Below, piece after piece: positions 1 through 64,000 of a DNA stretch of 64,000 nucleotides. The notes below the pieces were generated by a model. The model was given only the letters and a program-made list of their open reading frames with translations, was not told the origin of the DNA and did not search any database. The position numbers were made by a program, and so were the translations under genes. The first letter of the stretch is position 1, and every line of letters starts with the position of its first letter. Location: assembly GCF_000167195.1 (NCBI RefSeq), contig NZ_AADV02000004.1, positions 57,979 to 121,978 on the forward strand, read 5' to 3'. This DNA comes from Crocosphaera watsonii WH 8501. Its GTDB lineage: Bacteria > Cyanobacteriota > Cyanobacteriia > Cyanobacteriales > Microcystaceae.

Positions 1-1
1 C

Positions 2-555
2 GAAGCTGGCAGTGGTTTTGAGTTCGTCTCGAAAATTGTTGGGGGGGTAATTCCCAAAGAATTATAGGACCGGCCGAACAAGTTATGAAAGAAGCCTGTG
101 ACTCAGGTATTATTGCCGGTTATCCCTTGATTGATGTTAAAGTCAGCTTAGTGGATGGTTCTTTCCATGACGTTGACTCCTCAGAAATGGCCTTTAAGAT
201 CGCCGGTTCTATGGCCATTCGAGATGCAGTCAAAAAAGCTTCTCCCATTCTCCTCGAACCCATGATGGAGGTTGAAGTAGAAGTCCCAGAAGACTTCTTA
301 GGCGATGTGATCGGAGACCTCAACTCCCGTCGCGGTAACATCGAAGGGATGAACACGGAAGACGGACTTGCCAAGCTTTCTGCTAACGTCCCACTAGCAG
401 AAATGTTTGGTTATGCGACCGATATTCGGTCAAAAACCCAAGGACGGGGAATCTTCTCCATGGAATTTAGCCATTACGCAGAAGTTCCTCGCAACGTCGC
501 TGAAGCGATCGTCCTTAGAAACACAGGGAACGCCTACATTTACGACAGTGAATGA
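2..555 (+). CDS. fusA: Elongation factor G, C-terminal part, with an apparent frameshift
   Basis: EF-G is the ribosomal translocase GTPase of translation elongation. Only about the last 180 residues are here; the GTPase domain lies upstream of the window. The segment reads [15 protein letters not shown] in frame 2, then [16 protein letters not shown] onward in frame 1, so one base appears to be missing near positions 59-64, where the family has a Tyr-Ile pair. The rest (domain IV/V, with [18 protein letters not shown]) is intact and ends at TGA. Its neighbours tuf and rpsJ are the expected str-operon order. Because this is an essential gene in its normal place, a sequencing or assembly error is more likely than a real lesion. 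Confidence 0.93.
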
Positions 556-678
556 TTAATTATTTAGGAATCAGTGCATAGTTAACCATTGATAGTGGAT
601 AATAGACTATGGGTCACTGGTGACTGAAAAAGATCACTGCTTAGAATACAGAAGACAAAAAAAAGGAACAGTTAATTC

Positions 679-1908
679 ATGGCACGCGAAAAATTTGAAC
701 GGACTAAACCCCACGTTAACATCGGTACTGTTGGTCACGTTGACCACGGTAAAACAACCTTAACCGCTGCTATTACCATGACATTAGCGGCGGCAGGTAA
801 AGCAAAAGCCCGTAATTACGAAGATATTGATGCAGCCCCCGAAGAAAAAGCACGGGGTATCACCATCAACACTGCTCACGTTGAGTACGAAACAGATAAC
901 CGTCACTATGCTCACGTTGACTGTCCGGGTCACGCTGACTATGTGAAAAACATGATCACCGGAGCAGCACAGATGGACGGTGGAATCTTAGTAGTATCTG
1001 CTGCTGATGGTCCCATGCCCCAAACCCGTGAACACATCCTCTTAGCTAAACAGGTTGGGGTTCCTGGTCTTGTGGTTTTCTTGAACAAAAAAGACCAAGT
1101 GGATGATGAAGAACTGCTCGAACTCGTAGAACTCGAAGTAAGAGAACTTCTCAGTGAGTATGATTTTCCTGGGGATGATATTCCTATCGTTTCTGGATCT
1201 GCTTTAATGGCAGTGGAAGCTCTCAAAGAGAATCCTAACATCGGTCCAGGAGAGAATGAATGGACAGATCAAATCCTCAAACTGATGGAAAATGTTGATT
1301 CCTATATTGCAGAACCTCCACGAGAAGTTGATGAACCTTTATTAATGGCAGTGGAAGACGTATTCTCCATTACTGGACGGGGAACTGTTGCCACCGGACG
1401 GATTGAACGGGGTAAAGTGAAAGTGGGCGAAACCGTCGAGATTGTTGGAGTTAGAGAAACTCGTAGTACCACTGTAACTGGGGTGGAAATGTTCCAAAAA
1501 TCCCTAGACGAAGGATTAGCAGGGGATAACGTTGGTTTACTCTTACGGGGTATTCAAAAAGAAGACATCGAACGGGGAATGGTTATCGCTAAACCCGGTT
1601 CTATTACTCCTCATACCAAGTTTGAAGGAGAGGTTTACGTTCTGACTAAGGAAGAAGGGGGTCGTCACACACCTTTCTTCAAGAACTATCGCCCTCAGTT
1701 CTATGTACGAACCACCGACGTAACCGGAACCATTGAAGACTACACTGCTGACGATGGTAGTGCCGTAGAAATGGTTATGCCTGGCGATCGCATTAAAATG
1801 ACTGTACAGTTAATTAATGCTATTGCTGTTGAACAAGGAATGCGTTTTGCGATTCGTGAAGGTGGCCGTACTATCGGTGCAGGTGTTGTTTCTAAGATTC
1901 TTGAGTAG
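679..1908 (+). CDS. tuf: Elongation factor Tu
   Basis: EF-Tu is a 409-residue GTPase that delivers aminoacyl-tRNA to the ribosome. The G1 motif GHVDHGKT is near residue 19, the DCPGH G3 motif near residue 81, and NKKD near residue 136. Domains 2 and 3 follow, with [13 protein letters not shown] and the usual ending [14 protein letters not shown]. Length and start ([14 protein letters not shown]) match cyanobacterial EF-Tu. It lies 123 bp after fusA and is followed by a strong hairpin before rpsJ. The codon pattern is regular, as expected for a highly expressed gene. It ends in TAG. Confidence 0.99.
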
Positions 1909-1926
1909 GACAACCAAACATTGAAT

Positions 1927-1961
1927 AAGTGACCAGTTAAGGTAAGTTTAACTGGTCACTT
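1927..1961 (+). terminator. Strong hairpin between tuf and rpsJ
   Basis: A perfect 14-bp inverted repeat (AAGTGACCAGTTAA at 1927-1940 and its complement at 1948-1961) with a 7-nt loop is followed by AATTTT. The U-tract is short, so this may attenuate rather than fully terminate transcription into rpsJ. Confidence 0.65.
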
Positions 1962-2016
1962 AATTTTCTCAAAATATCTATTGCTGTAAATTCTTGAACC
2001 TTGACAATTAAACATT

Positions 2017-2334
2017 ATGGCCACTTTAGCACAACAAAAAATCCGCATCCGTTTAAAAGCTTTTGACCGTCGTTTATTAGATACTTCTTGTGAAAAAATT
2101 GTCGATACCGCTAACCGTACCGACGCAACGGCCATCGGACCAATACCTTTACCGACAAAAAGACGGATCTATTGTGTTCTGCGATCGCCCCACGTTGATA
2201 AAGACTCACGGGAACATTTTGAAACGAGAACCCATAGACGCATTATCGATATTTATCAGCCTTCTTCTAAGACTATTGATGCTTTGATGAAACTTGATCT
2301 TCCGGCTGGTGTGGAAATCGAAGTTAAACTATAG
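2017..2334 (+). CDS. rpsJ: 30S ribosomal protein S10
   Basis: S10 is a 105-residue protein of the small ribosomal subunit head that also joins NusB in antitermination. The sequence shows the family core [14 protein letters not shown] near the start, the long loop region [18 protein letters not shown], and [35 protein letters not shown] at the end. It follows tuf, the standard cyanobacterial arrangement. No strong Shine-Dalgarno sequence is visible before the ATG. It ends in TAG and is followed by a terminator hairpin. Confidence 0.99.
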
Positions 2335-2346
2335 TTTGCATAAACT

Positions 2347-2375
2347 ACGCCTACTCCCTACGCTGAAGTAGGCGT
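2347..2375 (+). terminator. Terminator after rpsJ
   Basis: A perfect 9-bp stem, ACGCCTACT (2347-2355) and AGTAGGCGT (2367-2375), is followed by TTCTGATTT. It lies 12 bp after the rpsJ stop and probably ends the str-operon transcript. Confidence 0.7.
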
Positions 2376-2496
2376 TTCTGATTTGACACAGGCAGTAACT
2401 TATATGTTACTATTCAAAACTCTTCACAACTGTTCTGAAAGTGAACTTGAACAAGCTGCAAAAAACTCCATGTCCCTATCTGAAACATAACAAGTC

Positions 2497-3045
2497 ATGA
2501 TCAGAGAAATATTAGACACTGTAGATGTAGAGTGGTGTACACAGAGCATTACTAAAGCACAAAGAATGTATCCATCTTTAAGTATGTTTGGGCTAGGAAA
2601 AGGTGATGATTTTTCTACTTCTCAAGAGGCTTTTATCCAAATTAGTAGATGCAGAGAATTTCTTAGGCACTGTCCAAGAACTAAAAATATTAATACAAAT
2701 CGAAGTTCTTATGGATATAAACACTTAGTAGAAAACTGGCTTTGTCTTTTTCTTAAAAAATATTACTCAGATGATGAAAAATGCCCTAATTTTTATATTA
2801 GTAATGGAAGTTTTATAGTAGCAGCTATTGGTGAAAATTTTGATACAAAAAGATATGATCCTAATATGTATTTTAATATTGGCAAAATCCGTGACTTTCC
2901 TTTTGCAGAAGAAACTAATTCTTATAAGTGTAAAAGAACCCCTACAAAGTTTCAAATTATAACAGAAACTAATCGTTTTGCTTTTCAAGATCCTCTTGAA
3001 GCTTATGAACATCTTTATTGTTTAAATCAATTATCATCAACATAA
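2497..3045 (+). CDS. Hypothetical protein, 182 residues
   Basis: I do not recognise this family. The product is soluble-looking, with no signal peptide and no membrane segment, and is rich in aromatic residues and cysteines. It has a relatively charged N-terminal half and a segment reading YDPNMYFNIGKIRDFPF in the second half. The ORF is AT-rich compared with the ribosomal genes just upstream and is followed by repeat-rich DNA, so it may be an accessory gene. The ATG at 2497 gives the longest frame; no good Shine-Dalgarno sequence is seen. Function unknown. Confidence 0.55.
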   Translation: MIREILDTVDVEWCTQSITKAQRMYPSLSMFGLGKGDDFSTSQEAFIQISRCREFLRHCPRTKNINTNRSSYGYKHLVENWLCLFLKKYYSDDEKCPNFYISNGSFIVAAIGENFDTKRYDPNMYFNIGKIRDFPFAEETNSYKCKRTPTKFQIITETNRFAFQDPLEAYEHLYCLNQLSST

Positions 3046-3173
3046 TATAAATTTGAGGATGGATCTCATTGAGGCTAAGCATGATATTTTCATGTTAACT
3101 ACTGCAAATTTTTTTTCCATAGCGCGATCGCTTATAGCGTTTCTTAGACTTATGAGGTACACCCTACCCTCCT

Positions 3174-3201
3174 GTAGAGACTTTGCATGCAACGTCTCTA
3201 C
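3174..3201. repeat. Palindromic dispersed repeat
   Basis: Arms GTAGAGAC (3174-3181) and GTCTCTAC (3194-3201) surround a core containing TTGCATGCAA. This form is typical of small hairpin repeats scattered in cyanobacterial intergenic DNA. Confidence 0.7.
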
Positions 3202-3307
3202 CAAAAACTATGTACCGTTCGGAGCCGCGCTCACGGCGAAGCCTCACGAGTATGAGAAGTGCTATATAGCGTTTCTCGGACTCAATATGTACACCTAATA
3301 TCGCGCT

Positions 3308-3338
3308 TCCGAACTCCGAACTCCGAACTCCGAACTCC
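3308..3338. repeat. Heptamer tandem repeat TCCGAAC
   Basis: Four consecutive TCCGAAC units plus a partial fifth. The same unit on the opposite strand (GGAGTTC) recurs near 35868-35891. This is a short tandemly repeated repetitive (STRR-type) sequence. Confidence 0.85.
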
Positions 3339-3455
3339 TAAAACTAGAAAACTGTGTACCTCAAAAGTATGAGAAGTGCTATATAAAACGTAGCTATTGA
3401 AATACTTTCCTAACTATTGCAACCATTCTTAAAACCATTAGCCACAACTAAAATG

Positions 3456-3481
3456 TGTCCCCTTTACCTATGGTGGGGACA
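3456..3481 (-). terminator. Hairpin downstream of the thioredoxin gene
   Basis: TGTCCCC (3456-3462) pairs with GGGGACA (3475-3481), 26 bp beyond the stop of the minus-strand thioredoxin gene. On the minus strand it is followed by CATTTTAG, a weak U-tract. Confidence 0.5.
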
Positions 3482-3507
3482 TTATAGAAAAATTTTTAGG
3501 TCAAATA

Positions 3508-3849
3508 TTATGCAGATCGAGGCCAAGTATTCATTCTAACCTGATTTAACTGTTGTATCAGTTCATCTCTTCCCTTTATTTCTTCGATGCGCTGAATAAT
3601 TCTTCCCTGATTAAACAGAATTAAAGTAGGTAAGTTTTTTAAGCGATAAGTATTAGCTAATTGAAAATTATTGTCAGCATTAATACTAACCACTTCTAGG
3701 GGGTTATCCCATTCCTTTTGAATCTTATCGAGAAAGGGATTAATTAATAGACATACCCCACACCACGGGGCCCAGAAGTTGACGAGAACAGGGTTAGGAG
3801 ACTCTAGAACAACGTGGGAAAAATTGCGATCGTTAACAGACAACATCAT
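3508..3849 (-). CDS. Thioredoxin-family protein with WCGVC active site
   Basis: A 113-residue single-domain thioredoxin fold, likely a cytosolic thiol-disulfide oxidoreductase. The active site reads FWAPWCGVC near residue 30, in place of the canonical WCGPC, and the cis-proline lies in KNLPTLILF near residue 77. A Pro-to-Val (or Leu) change in the CxxC loop is found, as far as I recall, in the cyanobacterium-specific TrxC group, whose redox role is unclear. The change is expected to alter redox potential. The gene stands alone, with a hairpin downstream. The family call is strong; the TrxC subgroup is an inference. Confidence 0.88.
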   Translation of the reverse strand: MMLSVNDRNFSHVVLESPNPVLVNFWAPWCGVCLLINPFLDKIQKEWDNPLEVVSINADNNFQLANTYRLKNLPTLILFNQGRIIQRIEEIKGRDELIQQLNQVRMNTWPRSA

Positions 3850-3996
3850 TGATTCAGTTGTGTTTATCTTCTTTTTATAAAATACTTTGAACTATACTAC
3901 ATCCATTTACCCTATTCTGGCAATAGAATTTTCGGCACGGGGATCACCAATATCCGCTTTGCTCTTGATTGGGGATCGGGTAGGGTTCAAAATATC

Positions 3997-4055
3997 AGCT
4001 AGGAATATTTACTCATGTTTCAAAATATAAACATAAATCAATTCCGTTCCTAGCT
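3997..4055 (-). terminator. Possible terminator after the SGNH hydrolase gene
   Basis: AGCTAGGAA (3997-4005) and TTCCTAGCT (4047-4055) form a perfect 9-bp stem with a long (41-nt) loop, just beyond the stop of the minus-strand gene. The long loop makes a classical terminator uncertain. Confidence 0.35.
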
Positions 4056-4068
4056 CAATCATAAATCT

Positions 4069-5268
4069 TTAGTCTGGTTTTGTACAAACTTTTTCGCTGA
4101 TCATTTCTCCTGCTAGTTTGTGGCCGGACTTATTCCAGTGACCACTCCCCATGATCGTGTTATCAAACCCGTGTAAAAATACTTGGTTTTTATCCGCATG
4201 GGATTGAAATAAAGGGGCTAAACTTAGCACTTCAAACCCCTGTTGTTTTCCTAAGTCTGTAATACGTTCTTCGGGGTAAAAGGTATCTTTGACCTCTGCT
4301 TGCTTAAAATATTGCTCTCGATAAGCAGCATCAGGATAAACTTGAGCAGGGTTACTTAATGTTACTACCAATAAATCTGAGTTCATGGACTGGGTTTCTA
4401 GTTGAATTAATTTAATTAATTCTTCTGTAATATTCCATGCTTCTTGCCAGTTGGGATCGCTATTTTTGTATAGTTCTGGGTTAAAATCTAGATATTGAAG
4501 TACATCTTTATTCTCTGTTTCTGTTTGACTACCTAATAACTGACGACGTTTTTTCATCGCCACTCTTGTTTCGTTGACTAATTGCAAAATACGAGAGTTA
4601 TTGATGGTTGAGAAAATAGCTCTTCTGGTCAAACTATTTCGCCATTGATAGGTTTCTGTTTCCTTAAAAGATAAATCCATAACATATTTACCCTCTTTTT
4701 TAAGCAAAAAGGGACTAAATCTATCATCAGGACTTAGGTTTTTGGAGTTATTAATAATATCATTACCAGTGAAAACAGCTAGGACAACTAAATCAGGAGA
4801 ATATTCACTAACATGATGTTTTAGAGTCATATATTCTTGTGCTGTACCATAGTCCCCCACACCAAAATTAATCACCTCAATATTTTGGTTTTGAAATCTT
4901 TGACATTGAGGTAATTTAGTTTCCATTAATGACCAAAAAGTATCCTCTGCATTGACTTGTATTGCTTCAGCGAATGAGTCACCAATAAGAGCAATTCTCA
5001 AGGTATTGTCGGGCTTTTCTTTACTATATTCTTTATCCCTCAATCCATCTTTATTAACAGCTATCCAACCTTTTCCTTCGTGTTTCCACCATCCCGATAT
5101 TCCTGGGATTAAAGCATGGCCACGATGGGGATCAGCTTGATAGAAACTAGGGTAAGCAATACCCATAATTCTCAAGGCAATTTCTCCAACTATTAGAGCA
5201 AAAATTGCCCCTCCTAATCCTAATAAAAGATTAGCACTGATTTGTTTAAACTTGTTTGATTTAGGCAT
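4069..5268 (-). CDS. Membrane-anchored SGNH/GDSL-type hydrolase
   Basis: This 399-residue protein has one N-terminal membrane segment (about residues 12-32, LLLGLGGAIFALIVGEIAL), so the catalytic domain probably faces the periplasm. SGNH blocks are visible: GDS in IALIGDSFAEA (block I), VINFGVGDYGTAQ (block II), FTGNDI with the block III Asn, and HWNKSGHKLAGEMI, which supplies the block V His. The family includes esterases and O-acetyltransferases acting on sugars or lipids; the substrate is unknown. Its start overlaps the end of the upstream ABC ATPase gene by 8 bp, so the two are translationally coupled. A role in polysaccharide modification is possible but is an inference. Confidence 0.82.
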   Translation of the reverse strand: MPKSNKFKQISANLLLGLGGAIFALIVGEIALRIMGIAYPSFYQADPHRGHALIPGISGWWKHEGKGWIAVNKDGLRDKEYSKEKPDNTLRIALIGDSFAEAIQVNAEDTFWSLMETKLPQCQRFQNQNIEVINFGVGDYGTAQEYMTLKHHVSEYSPDLVVLAVFTGNDIINNSKNLSPDDRFSPFLLKKEGKYVMDLSFKETETYQWRNSLTRRAIFSTINNSRILQLVNETRVAMKKRRQLLGSQTETENKDVLQYLDFNPELYKNSDPNWQEAWNITEELIKLIQLETQSMNSDLLVVTLSNPAQVYPDAAYREQYFKQAEVKDTFYPEERITDLGKQQGFEVLSLAPLFQSHADKNQVFLHGFDNTIMGSGHWNKSGHKLAGEMISEKVCTKPD

Positions 5269-6499
5269 AATTTAAAATTTCACTTTTTAATAAAGATTGT
5301 TCACTTTCTCGGTCAAAAAGATGTATTTTTTCTTGATTAAAAGACAACCATAATGTCTCCCCTATTTTGACTGATTGCTCTTCCTGGAGACGGACAATAA
5401 TTTGTGAAGATGTATCTTGCAAAGTCTCTGTAAATAAATAAACTTCATTCCCTAAATTTTCTAATAACTTCACTTTAACTTGTAAATTTTGAGGACTAGA
5501 ATTCCCTAGAGTAATATGTTCAGGACGAATACCAAATATAGCAGATTTTTTATTATATTCTTTTAAATATTCTTGCCAAGCTGGAGGAATACTCAAGCTA
5601 AATTCACGGTGACTAATTTGTAAAGGATAGTCAATGGTAACGGGTAAAAAGTTCATCGGTGGGGTTCCAATAAAACTAGCTACGAAACAGTTAGCAGGAT
5701 AATGATATAGTTCCAAAGGAGAAGCAACCTGTTGAATTTTACCTTTATTCATAACAGCAATGCGCTCACCCATGGTCATAGCTTCTACTTGATCATGAGT
5801 AACATAGACAGTAGTAATGCCGAGTTTACGCTGTAATTGCACAATTTGAGAACGAGTTTCAGCCCTGAGAGTTGCATCCAAATTAGACATAGGTTCATCC
5901 ATCAAAAAAACTTGAGGATTTCTAGCGATCGCCCGTCCTAAAGCCACCCGTTGTTTTTGACCTCCTGATAAATCTTTTGGCAAGCGGTTTAATAGGGATT
6001 CTAACTGTAATAATTGAGCAACTTGATAAACTTTTTGATTAATCCTTGTTTCTATTGCTGAATGATAACGAAATTGCTTAGGAAACGTCTTTGTTAAACC
6101 CATTAACCCTTTTTCCAGTCCTGCCGGCAAAACCGACTTATTCCCCTCCTTTAGCCCTTGGTTCATACGACGTAACCCAAAAGCAATATTATCATAAACA
6201 TTGAGATGGGGATAAAGAGCATAATTTTGGAATACCATAGCAATATCCCGTTGTTTAGGTGGTAAATGAGTAACATTTTCTTCCCCTACAAAAATGTTGC
6301 CAGAAGTAGCAGTTTCCAGTCCAGCAATCATCCGTAAAAGGGTACTTTTTCCGCAACCAGAAGGACCCACCAAAACCATAAATTCACCATCGGTTATTTC
6401 TAGATCAATATGGTGTAAAACCTTGATCTGATCTCCCTTTGACTTTCCCTCTCCCTGGGGAAAACTTTTATTGATATCCTTTAGAGTAACTTTGGCCAC
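5261..6499 (-). CDS. Sugar-type ABC transporter ATP-binding protein (UgpC/MalK-like)
   Basis: A 412-residue ATPase of the CUT1 sugar-importer group. Walker A GPSGCGKST lies near residue 43, the Q-loop in VFQNYALYPHLN near residue 90, the signature LSGGQKQR near residue 178, Walker B VFLMDEPMSNLDA, and the H-loop in YVTHDQVEAMT. A C-terminal TOBE/regulatory region of about 150 residues follows, including IFGIRPEHI. An extra segment of roughly 40 residues sits between the Q-loop and the signature (around MNQGLKEGNKS), longer than usual in MalK. No permease or binding-protein gene is adjacent, so it probably serves permeases encoded elsewhere. It is divergent from hslO. Confidence 0.93.
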   Translation of the reverse strand: MAKVTLKDINKSFPQGEGKSKGDQIKVLHHIDLEITDGEFMVLVGPSGCGKSTLLRMIAGLETATSGNIFVGEENVTHLPPKQRDIAMVFQNYALYPHLNVYDNIAFGLRRMNQGLKEGNKSVLPAGLEKGLMGLTKTFPKQFRYHSAIETRINQKVYQVAQLLQLESLLNRLPKDLSGGQKQRVALGRAIARNPQVFLMDEPMSNLDATLRAETRSQIVQLQRKLGITTVYVTHDQVEAMTMGERIAVMNKGKIQQVASPLELYHYPANCFVASFIGTPPMNFLPVTIDYPLQISHREFSLSIPPAWQEYLKEYNKKSAIFGIRPEHITLGNSSPQNLQVKVKLLENLGNEVYLFTETLQDTSSQIIVRLQEEQSVKIGETLWLSFNQEKIHLFDRESEQSLLKSEILNYA

Positions 6500-6582
6500 G
6501 TTAATACACCAGAATTGTTTGTTTGATATTGTACAGTTTGATTAAGATAAGAAAAAATATATCAAGAAATGTAAGGATTTTC

Positions 6583-7482
6583 ATGGCGGATCAACTTATA
6601 CGGGCAACAGCAGCAGATGGGGGTATTCGGGCCGTTAGCCTAACATCCACCCGACTCACAGAAGAAGCAAGACAACGGCATAAACTGTCTTATGTGGCAA
6701 CAGCGGCCTTGGGACGTACCATGTCAGCCGGTTTATTACTGGCTTCTAGCATGAAAAAAGAAGGTTCCCGTGTCAATATTCGCATTAAAGGAAATGGTCC
6801 ATTGAAAGGGTTATTAGTGGATGCAGGGTTAGACGGAACAGTACGGGGTTATGTTGCCAACCCCAGTATTGAACTACCTCCCAACCACCTCGGGAAGTTA
6901 GATGTTGGGGGAGCGGTTGGCCCAGAAGGTTTTATGTATGTGGTGCGAGATATGGGCTATGGTTATCCTTACTCTAGTACCGTAGAGTTGGTGTCAGGAG
7001 AAATAGGGGACGATGTAACCCACTATTTAGTCACCTCCGAACAAACCCCCTCAGCGTTATTATTGGGGGTATTTGTGGGGGCAAACGGAGTAACAGCAGC
7101 CGGAGGTTTATTGTTACAAGTGATGCCCAAAGCAGCCAGAGATGAGCAGTTAGTAGCCACCTTAGAATCTCGTATTGGTAAGCTTTCGGGGTTTACTCCT
7201 TTATTACGACAAGGGAAGACATTACCAGATATTTTAGAAGAGTTATTAGGAGATTTAGGTTTAGTTATTTTTCCTGATGTTCAAATGTTACGGTTTAATT
7301 GTCCTTGTTCTTTTAGTAGGGTTTTAGGGGCTTTAAAACTATTAGGAGAAGAAGAATTACAAGACATGATTGAAAAAGACGATGGTGCCGAAGCGACTTG
7401 CGAATTTTGTGGAGAAGTTTATCGAGCAGATAGTAATCAATTAGCTCAACTAATCGAAGATTTACGGACAGAATCAGTTTAA
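6583..7482 (+). CDS. hslO: Redox-regulated chaperone Hsp33
   Basis: Hsp33 is a cytosolic holdase activated by oxidation and unfolding of its zinc-binding C-terminus. I chose the ATG at 6583 (MADQLIRATAADGGIRAV), preceded by AAGGA at 6573-6577, which gives the usual length of 299 residues; an upstream in-frame start adds an unlikely leader. The N-terminal substrate-binding region contains LKGLLVDAGLDGTVRGYV. The zinc centre is visible as FNCPCSFSR and CEFCGEVY near the C-terminus, giving CxC and CxxC pairs. A hairpin follows the stop, then an IS1634-type element. Confidence 0.96.
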   Translation: MADQLIRATAADGGIRAVSLTSTRLTEEARQRHKLSYVATAALGRTMSAGLLLASSMKKEGSRVNIRIKGNGPLKGLLVDAGLDGTVRGYVANPSIELPPNHLGKLDVGGAVGPEGFMYVVRDMGYGYPYSSTVELVSGEIGDDVTHYLVTSEQTPSALLLGVFVGANGVTAAGGLLLQVMPKAARDEQLVATLESRIGKLSGFTPLLRQGKTLPDILEELLGDLGLVIFPDVQMLRFNCPCSFSRVLGALKLLGEEELQDMIEKDDGAEATCEFCGEVYRADSNQLAQLIEDLRTESV

Positions 7483-7501
7483 GTTTAAGAAAAAATTTTT
7501 T

Positions 7502-7527
7502 AACCCTTCTCAAGCCTGGGAAGGGTT
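7502..7527 (+). terminator. Hairpin after hslO
   Basis: AACCCTTC (7502-7509) and GAAGGGTT (7520-7527) form an 8-bp stem with a 10-nt loop 19 bp after the hslO stop. No clear U-run follows; an A6/T6 stretch precedes it. Confidence 0.5.
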
Positions 7528-7541
7528 TCGAGTGTTTATAA

Positions 7542-9548
7542 CCCAGATTCCGCACTTCAAAATGTAGTATAAAAAAATACATAGTTTTAAAAAGTCCGAA
7601 AATCATACCTGGGCAAGAATATTTCTCTTTTCATTAAATTTTTAGGAAAAATAATCAAATTAAGAAGATTTATACTCATTGAAAACTTAGCAAGACTCAG
7701 CACAAACGAAGGAGAGTTTCCTCTTCTCATTTGATATCATTAGACTCTTATTCTTTTATTATTTTTGCTTTATCCAATTCAATTTATAGATAATATCTTT
7801 GACAAGATGCAGGTAATAAACTCAATATAAAACGCCTTTCTTCTGTTAAATTGACAATTTGTTTAACTCCGTTTAAAATCACATAATGAATACCTTGAAA
7901 ACATTGAAATATCCACCTCAAAGTCGGACGCAATGTTACTTTCCCTACTTGATTATTTATTCCTTTTTTGACTCTTTTTAAACAATTTCTTAATTCTCTT
8001 TGCCCCAAGTTATAAATCAACAAACACAAAGACATTAAAAATAACATTGTTTCTATTCTTTCTGGTTTTTCAACGAAGAAACTATCAGTAAAAAATAAGG
8101 GATCTTTCAAAAATCGAAATCCTCTTTCCGTAGATTGCTGGTTTTTATAAGTTATCAGAATTTCACTAGCTTCTAATTTATTTTCCTCTACTAAGTTAGT
8201 TGCTAAAATAAATTTTCCTGCTTCTTTAGTCTTTCTACTTATCTCTTCATCTTTTTTGATGATCAGACTAATCATTTTATAAATCTTTTCCTTTTTTTTC
8301 GAGTAAGTTTCAATCAGTTCAAATTCTTTTATTTCCAACAATCTCAATTTTTTATTAATAGCTTTTAATTTATATCGAGCAGCTTGAGGATGTTCAAATT
8401 CTTCAGATTGTATTTCTTTAAGAAATTTTTGGGATTTCTTCTCTTCTTGGGAAAGTTGTTTTTCTAGTTTTTCCAAATCACTTTTCTGTCTTTTTTCACT
8501 CAAGACTATTAACCAAGTTTGCTTGATTCCACCATAAGTAACAATTTCTTCTTTCCAGGTATAACTTTCTAAATTTAGGTCACTTCTTTTTTCTTTATCT
8601 TCATCTTTTACTTCTTCCACCTCTATATTTTGCACTAATTCTTTTGCTTTTTTTATGGTCATTGGAACTCTCGTTATCCATTTTAAATGTTGGATTAGTT
8701 GGAGATTTTCTTGACCATATAAAGCACTATCACAAACCATGATACTATCAAACTTTATTTGCTTTTTGAATTCTACTAAAACTTTTCCAAATACAGCTTT
8801 ATCAGATTCATTTCCATCTCCTACTCTCACAAATAATGGAATATCTCCATCTTGGCTTGTTATTAAATCCAAGACACATTGTTTTAAGTCTGGTCTATGA
8901 TCCCGAGAATATCCTTTCTTAATAAGAATTGGTCTTTCTTTAATAATTTTTTCTTCTTCCTGTTTCTCTTTATCTTCTTCCCTTTTATATTCTCCATCTA
9001 AATGAAATGATGTGGAATCTAAATGGGAGTATTTAAGGTCTATTTTAAATTTTTTAATTACTTCTAAAACTACTTCAATAAAAATATCATTTAGTCCATA
9101 TTTATATAATTCATCCATTACTCTCCCAATTTTATCATCATTAAGGTAATCAGGTTTAATTCTTTCTCCTAACAATTTCTCAATGGCTTTATCTTGAAAA
9201 AACTGACTGAATAAATATAGAGGTCTTGAAACAAATCCTAGTCCATTGATTAAAATAGACTTAACTACTGTACCTGCTGAGATTTTTTCTCTAACATCTA
9301 TTCCTAATTTATTATTAATTATTTTGACTATTCCTATTTCATCAATTAAACCAGCTACTATCCCTAAATGGTCTAAATTTTTAACTTGTATTTCTTCTAA
9401 ATAAGACATTTTTCGCTCTTTTTTTACAGAGGAAACAACTTAAGCAATTATCCCACTTTTTTGTCTTCAAGAGCTTAAGCAATTATACTTAATTATTAAA
9501 CCCAGGCTTGTAGTATTTAATGCTACTTTTTGAAGTGCGGAATCTGGG
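7542..9548 (-). mobile_element. IS1634-type insertion sequence, copy 1 (2,007 bp)
   Basis: The ends carry terminal inverted repeats beginning CCCAGATTCCGCACTTCAAA at 7542 and, inverted, ending at 9548. The same 2,007-bp unit recurs at 17438-19444. Both flanks read TTATAA immediately outside the repeats, which could be a 6-bp target duplication; because that hexamer is palindromic it could also be an extension of the terminal repeats. One transposase gene fills most of the element. It separates the broken xisH from hslO. Confidence 0.93.
7784..9409 (-). CDS. Transposase, IS1634 family, copy 1
   Basis: A 541-residue DDE-type transposase. The N-terminal part (LDHLGIVAGLIDEIGIV) resembles the DUF4277 region of IS1634/IS1549 transposases. 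The catalytic core includes the stretch YSHLDSTSFHLDGE near residue 130 (first Asp), MVCDSALYGQENL near residue 226 (second Asp) and the STERGFRFLKDPLFF region near residue 430 (Glu). A long Lys/Glu-rich segment in between is predicted to be helical. It is nearly identical to the second copy, differing at only about four residues, and has no internal stop, so it may be active. Confidence 0.93.
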   Translation of the reverse strand: MSYLEEIQVKNLDHLGIVAGLIDEIGIVKIINNKLGIDVREKISAGTVVKSILINGLGFVSRPLYLFSQFFQDKAIEKLLGERIKPDYLNDDKIGRVMDELYKYGLNDIFIEVVLEVIKKFKIDLKYSHLDSTSFHLDGEYKREEDKEKQEEEKIIKERPILIKKGYSRDHRPDLKQCVLDLITSQDGDIPLFVRVGDGNESDKAVFGKVLVEFKKQIKFDSIMVCDSALYGQENLQLIQHLKWITRVPMTIKKAKELVQNIEVEEVKDEDKEKRSDLNLESYTWKEEIVTYGGIKQTWLIVLSEKRQKSDLEKLEKQLSQEEKKSQKFLKEIQSEEFEHPQAARYKLKAINKKLRLLEIKEFELIETYSKKKEKIYKMISLIIKKDEEISRKTKEAGKFILATNLVEENKLEASEILITYKNQQSTERGFRFLKDPLFFTDSFFVEKPERIETMLFLMSLCLLIYNLGQRELRNCLKRVKKGINNQVGKVTLRPTLRWIFQCFQGIHYVILNGVKQIVNLTEERRFILSLLPASCQRYYL

Positions 9549-9928
9549 TTATAAATAATTTGTTTAATTTGATATTTTTCTAAGGATATTTGGGTAAATT
9601 CTCGCCTAAAAAAAGATTCATAAGCAACTATGGGAACAGCTAAATAAAGAACGCGGGTAGGTTCACTGATTTCCAAGGCAAGACGATAATTCAAAAACTA
9701 TCCTAATGCAGCATGGTAATCAGTTAATGGTGAATCACTCAAAAAGCTTTTAATTTCAACAGCGATTTTCTCTTTACCTCGTTCTGCTCCTAATAGTTGT
9801 TCTGCACCTAAATCAATTTCAAATTTAGTTCCACCAACATCAAGTCGCAATGGATCATCGGTGATCTTCCACTGCTCTTTTTCTAAGGCGATTCTAACTA
9901 TAGTATGAAATCTATCTTTAGCTGCCAT
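9549..9928 (-). pseudogene. xisH: XisH-family protein, broken by a TAG and cut by the IS
   Basis: XisH and its partner XisI are small cyanobacterial proteins first linked to excision of the fdxN element; XisH resembles an endonuclease fold. The gene starts MAAKDRFHTIVRIALEKEQW and continues with IDLGAEQLLGAERGKEKIAVEIKSF. It then meets TAG at 9698-9700 in the phrase HAALG-stop-FLNYRLAL, where the family usually has Gln (CAG). The same frame resumes with LEISEPTRVLYLAVP and runs to KQIIYN, where the IS begins. The last dozen or so residues are missing and no xisI is found on the other side of the IS. Family assignment is from remembered homologues. Confidence 0.85.
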
Positions 9929-10140
9929 TTTTCTCTTCTCAGATTTACACTAACCATTCTATAATAAATTTTCAGTTAGAGATTTATTTAAAATATTTTT
10001 TAATGCTTGAAATTTGGAAAAATTAATATACTCTTAAAAATATTAGAAAACCAAAATTGATAAATGTTCAATTAAATAATTTTTGGTTCAATCCTTGAAA
10101 AAAAGTTTATAATAAGAATTAATCACTCCAAAATTGCCTC

Positions 10141-10509
10141 ATGAGTTGTTATCACACCATTCGCATTCGTCATCGTCAAGTTAATCGAGAATATAACCTA
10201 GAAGTGCCTGATGATCGCTACATCCTTCATAGTGCAGAAGCTCAAGGGCATGAACTCCCTTTTTCCTGCCGTAATGGAGCTTGTACCGCTTGTGCTGTAC
10301 GTATTTTATCAGGAGAAGTTGACCAACCCGAAGCAGTAGGCTTGTCCCCTGAACTGAGAAAAAAAGGTTATGCTCTGTTATGTGTTAGTTATGCTCAATC
10401 AGACTTAGAAGTAGAAACCCAAGACGAAGATGAAGTGTATGAACTACAATTTGGACGCTACTTTGGTAAGGGAAAAGTTAAATTAGGATTCCCCATAGAC
10501 GATGATTAA
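10141..10509 (+). CDS. Plant-type [2Fe-2S] ferredoxin with C-terminal extension
   Basis: A 122-residue soluble electron carrier. The iron-sulfur ligands are CRNGACTAC (CX4CX2C, near residues 41-49) and the later Cys in YALLCVSYAQSDLEVET near residue 79. The N-terminus HTIRIRHRQVNREYNLEVPDD fits the beta-grasp fold. A tail of about 30 residues (VYELQFGRYFGKGKVKLGFP) exceeds the standard photosynthetic PetF length, so this is one of the alternative cyanobacterial ferredoxins; its redox partner is unknown. It is a single-gene unit, with a hairpin downstream before the phosphatase gene. Confidence 0.93.
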   Translation: MSCYHTIRIRHRQVNREYNLEVPDDRYILHSAEAQGHELPFSCRNGACTACAVRILSGEVDQPEAVGLSPELRKKGYALLCVSYAQSDLEVETQDEDEVYELQFGRYFGKGKVKLGFPIDDD

Positions 10510-10540
10510 ATCTTCAGAGTTTACAGATTAAAATACCGTA

Positions 10541-10563
10541 GGGGCTTAATATGATTAAGCCCC
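10541..10563. terminator. Perfect hairpin between ferredoxin and phosphatase genes
   Basis: GGGGCTTAAT (10541-10550) and ATTAAGCCCC (10554-10563) form a perfect 10-bp stem with a 3-nt loop. An A-run rather than a T-run follows on the plus strand, so it is either a terminator without a U-tract or a dispersed hairpin. Confidence 0.5.
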
Positions 10564-10650
10564 AAAAAATTGCTAAAATTCTAGACAGTATTTCCAATTG
10601 TTCAATTATGGGGAATAATAAAGATAGCACCCTCAATCCTAAAAATCTTT

Positions 10651-11481
10651 ATGAACTTACCAGATAAAAAAGAATTACAAATATTTCTAGATGTTGCCAC
10701 AGAAGCAGCCATGACTGCTGGAGTTATTTTAGAGGATTTGGTCGATAAGTTAGAGAAAATTGAAGAAAAAGGTCGTCCAGGGGATCTCGTTACAGAAGCG
10801 GATAAAAAAGCCGAAGCTACGGTCTTAAATATCCTAAAAAAGAGAGTATCCAACCATCAAATTTTAGCTGAAGAATCAGGGAAGATAGGAGATAATGATA
10901 GTGATTACTTATGGGTGATTGATCCCTTAGATGGAACCACTAACTATGCTCATGGTTATCCTGCTTCAGCGGTTTCTGTGGGTTTATTGTGGCAAGAAAA
11001 ACCCATTGTAGGTGCAGTATATAATCCTTTTAATAGAGAGTTATTTCGAGGAGCAAAAGGACTAGGGGCTACACTCAATTATCGTCCCATCAAGGTATCA
11101 CAAACCGACCAGTTAAGCAACAGTTTATTAGTAACAGGGTTTGCTTACGATCGCCGAGAAACCAAAGACACTAACTATCCAGAATTTTGTTATTTAACCC
11201 ATCTTACTCAAGGAGTGCGGAGAGGGGGATCGGCTTCTTTAGATATTGCCAATGTGGCCTGTGGAAGATTAGACGGTTATTGGGAAAGAGGGTTGAGTCC
11301 CTGGGATATAGCAGCAGGAATCATCATTTTAGAGGAAGCAGGGGGCAAAGTGACTGCCTATGATGAAAGTCCCCTAAAATTAGAGTCAGGACGTTTATTA
11401 GCTACTAATGGAAAGATTCATCATAGTTTGAGTCAAGCATTGGCAGAAGCATTATCATGGTTAAAAGCGTTTTACGCTTAA
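10651..11481 (+). CDS. Inositol monophosphatase family protein
   Basis: A 276-residue Mg2+-dependent phosphatase of the SuhB/IMPase family, cytosolic. The metal-binding motifs are present: LAEESG (Glu), WVIDPLDGTTNYAHG near residue 90, and the C-terminal LSPWDIAAGIIILEEAGG. GGSASLDIANVACGRLDGYWE lies between them. The substrate could be inositol phosphate, histidinol phosphate or another sugar phosphate; sequence inspection cannot decide. It stands as its own unit between the ferredoxin and the J-domain gene. Confidence 0.93.
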   Translation: MNLPDKKELQIFLDVATEAAMTAGVILEDLVDKLEKIEEKGRPGDLVTEADKKAEATVLNILKKRVSNHQILAEESGKIGDNDSDYLWVIDPLDGTTNYAHGYPASAVSVGLLWQEKPIVGAVYNPFNRELFRGAKGLGATLNYRPIKVSQTDQLSNSLLVTGFAYDRRETKDTNYPEFCYLTHLTQGVRRGGSASLDIANVACGRLDGYWERGLSPWDIAAGIIILEEAGGKVTAYDESPLKLESGRLLATNGKIHHSLSQALAEALSWLKAFYA

Positions 11482-11773
11482 AAAAATCAGACTTTTGTGA
11501 AACTATGGCTTGACAAATTAACGAACCCCCCAAGAAAATGCTATGATCAGAGGACAGAACCTTGAGCAGTGGAACCTTGTCAAAAACATTAAAGCAGCTT
11601 GATATTGATATAATTGAACAAAATATCTATCAACTTGAGCTAAAATGCACTGTTGAAAGCACCACAAAAATGATGTCATAAATCTAAAAACCAACTCTTA
11701 AGTTGTACTGTTATATGGCAGAATAATCCTCTGGAAATAGAGAATATAATCTTAAAAATAAGCGACTAAATTT

Positions 11774-12709
11774 ATGTCTTTTCCTATAGAACAAGGACTT
11801 TTTAAATATGATATAACCGATCACTATGCTATTTTGGGAGTACCCATTAACGCTGATTCTCGGCAGATTCGTCAGCGATACTTAAAAATAGCTTATATTC
11901 TCCATCCTGATACTTTTCATGGTAAGACAGAGCAAGAACAAAAACTAGCTACCAAAATTTTATCAAAGTTAGTTAATCCGGCATACGAAACATTATCAAA
12001 AGATCGTTATCGTCAGGAATACAAATTAGTATTATCCCAAATGGGACAAAATTTAGCCGATGAATTAAGCAGTATTACTATCGCCACAGATGAGGCGCAG
12101 AAACTTCTACAAACTAGCCAAGATCGAGAATTGACTTATCATAGACTTTTAGGACCTTTAGTTAATCAACAATATGATAACTTAGACGATGTTTTTGTTA
12201 TTACTGCACAAATTAGTGAATTAAATTTAATTTATTTAATGCTTTCTCAAGGAGAGAAAGTTAAACAAAAAGCAAAACCCAAACCCCAGCCAAAACCTGA
12301 ACCGAAACCTAAAGCAAAAAAATCCTCACCTTCAAAACAGGAAAAAACTAAAGAAGAAACGAGAAAAAGCGATAATAAATCAGGGATTAAGAATGCCTTA
12401 AAACGTGCTGAGCAGGATATGGAACGTAATAATCTTTCTCAGGCAATTGTTGAATTAAGAGAGATTCTCAAACAAGATCCCAATAATGGCAAGTGTCACG
12501 GTTTATTAGGGTTAGCTTATCTGAAACAAGAACAATTAACAATGGCTAAAATTCATATTAATAAAGCCAGAAAAGTCAGTCCCCAAGGTCCCATTGTCAT
12601 TAAAGCAAAACTGGCTTTAGATAAAGTTCTTCCTGAATCCGGGCAGTCAAAATCCTCTGACAAACCACAAGGAAGAGGGTTTTTTGGTTTATTTGGCCGG
12701 AAAAAATAA
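11774..12709 (+). CDS. J-domain protein with C-terminal TPR repeats
   Basis: A 311-residue co-chaperone-like protein. Residues about 17-80 form a J domain (DHYAILGVPINADSRQIRQR, with the essential HPD in ILHPDTF) that would stimulate an Hsp70 (DnaK). A middle linker around residues 165-205 is rich in Lys, Pro and Glu (KPKPQPKPEPKPKAKK). A TPR-like pair follows (MERNNLSQAIVELREILKQ; NNGKCHGLLGLAYLKQEQL), and the C-terminus is basic and Gly/Phe-rich. No membrane segment is present. The client is unknown. About 290 bp upstream shows no gene. Confidence 0.9.
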   Translation: MSFPIEQGLFKYDITDHYAILGVPINADSRQIRQRYLKIAYILHPDTFHGKTEQEQKLATKILSKLVNPAYETLSKDRYRQEYKLVLSQMGQNLADELSSITIATDEAQKLLQTSQDRELTYHRLLGPLVNQQYDNLDDVFVITAQISELNLIYLMLSQGEKVKQKAKPKPQPKPEPKPKAKKSSPSKQEKTKEETRKSDNKSGIKNALKRAEQDMERNNLSQAIVELREILKQDPNNGKCHGLLGLAYLKQEQLTMAKIHINKARKVSPQGPIVIKAKLALDKVLPESGQSKSSDKPQGRGFFGLFGRKK

Positions 12710-12934
12710 ATAATGAATGGATAATTTAGATTTCATTTTTATACTCACTGTAAGTTTTAGTTTTAAAAATCTAGAGATTTTCTATAGAATTTTCATAATT
12801 GTAACAGGAGCAAGTTAGCTTAAGATGAAGATGGGTTCAATTATCCATTGGTAAATGGCTATTCCCCTAGTCCATCCTCTGCTCTCAACCCGAACCCCTA
12901 ACCGAGATAATTTTCGAAGATTGAAACAAAAACT

Positions 12935-13456
12935 ATGAAACATACCCTTTCTGTCTTAGTTGAAGATGAAGCAGGTGTTTTAACCCGTATTGCTGGTTTA
13001 TTTGCCCGTCGTGGGTTTAATATTGAGAGTCTAGCAGTTGGGCCTGCCGAACAACCAGGAATATCCCGTATTACCATGGTAGTACCTGGAGATGATAACT
13101 CCATTGAACAGTTAACTAAACAACTCTACAAATTGATTAACGTTCTTAAGGTTAACGACATCACCCAAACCCCTTGCGTGGAAAGGGAATTGATGCTATT
13201 GAAGGTCAATGTGAGTGCGGCTAACCGCGCTGAAGTGTTAGAAGTCGCTCAGGTTTTCCGCGCCAGAATTGTCGATATTTCCGATGATACCGTTACCATA
13301 GAAGTTGTGGGTGATCCTGGGAAAATGGTCGCCATTATGAAAATGTTAAGCAAGTTTGGCATTCGAGAAGTAGCCCGCACCGGAAAAATTGCCTTAACCC
13401 GTGAATCTGGAGTTAATACAGAATATCTGAAGTCCCTACAGGCTAAAGTAAGCTAA
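12935..13456 (+). CDS. ilvH: Acetolactate synthase small (regulatory) subunit
   Basis: A 173-residue regulatory subunit of acetohydroxyacid synthase, controlling branched-chain amino acid synthesis by valine feedback. The N-terminal ACT domain reads [20 protein letters not shown] and [20 protein letters not shown], the effector-binding region. The second half ([20 protein letters not shown] and [19 protein letters not shown]) is the usual C-terminal ACT-like domain. Length matches the family. The catalytic ilvB is not in the window, as usual in cyanobacteria. Confidence 0.97.
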
Positions 13457-13529
13457 TAATTTGCCACAGTAGAGGTTAAACCATCCCTATGAACTATAAT
13501 CAATAGGAGTGTTTAAGAGATTAGCAATT

Positions 13530-13754
13530 ATGAGCAACATTAACGAACAAATCAAAAAAGAAACAGAAGAAGCTAGAAACGTTTGTAGTACCGAGGGAGC
13601 AAGCTCTGGAGACTGTGCTGCAGCTTGGGATGCAGTAGAAGAACTTCAAGCAGAAGCTTCTCATCAAAGGGAAAAAGAAACCCCCAAAACCGGTTTTCAA
13701 CAATATTGTGATGATAATCCTGATGCCGTTGAATGTCGAGTTTACGAAGATTAG
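13530..13754 (+). CDS. cp12: CP12, Calvin-cycle redox regulator
   Basis: CP12 is a small disordered protein that binds GAPDH and phosphoribulokinase in the dark and inactivates the Calvin cycle. I place the start at 13530 (MSNINEQIKKETEEARNVC), giving 74 residues, the normal length; an in-frame upstream ATG at 13509 adds an atypical leader. The N-terminal Cys pair (NVCSTEGASSGDC), the core AAAWDAVEELQAE, and the C-terminal pair (CDDNPDAVEC) with the YED tail that enters GAPDH are all present. All four cysteines needed for redox switching are there. Confidence 0.97.
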   Translation: MSNINEQIKKETEEARNVCSTEGASSGDCAAAWDAVEELQAEASHQREKETPKTGFQQYCDDNPDAVECRVYED

Positions 13755-13886
13755 GGAAAATAGGGCTTTTATCAGGCCACTGTCCCTTAAACTAACCTAA
13801 AATTCCTAGCAGTGGAGATACCCAATAATTTTCACTGCTTTCTTACCAAAAAATTTGTTCAATATTTGATAACCCTTTAATTTATT

Positions 13887-14978
13887 ATGTCAGTTCTGGC
13901 GGCAATCTCAGTTTTAGTTATATTGATTTTTGTTCATGAGTTGGGTCACTTTTCGGCAGCTAGGTTACAAGGAATCCATGTAACCCGCTTTTCCATCGGT
14001 TTTGGACCTGTTTTGGCTCGATACGAAGGCAAAGAAACAGAGTACACCCTTTGCGCTATTCCCTTAGGAGGATTTGTCCTTTGCGCTATTCCCGATGACG
14101 ATCCTGAAAGCGATATTGCCCCTGATGACCCAGATTTACTGCGAAATAGACCTATTTTTGACCGTGCAATCGTTATTAGTGCTGGAGTCATCGCTAATCT
14201 TATTTTTGCCTATTTTCTCTTGGTAGGACAAACAGCCACCGTAGGAGTTCAAGATTTACAACCTGGTTTAATGATCCCTCAAGTAGATGAAAATTCCGCA
14301 GCTATGGTGGCAGGAATGAAATCAGGGGACATCGTCCTCTCCGTGGATAATCAATCTTTAGGCAGCTTTCCTGAAGCAACCACCGTCTTTATTGATAAGG
14401 TTAAAAACGCTGCTGAGCAACCTTTGGAGTTAGAAGTTAAACGAGAAGAACAGATTGTAAATTTAACTGTAATTCCCCAAAGTAATGAACAAGGAGAGGG
14501 GAAAATTGGAGTTGGATTATTACCCAATGTTCGATTAAACCGCGCTCAAAATTTCCTCCAAGCTTTCAGCTACGGTGCAGAAGCTTATCAAAATGTAACC
14601 GTATTAACCCTACAAGGATTTTGGCAATTAATTAGTAATTTTCAAGAAAATGCCCAACAGGTTGCCGGCCCTGTTAAAATCGTCGAATATGGTGCGAGCA
14701 TTGCTCAAAATAATGCAGGTAACTTGTTTCAGTTTGGTGCTTTAATTAGCATAAATTTGGCTGTTATTAATACCTTACCTTTACCGGCATTAGATGGTGG
14801 ACAATTGGTATTCCTTATTATAGAAGGATTATTTGGTAAACCTTTACCCCTAAAACTTCAAGAAGGAATTATGCAAACAGGTTTGGTTTTATTACTCAGT
14901 TTGGCTATCTTTATTATCATTCGTGACACGGTTAACTTGGCAGTGGTTCAAGAGTTGATTCAACAAATTGGACTGTAG
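13887..14978 (+). CDS. rseP: Site-2 zinc protease, M50 family (RseP-like)
   Basis: A 363-residue membrane-embedded protease for regulated intramembrane proteolysis. The zinc motif HELGH lies near residue 17 in the first membrane segment, and the third ligand in LPALDGGQLVFL near residue 303. A PDZ domain spans about residues 110-195 (GMKSGDIVLSVDNQSLGSF). Membrane segments lie at the N-terminus, around VISAGVIANLIFAYFLLV, and in two C-terminal helices. An odd point is that the phrase LCAIP occurs twice around residues 55-70 because a 16-bp sequence is repeated (14048-14063 and 14078-14093). The usual family text there is a single FPDDDP. Confidence 0.95.
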   Translation: MSVLAAISVLVILIFVHELGHFSAARLQGIHVTRFSIGFGPVLARYEGKETEYTLCAIPLGGFVLCAIPDDDPESDIAPDDPDLLRNRPIFDRAIVISAGVIANLIFAYFLLVGQTATVGVQDLQPGLMIPQVDENSAAMVAGMKSGDIVLSVDNQSLGSFPEATTVFIDKVKNAAEQPLELEVKREEQIVNLTVIPQSNEQGEGKIGVGLLPNVRLNRAQNFLQAFSYGAEAYQNVTVLTLQGFWQLISNFQENAQQVAGPVKIVEYGASIAQNNAGNLFQFGALISINLAVINTLPLPALDGGQLVFLIIEGLFGKPLPLKLQEGIMQTGLVLLLSLAIFIIIRDTVNLAVVQELIQQIGL

Positions 14979-15035
14979 ATAAAAGTTTAAACAGGAAACA
15001 TCAGGAAAATTAATTAGTAGGGATGGGTTGAAATT

Positions 15036-15716
15036 TTGGAAGACAAAGCGAAATTAAAACAGGAACTGCTAGACAAAATTGGAGAGCTTAAAACTGCTAC
15101 AGATGTTAATTTTGGCTCTCCAATTACTGATGTTAACTTAGAAAAAGAGACCATCAAAGAAATTGGGGGATTAACCGAAAAACTAGAAGGCCAAAACCCT
15201 CATTTATTTCCCCTACGTTATGCGGTAGACGTTCTCGATGGAATTTGGCACTTGCAATACTCAACTTCCAGGGAAATTCGTTCCTTAAGCAAGTTGAAAT
15301 ATGGCTTAAAAGTTGGCTCGGTTTATCAAGTTATTGATCTGAAAACTCAATCTTTCTTTAATCAGGCTTTTGTTAAACATCGCTTAGGATTAATATCAGG
15401 ATATGTTCTCATTACTGCCACTTTTGAATCAGCGAAAGAAAATAGTTCCCCACTCCCTGATAAACGATTGAATATCGACTTCAAAAAACGTTATTTGGCT
15501 ATCGATAAAATTGCCGGAGTAACAACCCCTAAGTTAAATCCTTTCAAAATTGTACCAGCCCGCAATCCTAAAGGAAGAGTACCAGTTTTTGATATTACCT
15601 ATCTGGATGAAACTTTACGCATCGGTAGGGGAGGAGATGGCGGGATCTACATCTTATCCAAGTCAGATAATACAAAATTACCTACAGTGATCAGTGAGCA
15701 GTTACCAGTGATCTGA
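15036..15716 (+). CDS. PAP/fibrillin family (plastid lipid-associated protein-like)
   Basis: A 226-residue protein. Family features include the N-terminal helix with LLDKIGELKTATDVNFGSP, the lipocalin-like core VLDGIWHLQYSTSREIRSL, and the closing FDITYLDETLRIGRGGDGGIYILSK. Fibrillins associate with thylakoid or plastoglobule lipids and help in stress protection; the exact ligand is unknown. The frame has no ATG: an in-frame stop lies just upstream (15018-15020), so TTG at 15036 is the likely start. It follows rseP by 57 bp and may be co-transcribed with it. Confidence 0.88.
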   Translation: MEDKAKLKQELLDKIGELKTATDVNFGSPITDVNLEKETIKEIGGLTEKLEGQNPHLFPLRYAVDVLDGIWHLQYSTSREIRSLSKLKYGLKVGSVYQVIDLKTQSFFNQAFVKHRLGLISGYVLITATFESAKENSSPLPDKRLNIDFKKRYLAIDKIAGVTTPKLNPFKIVPARNPKGRVPVFDITYLDETLRIGRGGDGGIYILSKSDNTKLPTVISEQLPVI

Positions 15717-15844
15717 TTTCTGGGTGAGAAGGAATCTCGGTAGGAGTTATTTATCTTTATCATTAAGTTTTATTGAGTTATAATAAGAAATAAGAACTAC
15801 GGACAGTAAGTCCGTGATACTTTAATCAAATTAATAAACCAATT

Positions 15845-16237
15845 ATGTTAAAAAAAGTTATTGCACCAATCCTTGTACTTGCCTTTGCCATTACAAATCT
15901 AACCATTTTAGGTTTAAATTTAAGAAACTTAGCCCAATCCCGTATTGAAGAGCAAGATTACTTCGTTAAAGTTGATCGTCAAGCCAATATAGCCATTGTT
16001 GAACCCAACTACGGTTACTTTTTCCATCCCGATCCAGAGGTTAAAGGCGATCCTACAGGAGAGGTTTTATATGAAGCTCTAAACAGTATTGAGCAAGAAT
16101 ATGGGGTTAAAGAAACTAAAATGATTAGTTTTGAAAGAAAAGGTTACATGATCCCTAACTTATACGTCTTCCTCAAGTCTAATCAACCCCAGGAAACTAT
16201 AGCTAATAGTCAGTCTGTTGATCAATTATCCATGTAA
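15845..16237 (+). CDS. Hypothetical protein with N-terminal membrane anchor
   Basis: A 130-residue protein of unknown family. Residues 5-27 (VIAPILVLAFAITNLTILGL) form a single hydrophobic segment, either a signal anchor or an uncleaved signal. The rest is polar, with FHPDPEVKGDPTGEVLYEAL in the middle, and is probably periplasmic or lumenal. No cysteines or obvious catalytic motif are present. A hairpin follows the stop. Function unknown; the codon pattern and the clear anchor support a real gene. Confidence 0.7.
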   Translation: MLKKVIAPILVLAFAITNLTILGLNLRNLAQSRIEEQDYFVKVDRQANIAIVEPNYGYFFHPDPEVKGDPTGEVLYEALNSIEQEYGVKETKMISFERKGYMIPNLYVFLKSNQPQETIANSQSVDQLSM

Positions 16238-16245
16238 TTGAGTTC

Positions 16246-16266
16246 TCCAGGGGTTAAAACACCCTG
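16246..16266 (+). terminator. Hairpin after the membrane-anchored hypothetical gene
   Basis: CCAGGG (16246-16251) pairs with CCCTGG (16261-16266) 9 bp after the stop. No T-run follows. Confidence 0.45.
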
Positions 16267-16299
16267 GAATCAAGCGCGGATGTTGCTACGCGCTTTCAA

Positions 16300-16334
16300 T
16301 AATGGACAATGGACAATGGACAATGGACAATGGA
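16300..16334. repeat. Heptamer tandem repeat AATGGAC
   Basis: About five consecutive AATGGAC units. The same heptamer recurs near 35817-35836, so it is a dispersed STRR-type repeat in this genome. Confidence 0.9.
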
Positions 16335-16738
16335 TTTCCAACATTAGAAACACAGGTTAACCAGTTATAGCACTACAAAAATTAGTTAGGACATCACTGT
16401 AAGGTGGGCAGTGCATCTGCCTACGGGGTTGTGCAACTTTGTCAACATCAAACACCATAATGCGTAGTGCTATATCTACTCCAGGCAATAGTTAGGCAAG
16501 ACTGATGATAAATTAATGTTAAAAATGCTTGCTTTTGATTGACTTGACATGGTATTCTAAGAATGATGTAAAAGGTGTGCGCTTATAACCTACCTTTTTG
16601 GGGAAAGGAAAAAAAGAAATAAAACAGTACCCAAACGCCAAACATTCTAATCAGTTAGAGAAAAATTGTTTTTGGATTGCACCACTACCATATTTATATG
16701 TTTCTTTCAAGAGCAGCTTTACATTCGTTTACTTTGTC

Positions 16739-16936
16739 TTAGTACAGAAGTTCAAAATCTTGAGGGTTAATGGGTAAGTTGAGGTTATTTTCAGCAGTTA
16801 GTCAAATATTGGGAACGAGAGATAGGGGATAAATTGAGCTATTTTTTTTGAGATAAACCTTCCCTCGATTATCAGTCTCTACGATCATACCACAACCCAG
16901 TAAACTCGTTGCTTATTGCAAGTAATTCTCACACAT
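16739..16936 (-). pseudogene. Relic of a 65-codon gene with two in-frame stops
   Basis: Reading the minus strand from ATG at 16936 gives MCENYLQ-stop-ATSLLGCGMIVETDNRGKVYL, then KKNSSIYPLSLVPNI-stop-LTAENNLNLPINPQDFELLY and a final TAA. Both internal stops (TAA and TGA) are one substitution away from common codons (CAA, TGG). The flow of residues between the stops looks like coding sequence. The size would suit a small regulator or antitoxin, but I do not recognise the family and the call rests on pattern alone. Confidence 0.3.
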
Positions 16937-17096
16937 TTCGTTATGTAAACAAGCTCAAAATTTTTTATTTTCTAAGTTATTCTGTTTTTTGATAAGTTTT
17001 GATTATGAATGATGGGGGTAAGGGTAAAACACAGTGTTAAACCCATAGGGATGGTTTCGGTGTATCATCAAATAATGGCTAAAAAAGGAGCATTTT

Positions 17097-17437
17097 ATGA
17101 GTTTTTGGCGACGTATTTGGGGGATATTTAATGCGGATAATGATGTTAATTGGAGTGAGACGGTTAAGGGAGGAGTGGAAGCGAGTGAGAAGATTTTTGC
17201 TTTAGCTGAAGCGGTTAATAAGAAGGAAAATAAGGAATTTTTAAAGTCAATATTAAAGCCGACCTCAGTAACGCCAACCTCAGTTTCGCCGACCTCAGTA
17301 ACGCAACCTCAGTTTCGCCGACCTCAGTAACGCCAACCTCAGTAACGCCAACCTCAGTAACGCCAACCTCAGTAACGCCAACCTCAGTAACGCCAACCTC
17401 AGTTACGCCAACCTCATTAAAGCCTACCTCATTAAAG
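17097..17437 (+). pseudogene. Hypothetical gene with PTSVT repeats, frameshifted and cut by an IS
   Basis: The ORF starts MSFWRRIWGIFNADNDVNWS after AAAAGGAGCATTTT, a good Shine-Dalgarno sequence. A charged helical region of about 50 residues follows, then pentapeptide repeats [10 protein letters not shown]. Near 17310 one C appears to be missing within the repeat, shifting the frame and giving a stop at 17328-17330. If the frame is restored, the repeats continue for about 11 units up to the IS boundary at 17438. Function unknown. The repeat tail could be an extracellular or linker segment, but there is no signal peptide. Confidence 0.5.
17258..17437. repeat. 15-bp minisatellite encoding PTSVT
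   Basis: About a dozen units of a 15-bp period (ACGCCAACCTCAGTA and close variants, including TTTCGCCGACCTCAG types). Units in the centre are identical, which indicates recent slippage or conversion. One unit lacks a base and breaks the reading frame. Confidence 0.9.
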
Positions 17438-19444
17438 CCCAGATTCCGCACTTCAAAATGTAGTATAAAAAAATACATAGTTTCAAAAAGTCCGAAAATC
17501 ATACCTGGGCAAGAATATTTCTCTTTTCATTAAATTTTTAGGAAAAATAATCAAATTAAGAAGATTTATACTCATTGAAAACTTAGTAAGACTCAGCACA
17601 AACGAAGGAGAGTTTCCTCTTCTCATTTGATATCATTAGACTCTTATTCTTTTATTATTTTTGCTTTATCCAATTCAATTTATAGATAATATCTTTGACA
17701 AGATGCAGGTAATAAACTCAATATAAAACGCCTTTCTTCTGTTAAATTGACAATTTGTTTAACTCCGTTTAAAATCACATAATGAATACCTTTAAAACAT
17801 TGAAATATCCACCTCAAAGTCGGACGCAATGTTACTTTCCCTACTTGATTATTTATTCCTTTTTTGACTCTTTTTAAACAATTTCTTAATTCTCTTTGCC
17901 CCAAGTTATAAATCAACAAACACAAAGACATTAAAAATAACATTGTTTCTATTCTTTCTGGTTTTTCAACGAAGAAACTATCAGTAAAAAATAAGGGATC
18001 TTTCAAAAATCGAAATCCTCTTTCCGTAGATTGCTGGTTTTTATAAGTTATCAGAATTTCACTAGCTTCTAATTTATTTTCCTCTACTAAGTTAGTTGCT
18101 AAAATAAATTTTCCTGCTTCTTTAGTCTTTCTACTTATCTCTTCATCTTTTTTGATGATCAGACTAATCATTTTATAAATCTTTTCCTTTTTTTTCGAGT
18201 AAGTTTCAATCAGTTCAACTTCTTTTATTTCCAACAATCTCAATTTTTTATTAATAGCTTTTAATTTATATCGAGCAGCTTGAGGATGTTCAAATTCTTC
18301 AGATTGTATTTCTTTAAGAAATTTTTGGGATTTCTTCTCTTCTTGGGAAAGTTGTTTTTCTAGTTTTTCCAAATCACTTTTCTGTCTTTTTTCACTCAAG
18401 ACTATTAACCAAGTTTGCTTGATTCCACCATAAGTAACAATTTCTTCTTTCCAGGTATAACTTTCTAAATTTAGGTCACTTCTTTTTTCTTTATCTTCAT
18501 CTTTTACTTCTTCCACCTCTATATTTTGCACTAATTCTTTTGCTTTTTTTATGGTCATTGGAACTCTCGTTATCCATTTTAAATGTTGGATTAGTTGGAG
18601 ATTTTCTTGACCATATAAAGCACTATCACAAACCATGATACTATCAAACTTTATTTGCTTTTTGAATTCTACTAAAACTTTTCCAAATACAGCTTTATCA
18701 GATTCATTTCCATCTCCTGCTCTCACAAATAATGGAATATCTCCATCTTGGCTTGTTATTAAATCCAAGACACATTGTTTTAAGTCTGGTCTATGATCCC
18801 GAGAATATCCTTTCTTAATAAAAATTGGTCTTTCTTTAATAATTTTTTCTTCTTCCTGTTTCTCTTTATCTTCTTCCCTTTTATATTCTCCATCTAAATG
18901 AAATGATGTGGAATCTAAATGGGAGTATTTAAGGTCTATTTTAAATTTTTTAATTACTTCTAAAACTACTTCAATAAAAATATCATTTAGTCCATATTTA
19001 TATAATTCATCCATTACTCTCCCAATTTTATCATCATTAAGGTAATCAGGTTTAATTCTTTCTCCTAACAATTTCTCAATGGCTTTATCTTGAAAAAACT
19101 GACTGAATAAATATAGAGGTCTTGAAACAAATCCTAGTCCATTGATTAAAATAGACTTAACTACTGTACCTGCTGAGATTTTTTCTCTAACATCTATTCC
19201 TAATTTATTATTAATTATTTTGACTATTCCTATTTCATCAATTAAACCAGCTACTATCCCTAAATGGTCTAAATTTTTAACTTGTATTTCTTCTAAATAA
19301 GACATTTTTCGCTCTTTTTTTACAGAGGAAACAACTTAAGCAATTATCCCACTTTTTTGTCTTCAAGAGCTTAAGCAATTATACTTAATTATTAACCCCA
19401 GGCTTGTAGTATTTAATGCTACTTTTTGAAGTGCGGAATCTGGG
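17438..19444 (-). mobile_element. IS1634-type insertion sequence, copy 2 (2,007 bp)
   Basis: Same length and same CCCAGATTCCGCACTTCAAA terminal repeats as the element at 7542-9548, with only scattered substitutions. Here the flanks differ (TTAAAG on the left, CTATAA on the right), so there is no target duplication. The two sides also belong to unrelated broken genes. This indicates a deletion or recombination at this copy after insertion. Confidence 0.93.
17680..19305 (-). CDS. Transposase, IS1634 family, copy 2
   Basis: A 541-residue transposase nearly identical to the product of copy 1. Differences include Ile to Phe in RPIFIKKGYSRD, Val to Ala in LFVRAGDGNESD, Phe to Val near LEIKEVELIETY, and Gln to Lys near QCFKGIHYV. 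The frame is intact over its full length. Domain layout and catalytic blocks are as described for copy 1. Confidence 0.93.
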   Translation of the reverse strand: MSYLEEIQVKNLDHLGIVAGLIDEIGIVKIINNKLGIDVREKISAGTVVKSILINGLGFVSRPLYLFSQFFQDKAIEKLLGERIKPDYLNDDKIGRVMDELYKYGLNDIFIEVVLEVIKKFKIDLKYSHLDSTSFHLDGEYKREEDKEKQEEEKIIKERPIFIKKGYSRDHRPDLKQCVLDLITSQDGDIPLFVRAGDGNESDKAVFGKVLVEFKKQIKFDSIMVCDSALYGQENLQLIQHLKWITRVPMTIKKAKELVQNIEVEEVKDEDKEKRSDLNLESYTWKEEIVTYGGIKQTWLIVLSEKRQKSDLEKLEKQLSQEEKKSQKFLKEIQSEEFEHPQAARYKLKAINKKLRLLEIKEVELIETYSKKKEKIYKMISLIIKKDEEISRKTKEAGKFILATNLVEENKLEASEILITYKNQQSTERGFRFLKDPLFFTDSFFVEKPERIETMLFLMSLCLLIYNLGQRELRNCLKRVKKGINNQVGKVTLRPTLRWIFQCFKGIHYVILNGVKQIVNLTEERRFILSLLPASCQRYYL

Positions 19445-19847
19445 CTATAAGACGGAATCAGTTGAACAGTACGTTTCAAAACACACAGACGGGACAGGTT
19501 TTGACCTGGTCTTCGATTCTGTTGGGGGTGCCAACATGCTTAATTCATTTGAAGCAGCAGCACTTAATGGTCAAGTTGCATCAACTGTTTCGATGTGTGA
19601 GCTAGATTTGACGTTAGCCCACTTCAAAGGGTTGTCTTTACATGTCGTGTTTATGCTCATTCCAATGCTGCACAATTTCAAAAGAGAAAAACATGGGGAA
19701 ATCCTTCGTAATTTAAGTCAGATTGTCGAGTCAGGTGGACTAAGGCCTGTACTTGATGAAGAAAAATATTCCCTTGAACAAGTCGCACAGGCATATGCTC
19801 GTTTGGAAAGCCGACAAGCGATAGGCAAGGTAGTTGTGGAAAACTAA
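19445..19847 (+). pseudogene. C-terminal half of a zinc-type alcohol dehydrogenase / quinone oxidoreductase
   Basis: About 134 residues of the MDR family remain. They include TDGTGFDLVFDSVGGANML (part of the Rossmann fold), GQVASTVSMCELDLTLAHFK, and the typical ending YSLEQVAQAYARLESRQAIGKVVVEN. The N-terminal catalytic GroES-like domain and the GxGxxG loop are gone; the frame begins at the right end of the IS1634-type element. The residues just before TESVEQYV come from the IS terminal repeat. No functional enzyme is expected. Confidence 0.88.
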
Positions 19848-19939
19848 CCCATTGAAAGGGGCATCAAGCCGACGTTATTAATGGCAATATCAATTTTTCC
19901 ATTATTACGCCTTGGTGCGATCGCATTCACTTTAATGTT

Positions 19940-19967
19940 GTAGGGGTTAACGGCCGTTAACCCCTAC
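19940..19967. repeat. 28-bp perfect palindrome, copy 1
   Basis: Each half reads GTAGGGGTTAACGG, mirrored exactly around the centre. An identical 28-bp copy lies at 22258-22285, so these flank the GH13 gene. It could act as a bidirectional terminator or be a dispersed palindrome. Confidence 0.9.
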
Positions 19968-19981
19968 AGGTTGCTATCATA

Positions 19982-21916
19982 TCATTTCAATTTAAAAGCA
20001 ATATTTTGAAAGGGATGAACATCAAAATAAAGGAATTGTCCTGAACTATGAATCGTCCAATAAGGATCGTGTTGGTTGTAGTGTTGAGAACCAATATAAC
20101 GCTGATCAATAGAATTATAAATAACCTTGTATTCTCCAACTACCGGCACATAAATCTCTACATTACACTCAACTTGATAAGGAGTTTCGTTACGCACAAA
20201 AATAATATCATCCTTGTGATCTTCCCACTTATCAGAATCAAAACCAACATCGCTACCCCATCGGATAAAACTAAACCATTTTCGCTCATTATTAGAACCA
20301 TTACGAATCATAGAATGGATGTTATGACGAGCTAAGGCCGGTTCATTACGAAGAAGCTGATTAAGATCGTGAAAATTGTTAGAAATTTGTTGTTGATGAA
20401 TAGCTGCATAGTCCCCAGTTTTTGACCAGTCAACCCCCTGAAAAACATCAAAATAACCCTCTTCTCCAAACTCATCCCCCTGAAAAATCATGGGTGCGCC
20501 GGGACGAAACCAACAAAGTGCCGCTAAACCAATCAAAGGAACATGATTCCCCAATTCTGTGATTAGTCGTACCTTACCATTAGCACACTCATCGTGGGTA
20601 TTCATGGCGTTAACCATAGTTTCCGCACTGTTATTGTGGATAAGAATCTCGATATGTTCAATTAAACGCTGTTCTATGGGAATTTGTAAATAACTGCGGA
20701 CTCGGTGCATTTCCCCCATATTTTGGGCGTAAGTAAAACCTAGTCCCCCTTCATGCACGGGACAAGCTAATCTAGGGAATACCCGTCGTGACTCCTCCGC
20801 AATGGTAATAAATTTAGGTGCAGTATGCTGTAAACGGGCGTGTAAGTCCTTTAAAAAACGCATTCCAGCAAAATCTACCGCCTCAGATAACCAATATCCT
20901 CGCTCCTCAAAATAGCGATCGCCTCCTAAACCGTTAAAGAGATCCCAGTTTTCTGAGTCCACCTGTTCACGATCATTTTTGGGCCAGTCCCAAAAACCGC
21001 GATCGTAGTCGAAAAAGATTTGAGCAGCGACAGCATCAATACGGGCCCCATCAACCCCTAACTCGTGATACAGATAAGTACAAAGTCCGATGAGATAATT
21101 TTGAACATAAACATCCCCCACATTATAAATACGACTATTCCATTGATTATTCCAACCTTTTGACCCAGAATGATGATAGAGATCCGTGCCGTCGTAGTTT
21201 GCTAGGCCACAGTCCCAGTCTTGTACCCCAAACCCTAAAGGAACATCGACAATAACCCCAATACCGTGAGCATGGCAGTGGTTAACTAAATATTTGAAGT
21301 CGTCTACCGTTCCGTGACGTTCATAAATAGCGTAAGGACAACCTACCAAATATCCCCAAGATTGATGGATAGGGGTTTGAAATGGGGGCATAATTTGCAC
21401 ATGGGTAAAACCCATATAACCCAAATGACCAACAATTTTATGGGCAATGTCGCGATAGTTGCCATCATGAAAGGTAGATAGGTGCATTTCGTAAATGCTC
21501 ATCGGTTCATGGGGCAGATCAATATGCTTATGACTCCAGTTAAAATAGTTGCGATCGCCGACAATACTATTAAAATTACGGGTGTCATCGTTTCCCCAAG
21601 TGACTGCCAACTGAGGACTAAACGGGTCAATACGAGACATTTCGTAAGGTTGGCCTAGATAATCACTATGATTCTCAATATAGTACTTATACTCCTTCCA
21701 AGTGAGATTTTCAGGAATAGTGATCTCCCAAACTCCCTCATCATTTTTGGTCATTGTCTCGGCAAAACAATCCCATCCGTTCCCTTCACGCAAGAGACTA
21801 ACCCTTGTTGCACGAGGTGCATAGACTCGGAATATAGTTTCATTCTGACTAGGATGGGCCCCGAAATATTGATAAGGGTAATCTCGCTTGATGGTTTCGA
21901 TGGATTGTTGTGTCAC
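19982..21916 (-). CDS. GH13 alpha-glucan branching enzyme-like protein
   Basis: A 644-residue protein of the alpha-amylase family, probably a 1,4-alpha-glucan branching enzyme isoform for glycogen or semi-amylopectin. An N-terminal CBM48-like domain (TIFRVYAPRATRVSLLREG) is followed by the barrel. The catalytic Asp lies in GVDGARIDAVAA near residue 289, the Glu in FITIAEESRRV near residue 366, and the transition-state Asp in NTHDECANGKV near residue 440. It is shorter than standard GlgB (about 730-770) because the N1 domain is missing, which matches the extra BE isoforms of Crocosphaera-type cyanobacteria. The second conserved block (VIVDVPLGFGVQD) is unusual, so specificity may differ. Confidence 0.88.
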   Translation of the reverse strand: MTQQSIETIKRDYPYQYFGAHPSQNETIFRVYAPRATRVSLLREGNGWDCFAETMTKNDEGVWEITIPENLTWKEYKYYIENHSDYLGQPYEMSRIDPFSPQLAVTWGNDDTRNFNSIVGDRNYFNWSHKHIDLPHEPMSIYEMHLSTFHDGNYRDIAHKIVGHLGYMGFTHVQIMPPFQTPIHQSWGYLVGCPYAIYERHGTVDDFKYLVNHCHAHGIGVIVDVPLGFGVQDWDCGLANYDGTDLYHHSGSKGWNNQWNSRIYNVGDVYVQNYLIGLCTYLYHELGVDGARIDAVAAQIFFDYDRGFWDWPKNDREQVDSENWDLFNGLGGDRYFEERGYWLSEAVDFAGMRFLKDLHARLQHTAPKFITIAEESRRVFPRLACPVHEGGLGFTYAQNMGEMHRVRSYLQIPIEQRLIEHIEILIHNNSAETMVNAMNTHDECANGKVRLITELGNHVPLIGLAALCWFRPGAPMIFQGDEFGEEGYFDVFQGVDWSKTGDYAAIHQQQISNNFHDLNQLLRNEPALARHNIHSMIRNGSNNERKWFSFIRWGSDVGFDSDKWEDHKDDIIFVRNETPYQVECNVEIYVPVVGEYKVIYNSIDQRYIGSQHYNQHDPYWTIHSSGQFLYFDVHPFQNIAFKLK

Positions 21917-21980
21917 GGGGATTATAATTTTATTTGTAAATATTTATACAGTTTACATTAATTGTGAAAATTGTAGAAAC

Positions 21981-22067
21981 TTGTAGGGTGGGCAAAGTTA
22001 GAATTTCAGTCAGTGTATCCAGAATATAGAGATGTTGCCCACCTAGATAAAATGGCGACTAATGATT
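21981..22067. repeat. 87-bp hairpin repeat, copy 1
   Basis: Begins TTGTAGGGTGGGCAAAGTT and contains TTGCCCACCTAGATAAAATG. The two halves TAGGGTGGGCAA and TTGCCCACCTA can pair, so the unit forms a hairpin with a loop of about 40 nt. Two further copies follow. Confidence 0.88.
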
Positions 22068-22117
22068 ATCAAAAAATAGATTTTGCTAGTTTAATAATTA
22101 TTATTAAGTCAGACGAA

Positions 22118-22204
22118 TTGTAGGATGGGCAAAATTAGAATTGAAGTCAGTGTATCTAGAATATAGAGATGTTGCCCACCTAGATAAAATAGCGACTAAT
22201 GATT
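22118..22204. repeat. 87-bp hairpin repeat, copy 2
   Basis: Same unit as at 21981, with a few substitutions (TAGGATGGGCAAAATT; GTATCTAGAATATAGAGATG). The pairing arms are kept. Confidence 0.88.
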
Positions 22205-22257
22205 GTAATACTATTTTCATCAACTGAGACTACAGATTTTTATATTGTAGGGGATGT

Positions 22258-22285
22258 GTAGGGGTTAACGGCCGTTAACCCCTAC
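22258..22285. repeat. 28-bp perfect palindrome, copy 2
   Basis: Identical to 19940-19967. Confidence 0.9.
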
Positions 22286-22366
22286 TTTAGTAAATTGGTA
22301 TAAAAAAATAGATTTGCTCTCCCGACAGTGTGATGTAAAAAATATAACAGACTACATATTTAAACT

Positions 22367-22434
22367 GGTGGGTTACGGTGCAGATAAAAACTTATGATGT
22401 TTTTATCAAAATTAAATCCGCACCTAACCCACCC
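22367..22434. repeat. Long hairpin
   Basis: The left arm GTGGGTTACGGTGC followed by GATAAAAAC pairs with GTTTTTATC and a right arm GCACCTAACCCAC. The arms are imperfect. This may be another member of the intergenic hairpin repeats. Confidence 0.65.
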
Positions 22435-22504
22435 TACGATAGGATAACATTTCCTGATCACCATAAATAGGGGAGAGCAAATAATTATTATAAATTCAAA
22501 CGAA

Positions 22505-22591
22505 TTGTAGGGTGGGCAAAGTAATAATTTAATTCAGTATATCTAGAATATGTATCGGTTGCCCACCTAACTAAAATGGCGACCAGTGATT
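22505..22591. repeat. 87-bp hairpin repeat, copy 3
   Basis: Third copy, more diverged inside (GTAATAATTTAATTCAG; TGTATCGG) but with the GGGTGGGCAA and TTGCCCACCTA arms conserved. Confidence 0.85.
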
Positions 22592-22638
22592 GTAATTAAA
22601 TTGTAATTAATTTATATTACAATTTAATTATAAAAAAA

Positions 22639-22667
22639 GCACCATATTTATAGAGAAAACATGGTGC
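22639..22667 (-). terminator. Intrinsic terminator of the clpC paralogue
   Basis: Read on the minus strand: GCACCAT, a 15-nt loop, ATGGTGC, then seven T residues (22632-22638). It lies about 40 bp beyond the clpC stop. This is the best-formed terminator in the window. Confidence 0.85.
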
Positions 22668-22705
22668 ATTATTAATTATATATTCAAGATTTTTAAAACA
22701 ATCAT

Positions 22706-25075
22706 CTAACCCTCAACATAAGCATAATTAGTTTGGAAAACAGGTTCAATTGTTACTTGCTTATCTTCAGAAACATCCACTAATATAGTGTCACCATCCT
22801 GAATATTGCCAGCTAAAATTGACTCAGCTAAACTATCTTCTAAGCGTCTCATAATCGCACGGCGTAAAGGTCTTGCACCGTAACTAGGATCGTAGCCTTC
22901 TTCAGCTACTAAAGCTTTGAAATCATCGCTAACTGTTAAAGTGATTTGCCGTTGTTCGTGCAATTGTTGAGCAACTTCTGCTAATAAAATATCAGCAATT
23001 TCTGTCACCTCAGATTTAGTTAGTTGACGGAAAACAATCATTTCATCCAAACGGTTCAAAAATTCAGGGCGGAAATACTGTTTTAACTCATCATTCACCG
23101 CTTCTTGAATACGTTTATAGTTAACATTGTCATCATCATTTTCTGTTTCAAAACCGAAGTTATAACCCCCTTTCTCAATTACTTTTGAGCCAAGGTTAGA
23201 AGTCATAATAACTAAAGTGTTTCTAAAATCAACCGTCCGTCCTTTACTATCGGTTAACCGTCCATCTTCTAACAGTTGCAAGAGTAAATTAAAGACATCA
23301 GGATGAGCTTTTTCGATCTCATCAAAGAGAACCACACTATAAGGTTTACGGCGAACTGCTTCGGTTAATTGTCCACCCTCTTCGTAACCCACAAAACCGG
23401 GGGCAGTTCCAATTAATTTAGATACTGTCTGAGGTTCCATATATTCCGACATATCTAAACGAATCATGGCATCTTTTGAACCAAATAAAAACTCAGCTAA
23501 TGCCTTGGTTAATTCAGTTTTACCTACTCCGGTGGGACCCGCAAAAATGAAACTAGCAATGGGACGCTTAGGATTTTGTAAACCAATTCTGGCGCGACGA
23601 ATGGCACGAGAAACAGCTTCAACGGCTGCATCTTGACCAATAATCTTCTTGTGTAAATTATCCTCTAAATACATCAAAGATTCTGACTCGGTTTCTGTTA
23701 GTTGATTAACAGGAACACCAGTCCAAGCGGTGACAATTTCAGCAATATCTTCTTCATCAACCACGGGTATTAAAGAGTCAGGATTAATAACTGGGGCTTC
23801 ATTTTCTGCTTCAAAAGAAGGCTGCATTTTTGTTTGTAAAGAATGCCGTAAATGAATACGAGATCCAGCCTCATCGATCAGATCAATAGCTTTATCTGGT
23901 AAAAAGCGATCGCTGATATATCTATCTCCTAAATTGGCGGCCGCTTCTAAAGCTTTGGGGGAAAACTTGACTTGATGATGGGCTTCATATTCTTTACATA
24001 ACCCCTGTAAAATTTCTATGGTTTCTTCTACGGAGGGTTCTCCTACCATCACTGGTTGAAAGCGTCTTTCTAAGGCTGCGTCTTTTTCGATGTGCTGACG
24101 ATATTCATCCAGGGTAGTTGTTCCTAAACATTGTAATTCACCCCTAGCTAAAGCAGGTTTGAAGAGGTTCCCGGCATCCATTACCCCACCCATAGTTCCG
24201 GCACCGACTAAGGTGTGTATTTCATCGATAACCAGGATAATGTTGCCAGACTCTTTGACTTGTTTAACAATTGATTTTAATCTTTCCTCAAAGTCCCCAC
24301 GGAAGCGAGTTCCTGCCACTAATAACCCCATATCCAGGGCGAATACCTGCTTATCTTGTAAAATTTCGGGTATATCACCCTCTACGATCCGTTGGGCTAA
24401 CCCTTCGGCGATCGCCGTTTTACCCACCCCAGGTTCCCCTACCAATACAGCATTATTCTTGCTACGACGGCCAAGAATTTGGATCACCCTTTCAATTTCT
24501 TGCGATCGCCCTACAACTGGGTCTATTTGCCCGTCTCTAGCCTTTTGTTTCAAATTCGTAGCAAACTGCTCCAAAGTAGCCTTAGATTGGGAAAAACTAG
24601 GGGATGGAGCGGATTTTTCCCCTGCGGTCACTGGTACAGGTTCCTCTTCCCCTAACTTTTTCACCAGGGTAGTGCGTAACTCCTGAATATCAATACCTTG
24701 AGAAATTAAAACCTTTACTGCTACTGTGTTGGCATCACTCAACAGCACCATCAAAATGTATTCTGGGGTGACAAAACTATTATCTTTACTGGCTATTTCA
24801 AAGGATTTTTCTAAAGTTTGTTTGACTGTAGGAGTAAATGGCAAATTACTGGGGCTAAACCCTGCACCTTTACCCCTTAAGCGTTCGATGGTTTGTCTTG
24901 TGCTTGTTAAGTTTAAGCCCATACTTTGTAAAACCCTAGCAGACAAAGAGTTTCCTTGACTCAGTAACCCTAATAATAGGTGTTCTGTTCCCACTAAGTT
25001 TTGTCCCATACGCTGCGCCTCTTCTTGGGCCAACATGATGGCTTTGATGGCTTTATCGGTAAAATTCTCAAACAT
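22706..25075 (-). CDS. clpC: ClpC-type AAA+ chaperone without a UVR domain
   Basis: A 789-residue Hsp100 unfoldase. The N-terminal repeat domain ([20 protein letters not shown] to about residue 145) is followed by AAA-1 with Walker [10 protein letters not shown] near residue 208, then AAA-2 with GPTGVGKTE near residue 525, and arginine-finger regions in [12 protein letters not shown]. The FGF in [12 protein letters not shown] sits where ClpC has LGF, the loop that docks ClpP. Standard cyanobacterial ClpC is about 820 residues; the UVR-bearing middle segment is replaced here by a short acidic linker ([17 protein letters not shown]). This points to a paralogue not using a UVR-binding adaptor such as McsB/MecA. 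The symbol is by family only. Confidence 0.9.
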
Positions 25076-25505
25076 AAGTTTCTGGGTGACAGTTTGTTAC
25101 ATTTCTTAACACTATAATTCATACTGTATCGTTTTTTGGCCAGGAATGGAGTGAGGATAGCCGTAATTAAGTTTGGGGAGTGTGAGCAGGATGCTCACTA
25201 ACCTAAGTAGAGACTGGGTGACGGGGCAGAGAGGGGAGCAAAATATTAATATTTCTTCTAATCTTAGCTGTTGATTTTTTTTTGATATTAAGATATGGTA
25301 ATTACATAGTTATGAATACGCAACAATTTAAGCAAAATAAAGCACTTATATAAAGTTAACAAAAAGCCAGTGATTACGATCACGGCGGTGATGGACTATG
25401 ATCACAATGTTTAGGGTATTAATCAGTTAAACTAATCACAATAGGTTCTCGAAGTAATAACTAATTGCTCGTCAGAATTTGGTTGAATTTCAGAGATACT
25501 TATGC
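25076..25505. other. Intergenic region without a visible gene
   Basis: This 430-bp stretch must hold the clpC promoter region. I see a short inverted repeat around 25376-25402 (GATCACGGCGGTGATGGACTATGATC) written in parts: GATCAC and GTGATG, then ATGATCAC. No ORF or recognisable RNA. Confidence 0.4.
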
Positions 25506-25988
25506 TTATAGAAATTCTATATATCTAGTAATTAACATCCATAGCGAGTAAAAAAAATTGGGGGATAAAACAAAGCAACAAGGAGAAAAATTATGATTAC
25601 AGCGCGCCGATGGGTGTCTCTTTTGAACAGGAGGGGGTAAATTAGATTGATTCATTCGAGCAAGTTGACCCTTAATGGGTGAATCTTCTGAAGAAAGACA
25701 AATTTTAATTGTCGGTCCAGAACTCGCCAAGCGTATCGTCATACCATCGGTGACTTGTTTTTGCTCAATTAATTTTTCTTCGATATAAGTCCCATTGGTT
25801 CCCAAGTTAACTATTTCCCAGTGATTGTTTTCGTGGCGAATTTCTAAATGATGACGGGAAACCACGGCACTGTAGAGAACTACTTCATTATCAGTGGAAC
25901 GACCAATACGAATAGTCGCTGTTGTTTTAAATGTCCAACTTTGGACAGGAGTGGTTTTGGTCGGATGCAGTAAAGTTAGAGTAATCAC
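25506..25988 (-). CDS. FHA-domain protein
   Basis: A 160-residue protein with a forkhead-associated domain, which binds phosphothreonine peptides. The FHA signature is visible: IRIGRSTDNEVVL (the GR motif), VVSRHHLEIRH (SxxH), and IVNLGTNGTYIEEKLI (the NG motif). After about residue 125 the sequence becomes Cys/Phe-rich and hydrophobic (NFSPCCFVLSPNFFYSLWML), unlike a normal FHA tail. A frameshift near the end or a junk extension is therefore possible. Partner kinase unknown; it is near no kinase gene here. Confidence 0.85.
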   Translation of the reverse strand: MITLTLLHPTKTTPVQSWTFKTTATIRIGRSTDNEVVLYSAVVSRHHLEIRHENNHWEIVNLGTNGTYIEEKLIEQKQVTDGMTIRLASSGPTIKICLSSEDSPIKGQLARMNQSNLPPPVQKRHPSARCNHNFSPCCFVLSPNFFYSLWMLITRYIEFL

Positions 25989-26236
25989 CGAAATTCTAGC
26001 TTATAGAGAGTGTTTCACCACTGAGTTTTCATTGCCTGGCTCAAAAAACAGTATGACACAGTATTTAAACCTATTATTATAATAAATCCTTGTTAAGCTT
26101 AGACAAGACTTCTTGTAAAAATTGAGTAATACCATTATCAGTGAGCAGTGGACAGTTATCAGTTAAATTTGTTGATTATTATTCGTCATTCACTGTCAAG
26201 AGATGATTACAAAACCATTATTGGGGGTTCATAAAA

Positions 26237-26884
26237 ATGCGTGTTAAGATTTGTGGCATTACTCAAGTCCAACAAGGACAGGCGATCGCAGAACTGGGTG
26301 CAACTGCTCTCGGTTTTATCTGTGTTGAGCGATCGCCCCGCTATATCAACTCTCAACAAATTCAGGAAATTATTCGAGTTATCCCAACAAATATAGACCT
26401 TATTGGGGTTTTTGCCAACCCCAGTTTAACAAAGATTAAAGGAGTTCTACAGGTAGCGCAATTAACAGCAATACAACTACATGGAGACGAAACACCGGAA
26501 TTTTGCGCTCAGGTTAAACAATTATGGCCTCATTTAGAAATTATTAAAGCCTTTAGAATTAAAACCGTTGGCTCTTTGGAAAATATTCCTCAATATGTGG
26601 AGGCCATCGATACTTTACTCTTAGACGCTTATGATCCTCAACAGTTAGGGGGAACCGGAAAAACCTTAAACTGGGATATTTTAGCCACTTTTAAGCCCGA
26701 TCGTCCCTGGTTTTTGGCAGGAGGACTAAACCCTAACAATATTTTACAAGCTCTTGACAATTTAGCACCGGATGGCATCGACCTATCCAGTGGAGTTGAG
26801 CGATCGCCTGGAGATAAAGAGATAGGTAAAGTGGCTCAATTATTCACCAAATTGAACCAGGTACACTCAAAAAATAAGTATTAA
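26237..26884 (+). CDS. trpF: Phosphoribosylanthranilate isomerase
   Basis: TrpF converts N-(5-phosphoribosyl)anthranilate to CdRP in tryptophan synthesis. This is a 215-residue TIM barrel. The catalytic Cys lies in [10 protein letters not shown] at the N-terminus and the catalytic Asp in [19 protein letters not shown]. The phosphate-binding ends are [10 protein letters not shown] and [15 protein letters not shown]. It has family length and no missing motifs. It stands alone, as cyanobacterial trp genes usually do. Three HIP1-type octamers lie inside. Confidence 0.97.
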
Positions 26885-27258
26885 CTTTGTTACGAAAAGC
26901 GTCAAATAATGAACAATTGCTAAGTTGGGCTGACCATTATTCTTTTAATATCTTAAAATTTAATTAAGAAGCGAAATTCTTTGCTTAAAATAACTTGTCG
27001 ATTGGGTCAAGAGTAACAGTTTCTAAATCTTAACTTCCGAATTTTGTTCCTTTATTAGTCAGCCAAGGAATGTTGAGAGTCTGTTGCTTTTTATTAACTA
27101 AGGTGATTTTTGATAAAGGAGATCCCTTAAGATCCCCCCTAACCCCCCTTTTTAAGGGGGGAATAATTGGAAAAGGAGGTATATTTAAGAGTGGATATCA
27201 CCTAAGAGTTGCTACATTTCCCTGGAAAAAGTTGCTAAAAAATAAGGAATAAAAAATT
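26885..27258. other. Intergenic region upstream of gdhA with a C/G hairpin repeat
   Basis: The interval contains a C-rich repeat around 27119-27161 ending in a hairpin (CCCCCC at 27143-27148, GGGGGG at 27156-27161). This C-tract/G-tract form is common as a dispersed repeat in cyanobacteria. A 60-codon frame over it is not supported. Confidence 0.55.
27143..27161. repeat. C6/G6 hairpin of a dispersed repeat
   Basis: Six C, TTTTTAA, six G, preceded by GATCCCCCCTAA. It lies about 100 bp before the gdhA start and may affect its promoter. Confidence 0.6.
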
Positions 27259-29036
27259 ATGAATGGATTACTTGCCGATGCTAGTACAAGACTGGAAAAA
27301 GCTTTAAGATATACCAGAATTTCTGAGGATGCTATTGAACGATTAAAATATCCTAAAACCAGTTTAAGTGTCTCTATTCCTGTGAGGATGGATGACGGTT
27401 CATTAAGAATTTTTTCAAGGGTACCGAGTGCGTTATGACGACACCAGAGGACCCGGAAAAGGTGGGGTTCGATATCATCCCAATGTTACCATGGATGAGG
27501 TGCAATCTTTAGCCTTTTGGATGACTTTTAAATGTGCTTTATTAAACCTACCCTTTGGGGGGGCAAAAGGGGGAATAACCCTTAATCCGAAAGAACTTTC
27601 CAAACAAGAACTAGAAAGGCTCAGTCGGGGGTATATTGAGGCGATCGCAGACTTTATTGGCCCTGATATCGATATCCTTGCACCGGATGTCTATACTAAT
27701 CAAATGATCATGGGTTGGATGATGGATCAATATAATATTATCCAACGAAAAATAAGTCCTGGTGTAGTTACTGGTAAACCCCAAACTATGGGAGGTAGTC
27801 AAGGAAGAGATACAGCAACAGGAACAGGTGCTTATTATGTGATTCAAACCATACTCCCTAAGTTTGAACTAATACCAGAAAAGACAACTGTTGCCGTACA
27901 AGGGTTTGGAAAAGCAGGGGCAGTGGTAGCAGAATTATTAGGAAAAGTTGGCTACAAAGTAGTAGCAGTTAGTGATTCTAAAGGAGGAATTTATGCTGAA
28001 CAGGGATTAGATATTGTTAGTATTCGTAACTATAAAGAAGAACATCAAGGTATTGCAGCTATTTATTGTCAAGATACTGTTTGCAATATTGGTGAACATC
28101 AAAGTATCACCAATGAGGAGTTATTAGGGTTAGATGTAGATGTTTTAATTCCGGCAGCTTTAGAAAACCAAATAACAGAGGAAAATGCAGATAATGTCAG
28201 GGCAAAGTTTATCTTTGAAGTTGCTAATGGTCCGATTAATTCTGCTGCTGACACGATTTTAGATGAGAAAGGAATCTATGTCTTTCCTGATATTTTAGTC
28301 AACGCCGGAGGGGTAACAGTTAGCTATTTTGAATGGGTACAAAATCGGAGTGGTTTATATTGGACAAAGACAGAAGTTAATCAACGAATGAGAGATAAAA
28401 TGATGAGTGAAGCCCAGGAAGTTTGGGTGTGATTCGTTGGGCTAGAAAGCTTGTACCAAGTATAAGTGTGTAGCCCGTTCTGTACCTTTATAACAGAATA
28501 ACTGTTGGTTTGTTGGCTAAAGGAGCCAAACTCGGAATCAAAGGAGTAAAATCCTAAGAGTAACGACATAACCCTCCGTTTTGGACTTAGTAAAACCAGG
28601 ATGGAAGCAGGGTTAAAAGGGGATAACCACTATGAAACAGCACAAGAAATCCTCAAGTCAATCGGTCATGGTTAAACATTACGTTGAATCATTGACTTGA
28701 ACCCTCAAGACCTGGAAGTAGCCAAAACTGTTTGATAGGCTGCGTTCAAAAAGAACATGGTGAAAAGTGGAGTTTTCTGAGTGACATCCACACCGATTCC
28801 TGAAAAGTAACCTGGGGGAGAGATGAAACCTAAAACCGATATACCCAAGCCAACGGAACGAATTAAGTCCATGACTGCTCTTATCACTGGTCGAGTAGAT
28901 AAGTAGGAACAAACTTAAGCGCAAGGGTCATGGATGTGAGAAGTAATAAGAAGCAAACGCCTACTTGTAACGAGTACGGATATGCCGACGTATTACTGGT
29001 GGATTAGATGAAATAGTCTCTACTAGAGGTAGTTAA

Positions 29037-30453
29037 ATGTCAAATGCGAGTATAACCAAGACTACGCCGGAATGGAACACTATAAACTGGGCAAAAGTCC
29101 AAAGAAAAGTGTTTAAGCTTCAAAAAAGAATATTTCAAGCTGTTAAATCAGGTAATAAAGTCAAAGCTAAAAAGCTCCAGAAGTTACTATTAAAGTCACA
29201 CTATGCAAAGCTCTTAGCCATACGCAAAGTGACCCAAGACAACCAAGGCAAGAAAACGGCTGGCGTTGATGGGAAAAAGTCACTACGACCTAACCAAAGA
29301 TTAATGTGGTGTTATGGACAAAGGCATCTTTGAGGAAACCGACTCAGGTACACCTCAAGGCGGTGTAATAAGCCCATTACTGGCAAACATTGCACTACAC
29401 GGAATGATAAAAGACGTAGAAAACTACTTCCCTCGCACAAAACGCCAAGGAAATGGAACTATCGTATGGGACTATAAACCTAGAATCATTCGCTATGCCG
29501 ATGATTTCGTAGTTCTTCATAAGGACTACGACGTTATTCTACAATGTAAAAAACTGATTGCACAATGGTTAGAAAAAGTCGGACTGGAATTAAAACCAGA
29601 AAAGACCTCCATCAGACATACTTTAAAAAGTATCGAACATGACGGAAAAACCATTAAACTAGGTTTTGAGTTTCTTGGATTCAATGTCAGGTCATACCCT
29701 GTAGGAGAACACCACTCTGGTAGAACAGGGGGAAATAATTCCACAACAATTGGATTCAAAACGTTAATCAAACCTAGCAAAAAGAAAATACTAGCTCATC
29801 ATGAGGCAATCAAAGAGGTTATCAAAGCCCATAAGAAAGCCCCACAATCAGCACTAATCGCAAGATTAAACCCCATTATAAGAGGATGGTGTAACTACTA
29901 CCGAACTGTAACAAGCAAAGTAACGTTCGCATCCGAAGACTATTTACTATGGGAGATGCTTAGAGCATGGACAGTTAGCAGGAAAAAGAAAAAGACACCA
30001 TTGATTAAAGCTCTCAGAAAATATTTCTCACACGGAAAACACGGATTTTGGACCTTCCAAACAACAGGAGCAATCCTCTACCATCATGCCGAAACGGAAA
30101 TAAAGAGACATACACTGGTAAAGCCTGAAGCATCACCCTATGACGGAAATTGGACCTATTGGAGTAAAAGAAGGGGTACATATACTGGGACACCAACTAG
30201 AGTAGCAAAACTCTTAAAGAAACAAAAAGGTATATGTCCTCAATGTAAGCAACACTTTACACCTGATGACTTGATAGAAGTTGACCACATTATCCCTAAA
30301 TCGAAAGGTGGAAAGGATGAGTTCAACAATCTACAAGCTCTACATCGTCACTGTCATGATGTCAAAAGCAAAAATGATTATCTCTATGATTGGCTAGATA
30401 ATGGCTATGAATGGAAAGACGACGTATTAACAGTACCCATGACAAGGGACTAA
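29037..30453 (+). pseudogene. Intron-encoded reverse transcriptase/maturase with HNH domain, internally deleted
   Basis: The N-terminal part (MSNASITKTTPEWNTINWAK to VDGKKSLRPNQRL) is the normal start with the RT-0 region. At about 29303 the text jumps to GVMDKGIFEETDSGTPQGG in another frame. By comparison with the family, roughly 125 residues covering RT-1 to RT-3 are missing. The rest is readable: YADDFVVLH (RT active site), the maturase domain X (LNPIIRGWCNYYRTV), and an HNH endonuclease with CPQCKQHF, VDHIIPKSKGG and LHRHCHDVKS. The second segment alone (from ATG 29314) could make a 379-residue maturase-HNH protein lacking a complete RT. Confidence 0.88.
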
Positions 30454-30460
30454 TTGCCGA

Positions 30461-30494
30461 GAGCCGTATGAGGTGAAAGTCTCACGTACGGTTC
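30461..30494 (+). ncRNA. Group II intron domain V
   Basis: A 34-nt hairpin: GAGCCGTATGAGGTGAAAGT followed by CTCACGTACGGTTC. Stem pairing, the GAAA tetraloop and the bulge match catalytic domain V. Confidence 0.93.
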
Positions 30495-30679
30495 GGACTG
30501 GGAGGAGAGGTAAGTGATTACCTTTTCGACCCCTAATTCTATCGCACAACAAAATGGGGTTTCTATGAGAACAGCAGCTTATATTCATGCCTTAAACCGT
30601 TTAGGGGACGCATAAGATGCCAAAGGAACTAGGGATTATTATCTCAATGGTTCCAGTCATTGATTTAATTTTGACTTGT

Positions 30680-31402
30680 TTATAAAACTAATTCTGCGAG
30701 TCCTAAATAACGAATTCCTTGGGGTGTAATATCAAAGCGACAGGGTAGAATTTTCACCCCTTTTTCAACGGCTTCCCGAAACAATTTGCCATACTCTGGA
30801 TCATAATTGTCCCCAGGGGAAAAGCGATCGCAGTCTCCCCGATTAATAAAATATAACATAATCGGTTGAGCGTCTGGCAATAAATCCATTAACTCCTGTA
30901 AGTGCTTTTGTCCCCGAGTGGTAACTGTATCGGGAAATAATGCCATCTTTTCTGTGGCTAAGGTAGTATTTTTTACTTCCACATAAATAGGGTTTTTCTC
31001 AGATTCGTTGCTTAAGAGAAAATCAATGCGACTTTTCTTGTTTTTTCCGTAGGGAACTTCTGGACGAACCTGATTGTATTTTCCTTGTAGGGGAGGAAAT
31101 TTTTCCTGTTCTAAAACTTGTTTAATAACCCGATTAGGTAAAGCTGTATTAATCCCCACCCATGTATTGTCTACCTCAATCAATTCCCAACTATAAGCCA
31201 GCTTTCGTTTGGGATTATTACTTTTAGAAAGATAAACCCGACTATCAACATCACACACCCCGATCATGGGACCTGTGTTGGCACAATGGGCTGTGATTGT
31301 TTCCCCCGATTCTAATTCAATATCCGCTAAAAAACGTTTATAGCGTTTCTTAAGAATGCCAGGAATGAGAGCAGGATAGGTGTAAATAAAATCAGTATCC
31401 AT
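30680..31402 (-). CDS. sfsA: SfsA family protein (sugar fermentation stimulation protein homologue)
   Basis: A 240-residue protein of the SfsA family, a predicted nucleic-acid-binding/nuclease-like protein of unclear role. Family blocks are LIPGILKKRYKRFLADIELE, TAHCANTGPMIGVC, VRPEVPYGKNKKSRIDFLL and IYVEVKNTTLA with its acidic residues. It is the third gene of the sepF-proC-sfsA unit on the minus strand, 13 bp after proC. Its stop lies 17 bp from the end of the gdhA remnant, which is convergent. Confidence 0.94.
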   Translation of the reverse strand: MDTDFIYTYPALIPGILKKRYKRFLADIELESGETITAHCANTGPMIGVCDVDSRVYLSKSNNPKRKLAYSWELIEVDNTWVGINTALPNRVIKQVLEQEKFPPLQGKYNQVRPEVPYGKNKKSRIDFLLSNESEKNPIYVEVKNTTLATEKMALFPDTVTTRGQKHLQELMDLLPDAQPIMLYFINRGDCDRFSPGDNYDPEYGKLFREAVEKGVKILPCRFDITPQGIRYLGLAELVL

Positions 31403-31415
31403 CGTTAGTTATTAG

Positions 31416-32222
31416 TTATTTTCCTAAGTCTTGCGATCGCCTATAAGCTGCCTTAACAGCTTCGATAACAGCAGAACGAAAGCCCTTCTCTTCCAACTTA
31501 GCCACTCCTGCGATGGTGGTTCCTCCGGGACTGGTAACCTGATCCTTTAACTGGCCAGGATGTAACCCGGTATCTTTGACTAAGGTGGCAGTTCCTAACA
31601 CCGTTTGTATGGCGAGTTTATTGGCGATCGCTCTGGGTAAACCAGAAGCCACTCCCCCATCGGACAAAGCTTCGATCATCAAGGCCACAAACGCAGGGCC
31701 CGAACCAGATAAACCTGTAACCCCGTCCATTAATGATTCTGGTACTTCTACCACTTCCCCCACAGCTTCAAACAGGGAGGTAGCTAGGGTTAGATGAGAA
31801 GGTTTAACCCGAGTTCCGGCTGCGATCGCTGTCATTCCTACCCCCACTGTAGCAGGAGTGTTGGGCATCACCCGAATAACAGGAAAGTTCTCAAATGCGG
31901 TTTCTAGACGGCTTAAAGGAGTTCCTGCCAAAATTGACAAAACTAAAGGGTAATTTTCCACTCCATCCAAGGTTAACTGAGAAATAACCTTATCTAATAT
32001 TTGGGGCTTGATAGCCAACAAAAGGGCTTCAGTAGCTTGTAAAGTCTCTTGGTTGCTATCTGTTACGTTAACCCCATAGGTTTGCGCCAGAAACTCCCTT
32101 CTTGAAGTTTGGGGTTCACTAACCAATAAAGTGTTGGCCTGATAAAGTTGGGATTCTAAAAGACGGGTAAGTATCGCTTCTGCCATCACCCCGCCTCCAA
32201 TGATACCTAGTCTGATAGACAC
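31416..32222 (-). CDS. proC: Pyrroline-5-carboxylate reductase
   Basis: ProC makes proline from pyrroline-5-carboxylate with NAD(P)H. This is a 268-residue protein of normal length. The N-terminal Rossmann motif is LGIIGGGVMAEAILTRLLES. VRVMPNTPATVGVGMTAIA is the conserved substrate-side block. The C-terminal signature is LKDQVTSPGGTTIAGVAKLEEKGFRSAV. It follows sepF by 95 bp and precedes sfsA by 13 bp; sepF next to proC is a conserved cyanobacterial pairing. Confidence 0.97.
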   Translation of the reverse strand: MSIRLGIIGGGVMAEAILTRLLESQLYQANTLLVSEPQTSRREFLAQTYGVNVTDSNQETLQATEALLLAIKPQILDKVISQLTLDGVENYPLVLSILAGTPLSRLETAFENFPVIRVMPNTPATVGVGMTAIAAGTRVKPSHLTLATSLFEAVGEVVEVPESLMDGVTGLSGSGPAFVALMIEALSDGGVASGLPRAIANKLAIQTVLGTATLVKDTGLHPGQLKDQVTSPGGTTIAGVAKLEEKGFRSAVIEAVKAAYRRSQDLGK

Positions 32223-32317
32223 AAGTTTTCAATGGTAAAATTAACTAAAAAAATAAAGACTAAACTTTGGCTTTGTATGAATTATTAATTATTAATTATT
32301 AATTGATAACTACCGAA

Positions 32318-32893
32318 CTAAACCGTTAGTCTTTCTCCCCAGTTAGCAACAGGAGAGGGGGTACGAGAAGGGTTAACAGGAATATCAGGGACATCATGAA
32401 CTGTACCAGAGAGGTTACTAACTTTGACACAGTTAGGCGTAAAAAGGAAGATGCTTTCCCCAATTCGTTCTTGATGACCATCAATAGCGTAGGTTCCACC
32501 CGCAACAAAATCAACTGCTCTTTGTGCTTCTTCCGGTTCCATTACATTAAGATTAAGAACCACAGATTTGCGTTCACGAAGGGTTTGGATAACTTGGGGC
32601 ATTTCATCAAAGGAATGGGGTTCGACGACTACCACTTCAGCAATGTTGTTAATTCCAGGCATAGCGACGACATTACCTTTATTGTTTCTCATGTTTAATT
32701 CTGCATTCAGATTGGATGCCATTGGTGTGGCCCAGGGACGGGGTTCAGTCTCTTGGGGCATAGAGGTGTTTTCTGGCTCTTCAACATCAAAGTCTGAGTT
32801 ACCATCTATTTCGACATAATTGGGATCATCGTATTCAGAATCATCTTCTACTGGTTCGGTAATGGCCCAGCGTTTTAGTTTATCTAAAATCAT
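32318..32893 (-). CDS. sepF: Cell division protein SepF
   Basis: SepF (YlmF/Cdv2) binds FtsZ and helps anchor and organise the division ring. The protein has 191 residues. An acidic disordered N-terminal linker (about residues 10-90) leads to the globular domain [52 protein letters not shown], and the ending [12 protein letters not shown]. The N-terminal [10 protein letters not shown] is the likely amphipathic helix. It is the first gene of the sepF-proC-sfsA unit. The 95-bp gap to proC contains an ATTATTA tandem repeat at about 32281-32304. Confidence 0.96.
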
Positions 32894-32955
32894 CTTGACA
32901 TCTCACTGAATTTACAAAGCGTTATTAAGAAAAGGCGGTTTAGGTCTGGTGATAG

Positions 32956-33186
32956 ATAGCTCTTTTAGCTTCCTATTCTCATAGGATTCTGGCAACAATA
33001 TATCCCATTGATTTGCTGTTTTTTCTCGGTCTTGATGATAAGATTAAGGAGTTACTTTATGAAAAAGTTAACCTTTCTTATTCGGAGTTTTTACAGCTTT
33101 CTCATCTAGTCGTTACTCTCCTCCCAGATGTTCCCAGAAAAATAAAAATTACTGATCCCACTTGGCGGCGAGAAATATCCCATTGA
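32956..33186 (+). CDS. Possible short gene without an ATG start
   Basis: The frame is open from 32956 to the TGA at 33184-33186. It reads (from 33004) PIDLLFFLGLDDKIKELLY and then EKVNLSYSEFLQLSHLVVTL and PDVPRKIKITDPTWRREISH. The residue pattern looks like a small helical protein rather than noise. There is no in-frame ATG; TTG at 33013 could start a 57-residue product, or the gene is a remnant. Family unknown. It lies between sepF (opposite strand) and the peroxidase gene. Confidence 0.35.
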   Translation: MALLASYSHRILATIYPIDLLFFLGLDDKIKELLYEKVNLSYSEFLQLSHLVVTLLPDVPRKIKITDPTWRREISH

Positions 33187-33300
33187 GGAAGGAAAATCTA
33201 GGGATGAAGGCCAAGGCCGGTTCAAAAGATAATCATTGTTTAAGCGTCCCCAAAGAAGGATAATAAAGAACGATGTTTTCTTTTCTACCGATCAACGACT

Positions 33301-33765
33301 ATGCCCTTACCAACCAGTCTCGTTACACTTGAGGGAACAGCACTCCCTCTCAGCGAATTAGAGAATAAAGTGATTCTTTTTGTCAATGTTGCCAGTAAAT
33401 GCGGTTTAACCCCTCAATATTCCGGTTTAGTCCAACTGGACAAAAAATATGGTGAACGTGGATTTAAGGTGGTTGCTGTTCCTTGCAATCAGTTCGGCGA
33501 ACAAGAACCAGGAACTCCTGCTGAGATTAAAGAGTTTACCAGTACCAAGTATGATGTTGAATTCACCTTACTGGAAAAGCAAGATGTAAATGGGAGTAAT
33601 CGTAGTCCCCTTTATCAGTTTCTAGTCAAGGATGGTGAAGATATTGCCTGGAACTTTGGCAAGTTTTTGGTAGGTCGTGATGGTGAAGTGGTAGCACGTT
33701 TTGAACCAGCTACCGCTCCTGATGATGCTCAACTTGAAGCTGCTATTGACAAGGCATTGGGTTAA
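33301..33765 (+). CDS. Glutathione peroxidase-like protein (Cys type)
   Basis: A 154-residue thioredoxin-fold peroxidase. The peroxidatic Cys is in VNVASKCGLTPQYSGL near residue 38, where animal enzymes carry selenocysteine. The catalytic Gln region is VAVPCNQFGEQEPGTPAEI, and the Trp is in IAWNFGKFLVGRDGEVV. In cyanobacteria, Cys-type enzymes of this family reduce lipid hydroperoxides, with NADPH or thioredoxin as electron source. No export signal. A hairpin follows 19 bp after the stop. Confidence 0.95.
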   Translation: MPLPTSLVTLEGTALPLSELENKVILFVNVASKCGLTPQYSGLVQLDKKYGERGFKVVAVPCNQFGEQEPGTPAEIKEFTSTKYDVEFTLLEKQDVNGSNRSPLYQFLVKDGEDIAWNFGKFLVGRDGEVVARFEPATAPDDAQLEAAIDKALG

Positions 33766-33784
33766 TTGACATCCCCACCCCTAA

Positions 33785-33800
33785 CCCCTCCCAGGAGGGG
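33785..33800. terminator. C/G hairpin after the peroxidase gene
   Basis: CCCCTCC (33785-33791) and GGAGGGG (33794-33800) with a 2-nt loop. It may be a terminator or part of a dispersed repeat of the CCCCTAACCCCTCC type. Confidence 0.5.
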
Positions 33801-33811
33801 CTAGATTCGGA

Positions 33812-34140
33812 ACTTGACGCTCTCCTGGCTGAAGCGCAGGAGATTCATAACGAATCCCTGTCGGGATGGTTATTATCTTGTTTTCACAAGTTCCCAGGCT
33901 CACCACGTTTGCCTCAAAGGGCGTAGTGATATTTCCTTAAACCCTGCCAATTCAGGTGTTGGGCGTGTACTTTCCGAGAGTCCCCCGGTAGGTTTTTAAG
34001 TCTTGTACTGACTGACTTTATTTGACCATATTCACGGCATTTAAAAATGAGCAGCGACCCCGCGCCGTCTTAGGGCGCAAGGGAATGCGCTGCGATGCCG
34101 AGTGGTTCTACATCACCTGTTTAAAAACAGGCGTTTTGAA
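33812..34140 (-). mobile_element. Probable remnant of an IS200/IS605-type element end
   Basis: On the minus strand the stretch ends with a hairpin (TCTCCTG at 33837-33843 pairing with CAGGAGA at 33821-33827, plus-strand coordinates) and then GCGTCAAG. This is the layout of the right end of cyanobacterial IS605 elements after tnpB. An inner phrase TGAGCCTGGGAACTTGTGAA also fits such a 3' region. No intact tnpA or tnpB remains. The call is from pattern memory; the rest of the 438-bp gap (33766-34203) shows no gene. Confidence 0.4.
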
Positions 34141-34203
34141 CATCCCGTGTGTTGTTATAACATTTCTATTTCTTATAGTAGTAAAAAATGCGTAATATTA
34201 GAT

Positions 34204-34956
34204 TTATTTGACAAAAACTATTTCTTGTTCATTGGATAAATTTTGGTCATAATGATACCCTAAACCTGAGTAATCTTTAAGTTTTAATGGTTCATCAATT
34301 TGATTCTTAATAATCCAATTGGTCATTAATCCTCTACTTTTCTTGGCCATTATTCCAATGGTTTTTAGTTTACCATCTCTCATTTCTTTAAAGGATACTT
34401 TTAAGATAGGATAATTAAACTGTTCGCTTTTAATTATCCGAGAATATTCATCAGAAGCTAAATTAAGTAATAGTTTATTGTCATGTTTTTCTAATTCTTT
34501 ATTTAACTGCTGAGTTGCTTTTTCTGCCCAAAACTGATAAATATTATTATATTTTTCCGTTTTCAGACGAGTATTCATTTCTAGTCTATAAGGACTAATT
34601 TCATCAAGGGGTCTTAAAATTCCGTATAATCCTGACATGATTCTTAAATGTCCTTGAGCAAATAAATAATCATTATCCTTAAAGTTTTCTAATTCTATTT
34701 GTTTAAAAACATCCCCACGGTAAGCTAAAATAGAAGCTCGTTTTTGAGAGTTGGAAAATGATTGGAATCGTTGATGATTCAAGTTTGCTAATGATTCACT
34801 AACCTTTAATAATTTTTCTAATTGTTCAGAAGAAAATGTTTTAAGTGAGTTAACTAAAATATTAGCATCTTCTTGGTAAATAGGTTGTGTGGTTTCAGGA
34901 ACAGTAAAAGCATCCTCAAATACTAAGGTTTTAGCTGAAGAAAGAATTAAAAGCAT
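34204..34956 (-). CDS. yaaA: YaaA family peroxide-stress protein
   Basis: A 250-residue protein of the YaaA/UPF0246 family. In E. coli YaaA lowers free iron under peroxide stress and binds DNA. Family blocks are ILSSAKTLVFEDAF at the start, FKDNDYLFAQGHLRIMSGLYG, ILRPLDEISPYRLEMNTRL and LLNLASDEYSRIIKSEQF. The C-terminal KKSRGLMTNWIIKNQID is also typical. It is a monocistronic-looking minus-strand gene. AT content is high. Confidence 0.93.
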   Translation of the reverse strand: MLLILSSAKTLVFEDAFTVPETTQPIYQEDANILVNSLKTFSSEQLEKLLKVSESLANLNHQRFQSFSNSQKRASILAYRGDVFKQIELENFKDNDYLFAQGHLRIMSGLYGILRPLDEISPYRLEMNTRLKTEKYNNIYQFWAEKATQQLNKELEKHDNKLLLNLASDEYSRIIKSEQFNYPILKVSFKEMRDGKLKTIGIMAKKSRGLMTNWIIKNQIDEPLKLKDYSGLGYHYDQNLSNEQEIVFVK

Positions 34957-35044
34957 TCAAAAAAATATTGTTGATTGATTATTCTCTTATTGATTTTATC
35001 TTAAATTTAAGATTATTATGTCCTGACCGGATAATTGTTAATTG

Positions 35045-35770
35045 CTAAACCCAACCTCCAAAAATAGCTAATCCGAACAATCGCCAAGGGTTGGCAACGG
35101 TTTTAAACCCTGCTGAAGATAGCATCTTTAAATGAGTTTCTAATGTCGCTAGACGATCTTGCCCTGAATAACCTTGGGGTTGACTATTACCAATTTTTGA
35201 GCGAACATTCTCTATAGTTGTGCCTTGATTAATTGTCCATTGTTCTCTTATTTTTAAGTAAATTTCTTGTAGTTGTGGGGATTCTTGTAAAATAGGATCA
35301 GCATTCCAAAAACTGCCCCCATCTACTAAATTTTTACCGATATAAGTTAATAATTTATGTTTCATTTCATCAATGAGATGATGAATGGCTAAAGACGAAA
35401 CACAAGCATCAAAATTAGTCCCTATTTCCTCTTTTAGTTCCCCATTTGCCCATGCTCCAAAATCTCCTTGAATGAAGGTTATACGCTCCAAAAATTCAGT
35501 TTTTCCTAGTTTATATTTGGACATCTCTATCATTCTGGGAGAATAATCAACAGCTACTATCTGAGCATTGGGACAGTGTTTAAGTAATTTTAAACTAAGT
35601 TCTCCTGTACCACAGCCAAGTTCAAGGATACGACTAGAGTTTGAGGGAACACAAGCAACCAAGGTATCAAGCATGAGATCATAATAGGGCAGTAATTGAC
35701 GAATACCGATATCAAATACTTGAGTATCGGCAAAAACTTCCCCTGGATAAATTGTGGTTGATTGACTCAT
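35045..35770 (-). CDS. Class I SAM-dependent methyltransferase
   Basis: A methyltransferase of about 241 residues from the ATG at 35770 (MSQSTTIYPGEVFADTQVFD); an upstream in-frame start adds 21 atypical residues. Motif I is ILELGCGTGELSLKLL, followed by AQIVAVDYSPRMIEMSKYKL (motif II), FIQGDFGAW, and FDACVSSLAIHHLIDEMKH, as in UbiE/Trm-like small-molecule methyltransferases. The substrate cannot be told. It ends RLFGLAIFGGWV. Tandem heptamer repeats lie just upstream. Confidence 0.88.
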   Translation of the reverse strand: MSQSTTIYPGEVFADTQVFDIGIRQLLPYYDLMLDTLVACVPSNSSRILELGCGTGELSLKLLKHCPNAQIVAVDYSPRMIEMSKYKLGKTEFLERITFIQGDFGAWANGELKEEIGTNFDACVSSLAIHHLIDEMKHKLLTYIGKNLVDGGSFWNADPILQESPQLQEIYLKIREQWTINQGTTIENVRSKIGNSQPQGYSGQDRLATLETHLKMLSSAGFKTVANPWRLFGLAIFGGWV

Positions 35771-35816
35771 ATTGAACTGTTTTGACACATCTTTTTTATT
35801 GTATGGCAGCAATTTA

Positions 35817-35891
35817 CAATGGACAATGGACAATGGAAAATTACCCAGTAACCTGAGTTCGGTGTTAGGAGTTCGGAGTTCGGAGTTGGAG
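35817..35891. repeat. Two heptamer tandem repeats (ACAATGG-type and GGAGTTC-type)
   Basis: CAATGGA units at about 35817-35836 and GGAGTTC units at about 35868-35891. They match the tracts at 16300-16334 and (inverted) 3308-3338. Confidence 0.85.
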
Positions 35892-35987
35892 TTTTGTCCA
35901 TGAGATAATCAGGGTTTAAGACTCTTGATGAAAGACCAGTTGTCTATAAATTTCCTTATATCGAACTCAGATCAGAAGAATCAAGCG

Positions 35988-36599
35988 TTATTTTTTCCCT
36001 TTTAAGGAGCGTTTAAACAAGGTTCCAAAACCTAAAGCTGTTAGAGAACCTAAGATAGTTAGAGGTTCAGGAATAGCTTGTGCAGTCCAGGTTCCAGTGA
36101 GTGTTTCAGAAGAGGTACTAAAAAGAATAATCCCACCAACTCCCGAAGGATCATTAGGGGTATTCACCCCATCACCACTACCACTCATAGTAAAGTTTCC
36201 TCCTTCACTCATTCCTTGGTTCCATCCAGGGTTGATCGCAGACAACCCGGAATTAGGAAATAATTGGGCAAAAGGGTTAGTGTGCGATAATTCATTAGAG
36301 GTATCATGGGGAGAAAATTGTAAAGGTGTTGGTATTAGTCCAAAGTTATCTAAAGTCACATTTTGAGGGACTAAACCTGTACCAAAATCTAAGGTAAATT
36401 GAATATTAATGACTTCATAGGTTTCTGTTTGTTGATCTCCCTCAATTTCGATGAAACCACCACCAGTGATGTCTCCTGTGAAATTAAAGTTCCATCGAGT
36501 TGCTATCCCAGCAGCTTCTGCTACTTCTGTGAATGCAATAACTCCGCTAAGGGTAGTGATTGTGATAACTGGTGTGAGGTAAGAACCAAGAGTTTTCAT
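35988..36599 (-). CDS. PEP-CTERM sorted exported protein
   Basis: Starting at the ATG at 36599 (MKTLGSYLTPVITITTLSGV) gives a clear signal peptide, cut after about AEAA. The mature part is a beta-rich domain of about 150 residues. The C-terminus carries the PEP-CTERM sorting signal: AIPEPLTILGSLTALGFG, then a basic tail FKRSLKGKK. Such proteins are processed by exosortase and relate to surface or exopolysaccharide export. Upstream in-frame starts at 36668 give an unlikely leader. The RTX repeat gene lies upstream on the same strand. Confidence 0.9.
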   Translation of the reverse strand: MKTLGSYLTPVITITTLSGVIAFTEVAEAAGIATRWNFNFTGDITGGGFIEIEGDQQTETYEVINIQFTLDFGTGLVPQNVTLDNFGLIPTPLQFSPHDTSNELSHTNPFAQLFPNSGLSAINPGWNQGMSEGGNFTMSGSGDGVNTPNDPSGVGGIILFSTSSETLTGTWTAQAIPEPLTILGSLTALGFGTLFKRSLKGKK

Positions 36600-36677
36600 A
36601 ATGTAATTAAATAGTAAAGTTTTATGAGCGAACAGTATAAAGGATAATGCTCTTGTGTTCAAGAGCAATTAAGTTAT

Positions 36678-39600
36678 CTAGAAAATGAAATTGGCTGAAT
36701 CATTCACTTCTGCAACGGATGTATTTTGGAGAATAATAAATGGGATGCCAAAAATGGTTACGCTGCTTCCCGTTGACAAGGGTTGAACCCCGACAACTCC
36801 AGTGGCTAAACCATCGCTACCGCCTTGCCCTAACGCCGTCATAATGTCGCTTAGGTCAATTTTGTCTCCATTATCAAAGTCTGTAATAATGTCGCCAGCA
36901 TCGCCAAAAGTTTCATATTTGAAGATGTCGTCACCACCATTACCAGTGAGAATATCACCTCCACCTTTTCCAATAATCACATCATTATTATTGGTTCCCA
37001 CTAGGATGTCAGGATTAGGAGTTCCTAAAATTTCTGTGGGTTGCTCACTCGGTTTTTCCTGAGTGACTAGAGATAAACTATCACCATCAGCTACTAATGT
37101 TAGTTCTAAGCCATTACCCAGATCAATATTTGTAAAGTCCAAGCTGTTGCTGATACTACTAGCTGTGGCAATCTCAAATACATCCCCTAGTTGGGCGCTG
37201 AAACCATTTAAGAATGACACCTGTAAGGTTCCGTCAAAGACTGCAGCACCAGTGATGGCCAGTTGGTCAAAAGCGGTTGTACTGCCCAGTTCGATATTGA
37301 GGATACTGTCATCTGTTTGGGTGTAGTTCCCTGCGATCGCCAAGGTACCTGTATTCAAATCTGCCGCAATTTCGGCATTGAAATTGAGATCCCCACTGAT
37401 GGTGCCAAAACCTGTTAGAGTACCACCCTCAAAGACAAGATCAGCCGCGCTAAACGTTCCCCCTGACAGAGCAGTGGTTCCCCTAAGTTGGGTGTAAGTC
37501 CCATCCGTTGCGATCGCCGATGTACCATCAACGGTAACGGTGCCATCATCATTGAACCAACTACCGCAAATGTGGAGTTCAGCCCCATTTATAGCTTGTA
37601 GGTTGCCAGAATTGGTGAATTGATCCAGGCAAATGCTGCGGTTAGGTGTTCCCACAGTGCCGTCTGCGACAATCAAACCCTGATTGATTATATTACCGTC
37701 TCCATCTACATCAATGTCACTGCTAATAGATGTATTGGAATTGCTGAGGAAGACTTCGGTATTGGGTCCAAGGATAACATTGCTGTCGCCACTTACCCCA
37801 AACACTGCATCTGCTCCATCTAAGCGGATGATGTTGTTATTTATAGTCTGATCGCTGTCGATGCTCAAGATCGCATTTTCACCCAGATTCGCGTTACCTG
37901 TGAAGGTGGAACCGTTGGTTAGGCTAAGTATTGCTCCGTTGACACTGTTAAGATTGAGATTGCCTTGAACATCTACATCATCTAAGACATTATTACCATT
38001 ACCAACAACTAACTGGGTGTCATCACCAAAGGTAATAGTTCCCCCGGTTATGGTGCCACCATTGAAGGTTGGAGAACCCGTGTTGTTATTAAATGTGTAG
38101 CTGCTATTACTATTGTCCCAGTCATAGTCTTGCAATATTAGTTGTCCTCCCTCACTATTATCGATGGTGCCAAGGTCAACAGTATTGAAACTACCCTGAA
38201 GTACGACAGTAGAATTAACATCAATATCAATAGTGCCACCTGTATTACTCCAATCTCCGAGAACATTGAGGATAGAACCGTTGGCAACCTGAATAACTCC
38301 TTCGTTGTTAAAGACATCCACATCAATGCTGCGATCGCCTGGTCCATCGGCAACAATTAAGCCCTGGTTAACGATATTGCCGTCTCCATCTACATCAATG
38401 TCACTGCTAATAGAGGTATTGACATTTAGCAAACTTACTCTGGAATTGGCTCCAATGATGACATTGCCATCCCCACTAACACCAAACTTAACCCCTGGTC
38501 CGTCTAAATCAATGATTGTATTATCGATGGTTTGGTCGCTGTCGATGCTCAGAATGGCATTTTCCCCTAGATTGGCATTACCTGTGAAGGTGGAACCGTT
38601 GGTTAGGCTAAGTCTTGCTCCGTTGACACTGTTAAGATTGAGATTACCATCAACATCCACATCGTCTAAAACATTATTACCATTACCAACAATTAACTGA
38701 GTGTCATCACCAAAGGTAATAGTCCCCCCGGTTATGGTGCCACCATTGAAGATCCCGGAACCTGTGTTGTTATTAAATGTGTAGCTGCTATTACTATTAT
38801 CCCAGTCATAGTCTTGGAATATTAGTTGTCCTCCCTCACTATTATCGATGGTGCCAAGGTCAACAGTATTGAAACTACCCTGAAGTACGACAGTAGAATT
38901 AACATCAATATCAATAGTGCCACCTGTATTACTCCAATCTCCGAGAACATTGAGGATAGAACCGTTGGCAACCTGAATAACTCCCTCGTTGTTAAAGACA
39001 TCTACATCAATGCTGCGATCTCCTGGTCCATCGGCAACTATGGTTCCTTGGTTAATGATATTACCGTCTCCATCTACATCAATGTCACTGCTAATAGAGG
39101 TATTTACATTTAGCAAACTTACTCTGGAATTGGCTCCAATGATGACATTGCCATCCCCACTAACACCAAACTTAGCTCCGGGTTGTTCTAACCTAATGAT
39201 TGTATTATCGATGGTTTGGTCGCTGTCGATGCTCAGAATTGCATTTTCCCCTAGATTGGCATTTCTGGTAAAGGTAGAACCGTTGGTTAGGCTAAGTCTT
39301 GCTCCGTTGGCACTGTTGAGATTGAGATTCCCATCAACATCTACGTCGTCTAAAACATTATTACCACTGCCGATCACTAATTGAGTGTCATCCTCAAAGG
39401 TAAGGGAACCTCCTGTAACCGTTCCCCCGTTGAACTCCCAGCTACCTGTATTGTTATTGAAAGTGTAGTTGCGATCGCTATTATCCCAATTGTAATTTCT
39501 TAGGGGAACTTTACCACCGACACTATTATCTATATCCCCTAAATCATCGGTATTAAAACTATTATTGAGTTGCAGGGTTGAAGTAGCATCAATATCAATA

Positions 39601-41242
39601 GTGCCTCCTGTATTACTCCAATCTCCGAGAACATTGAGGATAGAACCATTGGCAACTTGAATCACCCCTTCGTTATTAAAGACATCCACATCAATGCTGC
39701 GATCGCCTGGTCCATCGGCAACAATTAAGCCCTGGTTAACGATATTGCTGTCTCCATCCACATCAATGTCACTGCTAATAGAGGTATTTACATTTAGCAA
39801 ACTTACTCTGGAATTGGCTCCAATGATGACATTGCCATCCCCACTAACATCAAACTTAGCCCCGGGTTGTTCTAACCTAATGATTGTATTATCGATGGTT
39901 TGGTCGCTGTCGATGCTCAGAATGGCATTTTCCCCTAGATTGGCATTTCCGGTAAAGGTAGAACCGTTGGTTAGGCTAAGTCTTGCTCCGTTGACACTGT
40001 TAAGATTGAGATTACCATCAACATCCACATCGTCTAAAACATTATTACCACTACCGATCACTAATTGAGTGTCATCCTCAAAGGTAAGGGAACCTCCTGT
40101 AACCGTTCCCCCGTTGAACTCCCAGCTACCTGTATTGTTATTGAAAGTATAGTTGCTATTGCTATTATCCCAATTGTAATTTCGTAGGGAAACTTTACCA
40201 CCGACACTATTATCTATATCCCCTAAATCAATTGAACCATTAGCAACTTGAATCACCCCTTCGTTATTGAATACATCCACATCAATAGTGCGATCGCCTG
40301 GTCCATCGGCAACGATTGTTCCTTGGTTAATGACATTACCATCCCCATCCACTTCTACATCACTGCTAATAGATGTATTAGCTTCTCCTAAGACTAAACG
40401 GGAATTGCTCCCTAAAATAAGGTTAGCATCACCACTCACCCCGAAGGTTGCACCACTTCCTGAAAGGTTAATTTCAGAATCGTTGAGGGTTTGATCACTT
40501 TCGATACTGAGAATTGCATTGTCCCCTAAATTGGCGTTGCCGGTAAAGCTAGAACCATTGGTAAGTCTCAGTCTTGCCCCATTGAGACTATTAAGATTGA
40601 GATTACCATCAACATCCACATCATTAAGAACATTATTGCCATTACCAAAGACTAAACAGCTACCTTCGCTAAAGATCAGGTTTCCTCCTGTAATCGTCCC
40701 TCCGTTGAATTCCCAATCTCCTGTGCTGTTATTCCAGGTATAACTACTATTACTGTTATCCCAGTTAAAGTTTTCTAGGCTGAATCTTCCTCCGGCACTA
40801 TTATCTATGTCTCCTAAGTCAATGGTATTGAAGCTATTACTAACAATTAGGGTGGAGTCTTTATCTATGTCGATACTTCCCTCTGTATTGCTCCAGTTAC
40901 CTAGTATATTGAGGATTGAACCATTGGCAACTTGAATAATTCCTTGGTTATCGAAAACGGCTACATCAATGGAACGATTAGGATTACCGTTACTACCATC
41001 GGCGATAATTGTACCTTGGTTAATGAAGTTATCGTTACCGTTGACTGTAACATCACTACTAATGCTGGTGTCGGAGTTACCAAGGATAAGTTGAGAACCG
41101 GCACCGAGAATAACATTGTTGTCACCACTAACTTCAAATCTTGCCCCTGGACCTCCTAAGTCAATTACAGAGTTATTAATGGTTTGATTGGTGGCAATGT
41201 TGAGAATTGCACCGTCACCCAAATTGGCGTTACCAATGAATT
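36678..41242 (-). pseudogene. Giant repeat protein with RTX C-terminus, N-terminus removed
   Basis: About 1,520 residues remain. Six units of roughly 225 residues (the first partial, the second with an internal deletion) share blocks such as GNANLGENAILSIDSDQTI, GVSGDGNVIIGANSRVSLL, INQGTIVADGPGDRSIDVDV and LGDWSNTGGTIDID. The pattern is that of beta-helix adhesins of the filamentous-haemagglutinin kind. The C-terminal part has calcium-binding nonapeptides (GTPNPDILVG, GGGDILTGNGGDDIF) that indicate type I secretion. The gene starts abruptly at the IS edge (41243) with no signal or start of its own. Units are alike at nucleotide level, indicating recent homogenisation. Confidence 0.85.
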
Positions 41243-41265
41243 GGACTTTGGACAAAAAAAGTTTG

Positions 41266-41286
41266 TTAGCGTATATTTTACGCTAA
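41266..41286. promoter_or_regulatory. Palindrome TTAGCGTA-N5-TACGCTAA, left end
   Basis: Exact 8-bp arms, spacer TATTT, 23 bp inside the left terminus of the IS. A likely transposase or regulator binding site. Confidence 0.8.
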
Positions 41287-41368
41287 ACTAAAATCCCAAA
41301 ATATCGGCTCTGTATCAGTCAATAAAATTTGCTGACAAATAGGGCTAATCTATAGATTCTGAGGAAAA

Positions 41369-42808
41369 CTAAGGAGCTTTTAAGTTTTCAGTTGATTTTT
41401 TGCTCCCTTTCTTGATAACATCATGACGAGTTCGTGGGGCTTTTTTGTAACCTTTAATACGTCCGGAAGAAAAACCTCGACGTTTGGGAAATTTGGCAAA
41501 AGTCCCCAAGGTCGTAATTATTCTTGAAAAGTCTCTTTGAACTAGACTAGGGGTGATTTTGATGGATTTATTAGTCTTCAAATACTGTTCCCAATCACGG
41601 GGTAAAACCACAGCTAATTTTCTGGCAGCCCACAAATTTACATAAGAAAGAAGTGTTAGTTTAAACCAATTTTCTTCATGATGTACATCGGGAGTTAAAT
41701 AAGATGTCATCAATAATCTTTGTTTACCAAATCGAAAAAGATGTTCCATGTCATAACGTTGTCGATAACACTGATAACAATCAACTAAACTTAACTCATC
41801 GCGCCGAGAACCAATAACAATAAGCCACATAGGTTTCCAAATACTATTTCTTTCTTGAGCTCTGACAACAATCTGGAGTAAAGTAAAGGGGTGATTTTTC
41901 ATTTTATAGTTTTTAGTTCCTCTCATTAACATCTGTTTCCATCCCGAAATAGTCACTGTTAATTGACGACCTTTTTTCGTTGTAAAGGGAACATGATGAA
42001 CTTCATCAGGTTCAGTCCAAGTTTGGTCATCTTTAAGGTCAAATTTATCCCCATACCAACGGGGATGTCCCGAAGTTTTGGCTTGATTTTGGTCCCGAAT
42101 AAATTGACGATAAAAAACTCGGTCAATTCTAACTCTTGTAATAGTAACTACGTCTTCATGCTTAACTTGTTCCCCAATAAAATCCTTTTGGCTGTAGTCA
42201 CTATCAGCCACTAAGACAGATAATTTATCAGAAAATAAAGAACTTTGCCAGATTTTTTTTAGTTGTTGATTGCCTTGATTTACTCCTTTATGTTTAGAGG
42301 GGACTAGCTCTCCTGATAAGGGGACAGCCCAAGGGACTTTTTCTGTGTCTATTTGGTCAGGTAAAGCGCAGACAACGGAATAACAATGTCCAATATTAAT
42401 GGGTTTATTTCCCTTAATTGGATTGGGGTAATGAATAAAGGTTTTATCCGCTAACGTTTCGGCAAACCGTCGTGGACAGGGAGTTCTGTCAATACCAAAT
42501 AAGTTATAATGTTTTGAAGTGGGAGGAATTGTTCTCGATACCGCTGAAAATAAAGTCTCAATTCTCTGTTCATAATTAGGGTCAGTTTGAGTGGGTAAAA
42601 ACTCTTGAATTCCTCTATATAAACTGTTATAATCTCTTCTAAATAAAGGATTGAGAGACAATTCAACGACTGAGTGAGCTTGTTGGTTACTGGAGAGGGC
42701 ATCGAGTAATTCTATAATAGTTTCTTTTCTAGCTTTTAGTCCTTGGAAGAGGTTAGACCTCCACACCAGGAATTCCTCGACAGACGTAGCCGTTTCATTT
42801 TTGGTCAT
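41369..42808 (-). CDS. Transposase of the palindrome-bearing IS
   Basis: A 479-residue DDE-type transposase. Blocks likely to hold the catalytic residues are LFGIDRTPCPRRFAETLAD near residue 103, LSVLVADSDYSQKDFIGEQ near residue 196 and CYQCYRQRYDMEHLFRFGK near residue 350 (the Y-R-E-like signature with Glu). The C-terminus is strongly basic (KKAPRTRHDVIKKGSKKS). A complete frame with ATG and stop suggests it can still be made. The start lies 24 bp from a palindrome shared with the IS ends, which may serve as its operator. Confidence 0.88.
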   Translation of the reverse strand: MTKNETATSVEEFLVWRSNLFQGLKARKETIIELLDALSSNQQAHSVVELSLNPLFRRDYNSLYRGIQEFLPTQTDPNYEQRIETLFSAVSRTIPPTSKHYNLFGIDRTPCPRRFAETLADKTFIHYPNPIKGNKPINIGHCYSVVCALPDQIDTEKVPWAVPLSGELVPSKHKGVNQGNQQLKKIWQSSLFSDKLSVLVADSDYSQKDFIGEQVKHEDVVTITRVRIDRVFYRQFIRDQNQAKTSGHPRWYGDKFDLKDDQTWTEPDEVHHVPFTTKKGRQLTVTISGWKQMLMRGTKNYKMKNHPFTLLQIVVRAQERNSIWKPMWLIVIGSRRDELSLVDCYQCYRQRYDMEHLFRFGKQRLLMTSYLTPDVHHEENWFKLTLLSYVNLWAARKLAVVLPRDWEQYLKTNKSIKITPSLVQRDFSRIITTLGTFAKFPKRRGFSSGRIKGYKKAPRTRHDVIKKGSKKSTENLKAP

Positions 42809-42832
42809 TTTTAAAATTTATTACCTTATAAA

Positions 42833-42853
42833 TTAGCGTAATATATACGCTAA
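42833..42853. promoter_or_regulatory. Palindrome TTAGCGTA-N5-TACGCTAA between divergent genes
   Basis: Exact 8-bp arms with spacer ATATA. It sits in the 79-bp gap between the transposase start (42808, leftward) and the passenger start (42888, rightward), an ideal place for an operator acting on both. Confidence 0.8.
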
Positions 42854-42887
42854 CATCAAAAAAGGTTGTTTGTTACAGTTAAGGCTA

Positions 42888-43283
42888 ATGTCATAACATT
42901 CCGAACTTAAGACCAGTCAAGATGTCCACCTGAGAGCCAAACAAATTAAGAGTCTAATTCGCTCTCTTAAACAGAAAATAAAGAAAATTGAACGGGAAGG
43001 GGAAGTAGCACCAGCTAATTGTCATATTATTCGTTATCAGGTTAATGGAAAGGGAACAATCTACTGGTATTATAAACTACAGGCTGCTGAATCAATTTTT
43101 CCTATGGCCACTAATAATGAGAAAAAAACCAAATATAAATATTTAGGACGAGCCGGAAGTTCTGCTCATATTGATGCTGTAGAAAAACTCACTAGAAGAA
43201 ATCTCATTGATGAATTAGAACGAGTCATTCAATCTCTAACGGAAAGCTACTTAGATATCTATATTGGAACCGAAACTGAATGA
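42888..43283 (+). pseudogene. IS passenger protein of about 131 codons with a stop at codon 3
   Basis: ATG-TCA-TAA at 42888-42896, then a long open frame: HSELKTSQDVHLRAKQIKS, LIRSLKQKIKKIEREGEVAP, CHIIRYQVNGKGTIYWYYKL, TKYKYLGRAGSSAHIDAVEK and LIDELERVIQSLTESYLDIY, ending TGA at 43281. The third codon was probably CAA. The N-terminal helix is Lys-rich and could contact DNA; the middle looks like a compact beta region with many aromatics. I do not recognise the family. It is divergent from the transposase. Expression would need readthrough or an internal start. Confidence 0.6.
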
Positions 43284-43371
43284 AGCTATTTAATATTTAA
43301 AATCCCCTAAAAAGATGGAAAGAGAGTTTTTAAAATCACCTTAATTCTCTATTTTAGCTCTGGAGGTATGT

Positions 43372-43392
43372 TTAGCGTAAAATTTACGCTAA
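43372..43392. promoter_or_regulatory. Palindrome TTAGCGTA-N5-TACGCTAA, right end
   Basis: Exact 8-bp arms, spacer AAATT, 23 bp inside the right terminus, the mirror position of the left copy. Confidence 0.8.
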
Positions 43393-43415
43393 TAATTGTT
43401 TTTTATCCAAAGTCC

Positions 43416-43746
43416 AATTATGATCCAGAGAAGATTATTCGCGGAGGACTGGCTGACGAACGCTTCCTTGCTTATGCCCATCATATTCTTGAGATCGGTG
43501 AGTTATTCGATTTTATCGTTATTGACGGAATGGCACGGCGACTCTGTACTTTTTTGGCAGTCAACTACCTTAAACCCACAGGATTCATTATTTTGGATAA
43601 CAGTAATCGCAGCGATTACGATCTCGCTTATATATTACTCGAAGAGGCTGGGTTCCGACAGATTCCATTCTGGGGTTTAGTGCCAGGGGCAAACTTTTTA
43701 ACCTGCACATCATTCTTCACACGATCCCTTGAACTTTTACCATCTA
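43416..43746 (+). pseudogene. C-terminal fragment of a SAM methyltransferase
   Basis: About 110 residues remain between two IS elements: NYDPEKIIRGGLADERFLAY, then LFDFIVIDGMARRLCTFLAV, YLKPTGFIILDNSNRSDYDL and AGFRQIPFWGLVPGANFLTC. FIVIDG and GFIILDNS match the later motifs of class I methyltransferases often found near glycan or natural-product genes. Motif I is lost at the left IS. At the right end the frame would stop at once (LELLPSR-stop) if the IS630 copy were removed, so the C-terminus may be native. Confidence 0.7.
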
Positions 43747-43774
43747 GTGCAGCTTAGCAAAAATAATTCACCAG

Positions 43775-44416
43775 TCACTTATGATCTTTAAAGCCCTTAA
43801 ATTTCCAAACGAACGGCTTAGCAAAATGTTGATTAAAGTAATCAATAAAATTGAGAATTTTTTGGGATAGTTCTTCAGTTGAACGGACAGTAATTCTTTT
43901 GAGTAAACGCCTGACTAAGATCGAAAACCAACACTCAATTTGATTAAGCCACGATGTATGTTTGGGAATATAAACAAAGCGAATTCGATGAGATTCATCT
44001 GATAAAAAATCTGCTCTGCTGTCCATAGATTGCAAAATCCCCTCCTTTCCTTTTCTCCCCAAATCAATAGTAATTCCACAGCTTTCTGCTACTAATTTGA
44101 CTAAGCTTTCCGATTTATGAGTGTTGAGTTTATCTACAATAAAAATCCATTCTGCTTTTTCATCAATCTTAATCGTTCTCTGGATATGTTCAGAAAAATC
44201 TTGTTCTGTTCTTGTCGGTCCAATAGAGGGACTAACAACTTTTCCTCTTGCCACATCCCAGTTCGCAATCAAGCTTAAAGTTCCGTGTCTTTCATATTCA
44301 AATTCGATTTTTTCTACTTGCTTAGGCTTGATTCTTTTGTTCGGAAATAATCTCTCAAGAGCTTGAATCCCTGTCATTTCATCTGTACTAATTAAATGAA
44401 TTCCTTGTTCTAACAA
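43775..44416 (-). CDS. IS630 transposase, orfB part, copy A
   Basis: The 213-residue catalytic half. The DDE residues are in LISTDEMTGIQALE (first Asp), WIFIVDKLNTHKSESL (second Asp) and the TSWLNQIECWFSIL block (Glu). The nominal start is a TTG; the frame is open further upstream, so the protein is probably made as a fusion with orfA by frameshifting. Differences from copy B include Lys versus Gln after FIVD. Confidence 0.92.
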   Translation of the reverse strand: MLEQGIHLISTDEMTGIQALERLFPNKRIKPKQVEKIEFEYERHGTLSLIANWDVARGKVVSPSIGPTRTEQDFSEHIQRTIKIDEKAEWIFIVDKLNTHKSESLVKLVAESCGITIDLGRKGKEGILQSMDSRADFLSDESHRIRFVYIPKHTSWLNQIECWFSILVRRLLKRITVRSTEELSQKILNFIDYFNQHFAKPFVWKFKGFKDHK

Positions 44417-44480
44417 AGTTTTAGCTTCTTGATGAAGTTCACAGATATATTTGACTTGCTTTTTAAATTTTAAGGGATCA

Positions 44481-45062
44481 TCAATTTTGGCATTTAACCA
44501 GTAACGAACGAGATGTGGTTGTAATGTCGCTTCTTTTTAAAAAACGCCCCACACTACGGGGGGAAATCTTTTCGACAATTCCTCTTTTTATGGCTTCATC
44601 CGCCAACTCTGAAGGTGTCCAATGGCTCACTGGTCTGTCTGATTTTTCACATTCTTCACAAGCGATCGCTACAATCTGGACTACTTGTTCGACCGTAAAG
44701 GATTTTGTTGTTCCAGGTCTTGGGCGATCGCTTAAAATTCCTTTGATCAAGACCATTAATGCTTTCTCCGTTACCTGTTGTTCTTCGGCGGCACTCAGTT
44801 TTTCTCTCTCCTCAAACCATCGCGATCGCCACTGACGCACTTGTACTCGGTCTAATTCTAATCTTCGACTAATCGAACTATTGCTCTCTCCTGATGCTGC
44901 GGCTAAGATTAGCTTGGCTCGTCTAACAAGGCGATAGGGGTTTGTTGTCCCTCTCACTATTTGTTGGAGTACTGTTTTCTGTAGGTTGGAGAGGTTAATT
45001 GGCAATGCTTTTATCATGGACATCAACTTCGAGATTCTTCCGTTAGTTTCATTGAAACACAT
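44481..45062 (-). CDS. IS630 transposase, orfA part, copy A
   Basis: The 193-residue N-terminal half with a helix-turn-helix: LVRRAKLILAAASGESNSSI and RRLELDRVQVRQWRSRWFE. The second part has WTPSELADEAIKRGIVEKIS. It ends out of frame with orfB: after VGRFLK, a T6A5 tract would need a +1 shift to continue as EATLQPHLVRYWLNAK into orfB. The identical tract in all copies suggests programmed frameshifting or transcript slippage. Confidence 0.92.
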   Translation of the reverse strand: MCFNETNGRISKLMSMIKALPINLSNLQKTVLQQIVRGTTNPYRLVRRAKLILAAASGESNSSISRRLELDRVQVRQWRSRWFEEREKLSAAEEQQVTEKALMVLIKGILSDRPRPGTTKSFTVEQVVQIVAIACEECEKSDRPVSHWTPSELADEAIKRGIVEKISPRSVGRFLKRSDITTTSRSLLVKCQN

Positions 45063-45124
45063 TGTCGTGGCTAGTCACGAAAGTTTCTGTAAAAATCTGG
45101 TGGATTACTTTCGCCAAGCTGCAC

Positions 45125-48100
45125 TAGATGAATTCTTTTCATCAGAAAAAGAAAGTTTACCAAGCATAAGATTAACAAAAATAATTAGTTTTTCTCTTCT
45201 AACAAATAGGTTATTTTTGATTTTTTCAACTAAATAACTTATCCCAAATTGACCCAGATTATACCAGTGTAAATGAAATCCCCAATCTTCAGGTTTCCAA
45301 AAAGCATCAATTAAGAAAATACAAGGTATTTCAACTCCTTTTTTTTCTAATTGTCTTACCATTTCAATGGTAAGGGATAAATCTCCACAGTAAGTGATTA
45401 GATAATAAGGAATGTTGGGAGCAATACTTTCCATATCTTCAATAAATTTAGTTGCAATATCTTCTAATTTTAATTGCTTAATTTTAGGAGTCAAAAAGTC
45501 TGTAATTCCGAAAATATTGAGTATATAAAAAGGTTGGTCTTTATCGAGATAAGATGCAAACTTTTGAGCATAACTTATAGAGTTAACAAAAAATAAAGGA
45601 AGTTTATTACCTTGAGTTTGAATAGGGACAACCGAAGATTCAGTAATCCTATCTTCTGAGCCTTGTATCAAGTTAACAAGACTAGAAATAGTGGGGTTAT
45701 TCAAGAAAGTATATAAAGAGATATTAACCTTAAAATCTTTTTCTATTCTCGCTAAAAGACGAATAGCTAATAAAGAATGTCCTCCCAAATCAAAGAAATT
45801 ATCATTTACTCCAATCAATTCAATTCCTAGCATTTTCTGCCAAATATTACTAATTTGTTCCTCTAAAGGGCTACGAGGAGGGATAAAGCTTTCTTTAACT
45901 ACCACTTCACTTTCTTCCCTAGCAGTAAGAATTCGGCGATCTATTTTTCCATTGGGAGTAAGGGGTAAGGTTTCCAATAAGACAAACTTAGCAGGAATCA
46001 TATAACTAGGAAGTTTTTCTTGCAGAAATTCTCGGACTTGTTTGATAATTTGGGGTTGAGAATTGGAGACTAAAGAGATATCTTGAGGAACAATATAAGC
46101 AATGAGTTGTTTTTCCCTTAAACTATCTTCTTTATAAATAACTACACTTTGCTTTATCTGGGGATGCTTATTTAATAACGCTTCTATTTCTCCTAATTCA
46201 ACACGGAAACCTCGAATTTTAACTTGATTATCTTTTCTACCTAAACATTCTATCACGCCATCATTTCGTAAACGTCCCCAGTCTCCAGTGCGATAAATTC
46301 TTTTATCTTTACCTTGAAAATCTTTCAAAAATACCGCTTGTGTTAGCTCTTCTTTTTGCCAATAACCCAACGCAACATGGGGACTTCTAACGGCAATTTC
46401 TCCATAGAGATCAGTTATGTTTCCTTCCTCATCAAGTAAAACAATTTCTGTATCTTCAAAAGTAGAACCAACGGGAATAATTTGCTTCTGTATTTGAGTT
46501 TTTTTGTTGAGTAAATATTGGAGATAAAAAGAAGATTCTGTTGCTCCTAAACCATTAACAAAAATGCAATTATCAGCAAAAAATTGTTGATATAATTTTA
46601 CATCTTTTTTAAGAACAGGCTCTCCTCCTAAAACCACTAATCGAATGTGAGATAACTGCGCTTTAGCTAGTGATACCTTACTGCCTAATTTCTCTAAAAA
46701 ATATCGGTAAACCGTTGGAGTAGAATGAAAGATTGTAATTTTGTGCGTTTCTAACCAATTATATAAACTGTTTAATCCTTCTTTTTTAATATCAAAAACA
46801 AAAAGAGTTGCACCATTTAAAAGAGCCGAAAAGATGTCGATCACGGCAGCATCAAAACTATAAGAAGCTAATAAATTTAAGTTATCATCAGCAGAAATGT
46901 GAAGATTATTAGTATGATTTCTAATAAAGTGTAGAACATTAAGATGATTTTGAATAACCCCTTTAGGTTGTCCTGTTGAACCAGAAGTATATAGAATATA
47001 GGCAAGGGTATCTGGAGATATTTCTAAATTGATTTCAACAGCAACATCATTAAGCTTATCAATATTAATAATAGGCAGTTTTCCGTGAGTTATAGCTTTA
47101 ATATTATCTGAGTTTATCTGATTGGTTAAAATGACTTCAGCACAAGAATCTTCTAGAGTATATATAACCCTATCTTGAGGATAATTAGGATCAATAGGAA
47201 CATAAATTTTTCCCGCTTTAAGGATTCCCAGCATTGCTGCTATCATCGACACATTGTGATCAAAAAATAGAGCGACTTTAGCTTGTTTATCAATCCCTAG
47301 ATTGAGCAATGACTTAGCAATTTTGTTAGCTTCAGTATTCAGTTTTTGATAGGTATATTGATTATCTTTACTTTGAACAGCAATTTTATCAGGATACTTT
47401 TTAACCTGCTCTTCAAACCGAGATGGGATAGATTGCTCAATATCTGTTTTAGGAAAGTTTAAGAATGAGTTAGTAGGAGTAACTTTATTAACTTGATGAG
47501 TTAACTGATAACATTCTTTTTCACTGAGTAGAGAGAAACTAGCAATATTGTTTTCTGGAGCAATAATAACTTGCTCTAATAAGGTTTGGAAATGTCTTGA
47601 CATTCCTTCAATGGTACTAGACTTAAAAAGTAACTTATTATAAACAAATTTGAGTTTAATTTCTTGATTTTCTTCCTCTAGGTAAAAACTAATATCAAAC
47701 TTAGCCATTGTGTCAAAAACAGGGATAGATTTGAATTGTAAACCATCACATCTAACCCTCTTTCTAGGTAAGTTAATCATATTAAACCAAACTTGAAAAA
47801 TAGGATTATAACTTAAATTTCTTTCAGGTTTTAATTCTTGAACTAACTTTTCAAACGGTAAATCTTGATGAGAATAACCATCTAAAGTAACCTGTCGAAC
47901 ACGACTAAGTAATTCCTGAAAACTAGGATTTCCAGCTAAGTTTGTTCGTAAAGCTACAGTATTGATAAAAAAGCCAATTAAGTTTTCTATTTCTGTGCGA
48001 TTACGAGATGCAATAGGCGTTCCTACAATAACATCTTTTTCAGCAGTGTAGCGAGAGAGTAACAGCTTAAATACCGTTAAAAAAGTCATAAATAAAGTGA

Positions 48101-51100
48101 CTCCTGCTTGTTGACAAAAAGATTTAATTTTTGTCGTTAACTCTGAAGATAAATGCCAAGAATAAGAATCTGCTTGATAAGTTTGTAACGAAGGGCGAGG
48201 AAAATCTGTGGGTAATTGTAAAATGGGTAAAGTTCCCTTTAATTGTTCTTTCCAGTAATTTAATTGAGATGCTAAATTTTGCTCTGTGAACCAGTGACGT
48301 TGCCACAATGAAAAGTCTGCATATTGAATAGGAATTTGCCCTAATTCTGTTTTTTTTTCTTGACCATAAGCTTGATAAAGTGTGAATAGTTCTTTTTGTA
48401 GTATTTCATAAGACCAACCATCAAAAATAATATGATGAATATTAAATATAAGCCAATATACTTTTGTGTCTAATTGTAATAATTTCACAGAAAATAGAAG
48501 ACCCTTAGCCAAATCAAAAGGACGTTCTGTAAATTGATTAACAATTTTGTTTGCTTGTGTTTCTTTTTTATTTCTGAGATCATCAATCGATAATTTAAAG
48601 TTAATATCTTTATTGATAATTTGAGTTGGTTTTCCATCCATCGAACTAAAATTGGTTCTCAGTATCTCATGACGCTCTATGATTGTATTAATGCTTTTTT
48701 CTAAGGCAACTATATTTAGTAACCCTTTTATTTCTAGAATAAATGGCATATTATAATCCGTTCTCTTCGGTTCTAGTTTTGTTAAGAACCAAAGTCTTTC
48801 TTGAGCAAAAGAAAGGGGTAGCTGTTTTTGCTTTTTTCTAGGTTCAATTATGGGTGATAATCCAGAAATATTGAGACTTTTTCTACTTTCGATATGCTCA
48901 GCAAGTTTAGCAATTGTTGGAAAGTCAAAAAATAACTTTAATGGGATTTCTATATTCAAACTATCTCGAATTCTCGAAATAATTTGTGTTCCTAGTAAAG
49001 AATGTCCTCCTACCTCAAAGAAATTATCATTAATGCCGACATTTTTGATATCAAGAACCTGTACCCAAATATTAGCAATAATCTCTTCTGTGGGAGTTCT
49101 AGGAGCAATATAATTACTTTGAAAAGTTGAAACATCAGGTTCAGGAAAAGCACTATAGTTAATTTTTCCATTAGGTGTTAAGGGAAAATATTCTAAGGGA
49201 ACAAAAACATACGGAATCATGTAAGCTGGTAACTTATGTTGTAAATATTCACGAATTTCCTGGGATATTTTTTGACACAAAATTTGCTTGTTATCTAGAA
49301 TAATATAGGCTACTAATTGTTGACATCCCTGCTTATCTTTTTTGCTAGTAACTTTAGCTTCTTTGATGTAGACATAGTTATTTAATACTGCTTCTATTTC
49401 TCCTAATTCTATTCTGAAACCTCTAATTTTTACTTGGTTATCAATACGCCCCAGAAAATCGATTTTTCCATCTTTTCTATAAGAGGCTAAATCTCCAGTT
49501 CTATAGAGCTTTTGACCATGTTCAAAAGGGCTATCTATGAATTTCTGTTTAGTTAATTCAGGACGATTAAAATAGCCTCTAGCTAAACCATCACCACCAA
49601 TATATAATTCTCCAGATACCCCGCAGGGAACGGGGTTAAAATGCTTATCTAAAATATAAATTTTTGTATTAGTAATGGGACGACCAATGGAGGGATTATC
49701 GGTAATTTCTTTACTAATTAACTCACAAGTTGAGTAAGTGGTATCTTCTGATGAACCATAAAGATTATATACCTTTTCAATGGTGTCAATTTTGTATAGT
49801 TGATGGACAATATTGACTGTTAGAGGTTCCCCTGCCAAGGTTACTATTTTTACGCTTTGAGGAATGCTATTAACTTTAATCAGTTCACTAATAATTGAGG
49901 GAACAGTATTAATGAGTGTAACTTTATCCCGATGTAATGATTCAGGTAATTCTAAAGCATTTTCCATCATAATTATGCTGCCTCCAAAACCTAAAGTGAC
50001 AAATATTTCAAAGATAGAAAGGTCGAAACAAATTGATGTCGAAGCTAAAACTCCTGAAAACTCTTGTGGAGAAAACCTTTCCTTTGCCCAATAAACCAAC
50101 GCCACAGGACTACGATGTTCAATGGCTACACCTTTAGGTTTTCCCGTTGAACCAGATGTATAAATTATATAGGCTAAATTGTGAGATTTAACCCTATTTT
50201 TTATATTATAATCTGAATAATCATCCAGAGAAAGATTATCTATATTAACTTGATTAATATTATAATTTTCCTCATCTAAAATCTTCTCTAAAGAAGTTTG
50301 TGTTAATAAAAGCGATATTTGGCAATCTTCTAAAATCAATGATAATCTTTCTTGGGGATACTTAGTATCTAAAGGAACATAAGTCGCCCCTACTTTAAGA
50401 ATAGCTAACATAGCTATAATCATTATAGGCGAACGCTCTATAAATAACCCAATTAGTGTTTCTGTTTGTACTCCTAAACTTCTTAAATAATGGGCTAATT
50501 GATTAGCTTTTTGATTTAATTGTTGATAAGATATTTCCTCTTCCCCAAAGATTAAAGCTATGGCCTCTGGTATTTTTTCTACTTGTTCTTCAAAAACTTG
50601 ATGAAGACAAAGATTTTCAGTTAATGGTAATTTAGTCTGGTTCCATTCAACTAATAATTGTTGTTTTTCACCTTGTGTTAATAAAGGTAATTCCCAAATA
50701 TTTTCTTGAGGATTAGTTAATATTTCTGATAGCAAAACCTGAAAATGGGTTGTCATTCTTTCAATGGTTGAACAATGAAATAAATCTGTATTATATTCCC
50801 ACTCTCCTCTTAGTTTTTCGTCATTTTCTTCCATAGATAATGTTAGATCAAATTTGGACGTTTTTCTCGATGTCTCTAAACTGCTTACCGTCAAACCTGG
50901 TAATTCTAATTCCTCCATCGCTGTATTTTGCAAGACAAACATTACTTGAAATATTGGACTGTGACTTAAATTTCTTTCTGGTTGTAATACTTCTACTAAT
51001 TGCTCGAAAGGAACATCTTGATGAGCATAGGCATCCAAACAAACTTGTTTAATTTGAGTTAAGAATTCTTCAAAACTTAAATGATTACTTAAATTACTTT

Positions 51101-54100
51101 GCAAAGCTAAAGTATTAACAAAAAATCCCATTAAACTTTCAAGCTTTTTAATTCTACGTCCCGCCGTAGCTGTTCCCAATATCACATCTTCTTGTCCACT
51201 ATAGCGAGCCAATAATATTTTAAATGCTGCCACTAAAGTCATAAATATTGTTACCCCTTGTCCTTGGGAAAATGCTTTGATTTTTTTTGTTAATTCTGAT
51301 GATAAAATAAAGGTTTTTGTAGCTCCTTTATAGGTTTGTATCTTAGGACGAGTATAATCTGTTGGTAATTCTAGTATAGGTAAACTTCCAGCTAATTGTT
51401 TTTTCCAGTAATTCAATTGAGTTTCTAAAACATCTTTGCTTAAATATTTTTTTTGCCATAATGTAAAGTCAGCATATTGAATAGGTAACGATGATAAAGG
51501 AGAAGTTAAACCTTGACAATAAGCGGTGTAAAGTGACTCTAACTCTGAGAATAATAGTCCAAAAGACCAGCCATCAAAAATAATATGATGAATATTAAAT
51601 AATAGTTGATTTTCTTGGGTATTTAATTGTATTAATTTAACCCGAAAGAGATTATCTTTACTTAGATTAAAATTATAATCAAGTTCTTGTTTAACTATTT
51701 TTTCTAATTCTTTTCCTCTTTTTTCATTAGGGAATGCTTGTAAGTCAATTATCGGTAGGTTAAATTTATCATCATTATTAATTCTTTGGTTTGGCTGTCC
51801 ATTCACTGATATAAAGTTTGTGCGTAGTATTTCATGACGTTTTGTGATCTCTGCGAGACTTTTTTGTAAAGCATTGATATTCAAGAAACCTTGAAGACGA
51901 AATCGATAGAAAAGATTATAAGCTGTGTTATTAGGTTCTAATTGCTTCAAAAACCATAAACGCTTTTGAGTAAAGGAAAGGATAAGATTTTCTTGTTGTT
52001 TTCTTGGTTTAATTTCTGATATAAATAAATCATTATTATTCGCTGCTTTTAAAGCAATATTTTCAGCAATTTGGGCAATGGTTGGATATTCAAATAGTAA
52101 GCTAATTGATATTTCTATATTTAAAGTTTCTCTAATTCTAGAAATAACCTGAATAGCGAGTAAAGAATTTCCTCCAAACTCAAAAAAATTATCATTAATG
52201 CCGATCTTCTCTAGTTTTATAACTTGCTTCTAAATATTAGTAATAATTTCTTCCGTAGGAGTTTTAGGTGAAACATAATTACTTTGTAAAGTAGAAAAAT
52301 CAGGTTCAGGAAAAGCAGCGTAATCAATCTTTCCATTGGGAGTTAATGGAAAAGGTTCTAAAAATATGAATGCAGAGGGAATCATATAATTTGGAAGTCT
52401 CTTCTTAAGATATTCCCGTATTTCATGGGATCTGTCTGATGGAGATATTTTACCTAAGTCGTTAATGATATAAGCTACCAATCTTTGATTATTGTGTTTA
52501 TCTTCTCGAATCATTACTTTAGCTTCTCTTACCTGAAAATGCTGACTCAAGATAGTTTCAACTTCTCCTAATTCAACCCGAAAACCACGAATTTTCACTT
52601 GATTATCAATACGTCCTAAGAATTCAATATTTCCGTCTGTTAAGTATCTAACTAAGTCCCCTGTTTTATATAATTTTCCCGTTCCAAATGGATTGTCAAT
52701 AAATTTTTCTTTGCTTAATTCCAATTGATTTAAGTAACCACAAGCTAATCCTTCTCCTCCAATATATAATTCTCCAGAAACACCAATAGGAACAGGGTTT
52801 TGTTGTGCATCAAGAATATATGTTGTACGATTAGGTAATGGACGACCAATAGGAATTGTCTTACATGATTTTATGAAATTTGTATTTTTGGGAAGAGGAA
52901 AAGTAATGGCTGTAATCGTTGCCTCTGTAGGACCGTAAGCATTAATTAAAGAGATATTTTTGAGAGGACTCAAATTCCATTTTTTGACAGTATTTAATGG
53001 TAAAGCTTCCCCTCCAGAAATTACCAATCTGAGTTGATTAAGAGAGTGTTTAAATTCATTTTTATCTATAAATTCTAACCATTGAGTTAAATAAGAAGGA
53101 GGAAAATTAACAATAGTTAAACCTAAATCAATTATTATTTTGTTTAAATTGAAGATAGTTAAATTTTTAGCATTAACTAAAATTAGACTAGCCCCAACCC
53201 CTAAGGTTGGTAAAATTTGCTCCAAAGAAACATCAAAACTAAAAGAAGCAAATTGTAGAATACGATCTTTAATATTTAAGTGATTATTATCAATTATATT
53301 TTGACAATGATGGGATAGGGATTTATGGTCAATTAGAACCCCTTTTGGCAATCCAGTGGAGCCAGATGTGTAAATTATATAAGCTAAATTATTTTCTGCT
53401 ATATTAGCTACAATATTATTAGAATATTCTTGTGCAATTTCATTCCAATCTGTATCTAAATTAATCGTTCTTAATGATTTTATATACGACTTATAGTGCA
53501 AAGATTCTTGAGTTAACAAAATTGATATCTGTGAATCTTCTATCATGAATCTCAAACGAGCTAAAGGATAGTTGGGATCTAAAGGTAGATAAATTCCCCC
53601 TACTTTTAAAATCGCCAATAATCCAATAATTCTTGTTAAAGATGGTTCTAGAAATAAACCAATGAAGTCCCCAGGAATAATGCCAGATTTTTGCAAATAA
53701 TTGGCTAACTGATTAGCTTTCTGATTCAATTCTCTATAAGTAAGTTGCTCATCTTCAAAAATTACTGCAATCTGCTCAGGATTTTTTTCAACCTGTTCTT
53801 CAATTAATTGATGAATACATTTATCTGTGAGATGTTTTCTCTCTGTTTGATTTAACTCATGTAATAGTTTGTATTTTTCGGATTTTGTTAATAAAGGTAA
53901 TTTGTCAATACATTGCTGAGGATTATCTATAATCGAAGCTAATAACACCTTAAAATGACTAATAATCCGATTAATTGTTTTATGCTCGAATAAATTATCA
54001 TCATAAAATAATTGAAATTGATAGCTATCTTTTTTATAATCTTTTTTACAGTTTGTACATAATAGCAAATCAAAATTCAACTTATTTCCTAAAGCATCTA

Positions 54101-54398
54101 TATTGACTAGGTGTGAATTAATAAAACCAACATTTGATTGTTGATTGGATTTAGTAAAGACTTTATTTTCTTTGACTTTCTGTTGTATATTGCTTAATAA
54201 TTCCTCAAAAGTTGTCGATTTGAGTATTGGGAGAGTAATCGGGGAAAATTCAAAATAGGATTGATTACCTTCTAGGGTCTTCAAAGAATCAAAATCGACA
54301 CTAATAAGAGTTTTTTCCTGATGATAACGATAGATTAAGCAACACCATGTTGCTAAGACAATAAATTGTAACGAATCCTCCCAAGCTTTCAATGGCAA
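45125..54398 (-). pseudogene. Three-module non-ribosomal peptide synthetase, interrupted by one TAG and truncated
   Basis: Read leftward from 54398: second half of a condensation domain; A1 (TSGSTGLPKGV, FSFDVSLEQI, NAYGPTEATITA); PCP1 (FFEFGGNSLLAIQ) with TAG at 52230-52232 in IITNI-stop-KQVIKL, where Trp is usual; C2 (HHIIFDGWS); A2 (CFDLSIFEIF, TLAGEPL, YNLYGSSEDTTYST); PCP2 (FFEVGGHSLLGTQ); C3 (HHIIFDGWS); A3 (YSFDAAVIDIF, VNGLGATESSFY); PCP3 (FFDLGGHSLLAIR); a partial thioesterase. The A2 pocket residues read DLFNTALTY(K), close to a code I recall for alanine in microcystin synthetases. The 5' end is missing at a junction with an adhesin gene; the 3' end meets IS630 copy A. Confidence 0.92.
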
Positions 54399-57300
54399 TC
54401 AGGCCGGGGAAGATAGCTATGCCGATATTACAATTGAGGATAGTATTCTTGCTGGAGCCTTTGATGGCTATTGTGTGGATACAGACACCCTGATTGGTCG
54501 GAGAGAAAACGACTTAACAGCCGAGGTTTTTTCTGTTTACGATGATATCCCTCCAGAGTTTTTATCTGCTATCGACAATCCTGCCAACTTAGAGTTAGCC
54601 TCTTGGATTCTCAACCAGTGTTTTGCTGGCAAAGATAGCTCTGCGGTTGGTGATGACATAGGCACCTTTACCTTTAGTGACGTTCAGGCTGCCATCTAGA
54701 CCGTTTTAGGAGAAAGCTTTAACCCCAACGGAAATGACCTCCCCGACTTGGGTAATGATACAACAGACCCCAATGCCTCTGCCAGAGTGGACAAAATTGT
54801 AGAATTAGCCGAGGCTAATGGAGGAGGATTTGTTCCCGAATATGACTACACCACGGTTTTTGGGGAACAGGTAACCGGACAACTGGGGGTCTTGCTCTTT
54901 CCCGATAGAAATACAACGGATGATAACCCTTTTGATAAACAACCCTTAATCATTGGGGTTGAGTTAGCCAAATTGGGTGATAGAGTTTGGTTAGACTCTG
55001 ATGCCGATGGCATCCAAGACGCAGGAGAAAATGGTATTGAAGGAGTCACAGTCAATCTCTTGGCCGATACCGATAACGATGGTCAAATTGACGATGTAGT
55101 TCATACCACCACCACCGATGCCGATGGTAATTATCATTTTGAAGTAATTGCTGGGGATTACGTAGTTGAATTTGAGCAACCAGAAGGATTTGAAGTCAGT
55201 CCAGCGAACCAAGGCACAGATGACACGGTTGATAGTGATGGCCTCATTTCCGACGTGGTGACGTTAAGCTCTGGCGAAAGTAACCCTACGATTGATCAGG
55301 GTTTTTATCAAACAGCCAGTTTAGGAGACTTCGTTTTTGAAGACAGCAACGCTGACGGTATCCAAGACGCAGGAGAAACTGGTATTGGAGGAGTAGAAGT
55401 TACCCTCTTAGCCGATACCGATAACGATGGGAACATCGACGATGTAGTAGATACAGCTACCACTGCCGCAGATGGCCGTTATGAATTTACTGGTTTAACC
55501 CCAGGTGTAGAGTACCAAGTTGAATTTACTCAACCCAGTGGGTTTGATAGTGTTAGCCCCCGTCAACAAGGAGGAGATCCTGCCGTTGACTCCGATGGTT
55601 TATTGTCTGATGTTGTGGTTTTAGCTTCAGGAGAAAATAATCCTACTATTGATGCTGGTTTCTTCAACACTGCTTCTTTAGGAGACTTCGTTTTTGAAGA
55701 CAGCAACGCTAACGGAATCCAAGACACAGGAGAAACTGGTATTGGAGGAGTAGAAGTTACCCTCTTAGCCGATACCGATAACGATGGGAACATCGACGAT
55801 GTAGTAGATACAGCTACCACTGCACCGGATGGCAGTTATGAATTTACTGGTTTAACCCCTGGTGTAGAGTACCAAGTTGAATTTACTCAACCCAGTGGCT
55901 TTGATAGTGTTAGTCCCCGTCAACAAGGAGGAGATCCTGCTCTTGACTCCGATGGTTTATTATCTGATGTTGTGGTTTTAGCTTCAGGAGAAAATAATCC
56001 TACTATTGATGCTGGTTTCTTCAACACTGCTTCTTTAGGAGACTTCGTTTTTGAAGATACAAACGCTAACGGAATCCAAGACACAGGAGAAACTGGTATT
56101 GGAGGAGTAGAAGTTACCCTCTTAGCCGATACCGATAACGATTGGAACATCGACGATGTAGTAGATACAGCTACCACTGCACCGGATGGCAGTTATGAAT
56201 TTACTGGTTTAACCCCTGGTGTAGAGTACCAAGTTGAATTTACTCAACCCAGTGGCTTTGATAGTGTTAGTCCCCGTCAACAAGGAGGAGATCCTGCCGT
56301 TGACTCCGATGGTTTATTGTCTGATGTTGTGGTTTTAGCATCAGGAGAAAATAATCCTACTATTGATGCTGGTTTCTTCAACACAGCAGGTTTAGGAGAC
56401 TTCGTTTTTGAAGATACAAACGGTAACGGTATTCAAGACTCAGGAGAAGCCGGCGTTGAAGGAGTAGAAGTTCAACTACAAAACCCCGATGGCACTCCTG
56501 TAACCGATGGCAATGGCGACCCCATCACCACCACCACCGATGCTAATGGTTTCTATTCCTTTGAAGGGTTAACCCCTGGGGAATACAAAGTCAAGTTTGT
56601 GGCACCCGATGGCTTCAAGTTCACCACCCCCAATGTGGGAGACGATGACACCATTGACTCTGATGCCGACCCCACCATGGACGGCATGACCGAAACCGTG
56701 ATCTTAGAGTCAGGGGACTTTAACGGTACTTTAGATGCAGGGTTAGTTCAACCTGCTTCTTTAGGAGACTTCGTATTTGAAGACAGCAACGCCAATGGTA
56801 TTCAAGATGCAGGAGAAGTAGGTATTGCCGGAGTTGAGGTGAAACTCTTAGCCGATACCGACAACGATGGTCTAATTGACGATGTGGTTGGTATCACCAC
56901 CACCTCCGCCGATGGTAGTTACTTCTTTCCTAGTTTAGCCCCTGGTGTCGAGTACAAAGTGATGTTTTCTCAACCCGGTGGGTTTGATGGTGTTAGCCCC
57001 CGTCAAGCAGGAAATGACCCCAGCATTGACTCAGATGGTTTAATGTCTGATGTCGTCGTCTTAGCTTCAGGAGAATTTAACCCCACCATCGATGCTGGTT
57101 TCTTCAAAACAGCAGGATTAGGAGACTTCGTTTTTGAAGATACAAATGGTAACGGTATTCAAGACTCAGGAGAAGCAGGTGTCTCTGGAGTAGAAGTTCA
57201 ACTACAAAACCCCGATGGTACTCCTGTAACCGATGGCAATGGCGACCCCATCACCACCACCACCGATGCTGATGGAGAATATGCTTTCACTGGTTTAACC

Positions 57301-58734
57301 CCAGGAGAATACAAAGTCACCTTTGTCGCACCCGAAGGTTTTGAATTCACCACTCCTAATGTGGGTGATGACAACGCAGTGGACTCTGATGCAGACCCCG
57401 ACAACGGCATGACTGAAACCGTTATTCTCGAATCAGGAGACTTTAACGGCACCTTAGACGCAGGGTTAATTCGACTCATCCCAGATATTGACATTGAAAA
57501 ATTCACCAACGGTGTAGATGCTGACACCCCAGACGCAGCAGCCGAAATCATTGTTGGTGACACAGTAACTTGGACCTATGAGGTTACTAACACAGGTGAT
57601 GTTCCGTTTGACGAAAGTGAGATTTTAGTAACAGATGACCAAGAAGGAACTATCACCGACATCATTGATCAAGCAGATGGGGATAATACTTTAGCCCCGG
57701 GTGAAACCTGGATTTATCAGAAGACAGGAACCGCTCAAGATTTATCTACTGCTACTAACAATGTTATTGATTTTGAGACCGACGGTGAAGGTAATGCTTT
57801 ACCGGCAGGTACCGTCATTGATGATGAATACCAGAATTTAGGATTGACGATTTCTGCCACTAAATTTGGTGCCATGATCTTTGACCGTGCGAACCCAACC
57901 GGTGGCGATTTTGATTTAGCAACAGACAGTGAAGGCAACATCTTAATCATCTCCGAAGACGGTGATAGTAACGATCCTGATGACAATGCTGGTGGTGGTG
58001 TAATCACCTTAGATCTAGATAACCCTGTGGATTTCAACTCAATTAATTTAGTAGATATTGAGGAAACAGGTGGTGAAGTTCGCACGACCGATAGTGATGG
58101 AAATGTAGTGACTACGGCAATTCCTGCTCCCGGTGATGGTAGTCTCCAAACTTTAAATATCAATGACAGTGATGTTGTCAAGATAGAAGTTGAGCTTGTT
58201 GGTAGCGGTGCTATTTCTGGCTTAGATTTTGATACCTTCAGCGATGGCATCTATAAAAACATCGGTACGGTTGTTGCTGATGGTGTTGAAGATTCTGATC
58301 ATAGCCATTACGTTAGCTTAACCCCAGATCCTGACATTGATATTGAGAAGTTTGTCAACGGTATCGATGCAAATAGTCCTGATGAATACCCTGAGTTAAA
58401 TCCTGGGAGTAATGTTACCTTCACCTACGATGTAACTAACACAGGTAATGTGGCATTCGCTGCTGCTGATGTAATCGTCACTGATGACAATGGCACTGCT
58501 GATGATAGCAACGATGACTTCAACCCAGAACAAGTCCTTGATGGAGGATTTAACGTTGGAGATGTTAACCAAAATAACTTCTTAGACGTTGGTGAAACCT
58601 GGAAGTATTCTGCAACTGACACTGTTCAAGAGTTGTTAACTTCCGAGACAATACACATTGAAGCAGAAGACTTCTACGAATTAAACGGCTACGAAATCGA
58701 ATATAACGATTTCGCTTCAGGTCATGAGTTAATT
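54391..58734 (+). pseudogene. Adhesin-like surface protein: possible thioester domain, seven SdrD-B repeats, CBM-like end
   Basis: The frame enters from a junction with the NRPS gene, so the signal peptide is lost. Residues GAFDGYCVDTDT and FSDVQAAI-stop-TVLGE match the [YFL]C and Q-x-x-hydrophobic motifs of internal-thioester adhesin domains; the TAG at 54697-54699 replaces the expected Trp (TGG). Seven SdrD-B repeats of about 119 residues follow (SLGDFVFEDSNADGIQDAGE; TLLADTDNDGNIDDVVDTAT). Two DUF11-type domains (DIDIEKFTNGVDAD; TWTYEVTNTGDVPF) frame a beta domain. The end begins a carbohydrate-binding-like region (IHIEAEDFYELNGYEIEYND) and is cut by an IS at 58735. Repeats 2-4 are nearly identical in DNA. 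Confidence 0.85.
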
Positions 58735-60427
58735 AGGGTTTGCTGAAAAAGTTTCTCCAAAATTTATGCCACTTTTGACCAAGAATTTTCTGACAAATCA
58801 ATAAGTTTTAGTACATAAAAATTGTTTAAAGTATAATCAAAATTAATGAAAGGCGGTTTGATGAGTTCTCCTGTTCTATTATTAGTAAATAAGGACAAAA
58901 AAAGCGACAAAAACTGCCTCAGAAGTTTAGAAAGATTGACAACTAAAAATGTAATAGCAATAGATGTAATGGAGGTTTCAGGGAGTTTTGTCATCACGAG
59001 ATTTAGGCTAAATCTTCGTTTAGCTTGTCCAAACTTTCCCTCAATAGCATTACGGAAGCATTCATCGGAGTGGGCTTGTTTCTTTTCTTCTTCACTGACA
59101 TTTTTCGGAGGTCTTCCTAACTTCGGACCACTGATTCTTATCCCTCTTTCCTTACACCAATTTCTGTTTTCCCTAGTTCGATAAATTTTATCTACATGGA
59201 CGGATTCGGGATAATAGCCAAACGTTTCTTTATACTTTTCTACTTGTTCTTTAAAATGACAAGATTCATTGAAGTTTTCCCAACTTATTTTGTCTAGAAA
59301 CACATAGTTATCTACACAGCTTACTGAGAGTTTAGCTCCAAACTCTATTGGTTTTCCTGCTTTTCCCCTCACTATTGGACGAATATGCGGTTGAGTTAAA
59401 CTTACAATTCTTTGAGGAACACTCTGGGTCTTATTCTCCCACATTGACTGTTGTTGTTCATAAACTTTTTTGATAGTCTCTAGACAATTTTTCTGTCTTT
59501 TACTCAGATTTTCCAGGGAAGCCCCAGCTTGAATTAAGTCTTCTATATTTCCTAAATTTTTCTTAAGGTATTTTAACTGTTTCCCGATAGCTTTTCTTCT
59601 TTCTTGATAAGATACTTTTCGTTTTTTAGCTACTTTTAAGTATTCCTTTCTAGCAATTATTCTAGAAGTTCTCGGCTTTTTTCTCAATTTTACTCTTAAT
59701 GGTTTATAAAGATTATCTATTATTCTTTCTGTCTCAATTCTGGCTTGATTTAATATGCCTAAATCCGTTGGGTATTTGATGTCTGCTGGCGCACAAGTCG
59801 CATCTAAAATTAGTTTACCTTTATTTTTTATTTTTTCTCCTTTTTATTGGAGACAATCCTTTTTTTTTACTTCTTTATCACTCTTGTCTATTTCTCTTTT
59901 TACTATTTTTTTATTGATTTTGTTTATCAATTCTCCATCAATTCTTTTCCTAAAATGAACTAGCATTGAAGATTCCAGTGGTGGCTCTTGTTGATAACAA
60001 TTTAAACCTATAAAGTATTGTAGATAGGGATTTTCTCTAATCTGTTCTATAGTTTCTCTATCACTTGTTCCTAATTTTTCCTTAATAATTAATGTCCCTA
60101 ATGCCATTCTAAATAGTTTGGCTGGCGCACCTTTTTCTGCTGAAAAAAGTTTAGCATATTCTTCCTCAAAATCATCCCAAGGTATCAACTCTGCCATGAT
60201 TACCCAACGATTATTGGGGGACAATTTGCCCTCGAAAGGTAATTCAAATTTTTCTGGGGGCGGTAAAGGTTGCTCCTCTTTTCGATACATTTGTTCTTGA
60301 CCAACAACTGGGAGGTGTTTCTACCAATTATAGCGGTTTGTAGCCGACAAAGCTGATCTTTTTTGCGATCGCGAATATGGGTGTAACCTTTTAAAGAATA
60401 GGGTTTTGCTTTTATTCAGCAAACCCT
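58735..60427 (-). mobile_element. IS1182/IS5-group element with a stop in its transposase
   Basis: Terminal repeats AGGGTTTGCTGAAAAAG (left) and AGGGTTTGCTGAATAAAAG (right, inverted) bound about 1,693 bp. No clear target duplication is visible (left flank GTTAATT, right flank AAATAAG). The single transposase frame carries an internal TAA. It separates the adhesin end from a GIY-YIG-type fragment. Confidence 0.88.
58764..60290 (-). pseudogene. IS1182-type transposase with one in-frame stop
   Basis: The frame starts at 60290 (MYRKEEQPLPPPEKFELPFE) with the IS1182 N-terminal region (LLVHFRKRIDGELINKINKK is read as SMLVHFRKRI...). TAA at 59844-59846 follows an A9 tract and KKKDCLQ. The same frame continues through GKLILDATCAPADIKYPTDL (first catalytic Asp), GYYPESVHVDKIYRTRENR (second) and AIEGKFGQAKRRFSLNLVMT (Glu) to 58764. 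Only the stop disrupts about 508 residues. Confidence 0.88.
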
Positions 60428-60569
60428 AAATAAGGTCTAAGATAATCAAGATGCCAGTGTTTTCGTTTATTAATCTGTAGATGTCTGTTAATTCTCGATT
60501 TGATTCCCCCAGCTCCAAAAGCACTACCAATGTAACAATAATAACCAGGGTTTATTTGATAAGTGCCTA
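60428..60569 (-). pseudogene. Sliver of a DUF123 / GIY-YIG-type nuclease-like protein
   Basis: The minus strand reads [20 protein letters not shown], then [20 protein letters not shown] and DYLRPYL, up to the end of the IS1182-like element. [11 protein letters not shown] and the [10 protein letters not shown] block match the DUF123 family (Uri endonuclease superfamily). The N-terminus is cut by IS630 copy B and the C-terminus by the IS1182-like element. Only about 47 residues remain. Confidence 0.65.
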
Positions 60570-60597
60570 GTGCAGCTTAGCAAAAATAATCCACCAG

Positions 60598-61239
60598 TCA
60601 CTTATGATCTTTAAAGCCCTTAAATTTCCAAACGAACGGCTTAGCAAAATGTTGATTAAAGTAATCAATAAAATTGAGAATTTTTTGGGATAGTTCTTCA
60701 GTTGAACGGACAGTAATTCTTTTGAGTAAACGCCTGACTAAGATCGAAAACCAACACTCAATTTGATTAAGCCACGATGTATGTTTGGAAATATAAACAA
60801 AGCGAATTCGATGAGATTCATCTGATAAAAAATCTGCTCTGCTGTCCATAGATTGCAAAATTCCCTCCTTTCCTTTTCTCCCCAAATCAATAGTAATTCC
60901 ACAGCTTTCTGCTACTAATTTGACTAAGCTTTCCGATTTATGAGTGTTGAGTTGATCTACAATAAAAATCCATTCTGCTTTTTCATCAATCTTAATCGTT
61001 CTCTGGATATGTTCAGAAAAATCTTGTTCTGTTCTTGTCGGTCCAATAGAGGGACTAACAACTTTTCCTCTTGCCACATCCCAGTTCGCAATCAAGCTTA
61101 AAGTTCCGTGTCTTTCATATTCAAATTCGATTTTTTCTACTTGTTTAGGCTTGATTCTTTTGGTCGGAAATAATCTCTCAAGAGCTTGAATCCCTGTCAT
61201 TTCGTCTGTACTAATTAAATGAATTCCTTGTTCTAACAA
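60598..61239 (-). CDS. IS630 transposase, orfB part, copy B
   Basis: 213 residues, as in copy A, with WIFIVDQLNTHKSESL (Gln in place of Lys), LFPTKRIKP in place of LFPNKRIKP and VYISKHTSWLNQIECW (Ser in place of Pro). The catalytic residues are retained. Confidence 0.92.
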   Translation of the reverse strand: MLEQGIHLISTDEMTGIQALERLFPTKRIKPKQVEKIEFEYERHGTLSLIANWDVARGKVVSPSIGPTRTEQDFSEHIQRTIKIDEKAEWIFIVDQLNTHKSESLVKLVAESCGITIDLGRKGKEGILQSMDSRADFLSDESHRIRFVYISKHTSWLNQIECWFSILVRRLLKRITVRSTEELSQKILNFIDYFNQHFAKPFVWKFKGFKDHK

Positions 61240-61303
61240 AGTTTTAGCTTCTTGATGAAGTTCACAGATATATTTGACTTGCTTTTTAAATTTTAAGGGA
61301 TCA

Positions 61304-61885
61304 TCAATTTTGGCATTTAACCAGTAACGAACGAGATGTGGTTGTAATGTCGCTTCTTTTTAAAAAACGCCCCACACTACGGGGGGAAATCTTTTCGACA
61401 ATTCCTCTTTTTATGGCTTCATCCGCCAACTCTGAAGGTGTCCAATGGCTCACTGGTCTGTCTGATTTTTCACATTCTTCACAAGCGATCTCTACAATCT
61501 GGACTACTTGTTCGACCGTAAAGGATTTTGTTGTTCCAGGTCTTGGGCGATCGCTTAAAATTCCTTTGATCAAGACCATTAATGCTTTCTCCGTTACCTG
61601 TTGTTCTTCGGCGGCACTCAGTTTTTCTCTCTCCTCAAACCATCGCGATCGCCACTGACGCACTTGTACTCGGTCTAATTCTAATCTTCGACTAATAGAA
61701 CTATTGCTCTCTCCTGATGCTGCGGCTAAGATTAGCTTGGCTCGTCTAACAAGGCGATAGGGGTTTGTTGTCCCTCTCACTATTTGTTGGAGTACTGTTT
61801 TCTGTAGGTTGGAGAGGTTAATTGGCAATGCTTTTATCATGGACATCAACTTCGAGATTCTTCCGTTAGTTTCATTGAAACACAT
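61304..61885 (-). CDS. IS630 transposase, orfA part, copy B
   Basis: 193 residues, identical to copy A except VQIVEIACEECEK in place of VQIVAIACEECEK. It has the same T6A5 frame-change tract before orfB. Confidence 0.92.
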   Translation of the reverse strand: MCFNETNGRISKLMSMIKALPINLSNLQKTVLQQIVRGTTNPYRLVRRAKLILAAASGESNSSISRRLELDRVQVRQWRSRWFEEREKLSAAEEQQVTEKALMVLIKGILSDRPRPGTTKSFTVEQVVQIVEIACEECEKSDRPVSHWTPSELADEAIKRGIVEKISPRSVGRFLKRSDITTTSRSLLVKCQN

Positions 61886-61947
61886 TGTCGTGGCTAGTCA
61901 CGAAAGTTTCTGTAAAAATCTGGTGGATTACTTTCGCCAAGCTGCAC

Positions 61948-62737
61948 TAGTAGTCCAGAGGTTAATATTGATCAGTCTCAGTTAGTATTTCAAGCACAGG
62001 AATGCGGACAAATACTAACCAAAACTTTAACTGTTACTAATAATATTCCTGATAGTACATTAAAGGGTAAATGGACTGTTTATCCTCATCAAAATGATCC
62101 GCCTCATACTCCTGATGATCATGCTTTTATTAGTTTTAGTCCTAAATATTTTGAAGGGAATAATATTCAATGTCAAGTAACAGTAGATACCAGTAAATTA
62201 CAATCAAACAAAACTGGAGAAAGAACAATAATTTTAAAGAGTAATCTAGGATTAAAAGAGTATCCTGTTAAAGTACAAATAGAAACAGCACCTCCTCCTG
62301 AAAAGAAAAAAATTACTTATTGTTTTTTTATTTTTTTAGGTGTTGTTTTTTTTTGTAGTTGGATTTTTGGTATTGTCGTTTTTAGTATTGTCTATCTTGT
62401 ACCTTTGACGATCAATGATTCTATGAGTTTTTACAAGACTTATTTTCTTATGACTTTATTTTTTCCTCCACTAATTACCCTAATTTTAGGTATATTTTCA
62501 GGAATAATTGTGGGAGTCTTTTCTGCTAGAATTTCTGGCCAAGAGAGATTTTTGGGAGCAATTATAGGCTCTACTTCTGTCGCAATTTCTGTGAGTCTAG
62601 CAATTTATGTAGCATCTATTCTTACCTTGACTTTTTTAACCTTGACTGTTTTCCTATTATTAGTATTTCCTTTACCGTATGCTCTACTGTTTTTAATTTT
62701 CCAACTTTATTTCGGAATTATTCTGGTAGTTTATCTA
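61948..62737 (+). pseudogene. Fragment of a membrane protein with an exported beta domain
   Basis: One open frame runs from IS630 copy B to copy C. It reads SPEVNIDQSQLVFQAQECGQ and LTKTLTVTNNIPDSTLKGKW, then FISFSPKYFEGNNIQCQVTV, followed by four hydrophobic segments (CFFIFLGVVFFCSWIFGIVV; YFLMTLFFPPLITLILGIFS; GSTSVAISVSLAIYVASILT; LLLVFPLPYALLFLIFQLYF). The beta domain resembles modules attached to cyanobacterial Ser/Thr kinases (an Ig-like region with NDPPHTPD), recalled from family memory. Both ends are lost to the IS elements. Confidence 0.6.
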
Positions 62738-62799
62738 GTGCAGCTTGGCGAAAGTAATCCACCAGATTTTTACAAAAACTTTCGTGACTAGCCACGACA

Positions 62800-63381
62800 A
62801 TGTGTTTCAATGAAACTAACGGAAGAATCTCGAAGTTGATGTCCATGATAAAAGCATTGCCAATTAACCTCTCCAACCTACAGAAAACAGTACTCCAACA
62901 AATAGTGAGAGGGACAACAAACCCCTATCGCCTTGTTAGACGAGCCAAGCTAATCTTAGCCGCAGCATCAGGAGAGAGCAATAGTTCGATTAGTCGAAGA
63001 TTAGAATTAGACCGAGTACAAGTGCGTCAGTGGCGATCGCGATGGTTTGAGGAGAGAGAAAAACTGAGTGCCGCCGAAGAACAACAGGTAACGGAGAAAG
63101 CATTGATGGTCTTGATCAAAGGAATTTTAAGCGATCGCCCAAGACCTGGAACAACAAAATCCTTTACGGTCGAACAAGTAGTCCAGATTGTAGAGATCGC
63201 TTGTGAAGAATGTGAAAAATCAGACAGACCAGTGAGCCATTGGACACCTTCAGAGTTGGCGGATGAAGCCATAAAAAGAGGAATTGTCGAAAAGATTTCC
63301 CCCCGTAGTGTGGGGCGTTTTTTAAAAAGAAGCGACATTACACCCACATCTCGTTCGTTACTGGTTAAATGCCAAAATTGA
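62800..63381 (+). CDS. IS630 transposase, orfA part, copy C
   Basis: 193 residues. It matches copy B except SDITPTSRSLL in place of SDITTTSRSLL near the end. The T6A5 tract is at about 63318-63328. Confidence 0.92.
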   Translation: MCFNETNGRISKLMSMIKALPINLSNLQKTVLQQIVRGTTNPYRLVRRAKLILAAASGESNSSISRRLELDRVQVRQWRSRWFEEREKLSAAEEQQVTEKALMVLIKGILSDRPRPGTTKSFTVEQVVQIVEIACEECEKSDRPVSHWTPSELADEAIKRGIVEKISPRSVGRFLKRSDITPTSRSLLVKCQN

Positions 63382-63445
63382 TGATCCCTTAAAATTTAAA
63401 AAGCAAGTCAAATATATCTGTGAACTTCATCAAGAAGCTAAAATT

Positions 63446-64000
63446 TTGTTAGAACAAGGAATTCATTTAATTAGTACAGATGAAATGACAGGGATTCAAG
63501 CTCTTGAGAGATTATTTCCGAACAAAAGAATCAAGCCTAAACAAGTAGAAAAAATCGAATTTGAATATGAAAGACACGGAACTTTAAGCTTGATTGCGAA
63601 CTGGGATGTGGCAAGAGGAAAAGTTGTTAGTCCCTCTATTGGACCGACAAGAACAGAACAAGATTTTTCTGAATATATCCAGAGAACGATTAAGATTGAT
63701 GAAAAAGCAGAATGGATTTTTATTGTAGATCAACTCAACACTCATAAATCGGAAAGCTTAGTCAAATTAGTAGCAGAAAGCTGTGGAATTACTATTGATT
63801 TGGGGAGAAAAGGAAAGGAGGGGATTTTGCAATCTATGGACAGCAGAGCAGATTTTTTATCAGATGAATCTCATCGAATTCGCTTTGTTTATATTCCCAA
63901 ACATACATCGTGGCTTAATCAAATTGAGTGTTGGTTTTCGATCTTAGTCAGGCGTTTACTCAAAAGAATTACTGTCCGTTCAACTGAAGAACTATCCCAA
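63446..64000 (+). CDS. IS630 transposase, orfB part, copy C, incomplete at the window end
   Basis: The frame is +1 relative to orfA. It begins at a TTG (LLEQGIHLISTDEMTGIQAL) and contains WIFIVDQLNTHKSESL and TSWLNQIECWFSIL. It reads on to TVRSTEELSQ at position 64000. One difference from B is EYIQRTIKI in place of EHIQRTIKI. Confidence 0.92.
   Translation, partial: MLEQGIHLISTDEMTGIQALERLFPNKRIKPKQVEKIEFEYERHGTLSLIANWDVARGKVVSPSIGPTRTEQDFSEYIQRTIKIDEKAEWIFIVDQLNTHKSESLVKLVAESCGITIDLGRKGKEGILQSMDSRADFLSDESHRIRFVYIPKHTSWLNQIECWFSILVRRLLKRITVRSTEELSQ

Follow-up and report, generated by a model that had tools for sequence, protein, structure and literature searches.

IS passenger genes are usually treated as cargo. 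For the toxin-antitoxin passengers of the Tn3 family a more active part has been considered: they were acquired repeatedly, sit mostly at one position and have been proposed to have a role in the regulation of transposition, according to the account in PMC7157771. The same account describes the TnpI protein of Tn5401: its sites lie in the promoter/irs region, with a copy of DR2 close to each transposon end, and it modulates the expression of both tnpI and tnpA (PMC7157771). Tn5401/TnpI (Tn3 family) is, by analogy, the closest known design to the element described below, the likeness being one of design and not of membership.

The element in the window and its three palindromes

The window, i.e., the whole stretch of 64,000 nucleotides analysed here, contains an insertion sequence of 2177 bp with the terminal inverted repeats TTGGACTTTGGA (Table 1). 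The initial annotation gave its length as 2,173 bp, which has to be corrected once the inverted repeat is allowed to set the ends. Its main observation stands: the palindrome TTAGCGTA-N5-TACGCTAA is present exactly three times, with the spacers TATTT, ATATA, and AAATT as reported, and nowhere else in the window even when three mismatches are tolerated. Just 0.18 matches with up to three mismatches are expected in the window, and three were reached in none of 100 shuffles. Both terminal palindromes begin 25 bp inside the element, counted from the ends at 41241 and 43417, and not 23 bp as originally described. The third one lies between the two ATGs of the divergent transposase and accessory genes, in a gap (42809-42887) whose reported length of 79 bp is right. 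A sigma-70 promoter scan of this gap found none.

Table 1. Features of the insertion sequence, in window coordinates.
Feature	Position	Strand	Basis
Insertion sequence	41241..43417		ends aligned over 30 genome copies; TIR TTGGACTTTGGA
Left terminal inverted repeat	41241..41252	+	sequence; pattern search of ends
Left-end palindrome TTAGCG-N9-CGCTAA, 25 bp from end	41266..41286		exact-match search
DDE transposase, NCBIfam NF041680; Pfam DDE_5	41369..42808	-	ORF and profile search
Middle palindrome, inside the 79-bp intergenic gap	42833..42853		exact-match search; copy alignment
Accessory gene, 131 aa in intact copies	42888..43283	+	ORF, copy alignment, family search, structure model
Right-end palindrome, 25 bp from end	43372..43392		exact-match search
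Right terminal inverted repeat	43406..43417	-	sequence; pattern search of ends

The transposase scores 522.2 bits against NCBIfam NF041680, above the curated cut-off of 440 (whole protein). The accessory gene of the window copy begins with ATG TCA TAA (42888-42896), i.e., it has a stop at codon 3 (42894-42896), and the open frame after this stop covers 42897-43280. The left flank of the element is a repetitive frame of 1525 aa (36678-41255), and the right flank belongs to a different frame. Directly beside the element, two adjoining minus-strand frames (43775-45062) are found which, judging by eye, we take to resemble the split transposase of another, IS630-like IS.

Copies within the genome

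The exact palindrome has 164 copies in the genome (6,238,068 bases in 323 contigs), and 150 of these sit after an exact TTGGACTTTGGA end. Among the 40 candidates scored as copies of the element, 39 are full-length and one is near-full. The consensus of the middle palindrome over 30 aligned copies is TTAGCGGA-ATATA-TACGCTAA, and perfect 8-bp arms at this place are private to the window copy (1/30). Copies without the middle palindrome, which had been named as contrary evidence, do exist if the 8-bp arm is considered (29/30), and are few if only the 6-bp core TTAGCG-N9-CGCTAA is required, since it is intact in 26 of the 30. In terms of sequence comparison, this 6-bp core is the part of the palindrome that is conserved across species.

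The arms had been thought to be under selection. The between-species comparison supports this; copies within the genome do not. Over the 30 copies (L016-L045), 9 of the 36 half-site positions are variable vs. 121 of 2066 in the rest of the element (p=0.0002), and variant letters number 15 of 1080 in half-sites vs. 207 of 61,980 in the coding and remaining non-coding DNA. The excess of variation over the rest of the element is roughly two- to fourfold in half-sites, spacers and the terminal 24 bp. As the half-sites vary more than the remaining DNA, no purifying selection on the arms is visible within the genome, and judging arm selection from the genome's own copies was abandoned for this reason. 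A mutation hot spot, end-to-end gene conversion, sequencing error at hairpins or loss of binding may each account for the excess.

The accessory gene contains a stop in eight of the 30 aligned copies and none in the other 22, while the transposase gene contains one in 12. Proteins acting in trans would be expected to leave such broken copies. A further three copies (L246, L247, and L248), each with its own flanks, have a common 152-bp deletion inside the transposase gene; provided that the draft assembly is correct, this suggests that they were mobilised in trans.

No consistent target-site duplication was found across the 30 copies, four of which have flanking repeats of 6-7 bp at the boundary, and target-site duplication was dropped as a family criterion. 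The right flank of L246 is the same as that of L019. Recombination between copies or assembly joins would explain both the inconsistent duplications and this common flank, and a target duplication may be hidden by the draft assembly and inter-copy recombination.

The accessory protein family

Of the 291 genomes of the order, 48 encode homologues of the accessory protein, among them the genome of the window, and the gene is often multicopy. In the species-level genome collection, 152 stretches encode an accessory relative; the 80 that were kept have cyanobacterial titles in all cases but one, which is labelled as a Gracilibacteria MAG. The gene is also present in 38 plasmid records, whose names all give cyanobacterial genera; hypothetical protein is the annotation of 23 of the 25 plasmid matches listed. 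Phage records searched with the accessory protein gave no match.

Distant relatives of the accessory domain were seen in other cyanobacterial orders (L292-L312), mostly within larger, stop-to-stop frames of about 110-250 aa, some of which carry the motifs YWYNKL and HLGK. Two loci, L121 and L122, have the accessory gene and the right-hand palindrome with no classified transposase beside them; the frames flanking the gene there presumably resemble RebB-type R-body proteins.

Comparison of 20 accessory members with Pfam, NCBIfam and PHROG gave no convincing match, and no recombinase is among the matches listed. A similar YW/GK motif had suggested kinship with DUF6788 (PF20586). This found no support: hhalign of the accessory protein with two DUF6788 proteins, the only sequences used in this profile comparison, aligned 6 columns with a probability of 0.9%, and PF20586 is absent among the matches listed for the 20 members (25 of 36 families). 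The accessory gene has dN/dS values of 0.06-0.59 in 10 hand-picked pairs, which indicates purifying selection in these.

Modelled with confidence (mean pLDDT 91.7), the protein has a helix-three strands-helix arrangement: strands 42-50, 55-63, and 80-84 are located between two long helices, and residue 82 belongs to the third strand. Searches of solved and of viral structures gave no significant match to this fold, and no similarity to a known DNA-binding fold was seen in the structure lists returned; a second comparison with the PDB produced tied matches of middling Z only. A prefoldin-like coiled coil was considered as a candidate fold.

Recurrence beside unrelated transposases

The layout was initially described for one IS. 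This scope is too narrow, as the layout recurs in many cyanobacterial IS belonging to several families. We assembled 140 loci, 60 fetched and 80 from the species-level collection (some genomes are in both sets), and removed 30 with identical accessory DNA before counting sites, which left 110 non-redundant loci. The accessory gene lies beside six transposase groups: NF041680, IS4 NF033592, IS4 NF033590, ISKra4 NF033572, IS1182 NF033551, and an IS701-like group which is below the IS701 cut-offs but has a Pfam DDE domain. The presumed seventh group is represented by an unnamed 528-aa protein with no NCBIfam match and DUF6399 as its only Pfam domain. We presume a transposase here, as the element occurs repeatedly and is flanked by 8-bp duplications. 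No classified transposase is next to the accessory gene in 21 of the 110 loci. Accessory and transposase genes are on the same strand in the ISKra4 and NF033590 loci examined and divergent in the other groups.

The tree of accessory proteins has 103 rows (102 loci and the genome's own; duplicates and frames shorter than 95 or longer than 190 residues or lacking a stop were left out) and many open forks. Both NF041680 and ISKra4 elements are found in two separate places of this tree, and the transposase label requires 9 changes for 7 states, which makes it probable that the accessory gene has passed from one IS family to another. Among L083-L085 and L103-L105, the terminal direct repeats, read by eye, are 8 bp long in the elements of the 528-aa DUF6399 protein and 10 bp long in IS4 NF033592 elements, and hence the accessory gene imposes no single target length.

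The 21-bp site

The site common to these elements can be written as TTNGCG-N9-CGCNAA. With one mismatch at most, 66 of 109 non-redundant loci have it 20-131 bp ahead of the accessory start and 90 of 108 have it 340-500 bp beyond this start, and it is missing in 43 and 18 loci, respectively; the background is 7 in 2923 windows of 111 bp, while the right-hand search window was 160 bp. About 0.2 exact sites are expected in total over the 60 loci L076-L135. The middle site is present in 16/18 loci of the main ISKra4 group, in 6/6 and 5/6 loci of the two sets of the 528-aa group, in 3/4 loci of IS1182, 6/9 of NF041680, and 12/22 and 10/16 of the IS4 groups. In the IS701-like group, TTNGCG was found at the middle position in 0/6 and at the right in 1/6 loci, and some members have TTCTCT-N9-AGAGAA at both places. 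The IS4 elements of genome G120 possess a looser palindrome with TTAGCG inside. Exact left-end sites were registered in 33 of 102 rows, many loci ending too early on the left.

When perfect 6-bp inverted repeats of any sequence are considered, a spacer of 9 is the commonest at both places, with 7 and 11 close behind, which also arise from longer arms. Perfect or near-perfect inverted repeats with differing spacers could in principle be RNA hairpins, serving either as terminators or as leaders that shield the transposase from outside transcription. We regard this as quite improbable, since the same half-site letters and the 9-bp spacer are found across families, which is not required by pairing alone, and a scan of 42750-42950 detected no terminator-like site at the middle palindrome.

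Which protein reads the palindrome

The middle and right sites have the same half-site pair in 44 of 62 elements, vs. a mean of 22.8 and a maximum of 31 after shuffling, a concordance to be taken as descriptive because related elements are not independent. The half-site also co-varies with the accessory protein. Readable half-sites are available for 89 of the 103 rows: residue 82 is His in 82 loci with C at base 3 of the half-site and in one tie (L202, which has one A and one C half-site and was scored as A in one count and as C in the other), and Tyr in all six loci with A or T, i.e., the residue fits the base in 88 of 89 loci, with one tie. On a tree built with column 82 masked, residue and base each change twice, together; the column was chosen after scanning all accessory columns, and two independent events are too few for significance in a pairs test. 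Three more Tyr rows (L118, L124, and L136), whose base 3 was read as A by hand, are outside the strict count. A follow-up set of 20 loci contained seven already seen and 13 new ones, five of them without a site; the eight new informative loci all fit the rule (six His with C, two Tyr with A or T), most of them being related to earlier rows. Two follow-up loci have matches outside the usual places: the sites of L324 are at -450 and +548, and L320 has an extra weak match TTGGCG at -433.

Transposase loci lacking the accessory gene served as controls. Among the best-scoring 30 ISKra4 loci, the two with the accessory gene, which belong to elements already in the sample, have sites, and none of the 28 without it has an exact site (p=0.002), most of these 28 being only distantly related to accessory-bearing ISKra4 transposases. 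The 30 NF041680 loci include two complete accessory carriers, both with sites, and one locus (L233) with an accessory fragment and no site. The remaining 27 have no accessory sequence; 21 of them also have no exact site. Six do have one. Two of these, L238 and L244, are the nearest gene-less relatives (about 50% identical) and keep both end sites. The other four (L216, L217, L219, and L225) are distant and have one exact TTCGCG palindrome near one end, located upstream of the transposase in all of them except L219, where it is on the other side. Control in trans is possible in such single-site elements. Relatives without the accessory gene are multicopy per genome too, which implies that the gene is not essential for transposition chemistry.

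The initial annotation proposed that one protein, either the transposase or the passenger product, could bind both the ends and the promoter. Very probably this is so, with the accessory product favoured over the transposase by the comparisons above. Since the site accompanies the accessory gene from one transposase group to another, gene-less ISKra4 loci have no exact site and residue 82 co-varies with base 3, the reader of the palindrome is most likely the accessory protein and not the transposase, and it probably acts as a dimer. If the transposase itself bound the palindromes, as end-recognition enhancers and as its own operator, the position of the sites near both ends and their retention in L238 and L244 would be accounted for. 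However, the same site stands beside several unrelated transposase groups, is absent in its exact form from all 28 gene-less ISKra4 and 21 of 27 gene-less NF041680 loci, and has half-sites that vary together with an accessory residue. As the sites follow the accessory gene across transposases, binding by the transposase was not retained as the main reading, and we give it very little chance of being right. Sites without the gene in six of the 27 NF041680 loci might also be understood if a host protein bound them and the accessory gene were unrelated cargo. We find this hardly credible, given the lack of any exact site in the 28 ISKra4 loci, the concordance of half-sites within elements and the co-variation with residue 82.

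Terminal sites and the proposed mechanism

In nine elements the ends were set by copy comparison and trimmed by hand. Terminal sites are equidistant from the termini in five of them (25/25, 50/50, 49/50, 49/50, and 42/45 bp). One ISKra4 element with less certain ends has its sites at 49/38 bp; L083 (528-aa group) has one terminal site, 138 bp in, L093 (IS701-like, tested with TTCTCT) has one at 77 bp, and L124 has none by the same rule.

These positions bear on a rival reading in which the accessory protein acts on transcription alone, as repressor and roadblock: it would silence both genes from the middle site and block incoming transcription at the end sites, leaving the transposition complex untouched. 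Consistent with such a role, 66 of 109 loci have the site in front of the accessory gene, the left-end site is upstream of the transposase in same-strand ISKra4 elements, and three of the four single-site gene-less NF041680 elements have their palindrome upstream of the transposase as well. Yet a roadblock needs no equal terminal spacing, and the right-end site is downstream of the accessory gene whether the element is divergent or same-strand. We consider a pure repressor rather unlikely.

From the regularities described above we infer binding, dimerisation, autoregulation and action at the ends, and propose the following mechanism. A dimer of the accessory protein, held together by the long helices, would read the inverted TTNGCG half-sites 9 bp apart via its small beta-sheet, with residue 82 reading base 3 of the half-site. 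It would occupy three places: an operator before its own gene and one site inside each end. In divergent elements the operator is also upstream of the transposase, so both genes could be regulated from it. At the ends, the accessory protein may control the assembly of the transposase-end complex (access to the ends or their pairing), and transposition would thereby be tied to the accessory protein concentration. Gene and sites would need no particular transposase and could thus be taken up by several IS families.

That a dedicated accessory DNA-binding protein with three sites controls its own and transposase expression together with the end complex, and works with unrelated transposases, appears likely to us on the sequence evidence. 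A more far-reaching version is put forward tentatively, with somewhat less than an even chance: a transposase-agnostic module, composed of a new DNA-binding family and three sites, may plug into unrelated cyanobacterial DDE IS and govern both end synapsis and expression, its specificity being switched by a His/Tyr change that reads one half-site base. Whether the accessory protein promotes or restrains transposition we consider about equally probable, as high copy numbers would fit self-limitation and the matched end spacing would fit a helper role. In either case, a family that accompanies six transposase groups, presumably seven, and brings its own end sites is more likely to be part of the transposition machinery or its control than cargo.

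The accessory family offers an easily tested DNA-binding candidate with a predicted specificity residue, and it may explain how copy number is controlled in IS-rich cyanobacteria. It also allows one to ask whether a transposase-indifferent protein can handle end pairing.

Comparison with known systems

No description of the accessory family or of the three-site layout was found in the openly licensed PMC papers searched, in agreement with the view of the initial annotation that the layout is undescribed. The window transposase is distantly similar to the IS701 family, its best score being 78.8 bits with NF049999, below the cut-off of 170. The IS701 family, in the ISfinder sense, makes a 4-bp target duplication. 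The Mutator-type IS of the ISKra4/ISAzba1 kind are similar to the elements studied here in having extra genes, whose function is not known; unlike in our case, the available portion of their description mentions neither common palindromes nor a gene common to unrelated transposase families. The toxin-antitoxin passengers differ from the accessory gene in being different proteins within one transposon family, and the part of the Tn3 account dealing with them describes no matching site at both ends.

The accessory-bearing elements have palindromes at both ends and in the promoter region, where the sites of TnpI lie in Tn5401, and one protein is predicted to bind all three. TnpI at the ends is reportedly needed for transposase binding (Baum et al., 1999). 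The two systems differ in the protein and in its distribution. TnpI belongs to a few members of the Tn3 family and is a tyrosine recombinase, whereas the accessory protein has no recombinase among its listed Pfam, NCBIfam and PHROG matches and occurs beside several unrelated IS transposases. One gene and one palindrome set common to unrelated IS families suggest a control module that works with different transposases.
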